Shown: piece after piece, positions 1 to 32,563 of the stretch
Layout of the letters: each line of letters starts with the position of its first letter
Position numbering within the stretch: the stretch's first letter is position 1
NCBI GenBank assembly: GCA_038897115.1
Contig: JAWAXC010000010.1
Coordinates: forward strand, 1-32,563
DNA from: Sulfolobales archaeon
Lineage (GTDB): Archaea > Thermoproteota > Thermoprotei_A > Sulfolobales > AG1
DNA length: 32,563 nucleotides
Reading direction: 5' to 3'
Notes under the pieces: model-generated
Database searches by the model: none
What the model was told of the DNA's origin: nothing
What the model saw: the letters and a program-made list of their open reading frames with translations, nothing else
Position numbers and translations under genes: made by a program

Positions 1-1
1 A

Positions 2-718
2 CCCCTTCTCATAGCTTTGACAATAGCTATTGCGAGGGTTAGGAATATATATAGGGGGGCTATCTACATATCTATCGCATCTATAGCCCTACTAGCTTTA
101 ACAGCCCTTACCGGGAGGGCTATTCTCTTTGCGCTTGGGGGATATATTGAGCAGCCGTATGCATCACTAATATATTCCATTAACAATTTACTTGCAACGC
201 TTACAATAGGATCTGTGGGGGTCTTAGTTGGGATCCTATCTAGGGGTTGGAGGGAGAGGTATGGGGGTGAGAAGAGGTTTGCAATGATCATTCATAGGGG
301 CGCATCTGCATGGGGGCTTATAGCATCTTTCCTCGGCGCATATATGCTTGGATATACCAAGACAACGCAGAACCCCATACCAGGATCCCTCTTCTCGCTT
401 TCAATCACCTCCCACATAGATTTGATCCTAAAGATCCATGTGCTCTCAGGAGCAATAGCGATAGCCCTAACACTTACAGCTTTCGCTATTAGAAGAAGCA
501 GAGATGTCTGGGCATATATGGCATTAGCAGCATCAATAGCCCAGCCCCTCCTAGGCCTGCTACTCCTCTACAGAGCCTCCCACTATGCCTGGGCCCCAGG
601 GATTTTCCTCCCATTACATCTCATATCAGCACAGCTTATTGTAATAGGTAATGGTGTGTCCTATATGTTACACCTGCTTCGCCCTAGAAGTGAGGGGCTT
701 ATAAGTGCTCGCGTGTAA
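2..718 (+). CDS. Polytopic membrane protein, 5' end cut by window edge (weakly CtaA/COX15-like)
   Basis: The frame is open to the left edge of the window. The first usable start inside is a TTG at 17, but the upstream codons also encode hydrophobic residues, so the gene probably begins outside. About 233 residues are visible, forming roughly six to seven membrane segments with basic loops such as SRGWRERYGGEKR. Histidines recur at helix starts (IIHRGAS, KIHVLSG, LHLISAQ). This spacing recalls heme-binding bundles such as heme A synthase (CtaA/COX15), but the usual signature motifs are not clear. Membrane location is well supported; the heme link is inference only. The next gene starts 17 bases after the stop, so the two may share a transcript. 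Confidence 0.7.
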   Translation, partial: PLLIALTIAIARVRNIYRGAIYISIASIALLALTALTGRAILFALGGYIEQPYASLIYSINNLLATLTIGSVGVLVGILSRGWRERYGGEKRFAMIIHRGASAWGLIASFLGAYMLGYTKTTQNPIPGSLFSLSITSHIDLILKIHVLSGAIAIALTLTAFAIRRSRDVWAYMALAASIAQPLLGLLLLYRASHYAWAPGIFLPLHLISAQLIVIGNGVSYMLHLLRPRSEGLISARV

Positions 719-735
719 GATGGCTTGGTAGTAGC

Positions 736-1170
736 ATGAGGTGGCTAGTCCCACCCCTTATATCCTCTATAGTAGCTATAATAGTGCTATTCATATCATG
801 GGAGTTCATGGGTATAGCTGTGCTAGGGGATATTCTAAAAGACCAGAGATCCCTTGTAGCCCTCTTCGCCTCTATATTCATCCCAATAGCCTCGTATAGC
901 TATCTAACCCATCACCAGCTTGAGGAGAGATATAGAAAAGCATCGGAGGAGATTAGAAGGTTAAGAAATCTTGTTGATGCTTATCAGGTTGTTCTTAATA
1001 GTATAAATAAAGATCTTGGTGAGCTTAAAAGAGAACTCGAGAGCCGCCATATGCCAGCTCTAAGCAGAAGTATTGCAAACCTCGAGAGAAGGGTTGCAGC
1101 ATCTGAGAAGCTTATATCAACATTGATAGAGCTTATATCATCCCAGGGCGAGAAAACACAGAAAGGCTAG
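736..1170 (+). CDS. Small membrane-anchored coiled-coil protein, function unknown
   Basis: This 144-residue protein has two N-terminal hydrophobic segments (about residues 5-25 and 40-57). A long charged helix follows, roughly residues 62-140, rich in Glu, Arg, Lys and Leu with heptad-like spacing (EEIRRLRNLVDAYQVV and onward). The pattern suggests a membrane anchor with a cytoplasmic coiled coil. It starts with ATG 17 bases after the preceding membrane-protein gene and is probably co-transcribed with it. A T-rich stretch around 1193-1204 could end the transcript. I do not recognise the family. The codon pattern and clean architecture support a real gene. Confidence 0.7.
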   Translation: MRWLVPPLISSIVAIIVLFISWEFMGIAVLGDILKDQRSLVALFASIFIPIASYSYLTHHQLEERYRKASEEIRRLRNLVDAYQVVLNSINKDLGELKRELESRHMPALSRSIANLERRVAASEKLISTLIELISSQGEKTQKG

Positions 1171-1465
1171 TGATAGCTTTATAGAGGCTTTAACATTTCT
1201 TTTCAATTAACATGGCTATAAACGAGATCCAAATAGATCCCTGTAAAACTAGGAATCACTAATCCATATCTAAGCTTCTCTCAAATGTGATTAGATCAGT
1301 AGCTAGATAAATACTCTATTAATAATCACTATGATTATAGCTGCTAACCTCTAATCTAGAGGTGTTGAGAGCCCTAGGAGGCTTCCTGCTATATTGAATA
1401 GAGATACGATGAATAGCTATAAATGATATTAAGGCTCATCCATAAAGGTATATTTGGTGATTTAG

Positions 1466-2467
1466 TTGAGAGCCCTCATGTTTGATAGAAATGGGCTTGA
1501 GAATCTAAAGCTAGTAGATGTTGAACCCCCCAAGCCTGGGCCACACGATGTTCTTATAAGGGTTAGGGCTGCGAGTGTTAATCCCGTGGACTACTTTACC
1601 GTTGTTGGTATAAGGAATGTTAAGCCTATCCCCCATATACCTGGTGTGGAGTTTGCTGGTGTAGTAGAGGCTGTGGGAGATCATATATCTGATCTAAAGC
1701 CTGGGGATAGGGTTGCAATATATAGCAGGGTATTCGATGGCTCATGTGATATGTGCCTCTCGGGTCAGGAGATGCTATGTAGATCAGGGGGGTTAATAGG
1801 GATAATAACAAATGGGGGTTATGCCGAATATGCTGTTGTACCTGCCAAGAATGTGTTTAAGATCAGCGATAGGGTTGATTGGGAGCTCGCTGCAAGTCTA
1901 TCTGTTGGAGCCTTGACAGCGTATCACGCCCTTAGACTAGCCGGTGTCTCGCCTGGCGAGTTGGTAGTCGTTGTTGGGGCCTCTGGCAACACAGGGATCT
2001 TTGCTGTTCAGCTTGCAAAGATGATGGGGGCTAAGGTGGTTGCTATCGCTAGGAAGCAATGGCTGAGAGACCTAGGTGCTGATGAGGTGGTGGATATGGG
2101 TAGAGCTAGAGAGGTTGTGGAGAAAATCTCTGGGGGCTCTATGGCGGATGTTATTATAGATCCCCTAGGATCTGAGACGATGTCTAAGAGCATAGGGCTT
2201 CTAGGTGTTAACGGGAGGATAGTGACCTTTGGAGCCCTTACAGGGGATGAGCTAAAGATCTCTGTTAGAGAGCTCTACTCAAAGCAGATCAGGATAATAG
2301 GCTCGACGGGAGGGACGAGAAGGGAGATGCTGGATGTGGTTAGAATGGCTAACGAGGGGAAGCTTAGAATCAAGATCTGGAGGAGATATAGCTTAGAACA
2401 AGGTGTAGAAGCACTATCAAACCTATTCTCAAAAGAAAGAGACGGGAAGATAATGATAATACCATAG
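1466..2467 (+). CDS. Medium-chain dehydrogenase/reductase (quinone oxidoreductase or acryloyl-CoA reductase-like)
   Basis: The 333-residue protein has a GroES-like N-terminal half (about 1-140) and a Rossmann NAD(P)-binding domain with VGASGNTGIFAVQLAK near residues 170-185. The positions that normally bind catalytic zinc are lost: SVNPVDY replaces the Cys segment and GVEFAG replaces GHE. The structural-zinc lobe is largely kept, with Asp91, Cys94, Cys97 and Cys105 in the usual +3,+3,+8 spacing. This hybrid fits MDR enzymes that reduce activated double bonds, such as archaeal acryloyl-CoA reductases, better than zinc alcohol dehydrogenases. The substrate cannot be read from the sequence. The TTG start at 1466 is supported by GGTG seven bases upstream. 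The gene stands alone between two intergenic gaps. Confidence 0.85.
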   Translation: MRALMFDRNGLENLKLVDVEPPKPGPHDVLIRVRAASVNPVDYFTVVGIRNVKPIPHIPGVEFAGVVEAVGDHISDLKPGDRVAIYSRVFDGSCDMCLSGQEMLCRSGGLIGIITNGGYAEYAVVPAKNVFKISDRVDWELAASLSVGALTAYHALRLAGVSPGELVVVVGASGNTGIFAVQLAKMMGAKVVAIARKQWLRDLGADEVVDMGRAREVVEKISGGSMADVIIDPLGSETMSKSIGLLGVNGRIVTFGALTGDELKISVRELYSKQIRIIGSTGGTRREMLDVVRMANEGKLRIKIWRRYSLEQGVEALSNLFSKERDGKIMIIP

Positions 2468-2605
2468 AAAGGGTCTCTACATAGCTATCTCTCCTGAAAA
2501 GCTCCTAAGATCTTTTAACTGTACTGGAAAATGGTTTCTCAGGTAAATTTCTTCAAAGATATTCAGGATCTTTGAAAATGTCTATGCTATAAGCCACCCA
2601 TAGTT

Positions 2606-2638
2606 GAATCACAGCCCTTTTAAGCTAGAGGAGGTCAG
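2606..2638 (+). repeat. Possible decayed IS200/IS605-type end in the alaS upstream region
   Basis: The segment runs GAATC, then CCCTTTTAAG, then AGAGGAGGTCAG. Archaeal IS200/IS605 right ends, as I recall them, carry a GAACC..CCTTTTAAGG..GGGAGGAGGTCA layout with a small hairpin. A related motif lies at 11234-11275. The right arm of the hairpin is degraded here, so this is at best a relic, and chance resemblance is possible. Confidence 0.25.
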
Positions 2639-2681
2639 ATATCTCATCATGTGGGGATCAGCTATAGGATTCCTCTAACTA

Positions 2682-2687
2682 TATATA
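2682..2687 (+). promoter_or_regulatory. TATA-like box for alaS
   Basis: CTATATATACCC at about 2680-2690 places an archaeal TATA box with an expected transcription start near 2711, about nine bases before the alaS ATG at 2720. This predicts a very short leader. No strong competing box lies closer. Confidence 0.4.
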
Positions 2688-2719
2688 CCCGCTGTATTGT
2701 TAATATCTAGGCTAGGGAA

Positions 2720-5458
2720 ATGGTGAAGCTGGGGGATCCCTCTGAGTATAGGCTTAGATATTTTCTAGATAATGGCTTTAGAAGAGCTATATGTAGATCA
2801 TGTGGGACGCCATTTTGGAGCAGGGGTTCCCACGAGATATGTAATGACATACCCTGCTCTGAGTATAGGTTCTTCGATATACCTATTAAGATGAGGAACC
2901 TCAGCTATGAGGATGTTCTAAGGACTTTTCTAAGCTTCTTCGAGAAGGAGGGGCATGCTGTTATAGAGCCTGCGCCTGTTGTTGCTAGGTGGAGAGAGGA
3001 TCTATATCTAACCATAGCATCTATTGTGGTCTTCCAACCCCACGTGACATCCGGTAGAGTCCCGCCCCCAGCTAATCCACTTGTAATCGCCCAGCCATGT
3101 ATAAGGTTAGAGGATATAGATAACGTTGGTAAGACCTTTGGAAGGCATATGACTAACTTCACGATGGGGGGTCACCATGCCTTCAACTATAGAGATAAAT
3201 ATCTATATTGGAAGGATGAGACTGTCGAGTATGCTAGGAGGTTCTTCGTAGATCTAATGGGGGTGCCGGATGAAGAGCTCACATTTAAGGAGAGCTGGTG
3301 GGAGGGTGGCGGAAATGCTGGGCCCAGTGTCGAGGTTACTATAGGGGGCTTGGAAGTGGCTACCCTGGTTTTCATGCAGTACGAGGTCAGAGACGACGGC
3401 TCCCTTGTGGAGCTTCCTCTAAAGATAGTGGACACGGGATATGGTATTGAGAGGATCGCCTGGCTATCCCAGAAGGCACCCACAGCTTTTCACGCTGTCT
3501 ATGGCTCAGATCTTGTTTCAAGGTTCCACAACCTTCTAGGGGTTCCCGAGCCCCCAAGGGATCTTCTGGAGCTCGCATCTAGAAAGGCTGGGAAGATAGA
3601 TCCAGAGGATCCCAGTTCAATGAATAGGTTCTTCGAGGAGGTTGCAAGGGAATCCGGGTATAGGGTATCTGATGTCTCTACCATGCTTTGGGGGGCTATT
3701 AATGTCTACTCTATAATAGATCATACAAAGACCATAGCCCTCATGCTCGGCGATGGGATTGTTCCCTCTAACAGTGGTGAGGGATATCTAGCAAGGCTTG
3801 TGATTAGAAGAACACTGAGGAATCTGAGGAGGCTTGGGAGCGATGTTACTCTAGAGAAGCTCGTAGATCTTCAGGTTGGGAGGTGGGGAGCCATATATCC
3901 TAGGCTATCTAGATCCAGATCATATATATTAGAGGCCTCTAGGCTTGAGGAGGAGAGGTATAGAGAGACAATTAAAAGGGCTCCATCAATTGTTAGCAGG
4001 TATTTAAAAGGGGGTATAACGCTAGAGGATCTTGTTGAGATCTATGATAGCCATGGCATCCCGCCTGAGATTGTTGAGGATGAGCTGAGGAGAAGAAATA
4101 TAGAGGTTAGCATCCCCCATAACTTCTACTCAGTAGTAGCATCGAGGCATTCGAGAGCACCGATTAAGGTTGCTGAGAAGATAGATAGGGAGATCGTTGA
4201 GTGGGCTTCCCAGTTTAAGCCCACGAAGAGGCTATTCCATGAAGATCCCTACCTCAGGAGCTTTAGATCTAGGGTTATAGGGGTTAGAGGAGATCTCTTG
4301 GTATTGGAATCAACATGCTTCTACCCAACAGGTGGTGGGCAGAGAAACGATACAGGTAGAATATCTATAGATGGTTTCGAGGCTAGGGTTATAGATGTGT
4401 TTAAAGTAGGGGATGTGATTATTCATAGACTTGATAAGCCCGTTCCAAGCGATCTCGCGGGCTCCGAGGCATATGGATATATAGACTGGGAGAGGAGGTA
4501 TAGGATAATGAGGCATCATACAGCAACACATGTTCTCCTAGGAGCCCTCAGAAGAATCTATGGAGAGCATATCTGGCAAGCTGGAGCCGAGAAGAGTGAG
4601 GAGAAGGGTAGGCTTGATGTAACACACCACACGGCAATATCTCGGGCAGATATTGCTAAGATCGAGGAGCTTGTGAACAGGGTTATAGATGAGAGGAGGC
4701 CTGTGAGGGTTAGATATATGGAGAGATATGATGCCGAGAAGAGCTATGGATACTCGATATACCAGGGAGGTGTTCCACAGGAGAGGGTTTTAAGGATCGT
4801 AGAGGTCGAGGATTGGGATGCTGAGGCATGCTTTGGAACCCATCTACTGAATACGGGTGAGATAGGTGGCTTCAAGATCATCAATGTTGATAGGATAGCA
4901 GATGGTGTAGTGAGATTCGAATATGTAGCTGGCACAAGAGCCTCGGAGCATGCCTCACTCTATGAAGGGATGTTAGAGGAGATCGCTGATATCGTTGGTG
5001 GGAGAGTCGATAGGGATCTAGTTAAAAGGGTTAGATCTCTAGCCTCTAGCCTCGAGAGGGCTGAAAATATTCTTTCAAAGTATAGGGCTAGCTGGGTCTC
5101 AAGCAAAGTCTCCGAGGCTCTTGAGAAGGCTGAGGATATAGATGGGGTGAGGCTATATATCATAGTGGATCCCCCTGAGATTGAAGGTGCTAGGGACGTC
5201 CTTAAGATCCTCGGTGAGAGGGGGGGATTTGTAGCAGCTCTAACAGCTAGATCTCAGGGCGAGAATCTACTAGAGATCTCCGTCTCGAGAAACCTCTCAC
5301 AGAGGATCCCTGCAAATATGCTCATCAAAAACATAGCCCAGGAGCTAGGGGGGAGGGGAGGGGGTAGCGAGACACATGCATCTGCTAAGGTGTTAGGAGA
5401 TATAGATTCTATTGTAAGGGTTCTAAGGGATGTTATTAGGAGGATGTATAGGGGATAG
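2720..5458 (+). CDS. alaS: Alanyl-tRNA synthetase, archaeal type
   Basis: It charges tRNA-Ala with alanine in the cytoplasm. The 912-residue length is normal for archaeal AlaRS. An archaeal N-terminal cysteine set is present (Cys25, Cys28, Cys41, Cys46), followed by the class II catalytic core (about 55-270) and the tRNA-recognition region. The editing domain has the HxxxH pair His600/His604 (in RHHTATH) and the CFGTH motif with Cys704 and His708. These four residues bind zinc and clear Ser and Gly mischarging. A coiled-coil and C-Ala region follow, with GGRGGGSETHASAK near the end. The ATG at 2720 is followed by an in-frame GTG at 2723; the ATG is chosen. The last 29 bases overlap the next gene, implying coupled expression. 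Confidence 0.97.
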   Translation: MVKLGDPSEYRLRYFLDNGFRRAICRSCGTPFWSRGSHEICNDIPCSEYRFFDIPIKMRNLSYEDVLRTFLSFFEKEGHAVIEPAPVVARWREDLYLTIASIVVFQPHVTSGRVPPPANPLVIAQPCIRLEDIDNVGKTFGRHMTNFTMGGHHAFNYRDKYLYWKDETVEYARRFFVDLMGVPDEELTFKESWWEGGGNAGPSVEVTIGGLEVATLVFMQYEVRDDGSLVELPLKIVDTGYGIERIAWLSQKAPTAFHAVYGSDLVSRFHNLLGVPEPPRDLLELASRKAGKIDPEDPSSMNRFFEEVARESGYRVSDVSTMLWGAINVYSIIDHTKTIALMLGDGIVPSNSGEGYLARLVIRRTLRNLRRLGSDVTLEKLVDLQVGRWGAIYPRLSRSRSYILEASRLEEERYRETIKRAPSIVSRYLKGGITLEDLVEIYDSHGIPPEIVEDELRRRNIEVSIPHNFYSVVASRHSRAPIKVAEKIDREIVEWASQFKPTKRLFHEDPYLRSFRSRVIGVRGDLLVLESTCFYPTGGGQRNDTGRISIDGFEARVIDVFKVGDVIIHRLDKPVPSDLAGSEAYGYIDWERRYRIMRHHTATHVLLGALRRIYGEHIWQAGAEKSEEKGRLDVTHHTAISRADIAKIEELVNRVIDERRPVRVRYMERYDAEKSYGYSIYQGGVPQERVLRIVEVEDWDAEACFGTHLLNTGEIGGFKIINVDRIADGVVRFEYVAGTRASEHASLYEGMLEEIADIVGGRVDRDLVKRVRSLASSLERAENILSKYRASWVSSKVSEALEKAEDIDGVRLYIIVDPPEIEGARDVLKILGERGGFVAALTARSQGENLLEISVSRNLSQRIPANMLIKNIAQELGGRGGGSETHASAKVLGDIDSIVRVLRDVIRRMYRG

Positions 5459-6161
5459 CTCTAGAATTATAGAGGCTGCTAGAGACTATAAATATCTCCT
5501 CAACAGGGGCTACCCAGCAAGCTCCTCCCTAGATATGGTGGTCTCTAGATATCAGATGTCTAGAATCGAGAGATCTCTGCTTCTCAGATGTGTCCATAGG
5601 GATGAGTATGTAGCTAAGGTGCTTAGATCTATTGTGCCGAGGGAAGCAGTATCGGGGTCAAACCTACTCATAGATCTTCTAAACGTCTCTACAACATTAA
5701 TAGCATTTCTAGAGGGTGGGTGTCTATATAGATGTGATGATGGGATTATAAGGGATCTAGGGGGCTCTAGATATTGGAGGGGGAAGAGGGAAAGGGCTTT
5801 AGAAGCAGTTAATCTAATAAGAGATCATCTGATCGCTGTAAAGCCTATTAAAATCTATCTAGTGCTAGATAGACTCGCACCGATGAGCGGTGAGATATTA
5901 AAACATGCAGAGGAGATCTTTAGAAGCTCTGGTTTCAAGGTAGAGGGGATACTAGCTGATAGAGCTGATAGGGAGATTATAGAGCTGAGTAAAACTATAG
6001 AGGGCTCGATGGGGGTTGTAGCGACAAGTGATTCCCTTATCCTCGAGAAAGTAGATCGGATATATGATCTAGCAGGTGAGATTATAACATCCATAGATCC
6101 TAGCAGGGTCGATAAATCTATATATGCAGAGCTCTCACAAAGCATTGATTATAGAGCCTAG
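5430..6161 (+). CDS. DUF434/DUF5616 protein, possible PIN/NYN-like nuclease
   Basis: The 243-residue protein matches the DUF434 pattern at the N-terminus (ARDYKYLLNRGYP, residues 17-29). A C-terminal DUF5616-like part has LIDLLNV (Asp82, Asn85), CDDGIIRDLGG (103-112), VLDRLAP (Asp147) and VVATSDSLIL (Asp201). The spread acidic residues, the iD..NV motif and the late SDS motif resemble PIN/NYN ribonuclease folds, but no activity is known to me, so nuclease function is inference. The gene begins inside the end of alaS in another frame, with a 29-base overlap. No ATG, GTG or TTG nearer the alaS stop suits the conserved domain. The tight coupling hints at a role in tRNA or translation. Confidence 0.8.
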   Translation: MLLGGCIGDSSRIIEAARDYKYLLNRGYPASSSLDMVVSRYQMSRIERSLLLRCVHRDEYVAKVLRSIVPREAVSGSNLLIDLLNVSTTLIAFLEGGCLYRCDDGIIRDLGGSRYWRGKRERALEAVNLIRDHLIAVKPIKIYLVLDRLAPMSGEILKHAEEIFRSSGFKVEGILADRADREIIELSKTIEGSMGVVATSDSLILEKVDRIYDLAGEIITSIDPSRVDKSIYAELSQSIDYRA

Positions 6162-6189
6162 GGTCTTTTCATATAATCTAGTGCTGAAG

Positions 6190-6888
6190 CTATCCAATAA
6201 CCCTTCTGAGGATCTTAAGTAGCTCATCTGAATCCCTTGCAATAGCTATTCTATCCAGGGACAGGCCATGCTCTCTAGCTTCTCTGAGGGGCTCTTCATC
6301 ACCTTGTTCATTATAGAGAATAGGGGTGCCTACCTCTCGAAATGCTGAGAAATCCCAGATTGAGTCTCCTATGTAGATGGTATCCTTCTGATCAATACCC
6401 ATGATCCTTGAGATCTTCCTAACAACATAGCCCTTCTTAAGAGGCTCAACCACTGGTATGCCTCCTGGTATTAAGGCTTCTTCCTCGTCGAATACCAATA
6501 TGTTTGAATATACATATCTAATTCCGAGGCGTCTTGCAACTAGCGATGCAAGTATATTTATACCACCACTCACTATGGCGATCTGCGTCTTATTCTTCAT
6601 CGCCAGATCTGCTATTTCATATGAATGCCTATAGATCTCTACCTTGGAGAAGGCCTCCTCAAGATCCCTTCTATATATAGGCCTACCAGCTCTTCTAAGT
6701 AGATGCTCTATATCAGCTTTCATCCACTCTTGATAGCTTATCCTCCCCTCTCTATATAGGTTGAAATACCTCTCAAAGATACCCTCTTGGGAGGATCCGA
6801 AGTAGCTATGCATATACCCCCAGGAGCTCTTTATCCTCACCAGTACACCATCTAGATCTAGAAGTAATAGCTTTCTCAACACTATCAT
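6190..6888 (-). CDS. HAD-family phosphatase, SerB-like
   Basis: The 232-residue haloacid-dehalogenase-fold hydrolase has all four motifs. LLDLDGVL holds the nucleophile Asp11 and Asp13. SGG near residue 113 is motif II. The Lys in LKKGYVV is motif III. GDSIWDFS is the Mg-binding motif IV. A helical cap lies between motifs I and II, as in phosphoserine phosphatases. The substrate is a small phosphorylated metabolite that cannot be fixed from sequence. The gene converges on the DUF434 gene with 28 bases between stops. It diverges from the DUF711 gene with a gap of only about 40 bases, so the two promoters must overlap. Confidence 0.85.
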   Translation of the reverse strand: MIVLRKLLLLDLDGVLVRIKSSWGYMHSYFGSSQEGIFERYFNLYREGRISYQEWMKADIEHLLRRAGRPIYRRDLEEAFSKVEIYRHSYEIADLAMKNKTQIAIVSGGINILASLVARRLGIRYVYSNILVFDEEEALIPGGIPVVEPLKKGYVVRKISRIMGIDQKDTIYIGDSIWDFSAFREVGTPILYNEQGDEEPLREAREHGLSLDRIAIARDSDELLKILRRVIG

Positions 6889-6929
6889 TGATTAATTAGG
6901 CCACCGAGATATTAAAAGTAGTGGGCCCT

Positions 6930-8003
6930 ATGATCATAAGGAGCGTAACCCTCCATATAGATGGTGTGGATAGCCTATCGAGAGGGGCTAGGGTTCTCGC
7001 CAGCCTATCTAAGGCAATAGCTGGGAGGGGGTATAATGTGTGGAGTAGAAGGATCTCCTTACCACCGGTTGAGGATAATAAGGAGCTTCTAGAGATCTGC
7101 AGAGCTATAGCAGATCTTAGGAGAGAGCTTGAGGGGCTATATATAGCTGCTTTCAACTTCAGAGCATCTTCAGAGATCTCTATACAAGATCTCATTAAAT
7201 GTATGAGGGGTATTAACACATCGTTCTCATCTATGCTGGTGAAGGGGGAGGATGATCTTGAGGAGGGTTTTAGAAAGCTCTTAGATTTCTATAGATCCTC
7301 CGAGATAGATCTGCATACGAGATTTGCCACAATATATGGCTCGTGGATCCTAACACCATATTTCCCAGCATCAGCTAGCATAGCAAGTGAGACCGTCTTC
7401 ACGGTAGCCCTGAGATATGCTAGGGATTTCAGGGACTCTCTATCAAGGGGATCTCTGGAATTGTTGGGAGAAGCGATAGAGAACCTAGATAGAGATCTCG
7501 AGGAAGTCTCAGGCGATGTTGGGGTAGGGTATAAGGGTATAGATCTCTCCCTCTCCCCGTGGATGGAGGAGAGTGTTGGTGCTGTGATAGAGGATCTATC
7601 TGGTGCTGAGATCCCGATGCCCGGCACTATAGCGGCTATTAGAAGGATTAATAGGATTATATCTAGGGATCTAGCTAGAAGGGCTAGATCAACGGGGTTT
7701 GGAGAGGTAATGCTCCCAGTTGAGGAGGACAATACTCTGAAGGAGAGGGCTAGACTGGGCAGGATATCCCTGAAGGATCTCATAGGATATGCTGCATTCT
7801 GTGTTGCAGGGGTTGATATGGCTGTGATCCCTAGGTCGAAGGTTCTATCTGGTAGAATGATATATAATATAATGGAGGATCTATTGCAGATATATCAATA
7901 TAAGCAGAGACCAATAGGTATGAGGATCATTATTGCCGATGGCTCCCCAGGGATGGCTATAAATCTTGGAAGATTCGGTGTTGCAAGCATTATAGATATA
8001 TAG
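6930..8003 (+). CDS. DUF711 (UPF0210-type) protein
   Basis: The N-terminus MIIRSVTLHIDG is typical of the DUF711 family, so I prefer the ATG at 6930 over the GTG at 6921. The protein is about 357 residues, near the expected length for archaeal members. Conserved-looking parts include DLSLSPWMEESVGAVIE, with GAEIPMPGTIAAI after it, LPVEED, and a C-terminal MAVIPRS segment. The family is widespread in archaea and some bacteria and has structures, but no agreed biochemical role known to me. It is probably expressed from a near-leaderless promoter in the gap shared with the HAD gene. Confidence 0.85.
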   Translation: MIIRSVTLHIDGVDSLSRGARVLASLSKAIAGRGYNVWSRRISLPPVEDNKELLEICRAIADLRRELEGLYIAAFNFRASSEISIQDLIKCMRGINTSFSSMLVKGEDDLEEGFRKLLDFYRSSEIDLHTRFATIYGSWILTPYFPASASIASETVFTVALRYARDFRDSLSRGSLELLGEAIENLDRDLEEVSGDVGVGYKGIDLSLSPWMEESVGAVIEDLSGAEIPMPGTIAAIRRINRIISRDLARRARSTGFGEVMLPVEEDNTLKERARLGRISLKDLIGYAAFCVAGVDMAVIPRSKVLSGRMIYNIMEDLLQIYQYKQRPIGMRIIIADGSPGMAINLGRFGVASIIDI

Positions 8004-8033
8004 AAATAATAGCTCCAGATCGGATTATCTGTG

Positions 8034-8290
8034 TTGACGGCTCCCTGCCCTATAGGTGTGAGGGTTCTACATCCACTAGGGCGCCCCTCATGACTTGGGC
8101 ACCCCTCACAGAGGCGGCATCATCGCCTCACGGCTCAGGGCCCGCCGTCAGCTGCTGGCATGGTGTGGCTCCTAGCCTGCTAGGCTCGCCACACCCATAA
8201 CTTCTCCCAGCCTACCACTATGGCACTAAGCTTATAAGCTCTCTGCTCTTCTATAATCAACAAACTCCCCGCCTTAAAAGGCGAGGCTTC
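8034..8290 (-). mobile_element. Transposase-less IS200/IS605-like element (MITE-like) or solo omega-RNA
   Basis: Two related motifs of 34 bases in the same orientation bound this 257-base segment (8034-8067 and 8257-8290). On the plus strand they share CTCCCYGCC, a short spacer, AGG and TTC. The right one is a near-perfect palindrome (CCCCGCCTTAAAAGGCGAGG). Subterminal hairpins in the same orientation, rather than inverted repeats, are the hallmark of IS200/IS605 ends. The interior is GC-rich and structured. An 8-bp stem (8162-8169 with 8188-8195) encloses a 5-bp stem (8174-8178 with 8182-8186). A further stem pairs 8111-8116 with 8124-8129, and a 12-base direct repeat with one mismatch lies at 8079 and 8097. 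No ORF of note is present. The orientation is inferred from the likeness to right ends. Confidence 0.45.
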
Positions 8291-8310
8291 TAATCTAGAA
8301 CGGTGATTAA

Positions 8311-9078
8311 ATGGATAGCCAGAGAAGGGATTTCGATGGCAGGTTATGCCTTGTAACAGGTGGGAGTGGTGGGATAGGCGAGGCCCTCGTAGAGATCCTT
8401 GTTAAAAGGGGGTGTGCAACCCTCTTCACATATGCAACCAACCAAGAGAGGGCTAGGAGGATTGTGGAGAGGCTTAGGGGCGTAGGCTATGTAGAGGCGT
8501 TCAAGGTAGATGTATCTAGCTATGAAGAGGTTCGCAGCCTGGCTGGATATATTGAGGAGAAGCTGGGTCGTCTAGATCATCTAGCGATTCTCCACGGGCT
8601 CTCAAGAGGAGATCTTTGGAAGGCCTCCTGGGATTCGCTGGAGCTTGATGACTATATAGAGGTCTTCAAAGTAGATTTCGGAGGATTCTTCAATGTGGTG
8701 AAGGCTTTCAAGGATCTCATGATGAGATCGAGATCACCCTCCATAGTAGCAGTCTCATCAACACCAGCCCTAGTAGGCGATACACAAGGGATACCCTATC
8801 TAGTTGCTAAAGCAGCGGTCCTGGCCTTAGCAAGATCTCTCTCATATATATTAGCACCCCATATAAGGGTTAACATCGTAGCCCTGGGATCTATAGAGAC
8901 GAGGTGGCTAGAATGGCTAGGTGGCGAGGAGATATCAGAAATCATAAGATCAATACCCCTTAGAAGGATTGGAAAGCCTGAGGAGGCTGCGAAGGCAATA
9001 GCGTTTCTACTAAGTGATGAAGCATCATATATAACAGGTCAAACCCTCATAGTAGATGGCGGCGAAATAATTAGATAG
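8311..9078 (+). CDS. Short-chain dehydrogenase/reductase (FabG-like)
   Basis: The 255-residue classical SDR has the nucleotide-binding TGGSGGIG motif (16-23), a modified NNAG segment (ILHGLSRGD), catalytic Ser150, Tyr163 and Lys167 (PYLVAKA), and the usual C-terminal end (GQTLIVDGG). It is an NAD(P)-dependent oxidoreductase. The unusual HGLS in place of NNAG leaves the substrate open. The ATG at 8311 is preceded by GGTGA about five bases upstream. The 257-base element ends only 20 bases before the start, so that element may have brought or disturbed the promoter. Confidence 0.88.
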   Translation: MDSQRRDFDGRLCLVTGGSGGIGEALVEILVKRGCATLFTYATNQERARRIVERLRGVGYVEAFKVDVSSYEEVRSLAGYIEEKLGRLDHLAILHGLSRGDLWKASWDSLELDDYIEVFKVDFGGFFNVVKAFKDLMMRSRSPSIVAVSSTPALVGDTQGIPYLVAKAAVLALARSLSYILAPHIRVNIVALGSIETRWLEWLGGEEISEIIRSIPLRRIGKPEEAAKAIAFLLSDEASYITGQTLIVDGGEIIR

Positions 9079-9558
9079 AGGTTCTGGTTTCATCGGGCTT
9101 CAAACCCTCTGCCTTGTCACCTCCTACCTTTGGCTGCTGTTTTTGTTTTATGTTGGTTTATGTTTGTTGATAGTATTCTTGGGTGGTGCTTATGATCTTT
9201 TCTGCTATAAATAGGTATTGAGGCTGACACTATAAACTCGATGAGCAATGTGAGAGGGAGGAAGCTTCCCAAGGAAGCTCTCCATGTCCCCGAGGGGAGG
9301 CTAGCTCTCATAGGCGGCATGGGGAGCCAGATAGAGGGTATGGGGGCAAGCGGGGATACCAAACAACATGAACCGCAATGAAGACCTGACCCCTCATCCT
9401 CCGTGCCTTCCTTTGAGAGCCTGTCTCCCTGCAACTGCTTATGGGGGGTTCATAGTGGGCTCTTCAAAACTAATAGATATTAAAGGGAGGCTTCAAAGCT
9501 TCACTATTTTCAAGAATGCCATTAACAGATATAAAATATAAAAACAGCAACCAGCGGG
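9079..9558. other. Intergenic region with one possible small ORF
   Basis: This 480-base gap lies between the SDR gene and the 3' end of the beta-helix gene, which point towards each other. It holds a TATA-like TATAAATA at 9206-9213 and a 46-codon ORF (listed separately). The segment 9420-9450 (CTCCCTGC, then GGGGTTC) is similar to the left boundary of the 8.0-8.3 kb element. The stretch may therefore be another worn IS200/IS605-type fragment. I see no RNA gene of known class. Confidence 0.4.
9241..9381 (+). CDS. Possible small ORF, 46 residues (hypothetical or transposon remnant)
   Basis: ATG at 9241 opens a 46-codon frame whose product has RKLPKEALHVPEGRLALIGG near its start and ends GDTKQHEPQ. 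A TATAAATA box at 9206-9213 would start transcription around 9236, five bases before the ATG, which is the spacing of a real crenarchaeal promoter. The Pro/Gly/Arg-rich make-up and the worn transposon-like surroundings also fit a leftover TnpB C-terminal tail. I do not recognise a family. An overlapping minus-strand frame also exists, so coding is unproven. Confidence 0.3.
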   Translation: MSNVRGRKLPKEALHVPEGRLALIGGMGSQIEGMGASGDTKQHEPQ

Positions 9559-11148
9559 CTATCTTCTTACGAGTACTCTCATTGTTGCTGCTGTTGCTGC
9601 TACCGCGATTACTACTATGGCTATTGCCAGCTCTATTGGCACTCCCTGTGCTCTCTCAACATGGGTTAGTGTTACCGTTGTTGGCTGGGGCTGTGTGATA
9701 ATCACAGGCACAGTCTTAGTAGAAGTAATTGTAACAGTCGATACCCTATAGACCGTCTCTGTATAGGTCTCCCTATAGGTCGCTGTATAAGCTTCTGTAA
9801 CACTCTTAACAGGTCTGACCTCGATTTCCTTACCGAATATATATTTTAGAGGCTTCGAATAAGCCACAGCAACTAGAAGCATGTTCTCAGATATTGTTAC
9901 TGTAAAAGAGCCATTCCTACTCATAATATATGTTGGAGCCCACCATCTCTCTGTGTAGAAGATAAATAGGACATAAACCATGTCGGGGTATTTTGGCTGC
10001 ATATCTATTGATAGCTGCCTGCCTAAAGCAGGTATAGGCGGATCTATCTTAACATCCATCTCCTGAAGAAGCGATGTAGCTGGTTGTGAAAGCCTCGGCT
10101 CCACTATGATGGTTACATTAGAGGGATATATATAAGGGGGGTTTATATAGTATGATGTGTCTCCCCAAAAGTTATACTTAAGATCAAAGAAAGCCCCATT
10201 ACCAACACTAAGCACAACTATAGCGTTTTTACCTGGTATTATTTTTGGGAGAGGATTTAGATTGTAGAACGTGTTATAGTTGGCAATAAAGGTAACCCTA
10301 TCCCTAACTATATTCATAAACCAATGCACGAGTATACCTCGACCATTTATAATAATGCTATTTGTTATAGCAACATCTGTGTCGTAAACATAGAACATAG
10401 TTATTGCTAGGGTGATGGCATTATTGATCACTATGTAAGATCTATTTGCTATAAAGGGGGCGCTTATCCCTAGAAGAGCTGTGACATTATCGATAAATAG
10501 TCTGCACCTTTCTATATATACGTTAGATGAAAATCCGTATATCAAGTAAGCGTTTCTAATAGTTATCTCTGAGTCTTTGAAGAATATATACTCATTAGGG
10601 ACTATTTGGATTTTAGAACCCCCTACATAGGTTGTGGTTGTGTTAATTACTGTCTGGTTAAGCCATATTGCGTCTAATTTTGCTCCATCTATGAGTATCT
10701 TTGATGATATTGATTTTGATATAACCACACTTGATCCACTTATATTCACAATATTCACAGCACTGTTATCAGATGATATGTTGAGAGTTTTCTCTGTTAT
10801 GGTGTTCGCTATGTAGATCTCTGATCCGCTTTTAACATCTACGTTGAACGCCTCAGACGCATTGAGCACCACGGGCTCTCTCTGGCTCCCCATTGCTATT
10901 AGCTTTCCTGAGACCGCTATGCCCCCACTCTCTATGATAACCACTACTCCTGGCTCTATGGTTAGAGACCCTATCACAGATATGTATCCTCTGATAATGT
11001 ATGGGCTACCGCTCTTGCTCCACGTGACATTCCCAACAATATCGTGATCAACAATGGTTCCACTACTAACAATTCTAGAGGGTTGCACTGTGAAGAGGCT
11101 TAGAGCAAAAATGACAGCCAATAGCAGGGATAGCCTAGAAACCACCAT
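9559..11148 (-). CDS. Secreted surface protein with beta-helix repeats, Thr-rich stalk and C-terminal anchor
   Basis: A signal peptide (MVVSRLSLLLAVIFALSLF) opens a protein of about 529 residues. The middle 400 residues are short strands rich in Val, Ile, Asn and Ser with repeated turns (GSLTIEPGVVVIIESGG), typical of right-handed parallel beta-helices. Many N-x-S/T sequons suggest N-glycosylation. Around 450-500 lies a Thr/Val-rich stalk (TVTITSTKTV), followed by a membrane helix (about 502-522) and a basic tail. It is probably displayed on the cell surface or S-layer. A start nine codons upstream (11175) is possible, but the TATA-like box at 11178-11185 predicts transcription from about 11155, which excludes it. 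The ligand or enzymatic role is unknown. Confidence 0.82.
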   Translation of the reverse strand: MVVSRLSLLLAVIFALSLFTVQPSRIVSSGTIVDHDIVGNVTWSKSGSPYIIRGYISVIGSLTIEPGVVVIIESGGIAVSGKLIAMGSQREPVVLNASEAFNVDVKSGSEIYIANTITEKTLNISSDNSAVNIVNISGSSVVISKSISSKILIDGAKLDAIWLNQTVINTTTTYVGGSKIQIVPNEYIFFKDSEITIRNAYLIYGFSSNVYIERCRLFIDNVTALLGISAPFIANRSYIVINNAITLAITMFYVYDTDVAITNSIIINGRGILVHWFMNIVRDRVTFIANYNTFYNLNPLPKIIPGKNAIVVLSVGNGAFFDLKYNFWGDTSYYINPPYIYPSNVTIIVEPRLSQPATSLLQEMDVKIDPPIPALGRQLSIDMQPKYPDMVYVLFIFYTERWWAPTYIMSRNGSFTVTISENMLLVAVAYSKPLKYIFGKEIEVRPVKSVTEAYTATYRETYTETVYRVSTVTITSTKTVPVIITQPQPTTVTLTHVERAQGVPIELAIAIVVIAVAATAATMRVLVRR

Positions 11149-11177
11149 ATGAAACGCCAATATATAATCCACCATGG

Positions 11178-11185
11178 ATATTTAA
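11178..11185 (-). promoter_or_regulatory. TATA-like box for the beta-helix surface protein
   Basis: On the minus strand the sequence reads CTTAAATAT. Transcription is expected about 26 bases downstream, near 11155. This supports translation from the ATG at 11148 with a leader of only a few bases. Confidence 0.4.
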
Positions 11186-11233
11186 GCAAACATATAATCC
11201 ATTTCCTACTTTTAGAGGCGTTAGCTATATCCT

Positions 11234-11275
11234 GAACCTCTCTCCACTCTTAAGGGGCGGGGAGGAGGTTAGTTG
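11234..11275 (+). repeat. IS200/IS605-type right-end-like motif next to the amidase
   Basis: The segment reads GAACCTC at 11234, then CTTAAGGGGCGGGGAGG and AGGTTAG. It matches the layout of archaeal IS200/IS605 right ends and the reverse complement of the 8257-8290 motif (shared TTAAGG, CGGGGAG). No transposase gene adjoins it. It ends 15 bases before the amidase frame opens at 11291. Confidence 0.35.
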
Positions 11276-11329
11276 TAAATATGTCCTTAGCTAGAAATAG
11301 GTCTGGGGATTAAAATAGGTGTAGAGCTT

Positions 11330-12526
11330 GTGGAGAGATCCCTTGGTGCTAGGCGTGAGAATGAGAGGATTAATGCTGTGGTTACGTGGAATGAGAAGGC
11401 TCTAGATGATGCTAGGGATGCTGAGAAAAGGGGGTTAGATGTGTTCCCCATAGGTGTTAAGGATAATATAATGACCAAGGGTATCAGGACTACCCTTGGA
11501 TCTAGAGTATTTGCTGATTATATCCCGGGGGAGGATGCTGAGTGTGTTAAGAGGCTTAAGAGAGGGGGTGGCGTTGTTATAGGTAAGACCAATACGCATG
11601 AGCTGGCATCTGGGATAACAACTACCTCATCTATCTTCGGCCCTACCAGAAATCCGCATGATCTCTCGAGAATTGCTGGTGGGAGTAGCGGGGGTTCTGC
11701 TGCGGCTGTCGCAGCCGGTATAGTCCCCGTTGCTCTTGGAAGCGATACAGCGGGATCTGTTAGGATCCCTGCATCGCTATGCGGGGTATATGGCTTTAAG
11801 CCCAGCTATGGCTCTATCCCAAGCAAGGGGTTATATCCATTAGCACCAAGCCTAGATCATGTGGGGATTCTAGCATCAAATATTGAGTGGATAAAGAGGG
11901 TATATACCATTATAGCTAGGAAGAGGTTTCTAAAGAGAAGACAAAAGCCTGTGGATCCCGATAAAGCTGTTTTAGGCATACCAATAGGGCTTTTCAAGGC
12001 ATCGGAGGATGTTGAAAAGAGCTTCTACAACTATATATCTAGATATAAATATGTGGAGGTGAAGCTTCCAAGGGCTCTTGAGAAGCTCTACAGAGTATTC
12101 CCTGTGATAAGGTATAGCGAGGCAACCAGGACATTCATAGGCATCAAGGATCGCTGGGGAGAGCTATTCCCAGATGTTAGAAGACTGTTGGAAAGGGGGC
12201 TTGAATATAGAGCTATAGAATATATAGAGGCTCTAGACGCTAAAGAGGAGATCACAGCCGAGTTTGACAAGGCGATGAGGAGCGTTGACTTCCTAGTAAC
12301 ACCTACAACACCGATCCCAGCACCGAAGATAGAGGAGGTTCTTGGGAGAGAGGATGGTGAGATAAGAACTATAATGACCTATAATGTTATCTATGCATCC
12401 CTAGTTGGTGCCCCAGCAATATCCCTACCCCTTCTAAAATCCGAGGGACTCCCAGTAGGGATCCAGATTATTGGGAGAAGGGGTGGGGATCTAGAGCTTT
12501 TAGAGCTAGCCTCACGCATTATATAA
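11330..12526 (+). CDS. Amidase-signature hydrolase, short N-terminus
   Basis: The amidase-signature family hydrolyses amide bonds with a Ser-cisSer-Lys triad. All three parts are present: Lys44 in GVKDNI, the GGSSGGS loop (117-123) and nucleophile Ser143 in GSDTAGSVRIP. The length of 398 is below the 430-490 of most members. Family-like residues (IGVELVERSL) extend upstream of the GTG at 11330 to a stop at 11288-11290, with no ATG, GTG or TTG in that stretch. The true start may be a rare codon, or the first helix may have been lost, perhaps to the transposon-like end at 11234-11275. No gatB or gatC is nearby, so a role in tRNA amidation cannot be claimed. Confidence 0.85.
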   Translation: MERSLGARRENERINAVVTWNEKALDDARDAEKRGLDVFPIGVKDNIMTKGIRTTLGSRVFADYIPGEDAECVKRLKRGGGVVIGKTNTHELASGITTTSSIFGPTRNPHDLSRIAGGSSGGSAAAVAAGIVPVALGSDTAGSVRIPASLCGVYGFKPSYGSIPSKGLYPLAPSLDHVGILASNIEWIKRVYTIIARKRFLKRRQKPVDPDKAVLGIPIGLFKASEDVEKSFYNYISRYKYVEVKLPRALEKLYRVFPVIRYSEATRTFIGIKDRWGELFPDVRRLLERGLEYRAIEYIEALDAKEEITAEFDKAMRSVDFLVTPTTPIPAPKIEEVLGREDGEIRTIMTYNVIYASLVGAPAISLPLLKSEGLPVGIQIIGRRGGDLELLELASRII

Positions 12527-12652
12527 AGCCTCTATAGGGCTTTCATCTGTTAGAAGTGTTTAATATATTATATGTAGAGAGGCGCTATTGGCTAGCATAT
12601 ATTAAGGTGATATATCTATAGCAAGAGCTATTCTTCGAGTTGAGAGTTGGTG

Positions 12653-13570
12653 TTAGGATCTTAACCCTATTCCATATATATTTAGGAGTTTTTTGATCCC
12701 CTCCTCCAATGTTATTTTGGGTTCGAAGCCTAGGATCTTTCTCGCCTTCTCTATATCTGCACAGCTATGTTTGATATCACCTGGCCTTGGCCTGTCGAAG
12801 ATCGGTTCTCCCTCTAGGTTAGCTAGCCTCATTATTAGCCTGGCCAGCTCTAGGATCGATATATGTTTTCCTGAGCCTATGTTGAAGACCTGGTTATGGG
12901 GCTGCCTAGCTATAGATAGCTCGATTGCTCTCGCAACATCTTCAACATGTATGAAATCCCTCGTCTGGCTCCCATCTCCATAGATTCTTGGTGGTATTCT
13001 ATTTATAGCGCTCTCTATAAACCTAGATATAACACCTGCGTAGGCTGGATTCTGCCCTGGCCCGTAGACGTTGAATAGCCTTAGGATCAAATATCTAAGT
13101 CCATATATCCTCGAGTATAGCTCAACAACCTGCTCCCCCATAGCCTTGCTAGCACCATAGGGTGAGATCGGCTTTATAGGGTGTTCCTCGGGGATCGGTA
13201 TCTTTATCGGATCCCCATACACTGCTGCAGAGCTTATATATATGAACAGAGCCTCTGAATCAGCCGCAGCCTTAGCAATAGATGCTGTACCAACAACGTT
13301 GTTCTCGAAATATATTCTGGGATTTGCAATGGATTCTGCAACATCTACATAGGCTGCACAGTGTATCACAACATCATAGCCCCTCAGATCCTGTACATCT
13401 CTAACATCCTTTCTATATATGGGTATCCCAGCATCCTCTAACCTCTTAATAGCAGTCTCGCTAGACCTCTCAAGCGTATCATAGACCACAACATCATAGC
13501 CCCTCGAACTTAGATATATAGCAACATTATGCCCTATAAACCCTGCACCCCCGGTCACAAGGATCCTCAT
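12653..13570 (-). CDS. NAD-dependent sugar epimerase/dehydratase (GalE-like)
   Basis: The extended SDR has TGGAGFIG at residues 6-13, Ser-Ser-Ala in the active site (YISSAAVYGD), the Tyr-x3-Lys pair in SPYGASKAMGEQ, and RLFNVYGPGQ, as in UDP-glucose 4-epimerases. It probably acts on nucleotide sugars for glycan or S-layer glycoprotein assembly, but related dehydratases look alike. The ATG at 13570 starts right at MRILVTGGAG. A TTG seven codons earlier (13591) is unlikely because the TATA-like box at 13604-13612 predicts transcription from about 13582. GAGGAG lies directly before the ATG. The product is 305 residues, normal for the family. Confidence 0.9.
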   Translation of the reverse strand: MRILVTGGAGFIGHNVAIYLSSRGYDVVVYDTLERSSETAIKRLEDAGIPIYRKDVRDVQDLRGYDVVIHCAAYVDVAESIANPRIYFENNVVGTASIAKAAADSEALFIYISSAAVYGDPIKIPIPEEHPIKPISPYGASKAMGEQVVELYSRIYGLRYLILRLFNVYGPGQNPAYAGVISRFIESAINRIPPRIYGDGSQTRDFIHVEDVARAIELSIARQPHNQVFNIGSGKHISILELARLIMRLANLEGEPIFDRPRPGDIKHSCADIEKARKILGFEPKITLEEGIKKLLNIYGIGLRS

Positions 13571-13603
13571 ACTCCTCAGCTCAGGACACAAATATCCTGG
13601 GAA

Positions 13604-13612
13604 CTTAAAAAG
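13604..13612 (-). promoter_or_regulatory. TATA-like box for the epimerase gene
   Basis: CTTTTTAAG on the minus strand is about 37 bases before the ATG at 13570. A start near 13582 would leave a 12-base leader containing GAGGAG. Confidence 0.4.
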
Positions 13613-13796
13613 ACTGCATATCTATGACATTGGGTCTGGATACTATGCTATGAAGAAGTACTAGTACAAGCCCATATTATCTAATTATTGATTTAAGGTA
13701 AATCTATCTCTTCTCTCTCACAGCTTTATCTAATATTTGAGGTGAAACTCCCAGTTGTATATATTTTCTTAGGAGATATATTTTGGTGGCTTTGTT

Positions 13797-15143
13797 TTGA
13801 GGGATCTGGCTTGGAGGATTGCTGAGTATGTTTCCTCGATAAGCTATAAAGATCTATCGCCTCAGGCTATTGAGGAGGCTAAGAAGAGGATATTAGACTC
13901 GCTAGCAGTATCTCTCGGGGCTCTCGAGGCATTCCCCTATAGGGTTTCTAGGGCATTGGCTCTCAAGGCATCGCCGAGGTCTAGGGGTTCTACTGTTTGG
14001 TGGGAGAGGGCTCAGAGTATTCCTGAGCTAGCTGCTTTTGCTAATAGCGTTGGGGTTAGATATCTGGATTTCAACGATACATTCCTATCTAAGGAGGCTA
14101 TGCATCCAAGCGATATGATCCCTGCTGTTGCTGCTGTTGCAGAGGATATAGGGGCTGGTGGTAAGGAGCTTATTCTAGGCACAATAGTAGCTTATGAGGT
14201 TGCAACAAGGCTTGGAGACGCGTTTTCTGTGAGAAGCGTTGGTGTGGATCATGTGGCATATATAGCTATAGGGGCTGCAGCCGGGGTTTCAAAGGTTATG
14301 GGGCTCCCAATAGAGAAGATATATCATGCAATAAACCTAGCTGTTAACGAATCTGTCTCCCTTAGACAGACAAGGGCTGGAGAGCTTAGCATGTGGAAGG
14401 GCATGACAGCCGGGAACTCAGCGAAGAAAGGGGTTTTCGCAGCCCTCCTAGCATCTATGGGCATAACAGGCCCATCACCAGTATTCGAGGGTGAATATGG
14501 ATTCTTCAACGTAATCTCGAAACAACCCTTCAACATAGAACTCGGTGAAAAGGGTGGGGAGAATATATTGAGGACATCAATCAAGAACTGGCCAGTGGAG
14601 TACCACGCAATGTCGGCTGTAGAGGCATGTCTAAAGATAAGACAATCGATCTCCCCCGACGAGATAGAAGAGATAGAGGTCGAGACGTTTACAGTAAGCT
14701 ATAGAATAATAGCGAAGGATCCTGAGAAATGGGATCCAAAGACAAGAGAGACAGCAGATCACAGCCTACCATATATAGTTGCAAGAGCACTGCTAGACGG
14801 CTATATATGGGTGGATAGCTTCAGTGAGGAGAAGATCCTTGGAGAGGATGTTAGAAGACTTATGAAGAAGATGAAGATCAGAGTCTCAGATGAATTCGAC
14901 AAACTCTACCCAGAAGCAGTACCAAACAGAGTTAAGGTAAAGCTCAAAGACGGAAGATCTTTAGAGGAGACAGTGATATATCCAAAAGGCCACTATAGAA
15001 ATCCACTAACAAGAGAAGAGATCTATGAAAAAGCATTAAAACTAGCTAGAGGAACACCCTATGAAGAAAAAATAAAAGAAATAGCAAAGAATATATGGAA
15101 TATAGAAAATATAAGTGATATAAGAGAATTATTTATTTTCTAA
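13797..15143 (+). CDS. MmgE/PrpD family protein (2-methylcitrate dehydratase-like)
   Basis: The 448-residue protein spans the whole MmgE/PrpD fold. The helical domain begins with IAEYVSSISYKDLSPQAIEE, continues with FNDTFLSKEAMHPSDMI (the NDT..HPSD region near residue 100) and MWKGMTAGNSAKKGVFAA, and ends in a smaller beta domain with VKLKDGRSLEE. Family members dehydrate 2-methylcitrate in propionate breakdown or act on related tricarboxylates such as cis-aconitate. No methylcitrate synthase or lyase adjoins it, so the pathway is not settled. The TTG start at 13797 has GGTGG seven bases upstream. The 3' quarter is clearly more A-rich than the 5' part. Confidence 0.88.
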   Translation: MRDLAWRIAEYVSSISYKDLSPQAIEEAKKRILDSLAVSLGALEAFPYRVSRALALKASPRSRGSTVWWERAQSIPELAAFANSVGVRYLDFNDTFLSKEAMHPSDMIPAVAAVAEDIGAGGKELILGTIVAYEVATRLGDAFSVRSVGVDHVAYIAIGAAAGVSKVMGLPIEKIYHAINLAVNESVSLRQTRAGELSMWKGMTAGNSAKKGVFAALLASMGITGPSPVFEGEYGFFNVISKQPFNIELGEKGGENILRTSIKNWPVEYHAMSAVEACLKIRQSISPDEIEEIEVETFTVSYRIIAKDPEKWDPKTRETADHSLPYIVARALLDGYIWVDSFSEEKILGEDVRRLMKKMKIRVSDEFDKLYPEAVPNRVKVKLKDGRSLEETVIYPKGHYRNPLTREEIYEKALKLARGTPYEEKIKEIAKNIWNIENISDIRELFIF

Positions 15144-15337
15144 CTCAACAAAGAACCAGGAAGTAGGTATTAATATCTTAATATCAAGGTATTTTATGGC
15201 TGAAAGCTCCATCTATTAAGGCAGAGCGTTCAGATAAATTATAAGCCTTAGATGTTTCGCATATCAGATCCTGCGTGGTTCATCATATTATCAGTTATTT
15301 AGAGTTCTCTTCGTTAGGGAGTTATATCCCCTCATCA

Positions 15338-16648
15338 CTATGAGTTGCCTAGTATAACACCTCTTAGATCAAAGAATGTAGCATCTTCTATCTCAACATC
15401 TATCCATATTCCGAGCGGTATTTCCTTCTTAACTACAACCTGTCTATAGCTTGTTGTCCTTGCTATTGTTGTTCCCTCTCTAAGCCCTTTCTCGGTTGTT
15501 AGAACCCTCACCCTCTTACCTATATATTCTCTATGTATTTCAAGCCCTATTCTCTCCTGTAGCTTTTGAGCCTCAACAGATCTTCTTTTCTTGATGTGTT
15601 CCGGGATCTGGGGCATTGCTGCAGCCTCTGTTAGGGGTCTAACGCTGTATTGGGCTAGATGTACTCTGTCGAATCTGGCTCTCTCCATTAGCATTAGTGT
15701 GTTTTTAAAGGCCTCTTCATCCTCTCCTGGGTGGCCTACTATTATGTCTGTTGCTATTGTTATCTCCGGTATCTTCCTCCTTATCTCTGAGATCATCTCC
15801 TCAAACTCCTCTACTGTGTAGCCTCTCCTCATTATCCTTAGAACTCTGTTATCACCGCTCTGAACAGGTATGTGGAGGAACTTATATACCTTGGGGTGTT
15901 TGATAGCCTCTATCAGCTCATCGAGGATCTTCCAGAGCCACTGGGGGTTCATCATACCAACCCTTATCATGAAGTCCCCCTCGATCTCTGCAACTTCCCT
16001 CAAAAGATCTGGTAATAGGAAGTTCTTACCAATATCGAACCCATAGACAGCGGAATCCTGTGACGCAAGCTCGATCTCCTTATAACCCCTAGAAACAAGC
16101 TCCCTAACAGCATTAACAATAACCCTTGGAGGATAGCTCCTCACCCTACCCCTAGAGATCTTGGTTATGCAGAAGGAGCACTCGCTCAGACAACCCTCAG
16201 AAATGGGTACAGGTGCTATAACCCCCCTACCCCTTGGAAGGGGTATCCTATCAACACCCCTCACCCCTCCAATATACTCAACCCTCTCCCTCGAGAGCAC
16301 AGCATCTACAATCCTATCAACCGTTTGGGGTGTGATTAGAGAGGCGCTAGGGGCAACCCTCTTCACGGTAGCTGGTAGTGATGACACCATACACCCCGCA
16401 ACAATGATCTTCTTTGTGCTAGAGTAGAGCCTCTCAATCTCTGAGAGCCTCTTGATCATCTTCTCCTCCGTATCCTTCCTAACAACACATGTATTAACAA
16501 CAATCACATCAGCCTCCTCAACACTATCTACAAAGCCAAACCCAGCCTCTTCTAGATATCCCCTCATTATCATCGAGTCAGCCTGGTTTAGAGTACATCC
16601 ATAGGTCTCTATATAGACCCTGATGATCCCACCTTGAAGGCTCTTCAA
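15338..16648 (-). CDS. tRNA methylthiotransferase (MtaB/CDKAL1 type)
   Basis: This radical-SAM enzyme adds a methylthio group to t6A37 of ANN-decoding tRNAs in archaea and eukaryotes. The 436-residue protein has the N-terminal UPF0004 domain with cluster ligands Cys18, Cys54 and Cys86. The radical-SAM CxxxCxxC is Cys153, Cys157 and Cys160 (EGCLSECSFC). A C-terminal TRAM-like domain (REYIGKRVRVLTTEKGL onward) completes the fold. The order and length match e-MtaB/CDKAL1-type enzymes. A start a few codons in, at the residues RVYIETYGC, lacks a good codon, so the ATG at 16648 is kept. It is convergent with the PrpD gene, 194 bases apart. Confidence 0.93.
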   Translation of the reverse strand: MKSLQGGIIRVYIETYGCTLNQADSMIMRGYLEEAGFGFVDSVEEADVIVVNTCVVRKDTEEKMIKRLSEIERLYSSTKKIIVAGCMVSSLPATVKRVAPSASLITPQTVDRIVDAVLSRERVEYIGGVRGVDRIPLPRGRGVIAPVPISEGCLSECSFCITKISRGRVRSYPPRVIVNAVRELVSRGYKEIELASQDSAVYGFDIGKNFLLPDLLREVAEIEGDFMIRVGMMNPQWLWKILDELIEAIKHPKVYKFLHIPVQSGDNRVLRIMRRGYTVEEFEEMISEIRRKIPEITIATDIIVGHPGEDEEAFKNTLMLMERARFDRVHLAQYSVRPLTEAAAMPQIPEHIKKRRSVEAQKLQERIGLEIHREYIGKRVRVLTTEKGLREGTTIARTTSYRQVVVKKEIPLGIWIDVEIEDATFFDLRGVILGNS

Positions 16649-17483
16649 ATATAGATTATAACTTGAAACTTAAAAGCGAGTCTCCACCATAATGCTAGAA
16701 CCATATTCATTCACACAAACCATACCTTTGAATATCGAGCTGTTAGGGCTTCCCACGATCTCCTCAGGAATCCTGAGACCACTGCTAAACTTATAACTTC
16801 TAGATCTTACATGTTTTGTTATGTCTTCGCTATATGTTGTCAAAGCAGAGCATACAAATCCGAGGGGGACGATATATCTTAAAGATTAAATGATATAGTG
16901 AGAAAGCATGGATAGCAGGTATATAGCATCAGCCTACCTTATACCCTATATAATAATAGAAAGATTCGTTTAGCACAGAAGGCTATAGCCACGTGTTTCA
17001 GCATATATATCGAGAAAAGCTCTCATACTAAAGCATTAACATTTATATCAATTTCGATCGATATTATGGATGAATAGCTATGATTATCTAAAGATGTCTC
17101 ACAGAAGATAGGAATAGCTCTAAGGATCATAGATACCTAATAATAAATATATAGCACCATCTATTCCTAAAATACTTTACGACTGGAAGCCCTATGTTCC
17201 CCAGCCCCTCTGTAACGTAGCCTCTAAGCTTTAGAGCAGGATTAACTATGCTGAGAAGATGTTGTTCAAAGAAGAGAGGGTAGATCTAAAAACGAATATA
17301 TAGAGGTTTCTATGAGAAATATAAAAGATCGATTGATCTGCAACAGCATAGGAGGTTCTTAACAAAAGCGGTGGGCTGTTTTCTTTTTAATTGTTTTTAG
17401 AATTCTTTATATTCATTTTATAGCTTTTAGGGCTATTAGGTAGGCTGATGCATATAAGCCCGGAGGCTATAAGTCTATCGGTG

Positions 17484-17597
17484 GGCTCGGGGTGCGTGAG
17501 GGCGGCTGAACCGCCGTAGCCCGTCCCGAGCCGTGCCGTAATGAACCCGAGGGCGGCCATAAATGGATATAAAATAAAATAAAAACCGCTCTCGGGT
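17484..17597 (+). ncRNA. GC-rich structured segment, candidate non-coding RNA (possibly omega-RNA relic)
   Basis: An 8-bp stem GGCTCGGG/CCCGAGCC (17484-17491 with 17525-17532) encloses GGCGG-CTGAA-CCGCC (17501-17505 with 17511-17515), flanked by GGGC/GCCC. A second stem of 12 pairs with one G-U joins 17545-17556 to 17586-17597 across an A-rich loop. The sequence CCCGAG or CTCGGG occurs in four arms, so alternative pairings are possible. The segment sits in AT-rich DNA, where GC-rich stems often mark RNA genes in hyperthermophiles. It shares GAGGGCGG with the structured tail of the tnpB relic at 22.5 kb. The class is unknown; the strand is taken from the nearby relic. Confidence 0.4.
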
Positions 17598-17644
17598 GAA
17601 CGGTTTAAGAAGCGTTTTTCTCACTGTTTAAAGCAGGGAATGGG

Positions 17645-17750
17645 GAAGGTTGCATCGATCCATAACGAGGATTTAGCTCCCTGGGTATAGGTGCAAGGTT
17701 GAACCAGGCGAGAGCCTGGGATGTAGCCCAAACCTCCCGCTCTGGAGGGC
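17645..17750 (+). pseudogene. Relic of a tnpB 3' end with right-end hairpins
   Basis: The 15 bases GAAGGTTGCATCGAT (17645-17659) are identical to the sequence encoding KVASI in the tnpB relic at 22367-22381. A few decayed codons follow to a TAG. Next comes a CCAGGC-GAGA-GCCTGG hairpin (17704-17719) with a GNRA loop, then GCCCAAACC and a CCTCC/GGAGG hairpin (17733-17748). The other relic shows the same order: hairpin, ACCCAAACC, terminal hairpin. This fits the omega-RNA and right end of an IS200/IS605 element whose coding part has been deleted. Confidence 0.5.
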
Positions 17751-17917
17751 AAAAGGCTTTAATTGTAATAAGTACTGTGGTGATCGGAAACATAGATCAA
17801 ATAGCGTGGATAAGACTAGATACTCAATAATGATAAAATAGAAAACAGATCTGCTATAGAGTTGGATATAAGATAGATCGAATGATCTGTTATAGAATTA
17901 AAGGTTCTCGAAATTGG

Positions 17918-18337
17918 TTAGGGATCTAGTAGTCTGTTTTCTTCTAGTCTTTTATGTAGCTCTTTTATGATTTGAAGAGCTCTAACATAACCCTGGGTCT
18001 CTATAGCTCTCTTTACACGTTCTATATCAATTGAGGTGTATTCATGTACTAATATATTTCTGAACCTCACAACTCTTTTTATGAACTCTGCATCCTCAGA
18101 TCTGATCATATCTCTTCTTTTCAGCTCCTCTATGCATCTAATAGGTGTTTCAGAGGATATGCCGGTGAGTGCGCATGTGTGTAGGAGATAATCTATAACT
18201 GCTTGGGCATGTATCTGGAGCGCATGTAGTACCCCATAGAATTCTATAACATCGTTCCATTTGACCCCCTTTTCTCTAATCCTCTCTAGAAGATCTGTGT
18301 GTGATGCTATTAATTCTAAAAGTCTTTTATGCAGCAT
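17918..18337 (-). CDS. HepT-like HEPN toxin (RNase or MntA target)
   Basis: The 139-residue helical HEPN-domain protein carries the HepT motif R-x4-H-x-Y as Arg93, His98 and Tyr100 (RNILVHEY). In known HepT/MntA pairs the HEPN protein is the ribonuclease toxin, and the nucleotidyltransferase silences it by adding AMP to the Tyr of this motif. The gene overlaps the 3' end of the mntA-like gene by 11 bases, so the two are one operon. The ATG at 18337 is the natural start. All motif residues are intact, so the toxin is probably functional. Confidence 0.85.
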   Translation of the reverse strand: MLHKRLLELIASHTDLLERIREKGVKWNDVIEFYGVLHALQIHAQAVIDYLLHTCALTGISSETPIRCIEELKRRDMIRSEDAEFIKRVVRFRNILVHEYTSIDIERVKRAIETQGYVRALQIIKELHKRLEENRLLDP

Positions 18338-18731
18338 CCCTTATAACCCGCTTAACCAGAGTCTCTGTATACCCTAGCTTTTCACGTGATAACATGAAGT
18401 CATAGCATATGTTAATAGCTCTAACAAGCTTATCCCTACCAGCAGGGCTTTGATAGACTATAACACCATGGCGAAGGGCTTCCCAGAGTAGGAAGCAGTT
18501 GACATCTCCTGGATCCCGAACTATATAGATATCAGCCTCTAACTCGAGCCTATTCTCAACAAACTCCATAATCCTTAAAGCAACATTATCCTCGTCCTCG
18601 ACATCGCTTATTATAGCCAAAAGATCTAGATCCCTAGGCATATTACTCCTTAAAACAGATCCATAGATGATCAGTAATTGAACCCCGAGAGCCTCCCAAC
18701 ATATATTTTTAAAGACTTCCATAATATTCAA
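18327..18731 (-). CDS. MntA-like minimal nucleotidyltransferase antitoxin
   Basis: The 134-residue minimal nucleotidyltransferase has the signature Gly24-Ser25 followed by Asp34 and Asp36 (YGSVLRSNMPRDLDLLAI), which bind metal and nucleotide. The spacing is GS-x8-DxD, two residues shorter than the GS-x10-DxD usual for MntA, though other family features remain. It is the upstream gene of the hepT pair and probably AMPylates the HEPN protein. The start is either TTG at 18731 or ATG at 18722, with no strong evidence to choose. Confidence 0.82.
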   Translation of the reverse strand: MNIMEVFKNICWEALGVQLLIIYGSVLRSNMPRDLDLLAIISDVEDEDNVALRIMEFVENRLELEADIYIVRDPGDVNCFLLWEALRHGVIVYQSPAGRDKLVRAINICYDFMLSREKLGYTETLVKRVIRDAA

Positions 18732-19351
18732 TTACCTCAACACCCCAAAGCTTAGGCTTATATCCAGTTATTTGTCTCCTAAAAGATATTCCTGGAAAGA
18801 ATGATATAAATAGCTATAACCAATTCCCTGAGGCAGGGTTATAACTCTAACTTCTAAGCTTTCTAGAGTACCTAGTATCAATGATGATACCTATAAATAT
18901 AAACCTCCTTAAGGGTTTGAGAACAAACCTCGAAGAACCCTATATACCTTGACGATCCTTTGAAAGTATTTTCCACCTGCTAGGTGTGCCGATTAAAAAG
19001 ATCAAAATCGGTATCTAGGCTATTTCTGGCTAGCAATACATTTAGGTGCTTTTAATCGCCTCTGAGTGCTTGGCTGAAGATGGTGAGAATATATAGGCTT
19101 CGGCTGTAAAGTTACTCGGGATCAAAAGGTAATCCACATAATAAATTTGGTATAGAAGCTTGTAAATTATGAGGGAGCTATCTCGGGAATCGTGATCGGC
19201 TTATGAACCGCTTATGTTGCTTCAAACCCCATATATTGATAATATTGTAGTAAAGGATAGATACAGATACCGCTGATCTTCTGCAGCCCGCTACTTAGAT
19301 GCTCTTGTGCATATTTATAAACCCCTATAATATTTTTTTGGTGTTGTCGGA
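18732..19351. other. Intergenic, no gene seen
   Basis: These 620 bases hold no convincing reading frame in either direction. Visible features are a small inverted repeat, CCGAT/ATCGG (18989-19011) with an A-rich loop, and, at the right end, the TATTTATAAAC box that serves the next gene. No known RNA class was recognised. Confidence 0.6.
19314..19321 (+). promoter_or_regulatory. TATA-like box for the first secreted protein
   Basis: TTTATAAA predicts transcription from about 19343, leaving roughly eight leader bases before the ATG at 19352. GGTG lies at 19340-19343, at the predicted start site. Confidence 0.4.
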
Positions 19352-20827
19352 ATGGGATTCTCTAAGACTCTCCTATATGCCCTGGGTTTTATTAGCATTG
19401 TTGCCGTGCTCCTTATAAACCCGTTCTTTTCAGCCTATATATCCTCTATAGTTTCTGGAGAGTCCTCTGTCTTTATTGTCTTCCCAGATCCTGTTGAGGT
19501 TTTCAACAGATCCCTCGATAACTATACATACTATGCCGAGGTCTGGGCAGTTGTTCCTGAGGGCATTGTGGGGGTTGCTAGGGCTTGGGTTGGGCCTGGG
19601 ATCCCGATGCTAAGAATAACAGCGAAGGATCTAGGTGATGTTATAGCCAGGTGGCTTGAGTTCTATAGAATATATGGGAAGCACTGGAGACCTGCCCTGA
19701 TAACACAGTTCTCAGCATACGATCCCTATAATAGGTCATCAATACTCGCCTTCGGAGCATCGATAACATATGACCCGGAGATCTTTGTATCCCCAACACC
19801 TAGATCGGAGATCCACAAGCTATCGATCAAGAGCTTCCCACTAGTCAAGATCTTCGAGCCGAGGAATAGAAGCTCTTCAGGAGCATCGCTAAGCCCATGC
19901 GATATATCTCTACAAGGCCTCCCACCACCATGTTCAAGCCAGTATGACTGCAACTGCTGCATAGCAGACGGAAGCTTCCCATACTTCACTAGACTAGCCC
20001 TCGGGGAGAAGATATTCGACTCGAGCGACCCATCAATCCCAGATGCTCTGAGGGATAAGGTGCCCCTAGCAATACTCTACCTAGACCCCAATGCCCAGAC
20101 ACAGTATTTTACTGTAGCATATGAGGCTCAGAACGTTAATAAGTGGATCTTCAGGATGACCATATTCGATAGATCAGCTAACAAGACTATCTGGGGCGAT
20201 GCTAGTGGCGAGCTAACATCAACAGTAGGCGGGGCTGTTAGTGCTAGCTCAAGCTATAATCTTCGTATTGGCATGATCTACTGGCCTGGATCGTTTAAGC
20301 TTTACACCGCTTACGGCTATACATGCTGCTATGAGAGGCTATGCACCGGCCAGGGTGATATAGCTGTTACATGTGATCCAAACGGGTTCTCTGCTTTGCT
20401 GATGATAGTAACATATGTTGGCTCAGGCGTTATCGCTAAGCAGTTCACGCCTGATGAGGCTCCTCTGGACATAGCCTACTTCAGATCCAAGCTGAGCTTC
20501 ACACAATATTACATGCCTGCAGGCTCTTACACAGCGATCCAGAGGGATCCTCACGAGCTTAGGATCAACCCTGTGAACATCGCCATGGCAATAATACTGG
20601 CCAAGCTTAACATACCGTGGAAAACCGATGTACTGTTATCGCTCGCAGCAGAGTATATGCCCATAGCTGTTGAGATAGTCGGCTACCAGGGGATGCAGGA
20701 GACTCTAAGGCTCTATAACACGGGCGGATACCCTGCTACAGCGTATGTTGCTAGGATCCGGGCGGTATATATGGATCCTACGAAGCCCCTAGAGACATTC
20801 ACACCAATATTTATAGACGTAAGATAA
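19352..20827 (+). CDS. Secreted cysteine-rich protein, function unknown (first of a pair)
   Basis: The 491-residue protein has an N-terminal signal or anchor (LLYALGFISIVAVLLI, about 7-25). The exported part is rich in beta strands, Tyr and Trp. Nine cysteines fall in two clusters: five near 183-205 (PPPCSS, DCNCC) and four near 325-345 (TCCYERLC and DIAVTC). Clustered cysteines outside the cell suggest disulfides. Near 400-460 comes a mostly helical, hydrophobic stretch (NIAMAIILAKLNI), then a strand-rich end. The layout and several sequence patterns resemble the secreted protein at 22770-24332. I do not recognise either. The gene stands alone, with its own promoter. Confidence 0.75.
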   Translation: MGFSKTLLYALGFISIVAVLLINPFFSAYISSIVSGESSVFIVFPDPVEVFNRSLDNYTYYAEVWAVVPEGIVGVARAWVGPGIPMLRITAKDLGDVIARWLEFYRIYGKHWRPALITQFSAYDPYNRSSILAFGASITYDPEIFVSPTPRSEIHKLSIKSFPLVKIFEPRNRSSSGASLSPCDISLQGLPPPCSSQYDCNCCIADGSFPYFTRLALGEKIFDSSDPSIPDALRDKVPLAILYLDPNAQTQYFTVAYEAQNVNKWIFRMTIFDRSANKTIWGDASGELTSTVGGAVSASSSYNLRIGMIYWPGSFKLYTAYGYTCCYERLCTGQGDIAVTCDPNGFSALLMIVTYVGSGVIAKQFTPDEAPLDIAYFRSKLSFTQYYMPAGSYTAIQRDPHELRINPVNIAMAIILAKLNIPWKTDVLLSLAAEYMPIAVEIVGYQGMQETLRLYNTGGYPATAYVARIRAVYMDPTKPLETFTPIFIDVR

Positions 20828-21328
20828 GTCATTATAAATTTACCAGATAACAATAGTATTATCGGCTCCACGAGATCGGGATCCTCTCGCAGATATAGAA
20901 TATTGATCGGATTTTCGGAGCCAAAGATGTGGCTCACTTTACAGGCTATATGCCTTGTAACTACATACTCTTGATCCCGATAAAACCTATATGGTTTTAT
21001 GAAGATATTATGAGATTGTTTGCAACACCTATGGCTAGATCTATAGTGGAGAAATAACGGTATATCCAGCCAGCTATTTATTAGCTGTTGGTGTTGTACC
21101 CCACGCTATTTCATAAGCCTATCGATCAGTCTTATTAGCGTCCTCTTTATGTATTTCAAATCTATGAAGCAGTATCTAGATCTAAAGCAATAGCTGGAGA
21201 GACACTATAACTCAGCTAGTTATAATGAAATTTTGATCTTCAGCTAAATTAGCTCTGAGATTGGTGAGGCTAAATATTATTAGTTATTAGGATATAGATG
21301 CTTTTTAGCATTTTAGTGTTATAATTAT
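20828..21328. other. Intergenic, no gene seen
   Basis: These 501 bases contain only very short frames. The last 30 bases carry a CTTTTTAG box (21301-21308) that would place a transcript start at the vapB ATG, giving a leaderless message. No repeat or RNA class was recognised. Confidence 0.6.
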
Positions 21329-21568
21329 ATGGTGATGATGTTGGGTAAATATGTAACTATATCTGTTTTGAGGGAGGTTAAGGAGTTGTTGTCTAGAGAG
21401 AAGGGTGATAGAGATTGGAGCAGCTTTCTTCTTGAGCTGTATAGAGAAGCTCGACGTGGTAGGGCTAGGGAGGCGTTCAGCGAGCTTAGAAATATTCTGA
21501 GCCCAGAGGATCTAGAGAATATTGTTAGAGCCAGTAAGGAGTTTAGGGAGGGTTTTAGACTAGGATGA
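21329..21568 (+). CDS. vapB: VapB-type antitoxin
   Basis: The 79-residue protein begins with a short strand, GKYVTISV, followed by two charged helices, as in ribbon-helix-helix or DUF217-like antitoxins that bind their own promoter. It overlaps the PIN toxin by four bases (ATGA), the usual antitoxin-first order. The start may be ATG 21329 or the ATG at 21338 (MLGKYVTI). The C-terminal helix (about 50-79) is expected to wrap the toxin. It is part of a three-gene unit with vapC and a small membrane ORF. Confidence 0.85.
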   Translation: MVMMLGKYVTISVLREVKELLSREKGDRDWSSFLLELYREARRGRAREAFSELRNILSPEDLENIVRASKEFREGFRLG

Positions 21569-21918
21569 GCTTAATCGATACCAGTGTTTTAATTGATAAC
21601 ATTAGAAGGGGTGTTTATGAGGAAGGAGCTATATCGATAATCACGTTAATAGAGGTGCTGAGGGGTTTAGCATCGGAGAAAAGGAGAAGGGTTAAAGAAC
21701 TGTTGGAGAGAAGCTATGATGTTATCTACCTAGATAACAAGGTCATACTAAAATACTGCGAACTATACGACGAACTTAAGCAAAAAGGACTTCTAATGTC
21801 AGATGCGGATCTATTAATAGCTGCTACAGCCCTAACAAACAACATGGTTCTCGTAACAAAGGATAGAGACTTCGAGAGACTTAAAAACGTTGGACTAAGA
21901 TTAGATCTGAGAACATGA
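21565..21918 (+). CDS. vapC: VapC-type PIN-domain toxin (ribonuclease)
   Basis: The 117-residue PIN domain has the acidic Mg-binding residues Asp5 (LIDTSV), Glu30 (TLIEVLRG), Asp80 and Asp82 (SDADLLIAA) and Asp100 and Asp102 (TKDRDFERL). These predict a site-specific RNase that cuts tRNA or rRNA when free of VapB. The ATG overlaps the vapB stop by four bases. Its own stop overlaps the start of a further small ORF, also as ATGA. All catalytic residues are kept, so the toxin looks active. Confidence 0.9.
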   Translation: MSLIDTSVLIDNIRRGVYEEGAISIITLIEVLRGLASEKRRRVKELLERSYDVIYLDNKVILKYCELYDELKQKGLLMSDADLLIAATALTNNMVLVTKDRDFERLKNVGLRLDLRT

Positions 21919-22052
21919 TAGAAGAAAGCAAATCAGATGCCCCACTCCTAAAGCGGCGATCTACTCTCTTGTTGCTCGCATCATCACTTTCAATCTTTAC
22001 CCTACTCTTTGAAATGGCAGGTCTATGGTTTATAATTTTACTTCTTATCTAG
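21915..22052 (+). CDS. Small membrane protein ORF coupled to vapC
   Basis: The ATG at 21915 overlaps the vapC TGA as ATGA, the same coupling as vapB-vapC. The 45-residue product has a polar N-terminus (MIEESKSDAPLLKRR) and then an almost continuous hydrophobic stretch (about 17-45) broken by FEMAG, enough for one or two membrane helices with the basic end inside. It carries no motif that I know. A transposon relic follows closely, so the frame could also be a remnant, but coupling plus a clean membrane profile argues for a gene. Confidence 0.5.
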   Translation: MIEESKSDAPLLKRRSTLLLLASSLSIFTLLFEMAGLWFIILLLI

Positions 22053-22074
22053 AGGAATAGGGAGAGGGATTTTT

Positions 22075-22478
22075 ATAAACAAGCTCCCGGCAGGCCTGAG
22101 GAGAATATTACCAAACACGATCCATGTTTTTGAGGATCTAGATAAGGAGGATCTTGTTAGCAGGAAGAAGGCCAAGAAGTCTAGGAGGAAGAGGAATCAT
22201 AGAACTCCTTGGAGGATCATACATAAGAGGATATCAGAGGTAGCATTACAGCTTTCGTGCCGCCAGAGAATACCTCTCGTGAGTGCTCCAGATGCGGGTA
22301 TGTCGTTGAGACCCAAAAGGGGCATATATTTAAATGTCCTAAGTGCAGCCTGAAAATGGATAGATAGAAGGTTGCATCGATAAACATTAGGAGGAGATAC
22401 CTAAAAGGTAGGAGAAGAGGTAAGGGGAAAACCAGGATGTGGGGTTTCCCTACAGCGATGAACCAGAGGCTTCTATGA
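22075..22478 (+). pseudogene. tnpB: Decayed TnpB (IS200/IS605 OrfB) C-terminal half
   Basis: The first part, from 22075 to about 22250, reads INKLPAGLRRILPNTI, then VFEDLDKEDLVSRKK and TPWRIIHKRISEVA, typical of the TnpB RuvC-like core. The frame then shifts. From about 22245 it continues as PENTSRECSRCGYV and KCPKCSLKMDR, the four-Cys zinc finger, into an in-frame TAG at 22365. After it come KVASINI and RMWGFP up to TGA at 22476. The N-terminal half is missing. With a frameshift, an internal stop and a lost 5' end, no active nuclease can be made. Confidence 0.88.
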
Positions 22479-22630
22479 GAGTGGAGCTGTGGGTAGGGGT
22501 CACCCCGAGCGGGCGGAGCCCAGTGATATGGATCCCGATGAAAGGGGATCCTGAGGGCGGTGAAACCAAGGGAAGAGGGCTTGATAAACATCAAGCCCAG
22601 TGAAACCCAAACCCCATCCTACTGGATATC
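22479..22630 (+). ncRNA. Omega-RNA / right-end region of the tnpB relic
   Basis: Right after the tnpB stop the DNA turns GC-rich and structured. A 7-bp stem GGATCCC/GGGATCC pairs 22530-22536 with 22545-22551. A 9-bp stem GGGCTTGAT-AAAC-ATCAAGCCC spans 22577-22598. ACCCAAACCCC and a broken terminal hairpin (CCATCC, then GGA) follow. TnpB guide RNAs are known to arise from exactly this 3' region. The terminal hairpin lacks its right arm, so the end has been lost and the RNA is probably non-functional. Confidence 0.5.
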
Positions 22631-22769
22631 GCGCGATGCTACGAAGGTGATGGTGTTCTTTGCTAGGGGTAGCCGGTGTAATGCTTATTAACCCCTTCAA
22701 TATTTTATTCGGAGGGCTGCTATATCCCTTCCATATTATCTGAGGAGGGGTCTCGATAGCCCAAGCGGT

Positions 22770-24332
22770 TTGGTTGTCTTGCTTCTAGCCTTATTCTCCA
22801 TTCTTGTAGGCTTCTCAAGCTATATAGGATCCCCTAGGAAATCTTCTGACAGCTATGAATCTGTTGGACTTAGAGTTAGCTACCCTACTACCCAGGCTCT
22901 ACAGAGCCCAGGCTCCGAGCCTGAGTTCCTCGTGATTATCAAGGATCGCAGTGGTAGGCCTTTGAAGGCTGTCCTCAGCATATATGCCTGGGATCCTGGG
23001 GGATCCTTCAGGAACCTCGGCGTCTTCGGAGGGGTAGGAGTTGTAAGGGCTAACTATAGCGCTCTATGGGATTTCGCGAAGATGTGGAGAGACGCTCTAG
23101 TATCTAGGAACACTGATCCCAAGCACATATCCCCCGGGATACTGATAGCCGGGGCTATCCATGAGAGAGACGGTGTTTACTACAGCTTTAAAGGAGTCCC
23201 GGTTAGGATAGCAGATATTATAGGCAATAGAAGTGCGATTATAGAGATTATTGAGGATCTGAGCGTGAAGAGGCCCCTCGAAAGGCCTAACCAGACAGCC
23301 CCAAGCAGGGCTGAAGATACAGATTATAACATAAAGAGATCTAAAAATATGGAGACCCTCACATGGCCTCCTTCTGAGATAACGGAGGCCTGCTATCCTG
23401 TAGGCGATGGTGTTGGGTGTTTCGTATGGGAGCTTGAAGAAACATATGCTGCGGGGTCGCAGGGAGTCCCTATAGTGGTCTCCTATGTATATGGATCCCA
23501 CGTGGATAAACTGGACAGCGTCCTCTTAAGGCTCTACTATCAAACAACTGATACAATCAAGCTTGTCTTCAGCATTGCAGCCTCAGTGGGCAAGGGTAAT
23601 GTGAGCTTCTCATACGAGATAATAGGCTATTCCCACGAGCTCAGGGGTAATGTCATCTGGCTCGATCAATACAAGTATTTCAACTATGGCTATGATTTCT
23701 GGGGCAACTCAATATTAGGAATGGGCTTCCAAGGGGATATGGCTGTCGCAAGGTATAAGCTGTACTATTGGTATTGCTCTATCGGGTGCACAAAATACAC
23801 CATGGACGATGTGGCTAACATGACCATGATGAGGCCTGTTGTGAGTAATAACCAGATGATCCCCTGGTGGGACATAGATATGAGCCCCAGTGATGGGCAG
23901 GGCCTGCTGGAAAAAGTCTTCTGGACTATAAAGGGTAGCTGGAATTGGAGTAAAGACTACATGAGTCAGATGGGCATACTAATAGATCAGTTTAAGGTTA
24001 TGGATGAGATAGCCACTTTACCGGCGTTCTCAGCATCAGGAGCTGTAGCAGCCATACTATGCTGGCTCTTTGGAGGAGTCGTGTGTACCATAGCGCTTAC
24101 TACAGCATCCATAGTATCGGCTACTGTAGGTCTTGAACAGCAGCTTACAACATATACTGCCGAATACATCGGTATTAAGCTAAAGAGCAGCTATGTAAAT
24201 CAGGGCTACTGCATATGGGCCAACTACTTCTACTCGCCCCAGAAACTTCAATATGGTGGGGGCAGCTATTCTATAGGCTCTCTATATGTAGATGCGCTTA
24301 TATATTATAATACAGGGTGTCCTCAGGGCTGA
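22770..24332 (+). CDS. Secreted or membrane-anchored protein, function unknown (second of a pair)
   Basis: The 520-residue protein starts with a hydrophobic signal (VVLLLALFSILVGFSSYI). A strand-rich domain follows (about 50-150), then a charged, probably flexible linker (about 165-200). A second strand-rich, Tyr/Trp-rich domain (about 220-340) is followed by a region with a hydrophobic Ala/Cys-rich stretch near 425-455 (CWLFGGVVCTIALTTASIV). Eight cysteines occur, often in pairs a few residues apart. The start is TTG at 22770. The frame is open upstream to 22692 without a better start. It looks like a distant relative of the protein at 19352-20827. Confidence 0.75.
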   Translation: MVVLLLALFSILVGFSSYIGSPRKSSDSYESVGLRVSYPTTQALQSPGSEPEFLVIIKDRSGRPLKAVLSIYAWDPGGSFRNLGVFGGVGVVRANYSALWDFAKMWRDALVSRNTDPKHISPGILIAGAIHERDGVYYSFKGVPVRIADIIGNRSAIIEIIEDLSVKRPLERPNQTAPSRAEDTDYNIKRSKNMETLTWPPSEITEACYPVGDGVGCFVWELEETYAAGSQGVPIVVSYVYGSHVDKLDSVLLRLYYQTTDTIKLVFSIAASVGKGNVSFSYEIIGYSHELRGNVIWLDQYKYFNYGYDFWGNSILGMGFQGDMAVARYKLYYWYCSIGCTKYTMDDVANMTMMRPVVSNNQMIPWWDIDMSPSDGQGLLEKVFWTIKGSWNWSKDYMSQMGILIDQFKVMDEIATLPAFSASGAVAAILCWLFGGVVCTIALTTASIVSATVGLEQQLTTYTAEYIGIKLKSSYVNQGYCIWANYFYSPQKLQYGGGSYSIGSLYVDALIYYNTGCPQG

Positions 24333-24380
24333 GGAAGCCATGTCTTTCATGGGTTTCAAAACTATGTTTCAGTGTTGAGA

Positions 24381-25208
24381 TTATTCTGTGATTTCTGTGC
24401 ATCCACCTGTTCTGGCTTTTTCAAATATGTCTCCTGATGTTCCGTCGCATATGTATGCCTTTCCACCGGTTTCTTGGATGTATTTAGATGCTGCCAATAC
24501 CTTTCTATTCATTCCAGCCCCTATCTTCTCCAATATCTCCTTATCCTTAGCGCTGATCCTTGGCATGATTTTTCCATCTATTATAACCCCTGGAACATCT
24601 GTTACAAATATAGCTTCGTATGCCCTGACACAGCTGGCTATCGAGGCGGCTGCCTCGTCTCCATCGGTGTTTAGGAGCACGCCTTCGCTGGGGTCTAGGA
24701 CTAGTGGTGATACTACGAGAACCCTATATATTTCTAGGAGTCTCTGGAACCTATCCCGGTGGCACCTCTCTATCCTGCCTGTATAGCCTCCCTCTACAAC
24801 CCTCTTCCTACCCCTTTCATCCACTATCACAATCTGCTTCTTCCTACTCCCCTCGAATAGGGGTCCATCGCATCCAGCAACTCCCAGTGCTTCTACACCT
24901 CTTCTAGCCAGTTCTGAGACTATGTTTCTGTTTATAGCTGACATAACCATTATGAAGACCTCCAGCTCCTCCTTAGATGTATATCTACTCCTTATACCCT
25001 GGGGAGATATCACGAATCTAGGCTCTATCCCGAGGGCCTTGCTAATCCTGGTAACCTGATCGCCTCCCCCATGTACTAGTATTACCCTTCTAATCCTAGC
25101 CTCTCTAGCTATGCTATCTAGAAGCCCTCCAAGGTTTCTCTCGATAACCCTCCCCCCTATCTTAACAACAGCTATATCCGCTAAGCCGGCCTTGGAGGCG
25201 GTATCCAT
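24381..25208 (-). CDS. lysZ: LysW-aminoadipate kinase
   Basis: LysZ phosphorylates the free carboxyl of alpha-aminoadipate held on LysW and may do the same for LysW-glutamate in arginine synthesis. The 275-residue protein is an amino-acid-kinase-family member with VVKIGGRVI at 14-22, VHGGGDQVT near 50, an LLNTDGDEAAA segment and a late IGAGMNRKVLAA segment. The feature set matches the ArgB/LysZ branch. It overlaps the end of lysY by 28 bases, so lysY-lysZ are one transcript. Its 3' end faces the secreted-protein gene 48 bases away. The neighbouring lysWXJK cluster makes the assignment firm. Confidence 0.95.
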   Translation of the reverse strand: MDTASKAGLADIAVVKIGGRVIERNLGGLLDSIAREARIRRVILVHGGGDQVTRISKALGIEPRFVISPQGIRSRYTSKEELEVFIMVMSAINRNIVSELARRGVEALGVAGCDGPLFEGSRKKQIVIVDERGRKRVVEGGYTGRIERCHRDRFQRLLEIYRVLVVSPLVLDPSEGVLLNTDGDEAAASIASCVRAYEAIFVTDVPGVIIDGKIMPRISAKDKEILEKIGAGMNRKVLAASKYIQETGGKAYICDGTSGDIFEKARTGGCTEITE

Positions 25209-26248
25209 AGCCCCTCCCTCTCATCGAATCCCATGGCTATATTGAATGCCTGTATAGCCTGGCCAGCAGCCCCCTTCCCCAGGTTATCTATTGCAACGAA
25301 TATCGAGGCCCTACCAGCTTCTCTCTCAACAGCGAATCCTAGATCAGCTAGGTTTGTGCCGACAACATTCTTGGGATCTGGGTATGGGTTTGGAGCACCA
25401 TATAGTATTCTTATGAATGGGCTTCCCATATACCTCTCTACAAAGATCTTTGCAAGCTCCTCCTCAGATATCTCTATATATAGATGTGTTGATGAGAGCA
25501 CACCCCTAACAATTGGCACAGCGTGGGGGATAATGCTCACCCTTGGAGATATCTCACCGAGATCCCTTAAAACCCTGATCACCTCAGCCACATGCCTATG
25601 CCCCTTAGGGCTATATGGCCTAACACTACCAGCCCTCTCTGGATGATGATCCCATGGGGTTGGCTTGGATCCTGCCTCGCTGCTCCCAGCCTTAATATCT
25701 ATCGTTATTGGATATGAGATTCTCTTGCTATATGCGAGGGGATAGATAGAGAGTATAGATGCTGTTGCATTACATCCTGGTGACGCTATCAACTGCGAGT
25801 TTCTAAGCCTCTCCCTATATATGTGGATCTCTGGCAATCCATATACCGCCTTCTCTAAAAGATCTGGTGCTGGGTGTTCTAGCTCGTAATAGTGTTTAAA
25901 GGCATCTAGATCTCTAAGTCTAAAGGCTGGGCTAAGATCTACGATTCTAACTCCCGACTCAACAATCTTTGGAATATATTCGAGCGATACCTCGATGGGT
26001 GTGGCGAAGAATGCTGCATCACACATCTTTAAAACCCTATCCATATTTATAGCCTCGAACCTCACTCCCCTGTAGAATCCTCTTAGGTTGGGGTGTGCGA
26101 AGTGTATCGGTTTGCCGGCATATTCCCTAGATGTTACATATGTAACCTCAGCCTCTCTATGTGTTGCGAGGTATCTAAGAAGCTCTCCACCCGTATAGCC
26201 TGATCCACCGATCACACATATTCTAACCAATATCCACCATTTCTCCAA
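25181..26248 (-). CDS. lysY: LysW-aminoadipyl phosphate reductase
   Basis: LysY reduces LysW-bound aminoadipyl phosphate to the semialdehyde with NADPH. The 355-residue protein has the N-terminal VIGGSGYTGGELLRYL motif (12-27), catalytic Cys159 in SPGCNATA, and PKGHRHVAEV in the C-terminal half, as in ArgC/LysY enzymes. The ATG at 26248 lies about 23 bases after the centre of a TTATAA box (near 26270), suggesting a leaderless message. A TTG at 26230, with GGTGG just before it, is an alternative start that better matches the family's N-terminus. It is transcribed divergently from lysW. Confidence 0.95.
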   Translation of the reverse strand: MEKWWILVRICVIGGSGYTGGELLRYLATHREAEVTYVTSREYAGKPIHFAHPNLRGFYRGVRFEAINMDRVLKMCDAAFFATPIEVSLEYIPKIVESGVRIVDLSPAFRLRDLDAFKHYYELEHPAPDLLEKAVYGLPEIHIYRERLRNSQLIASPGCNATASILSIYPLAYSKRISYPITIDIKAGSSEAGSKPTPWDHHPERAGSVRPYSPKGHRHVAEVIRVLRDLGEISPRVSIIPHAVPIVRGVLSSTHLYIEISEEELAKIFVERYMGSPFIRILYGAPNPYPDPKNVVGTNLADLGFAVEREAGRASIFVAIDNLGKGAAGQAIQAFNIAMGFDEREGLWIPPPRPA

Positions 26249-26416
26249 GACTTTAAGAGCTTATAAGCCGTTATAATTATTTTTCTAAATGTATAGGGGA
26301 GCTGCGAAATAAAGTTCTAAGATTCCCTCTTTAATATGAATAGCTGGAACTAGATCTTTAAAAGGGTTGCGAAGAAAACTTATAGGGAGATAGGGTATCT
26401 ATAATCGGTGCTATGG
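26249..26416. promoter_or_regulatory. Divergent promoter region of lysYZ and lysWXJK
   Basis: These 168 bases separate the two arms of the lysine cluster. The lysY side has TTATAAG near 26267-26273. The lysW side has CTTATAG near 26380-26386, about 32 bases from the lysW ATG, with GGTG at 26407-26410 as a likely ribosome site. In Sulfolobus the lysW promoter is bound by the Lrp-type regulator LysM. I see no clear palindrome here that I could name as such an operator. Confidence 0.45.
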
Positions 26417-26584
26417 ATGGAGCTAAAATGCCCAGTCTGTGGCCTCCCAGTATTGATACCAGATGATGCTGTATCTGGAGAGCTTGTGGATCATGATTGC
26501 GGCGTCTCGCTCGAGGTTATAATAAATGATGGAACAATACATTTAAAGCCATTTGAGAGCGCTGGCGAGGATTGGGGAGAATAG
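26417..26584 (+). CDS. lysW: Amino-group carrier protein LysW
   Basis: The 55-residue carrier protects the amino group of alpha-aminoadipate during lysine synthesis. The substrate is joined to the side-chain carboxyl of its C-terminal Glu. The zinc-binding motif is Cys5-x2-Cys8 (KCPVCG) and His26-x-Cys28 (DHDCG), and the chain ends in the diagnostic EDWGE (51-55). It is acidic overall, as expected. The ATG at 26417 is used. An ATG four bases earlier is out of frame. GGTG at 26407 is well spaced. The lysX gene starts four bases after the stop. Confidence 0.95.
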   Translation: MELKCPVCGLPVLIPDDAVSGELVDHDCGVSLEVIINDGTIHLKPFESAGEDWGE

Positions 26585-26587
26585 ATT

Positions 26588-27436
26588 TTGGCTGTGAGGG
26601 TTGGGATAGCATATACAATCTATAGGTGGGAGGAGAAGGAGCTTACCAGGGCTCTTAGAGAGAGGGGTGCTGAGGTAAGACTTGTACATCTTGAGGAGCA
26701 ACCTATAGCCATTGGATCAGAGGGTCAGGATCGGATAGACATATATATCCAGAGATCCATTGTAAGGCCCCTTGCCCCAGCCGTATCCGCAGCAATAGAA
26801 TCCCAGGGTATAAGGGTGGTGAATAGGAGTATAGCGACTCTTATAGCACAGGATAAAGCAGTATCGCTCTCAATCCTATCCTCGAAGGGGATACCAGTCC
26901 CTAAAACCTATATAGCATATGGCCTAGGCTCTATCCTAGAGGCTGCAAAGCTAATAGGATACCCCCTTGTATATAAACCCTCCCAGGGGAGCTGGGGCAG
27001 GCTTGTATCGCTTATAAAGGATGAGGAGATGCTTAGAACCATATATGAGCATAGAGAGGTCATACAAGATCCAAGGGCAAGGGTGGGCCTCGTACAGGAG
27101 TTGGTTGATAAGGGGGATAGAGATATAAGGGCCCTAGTGGTTGGCTCAAGGGTTGTCGGTGCGATGTATAGGATAGGTGGTTTTGTCACAAACTATGCCA
27201 GAGGCTCTGAGGTGGTTGCTGCAAAGCTCTCCCCAGAGGTTGAGGATCTAGCTGTTAGGGCTGCAGAGGCCCTCGGGCTTGAGATAGCTGGTGTGGATAT
27301 ATTTGAAAGGAGATCAGGTGGTTATCTCGTAAACGAGGTTAACCCTGTCCCAGAGTTCAAGGGTGTTGCAACGGCAACCGGGATAGATGTTGCTGGTATA
27401 ATAGCTGAATATATTATATCGCTGGTGAGGAGGTAG
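26588..27436 (+). CDS. lysX: LysW-aminoadipate ligase (ATP-grasp)
   Basis: LysX uses ATP to attach alpha-aminoadipate to the C-terminal Glu of LysW. The 282-residue protein is a RimK-like ATP-grasp enzyme with the ATP-binding lid around YPLVYKPSQGSWGRLVSLI (about 118-136). A catalytic metal-binding end follows, with EIAGVDIFER and NEVNPVPEFKG near 255-265. The start is TTG at 26588, three bases after the lysW stop, fitting translational coupling. The window holds only one LysX/ArgX-type ligase. Whether it also accepts glutamate cannot be read with confidence. Confidence 0.95.
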   Translation: MAVRVGIAYTIYRWEEKELTRALRERGAEVRLVHLEEQPIAIGSEGQDRIDIYIQRSIVRPLAPAVSAAIESQGIRVVNRSIATLIAQDKAVSLSILSSKGIPVPKTYIAYGLGSILEAAKLIGYPLVYKPSQGSWGRLVSLIKDEEMLRTIYEHREVIQDPRARVGLVQELVDKGDRDIRALVVGSRVVGAMYRIGGFVTNYARGSEVVAAKLSPEVEDLAVRAAEALGLEIAGVDIFERRSGGYLVNEVNPVPEFKGVATATGIDVAGIIAEYIISLVRR

Positions 27437-28584
27437 TGTTGAAGCTATATAGATTCTACGAGCCAAGGGGTCTCAAGCTTGTAAAGGGCTTGGGGCAATA
27501 TGTTTGGGACTCTAGTGGGAGGAGATATATAGACGCCCATAATGGTAATGGCGTGGGCTTTCTAGGCCATGGGAATCCATATGTTGTATCATCTATTAGG
27601 GAGCAGCTGGATAGCATATATATAGCTTCATCCTCATACGATCTAGATGTTGCTGAGGAGACACTAGATCTCCTTTCAAAGATAGTGCCCCCGAGATATG
27701 ATAATGTATCGTTTCTAAACTCAGGTGCAGAGGCTGTTGAGCTAGCTATAAAGATGGCTAGGATATATACCAAGAGGAAGAAGATCGTTTATTTCATGGG
27801 ATCATTCCACGGAAGAACATTAGGAGCATTATCGGTTACAGGGAATAAGAGGTATTGGGCAGGCTTAGAGGGTCTAGATCTAGGCACTATATCGGTGGAA
27901 TTTACAAAGCCTGAGGAGCTTCGCTCTCTAGACGGCTCTGAGGTTGCTGCAGTGATCTTAGAGATCATACAGGGTGAGGGAGGGGTTAACCCGGCTTCTA
28001 AAGAGCTTATAGAGGAGGTCAAGATATTCTCGGATAAATGGGGATCCCTGGTAATAATTGATGAGATACAGACAGGCTTTGGGAGAACCGGTATCCACTG
28101 GTCGTTCATGGATGTGGGGTTAGAGCCACATATATTTACAGCTGGTAAGGCAATGGCAGGAGGTTTCCCAATCTCGGCTGTGTTCTTCTCAAGCGAGATA
28201 GCATCTAAGATGCCACCTGCGATGCACGGATCAACATTCGGTGGTAATCCACTCGCACTGGCAGCACTTAGGGGAGGGCTGAGAGCATATATAGCTGATA
28301 GGGTGTGGGAGAGGTCTAGGGAGAGCGGGTCTATGCTTATTAATAAGCTTAGAGAAACCCTCGGATCTTCGAGGCTTGTTAAAGAGATAAGGGGTAGGGG
28401 CCTCATGATAGGTGTTGATCTAAAGGCTAATCCGATCAATGTCGTTAAATGTCTACAGGAGAGGGGTGTGCTAGCAACTAGGGCTGGAAACACTGTGGTT
28501 AGGTTTCTACCACCATATATGATCACGAGGGAGGATATCGAGGAAATAGCTAGGGCTATGGCGAGCTGTGTTGGAGGGATATAG
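27436..28584 (+). CDS. lysJ: LysW-aminoadipate semialdehyde aminotransferase
   Basis: LysJ converts the LysW-bound semialdehyde to LysW-lysine using glutamate and PLP. The 382-residue class III aminotransferase has SGAEAVELAIKMAR (PLP phosphate site), the PLP-ring Asp in IIDEIQTGFGRTG, and the Schiff-base Lys238 in TAGKAMAGGFP. HGSTFGGNPLA follows. The first codon is GTG overlapping the lysX stop by one base, with TTG directly after as a second choice. The enzyme likely also serves LysW-glutamate semialdehyde in ornithine synthesis, as in relatives. Confidence 0.95.
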   Translation: MLKLYRFYEPRGLKLVKGLGQYVWDSSGRRYIDAHNGNGVGFLGHGNPYVVSSIREQLDSIYIASSSYDLDVAEETLDLLSKIVPPRYDNVSFLNSGAEAVELAIKMARIYTKRKKIVYFMGSFHGRTLGALSVTGNKRYWAGLEGLDLGTISVEFTKPEELRSLDGSEVAAVILEIIQGEGGVNPASKELIEEVKIFSDKWGSLVIIDEIQTGFGRTGIHWSFMDVGLEPHIFTAGKAMAGGFPISAVFFSSEIASKMPPAMHGSTFGGNPLALAALRGGLRAYIADRVWERSRESGSMLINKLRETLGSSRLVKEIRGRGLMIGVDLKANPINVVKCLQERGVLATRAGNTVVRFLPPYMITREDIEEIARAMASCVGGI

Positions 28585-29668
28585 AGAGATCCTAAAAAGA
28601 CTCCTCAGGATCTATAGCCCATCGGGGGATGAGGATAGAGCTGTAAGGGAATTTGTAGAGATAGCTAGGGCTATGGGGCTCGAGGGCTATATAGATGAGG
28701 ATGGCAATGGTGTCGCTGTATGGGGTAGAGGTGATAGGGTTGTTGCACTCATTGGGCATATAGATACTGTACCAGGCTATATAGAGGTTTCAGAGAGTAG
28801 CGAGGGTATAAGGGGTAGGGGTGCTGTTGATGCGAAGGGTCCTCTGGCAGCTATGTTAGCAGCCCTAAACGAGCTCAGAATCTCTGGGGAGGTTCCAGAG
28901 GATATAGCTAGGATCTATGTGATAGCCTCTGTTGGGGAGGAGAGCGATAGTAGAGGAGCTCTTGGCCTTATTAGAAGAGGTTTTAAGGCAGATGCAGTTA
29001 TAGTTGGAGAACCCACCAATAACAATAAGATTGCTATTGGATATAGAGGCTCTATGAAGGTTAAGGTTGAATGCTCCTCAGTGGGTGGCCATGCATCAGT
29101 ACCGTGGATCTATATATCTGCATGTGAGAAGCTGATAAGCCTGTGGGAAAATATCTCGAGGAGATATAGCGGCTCTAGCGCTAGCAGTATAAGTGCATCG
29201 CTAACAATGATGATGTGTGGTGAATACCATAATGTTATACCTAGGGAGGGATATGCTGTGATCGATATTAGATACCCGCCTAGGGGTCAGAGTTGGAGGG
29301 AGATTATGGCCTCTATAGAGGAGATCCTGCCAAGTGGCTGTAGAGCATCGCTATTGAAAAACCCTATAGAGCCTGTCGAGGTGAGACCAACAATCCCTAT
29401 CGTGAGATCCCTTATAAGGGCTGTTAGCAGGGCTGGGATGAGGCCTGAGGTTGTGATGAAGACGGGGACCAGCGATATGAATCTTCTATATGGGAGTGTT
29501 TCTAATAATATAGCTGCCTATGGACCCGGAAGATCTGAGCTATCCCATACTGATAATGAGGAGATACTATATTGGGAGTTTGAAAAAGGTATAATGGTTT
29601 ATAGCGAGGCTATAAAAATATTTCTCGGAGATCTAGGTGTTGCTAGCAAGAGATCTACTTCTCCTTAG
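28568..29668 (+). CDS. lysK: LysW-lysine hydrolase (M20 family)
   Basis: LysK cuts lysine from LysW, ending the pathway. The 366-residue M20-type metallohydrolase has the metal ligands and base in order: His64 and Asp66 (GHIDTVPG), Asp88 (AVDAKGPLAAM), Glu124/Glu125 (VGEESDSRG) and GEPTNNNKIAIGYRGS. The GTG at 28568 (or TTG at 28571) overlaps the lysJ end by 17 bases. The 3' end overlaps that of the opposing fumC by 14 bases, so the two messages can pair at their tails. Confidence 0.95.
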   Translation: MLEGYREILKRLLRIYSPSGDEDRAVREFVEIARAMGLEGYIDEDGNGVAVWGRGDRVVALIGHIDTVPGYIEVSESSEGIRGRGAVDAKGPLAAMLAALNELRISGEVPEDIARIYVIASVGEESDSRGALGLIRRGFKADAVIVGEPTNNNKIAIGYRGSMKVKVECSSVGGHASVPWIYISACEKLISLWENISRRYSGSSASSISASLTMMMCGEYHNVIPREGYAVIDIRYPPRGQSWREIMASIEEILPSGCRASLLKNPIEPVEVRPTIPIVRSLIRAVSRAGMRPEVVMKTGTSDMNLLYGSVSNNIAAYGPGRSELSHTDNEEILYWEFEKGIMVYSEAIKIFLGDLGVASKRSTSP

Positions 29669-30974
29669 CAGGTATGCCAGGCCTAGTAAGCCTCTTTAGA
29701 TCTAGGATCCTCTCTATCTCCTCCTCGCTTAGCCCAACCTCTTTGAGTGCCTGCCTAATAGGTGTTCCCTGTGCTACTTTAATAGCAACCTGTGTAGCCC
29801 TGTCATATCCTATTATAGGTGAGATCACAGTTACCAAGGCTGGGCTCTTCTCAGCAAGCTCCCTAGCCCTCTCTCTTAGAGGTGTTACCCTGTCTATCAC
29901 ATATATGGCCATCTTATCCATTGCCTCTGATAGGAGGGATATCTGGGAGATAACGTTATAGCCTATCAGGGGTATTGCCATGCTGAGCTCGAATTCGCCG
30001 AAGAGATTTGCATAGCTGTTCGCAGTATCTAAGCCAACAACCTGTGCCGAGGCTAGCATTGCTGCCTCAACAGTAACTGGGTTTGTCTTGCCCGGCATGA
30101 TGCTGCTTCCAGCAACCTCTTGTGGAATATCTATCTCCCCTATAGCTGTGAATGGTCCTGAGAACATGAGCCTTAGATCCTGGCATAGCCTTATCATATC
30201 TATAGCCGTTGTCCTTAGCACCGAGCTGAGGGATACCATATCGCTTAGAAGCCTCATAGCCCTAAACCTACTCCCAGCTACATAGAATTCAAGTCCTGTG
30301 AGCCTTCTAATCTCCTCCACAACCATCTCGCCAAGCCTTGGATGGGCATTCAACCCTGTTCCAACTGCTGTGCCTCCTATGGGGAGCTCCCTAACATATG
30401 GTAAGACGCTCTCTAGCAATCCTAGATCGTGTTTAAATGCATCTACATATGCTGAGAACTCCTGCCCCATTGTAACTGGAAGCGCGTCCCTGAGATGCGT
30501 TCTCCCAGGCTTTACAACATCCTCTGTCCTCATTGCCAGCCTCTCAAGGCTATCTATGAATCTCTTCATAGATGGTACGAGCTTCTCAATAGTCTCTGCA
30601 ACAGCTGCTATTCTTATGGCGCTGGGAACCACGTCATTAGATGACTGCCCCATATTAACATGGTCGTTTGGATGCACCTTAACCCCAGAGATCTCTGAGG
30701 CCTTAGCAGCGATCACCTCGTTTACATTCATATTAAGCCCGGTTCCAGAGCCTGTCTGGAATACATCAACAACTATTAGATCATCGAGCTTCCCCTCGAT
30801 AAGCATTGTAGAAGCCTTCATTATAGCCTCTCCTATCCTAGGATCTAGAAGCCCTAGCTCTGTATTTGCCTTCGCCGCAGCATATTTTATCAAACCCATA
30901 GCCCATATAATTCTCCTAGGAAACCTGGTACCTGTTGATAGGAAGACCTCAACAGCCTTCTCAACGTATTTCAA
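29655..30974 (-). CDS. fumC: Class II fumarate hydratase
   Basis: It interconverts fumarate and malate in the citrate cycle. The 439-residue protein has the superfamily signature GSSIMPGKTNPV (289-300) with the catalytic Ser loop, GRTHLRDALP around His160, FQTGSGT (72-78) and HPNDHVNMGQSSND (101-114), a set typical of fumarase rather than aspartase. The N-terminus lacks the usual 25-30 residues before the YGxQT-like segment, but the TATA-like box at 31006-31014 places the transcript start about ten bases before the TTG at 30974. The short form is therefore likely genuine. An aspartase role cannot be fully excluded. Confidence 0.9.
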   Translation of the reverse strand: MKYVEKAVEVFLSTGTRFPRRIIWAMGLIKYAAAKANTELGLLDPRIGEAIMKASTMLIEGKLDDLIVVDVFQTGSGTGLNMNVNEVIAAKASEISGVKVHPNDHVNMGQSSNDVVPSAIRIAAVAETIEKLVPSMKRFIDSLERLAMRTEDVVKPGRTHLRDALPVTMGQEFSAYVDAFKHDLGLLESVLPYVRELPIGGTAVGTGLNAHPRLGEMVVEEIRRLTGLEFYVAGSRFRAMRLLSDMVSLSSVLRTTAIDMIRLCQDLRLMFSGPFTAIGEIDIPQEVAGSSIMPGKTNPVTVEAAMLASAQVVGLDTANSYANLFGEFELSMAIPLIGYNVISQISLLSEAMDKMAIYVIDRVTPLRERARELAEKSPALVTVISPIIGYDRATQVAIKVAQGTPIRQALKEVGLSEEEIERILDLKRLTRPGIPAKEK

Positions 30975-31433
30975 GCCCTATCCCTAGGTATATACTATCT
31001 CACCCATTATATACAGGATAGCTCTGATATATGATCATACCAGGAGTAGTATAGGTCTATATATATTATATAAATGTAGATAGCTATATAGCCATGGCTC
31101 ATCAACAATATACCATTATAATATAATTAGAATAATGTTTTCAGCTATAGCATATAAGGATCTAGAGGGTAGTTGAAAGGGTTTAGAAACCGTCTCCAAC
31201 TTTTAATTATCCCGCTTTTTAGGTTAGCTACTCTTATGTTTTTGTGAGCTGTAGAACTATATTAAACTCTTTGTTTTCGTGATCGTCTTTCGATGGGTGC
31301 GAAGCGTCTAAGAAGGGTACTGTGATGTGTAGCCTGTGATTTCCATGGCTAGATATGATGTGGTGGCTTGTTAGAAGAATTTTTGCTTTTATACTTAGAA
31401 AGTTATTTTAGTTATAGTGTGGGTTGTGCGCTG
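30975..31433. other. Intergenic between fumC and uL22, promoters only
   Basis: These 459 bases hold the fumC promoter on the left (TATA-like 31006-31014, minus strand) and the ribosomal promoter on the right. Between them is AT-rich DNA with no supported gene. The genes that normally precede uL22 (uL2, uS19) are absent. Confidence 0.6.
31402..31410 (+). promoter_or_regulatory. TATA-like box for the uL22-uS3 operon
   Basis: TTATTTTAG centred near 31406 predicts transcription from about 31432, that is, at the ATG at 31434. This gives a leaderless message and supports the shorter uL22 start. Confidence 0.4.
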
Positions 31434-31916
31434 ATGCCGCCACGCTGGGTCTACCCCCAAATCGGTGGTGAGGGGAGGATAGCCAGGGCTCTTGGGAGGG
31501 AGCTGAGGATCTCTCTTAAGGAGAGTGTTGAGATTGCTAAGGTTATAAAGGGGATGAAGCTAGATGATGCTATATCTTATCTTGAGAAGGTGATTAGGAA
31601 AGAGCTTCCAGTACCCTATACTAGGCATAGAAAGCAGATCGCCCATAGGAGGGGTGTTAACTCTCAGTTCCCAGAGTGGAGAACTCCTGTGGGTAGATAT
31701 CCTGTTAAGGCTGCTAAGTATATCTTAAAGGTTCTGAGGAATGCTAGGAATAATGCTGAGAACCAGGGTCTAGATCCTGAGAAGCTTGTGATAGTACATG
31801 CAGCAGCCCATAAAGGTAGATATTTGAAGAGATATATGCCGAGAGCCTTTGGAAGGGCAACACCTTGGTTTTCCACCACAACTAATTTCGAGGTTGTTGT
31901 GAAGGAGGTGGGCTAG
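31434..31916 (+). CDS. rpl22: Large-subunit ribosomal protein uL22
   Basis: The 160-residue archaeal uL22 lines the peptide exit tunnel. Conserved parts include RELRISLKESVEIAKVIKG (helical core), HRKQIAHRRG and the C-terminal VHAAAHKGRYLKRYMPRAFG, the tunnel loop region. A frame upstream to 31368 exists, but MPPRWVYPQIG is the family-like start. The upstream residues are unrelated, and the promoter places the transcript start at this ATG. uS3 follows at once, as in the archaeal S10-type operon. Confidence 0.95.
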   Translation: MPPRWVYPQIGGEGRIARALGRELRISLKESVEIAKVIKGMKLDDAISYLEKVIRKELPVPYTRHRKQIAHRRGVNSQFPEWRTPVGRYPVKAAKYILKVLRNARNNAENQGLDPEKLVIVHAAAHKGRYLKRYMPRAFGRATPWFSTTTNFEVVVKEVG

Positions 31917-31956
31917 CTTCTCGACGAAGATTTCTAAGAAGAGATATTTCCTCGAG

Positions 31957-32563
31957 ATGGGGCTTTTAAGAACAAAGATAGATGAATATCTCGCATCAAC
32001 ATTCTCTCGAGCGGGATATGCTGGTGTTGAGATAACCAAGACGCCTCTTGGAACGAGGATCATAATATATGCTGATAGACCAGCTCTCCTGATAGGTAGG
32101 AGGGGTGAGACTATTAGGAAGCTGCAGACAGTATTTGAAAAGCACTTCGGGATCGAGAACCCCCAGATAACGATCATGGGTGTTGAGAATCCAGAGCTTA
32201 ATGCAAGGGTAATGGCTTCGAGACTCGCTGTCGCCCTTGAAAAGGGCTTCCACTTTAGGAGAGCTGCTTTCATAACGCTTAGAAGGGTTATGGCTGCAGG
32301 GGCTATAGGCTGTGAGGTTGTTATAAGCGGTAAGCTAACATCTGAGAGGGCTAAGTTTGAGAAGCTCAGGGCTGGGAAGATATATAGGAGTGGTGATCAG
32401 ATAAACTACCTGGTTGACAGGGCTGTATATAATGTTCTCCTAATACCAGGTGTATATGGGATCGAGGTTATAATTGTGAAGCCTGGAAGACCTGCAGACT
32501 ATATAGAGGTGGTTGAGCAGCCACCCCAGATAACCCAGCAAACACCCCAGACAGGAGAGCAAG
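31957..32563 (+). CDS. rps3: Small-subunit ribosomal protein uS3, 3' end cut by window
   Basis: About 202 residues of uS3 are visible. The KH domain with the GxxG loop (LIGRRGETIRKLQ) is followed by ENPELNARVMASRLA and the C-terminal domain (RVMAAGAIGCEVVISGKLTS). It ends in a Gln/Pro/Thr-rich tail that leaves the window. The first ATG is 31957, but family-like residues extend upstream (STKISKKRYFLE) to about 31918, where the codon is TTC, eight bases after GGAGGTG. No ATG, GTG or TTG exists in that stretch. The start is thus either a rare codon (ATT 31930, ACG 31924) or the ATG at 31957. Confidence 0.93.
   Translation, partial: MGLLRTKIDEYLASTFSRAGYAGVEITKTPLGTRIIIYADRPALLIGRRGETIRKLQTVFEKHFGIENPQITIMGVENPELNARVMASRLAVALEKGFHFRRAAFITLRRVMAAGAIGCEVVISGKLTSERAKFEKLRAGKIYRSGDQINYLVDRAVYNVLLIPGVYGIEVIIVKPGRPADYIEVVEQPPQITQQTPQTGEQ

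What the first reader, a model, noticed from the sequence alone, without database searches (positions are those of the whole stretch)
17484..17597. GC-rich structured segment in AT-rich DNA, possible new RNA
Two strong stems (8 bp enclosing 5 bp, and 12 bp) lie within 114 bases, surrounded by AT-rich non-coding DNA. CCCGAG or CTCGGG in four arms would allow alternative folds. It could be an omega-RNA relic (it shares GAGGGCGG with the tail at 22.5 kb) or an independent small RNA, for example an H/ACA-like guide.
Basis: partly seen in the sequence, partly recalled or inferred. Interest (0 to 1): 0.5.

Follow-up and report, generated by a model that had tools for sequence, protein, structure and literature searches.

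The report
Divergent guide-like RNA of archaeal TnpB
The GC-rich segment is a short mobile-DNA relic that carries a structured RNA belonging to a widespread archaeal family of transposon nucleases (TnpB), where the RNA gene sits upstream of the nuclease gene and points the other way, a layout I did not find described.

Summary
In detail: two hairpins at 17480-17604 (fold z -4.1). The segment is one of 31 covariance-model matches in this genome and part of a mini-element (17376-17603) that has lost its gene. In related archaea the same RNA lies beside a ~365-aa gene with TnpB/Cas12f fold: in 58 of 58 testable loci it is on the opposite strand, 27-90 nt upstream. The structure is backed by covariation (23-copy alignment: 69 both-side cells, 22.5 in shuffles), strand asymmetry (105 G-U, 17 A-C) and a TATA-like box (50 of 58 loci). 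The RNA scaffold ends at the element's right end...ACGG, so flanking DNA would become a 3' guide. The ends resemble those of IS607 elements, and one natural nested insertion gives an empty site at a G-run. Rfam lacks this RNA; Pfam and NCBIfam see the nuclease only weakly. A sister TnpB group has the same layout; its RNA contains Rfam's Sulfolobus sRNA Sso133, a relic of which lies at 9223-9393. Best reading: an omega-RNA-like guide scaffold with its own promoter, divergent from tnpB. Not shown: transcription, binding to TnpB, guided cleavage. Novelty: new variant of a known kind, provisional because two classification papers could not be read.

The parts
17376..17603 (+). Mini-element (MITE-like, 228 bp): left end CTGTTTTC..., right end ...GAACGG. 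Internal tnpB deleted.
   Evidence: Own-genome copies; boundaries taken from G029 copies and the L224 nested insertion.
17373..17375 (+). GGG just left of the element: target G-run (TAM-like position; two of these G are the presumed GG core).
   Evidence: L224 comparison; GGG at this place in 13 of 17 own-genome copies and GGGG in 10 of 11 G029 copies. TAM role is inference.
17413..17451 (-). Last 12 codons and stop of the deleted TnpB-like gene (ASAYLIALKAIK*), pointing away from the RNA.
   Evidence: same C-terminus as the proteins of L013/L014.
17452..17458 (+). TATA-like box (ATATAAG), 28 nt before the RNA model start.
   Evidence: enrichment in 58 tnpB loci.
17480..17604 (+). Structured RNA (model R1, 119.7 bits).
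17484..17532 (+). Hairpin 1: 11-bp outer helix, internal loop (GUA/GA, loop-E-like by my reading), 5-bp inner helix, CUGAA loop.
   Evidence: motif name recalled.
17535..17604 (+). Hairpin 2: GCCGU/ACGGU helix, K-turn (AAU bulge, GA / GA), 12-bp helix, variable AU-rich loop.
   Evidence: GA on one strand in 22 of 23 copies, on the other in 18 of 23. K-turn consensus recalled.
17605..17624 (+). Host flank directly after the RNA scaffold: position where a guide would lie.
   Evidence: No conservation seen beyond the ACGG end in own-genome and G029 copies; guide role inferred.
9223..9393 (+). Relic of the sister RNA (RNA-B, contains Rfam Sso133 at 9262-9326).

Best explanation
The segment is the RNA gene of a non-autonomous IS607-derived mini-element. 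In intact elements the order, in RNA orientation, is: left end, TnpB-like gene on the minus strand, divergent promoter region, RNA on the plus strand, right end. The RNA folds into two hairpins with a K-turn and its scaffold stops at the right end, so a transcript would run on into host DNA and carry some 16-20 nt of flank as a guide (length borrowed from ISDra2). I infer that TnpB binds this RNA and cuts the empty target (G-run TAM followed by the former flank), which favours retention and copying of the element, as for canonical TnpB; only the gene layout is turned round, with the RNA made from its own promoter rather than from the tnpB mRNA. The window copy has lost tnpB and no member of this TnpB family was found in its genome, so it is an orphan today, at most usable in trans. 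Shown: structure, covariation, linkage, element ends, one empty site, predicted nuclease fold. Inferred: transcription, RNA-protein binding, guide and cleavage, mobilisation by IS607 TnpA.
For: 58 of 58 testable loci (of 73 found by protein) have the RNA on the opposite strand, 27-90 nt upstream of the aligned gene start (56 of 58 at E<=0.01; 3 of the 58 were in the training set). Covariation: A1 95% of cells paired, 69 both-side cells against 22.5 shuffled; A3 446 against 123.7 (A3 is fitted to the structure and leans towards it). G-U 105 against A-C 17 cells: the plus strand is the folded one. TATA score >=7 of 8 in 50 of 58 loci, base-shuffled mean 23, max 35. AlphaFold model pLDDT 87.7 matches Cas12f1 Z 20.6 over 312 residues and ISDra2 TnpB Z 16.1 over 289; RuvC D209 and E273 in 23 of 23, D346 in 22 of 23. 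G029: 2 full elements 99.3% identical plus 9 short copies lacking the tnpB interior, 11 different flanks. L224: a 272-bp copy inside a tnpB, empty site in frame. IS607 copies with tnpA end in a hairpin plus AACGG or AATGG in 5 of 8 loci and begin GGGCTG in 3 of those 5. Sister group: Sso133 upstream and divergent in 6 of 8 loci of family f11.
Against: No transcript, binding or cleavage data for this RNA. The own genome has 31 RNA matches but no such TnpB (5 candidates scored). G029, a single-contig chromosome with 11 copies, has no IS607 TnpA match, so what moved them there is unknown. Three of 8 IS607 loci show no such right end and two of 5 no GGGCTG at the BLAST limit. Covariation and ends could also serve a DNA-level role. 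The left G-run is shown to be target-derived in one case only (L224). The second GA of the K-turn is AA or GG in 5 of 23. The closing helix of hairpin 2 has an alternative partner in the window sequence.
Confidence: 0.75

Rival explanations
1. The hairpins act only as DNA: end structures that a transposase recognises, with no functional RNA.
For: The structured segment is the element's end and is kept in tnpB-less copies. IS200/IS605 ends are known DNA hairpins (recalled).
Against: 105 G-U against 17 A-C cells and a TATA-like box (34 of 58 best sites at -34 to -28), a K-turn, and 58 of 58 linkage to the nuclease gene. The sister RNA contains Sso133, which Rfam lists as an sRNA gene.
Confidence: 0.13
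2. A regulatory or antisense RNA that controls tnpB or a host gene, without a guide function.
For: Divergent position 27-90 nt from tnpB; transposon-derived RNAs act as antisense regulators in S. solfataricus (PMC3674436, two of four text parts read).
Against: The RNA lies outside the tnpB frame in the 58 loci; its scaffold end meets the element boundary in the 11 G029 copies, as in guide RNAs.
Confidence: 0.09
3. A host K-turn RNA (H/ACA or C/D guide, RNase P-like) unrelated to transposition.
For: K-turn and C-box-like GUGAUGA words (box consensus recalled).
Against: No Rfam match for this segment; 31 dispersed matches in one genome; linkage to a transposon nuclease.
Confidence: 0.02

Closest known systems
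Canonical TnpB omega-RNA / reRNA (ISDra2, PMC8612924, passages seen)
   Same: Structured RNA at the element end, 3' end abutting flanking DNA; motif at the other end that can serve as TAM; TnpB-fold RuvC nuclease.
   Different: The canonical reRNA comes from the 3' end of tnpB plus the right end. Here the RNA is upstream of tnpB, divergent, with its own TATA-like box.
IS607 TnpB with RAGATH-18-derived reRNA (PMC11061315, abstract start and passages seen)
   Same: IS607 frame; G-rich TAM next to the left end (AGGAG/GAGGG there, G-run here).
   Different: There the TnpB lies upstream of its reRNA. Here the gene is inverted and the TnpB is another family: no ORF of the IS607 loci L257-L266, among them three NCBIfam-recognised TnpBs, is hit by the A2 profile at E<=1.
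Rfam RF02814 Sso133
   Same: Upstream of and divergent from a sister-group TnpB gene in 6 of 8 f11 loci.
   Different: Its model has 73 positions and covers only part of a ~170-220 nt RNA; the Rfam line returned gives no link to TnpB.
Cas12f1
   Same: Whole-chain fold match, Z 20.6.
   Different: Cas12f uses CRISPR-derived guides (PMC8612924 passage). CRISPR arrays next to these genes were not searched for systematically.
IscB omega-RNA (recalled)
   Same: RNA encoded upstream of the nuclease gene.
   Different: Another nuclease family; recalled to be co-oriented with the gene. Not tested here.

Membership tests
TnpB RNA-guided nuclease | TnpB/Cas12 fold including RuvC | tested here: met
   AlphaFold model and PDB comparison.
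TnpB RNA-guided nuclease | RuvC D-E-D triad | tested here: met
   D209 and E273 in 23 of 23, D346 in 22 of 23 (N in L081). Active-site roles assigned by position, not assayed.
TnpB RNA-guided nuclease | Recognised by TnpB family models above their cut-off | tested here: inconclusive
   Pfam Cas12f1-like_TNB in 2 of 23, best E 0.0053; NCBIfam TIGR01766 in 16 of 23, best E 6.4e-6, guided_TnpB in 9 of 23, best E 3.1e-5. Bits against cut-off were shown only for L013/L057 and L014 (13.7 and 13.8 against 32).
omega-RNA (canonical) | Encoded at the 3' end of tnpB, same strand | tested here: not met
   Opposite strand, upstream, 58 of 58.
omega-RNA (canonical) | Scaffold ends at the element boundary, flank follows | tested here: met
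   11 G029 copies, own copies, L224.
omega-RNA (canonical) | Binds TnpB and guides cleavage | not testable with these tools
   Needs biochemistry.
IS607 element | Left and right ends like those of tnpA-bearing IS607 copies | tested here: met
   Right end hairpin + AACGG in L274, L275, L277, L280 and AATGG in L276, none found in L278, L279, L281; left end GGGCTG in L275-L277, not at the BLAST limits of L274 and L280.
IS607 element | Insertion at a GG core without longer duplication | tested here: met
   L224 empty site: one case, and the exact point within the G-run is ambiguous. GG core of IS607 recalled.
IS607 element | tnpA inside the element | tested here: not met
   The 1316-bp full elements of G029 are filled by a ~1.1-kb tnpB and the RNA; no IS607 TnpA in G029.
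MITE | Internal-deletion derivative sharing both ends with a full element | tested here: met
   G029 full and short copies; the window copy keeps the tnpB C-terminus.
H/ACA or C/D guide RNA | Match to a known family model | tested here: not met
   No Rfam gathering-score hit in this segment.

The most novel reading that the evidence does not exclude
TnpB with a stand-alone guide gene: because the RNA has its own promoter and does not need the tnpB mRNA, tnpB-less mini-elements can spread through a genome as dispersed single-guide units, each armed with a different flank, that one TnpB could use in trans. This would be a transposon-built guide array and a plausible intermediate between omega-RNA systems and Cas12f-type CRISPR, in which guide and nuclease genes are also separate.
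Probability: 0.25. Interest if true: 0.9.

Novelty: new variant of a known kind. Interest (0 to 1): 0.74.

Why it matters
It defines an RNA family that Rfam does not hold, gives a hardly recognised TnpB family a likely guide RNA, offers an explanation for an orphan Sulfolobus sRNA (Sso133), and suggests that guide-RNA and nuclease genes can be uncoupled inside a transposon. Such a separation is a step that the TnpB-to-Cas12 transition requires, and it is directly testable in thermophiles.

Tried and rejected
H/ACA, C/D, SRP or RNase P RNA: no Rfam match for this segment. Link to the 22.5-kb tail through GAGGGCGG: R1 does not find that tail. The conserved block at 17696-17743 was first taken for part of the same element; it is a separate repeat (18 further places). 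A BLAST hunt for further empty sites among fetched loci gave, in the rows shown (80 of 331), copies of the same places or matches inside genes; L224 remains the only clean case. RNA-257 of S. solfataricus (PMC3674436) was considered as a relative, but it derives from the distal part of an ISC1904 transposase gene, the canonical layout. IS607 TnpA as present-day mover is absent from G029. RNA-B covariation is weaker than for RNA-A (10 sequences, 13 of 33 predicted pairs with both-side changes). An R1 hit in L239 (3517-3628, 19.2 bits), far from the gene, was treated as chance, and plus-strand hits in L164 and L180 (18.5 and 13.6 bits) as the palindrome of the hairpin. In L249 one R1 hit (36 bits) lies downstream of the sister gene on the same strand; a hybrid RNA is also present upstream and divergent there (12.2 bits), so I read the downstream one as another copy, untested. 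Own-genome copies L035 and L030 have degraded or shortened hairpin 1 and were left out of A1, as was L016.

Literature: no paper describing a divergent upstream TnpB guide RNA turned up in searches (listings of 10-25 papers each; passages read in PMC12558985, PMC12817955, PMC11061315 and PMC8612924; two of four text parts of PMC3674436). Two papers I wanted for TnpB classification are not held, so novelty is provisional. For Sso133 (10 of 32 papers listed) one paper, PMC10003305, holds the letters; it was not read.

Full report
What is in the window. The segment folds into two strong hairpins (17480-17604) and has no Rfam match. A search of the window's own genome (G000, 2.44 Mb, 188 contigs, 96% complete) with 17440-17780 gave 35 matches: the window itself and two unrelated repeats, 17440-17606 (16 other places) and 17696-17743 (18 other places). 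Reading the copies shows a shared unit that begins at GGGCTG in most, contains about 100 nt of AT-rich leader, then the two hairpins, and ends at or near GAACGG; no conservation is visible beyond that end.

The RNA is under structural selection. Twenty-three copies from several genomes were aligned (A1; three degraded or divergent copies were left out). Of 639 cells, 95% pair; 16 of 28 pairs have changes on both sides; 69 both-side cells against a shuffled mean of 22.5; sliding the partner by one column drops pairing to about 50%. G-U cells outnumber A-C cells 105 to 17, so the plus strand is the one that folds. Hairpin 2 holds a K-turn: bulge, GA (22 of 23) and GA (18 of 23; 4 AA, 1 GG). A covariance model (R1) finds 31 matches in the own genome at E<=0.01 (150 of 524 candidates scored; 17 under the stricter filters) and matches in 68 of 197 genomes of the order.

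The RNA travels with a TnpB-like gene, pointing away from it. In L013 and L014 a 365-aa gene starts next to the RNA on the opposite strand. The leader of the window's copy, read backwards, is the C-terminus of this protein. Protein matches (E<=1e-20, query L013) occur in 52 of 197 genomes of the order and profile matches (E<=1e-30) in 26 of 349 of the phylum, but none in the own genome. Of the 30 loci fetched, 27 carry an R1 match at E<=0.01; for the 26 in which the script found the gene, all are on the opposite strand; the other three start or end at a contig edge. A scan of genome contigs with the family alignment A2 gave 73 loci (Desulfurococcales, Acidilobaceae, Pyrodictiaceae, Ignisphaera, Zestosphaera, Aeropyrum, Staphylothermus, Caldivirga, Vulcanisaeta, one Thermococcus genome and one fragment in a Bathyarchaeota genome; partly the same contigs as). 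Fifteen loci were set aside because the 5' end of the gene or 150 nt of upstream sequence was missing (2 of them still have the RNA, 13 have no R1 match). Of the other 58, all 58 have an R1 match on the opposite strand whose near end lies 27-90 nt (median 57.5) upstream of the aligned gene start. The weakest two are at E 0.014 and 0.022; three of the 58 loci (L164, L180, L192) were in the training set. On the alignment of all 65 matches (A3, fitted to the structure, a few chance or inverted rows included) 93.6% of cells pair, with 446 both-side cells against 123.7 in shuffles. Within 70 nt upstream of the RNA a TATA-like box (7 or more of 8) is found in 50 of 58 loci, against a mean of 23 and a maximum of 35 in 200 base shuffles; best sites lie at -34 to -28 in 34 and at -16 to -14 in 18 of 58.

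The protein is a TnpB/Cas12f by fold. No PDB chain is found by sequence at E<=1. Pfam gives only Cas12f1-like_TNB, 0.0053 at best in 2 of 23 members; NCBIfam gives TIGR01766 in 16 and guided_TnpB in 9 of 23, at best 6.4e-6 and 3.1e-5. The AlphaFold model (pLDDT 87.7) matches Cas12f1 9i8y over 312 residues (Z 20.6, rmsd 4.0), ISDra2 TnpB 8exa over 289 (Z 16.1, 3.9) and Fanzor2 over 305 (Z 15.2, 4.2) (Foldseek ranks the same families first). D209 and E273 are invariant, D346 in 22 of 23; only one alignment column has cysteine in 10 or more members, so no zinc-finger pair is conserved.

Element anatomy. In G029 (one contig) two elements of about 1316 bp are 99.3% identical, and nine short copies (272-312 bp aligned) share both ends with the tnpB interior missing. 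All eleven have different flanks. The right end is GAACGG in ten and AAACGG in one; GGGG stands at the left end in ten and GGGT in one. In the own genome GGG stands there in 13 of 17 copies. In L224 a mini-element sits inside another tnpB of the family; five relatives without it have the same codon length at that place, so the insert is 272 bp, the G-run belongs to the target, and the empty site restores the frame. This is an IS607-like insertion at GG (core recalled), though a G-run leaves the exact point open. Of eight fetched loci with IS607 TnpA, five end with a hairpin plus AACGG (AATGG in L276), and three of these five begin with GGGCTG like the window's copy. In L257, L259 and L262 the ORF after tnpA is a TnpB by NCBIfam (TIGR01766 over cut-off in 3 of 3, guided_TnpB in 2 of 3), and R1 hits the ends of L259 and L262 weakly (22.3 and 21.5 bits; 2 of 9 IS607 loci searched); there the RNA position is the canonical one, at the 3' end of tnpB on the same strand. 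The A2 profile does not match any ORF of L257-L266. IS607 TnpA is present in 5 of 6 genomes tested, including the own genome, but not in G029. So the element looks like an IS607 frame in which tnpA is lost and another TnpB sits inverted.

A sister group has the same layout. More distant TnpB relatives (family f11, unnamed, probably Sulfolobaceae, and others; 20 loci) have, by eye, a small ORF before tnpB, and a second GC-rich RNA (RNA-B) on the opposite strand; a TATA pattern precedes it in 16 of 18 loci printed. Rfam's Sso133 lies in that RNA in 6 of 8 f11 loci. R1 matches (E<=0.01) are found in L248, L249 and L250 of these loci, and L249, L250 and the L224 insert join an RNA-B-like 5' part to an R1-type 3' hairpin (by eye). 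The window holds an RNA-B relic at 9223-9393. RNA-B covariation is modest. Rfam types Sso133 as an sRNA gene; that it was found experimentally (Tang et al. 2005) is recalled. The RNomics study itself is described in PMC3674436 without that name in the parts I read.

How it most likely works. In ISDra2 the reRNA is the 3' end of tnpB plus right end plus ~16 nt of flank, and TAM plus flank of the empty site is the target (PMC8612924, passages). Bacterial IS607 TnpBs use AGGAG or GAGGG TAMs next to the left end (PMC11061315, passages). Here every part has a counterpart: nuclease, scaffold RNA ending at the boundary, flank as guide, G-run at the far end. What differs is that the RNA has its own promoter-like box and lies on the opposite strand. 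Binding, transcription of the R1-type RNA and cleavage are inferred, not shown.

Status of the window copy. It keeps the RNA, the TATA-like box and 12 codons of tnpB; with no such TnpB found in its genome, it is an orphan unless served by another TnpB.

Noticed in passing
window 17696-17743: A second dispersed repeat (18 further places in the own genome) that looks like the tail of ordinary TnpB elements; it begins about 90 nt after the mini-element.
   Followed up: partly
   Followed up: no
window 9223-9393: Relic of the Sso133-type RNA (RNA-B) without its TnpB.
   Followed up: partly
window 17918-18731: Two overlapping minus-strand ORFs that resemble a HEPN/nucleotidyltransferase pair (by eye, no search).
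   Followed up: no
window 21330-21918: Small ORF pair resembling an antitoxin with a PIN-domain VapC toxin (by eye, no search).
   Followed up: no
L249 3167-3275 (-): R1 hit (36 bits) downstream of a sister-group tnpB on the same strand, besides the divergent upstream RNA; a further R1 hit is at 2654-2757 (+).
   Followed up: no
L222 1113-1223 (-) and 1262-1393 (+): Two R1 RNAs on opposite strands, 38 nt apart, upstream of one tnpB fragment.
   Followed up: no
A1 columns 17-46: Hairpin 1 has two interchangeable inner modules (GAGA/GA tandem-GA loop, or GUA/GA loop-E-like) on the same outer helix, in copies of one genome.
   Followed up: partly
G029: Eleven near-identical copies in a single-contig genome without any IS607 TnpA match: the mover is unknown.
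   Followed up: partly
L010, directly after the RNA end: Start of a broken serine-recombinase-like frame (MKAAAYIRVS..., by eye) in the flank.
   Followed up: no
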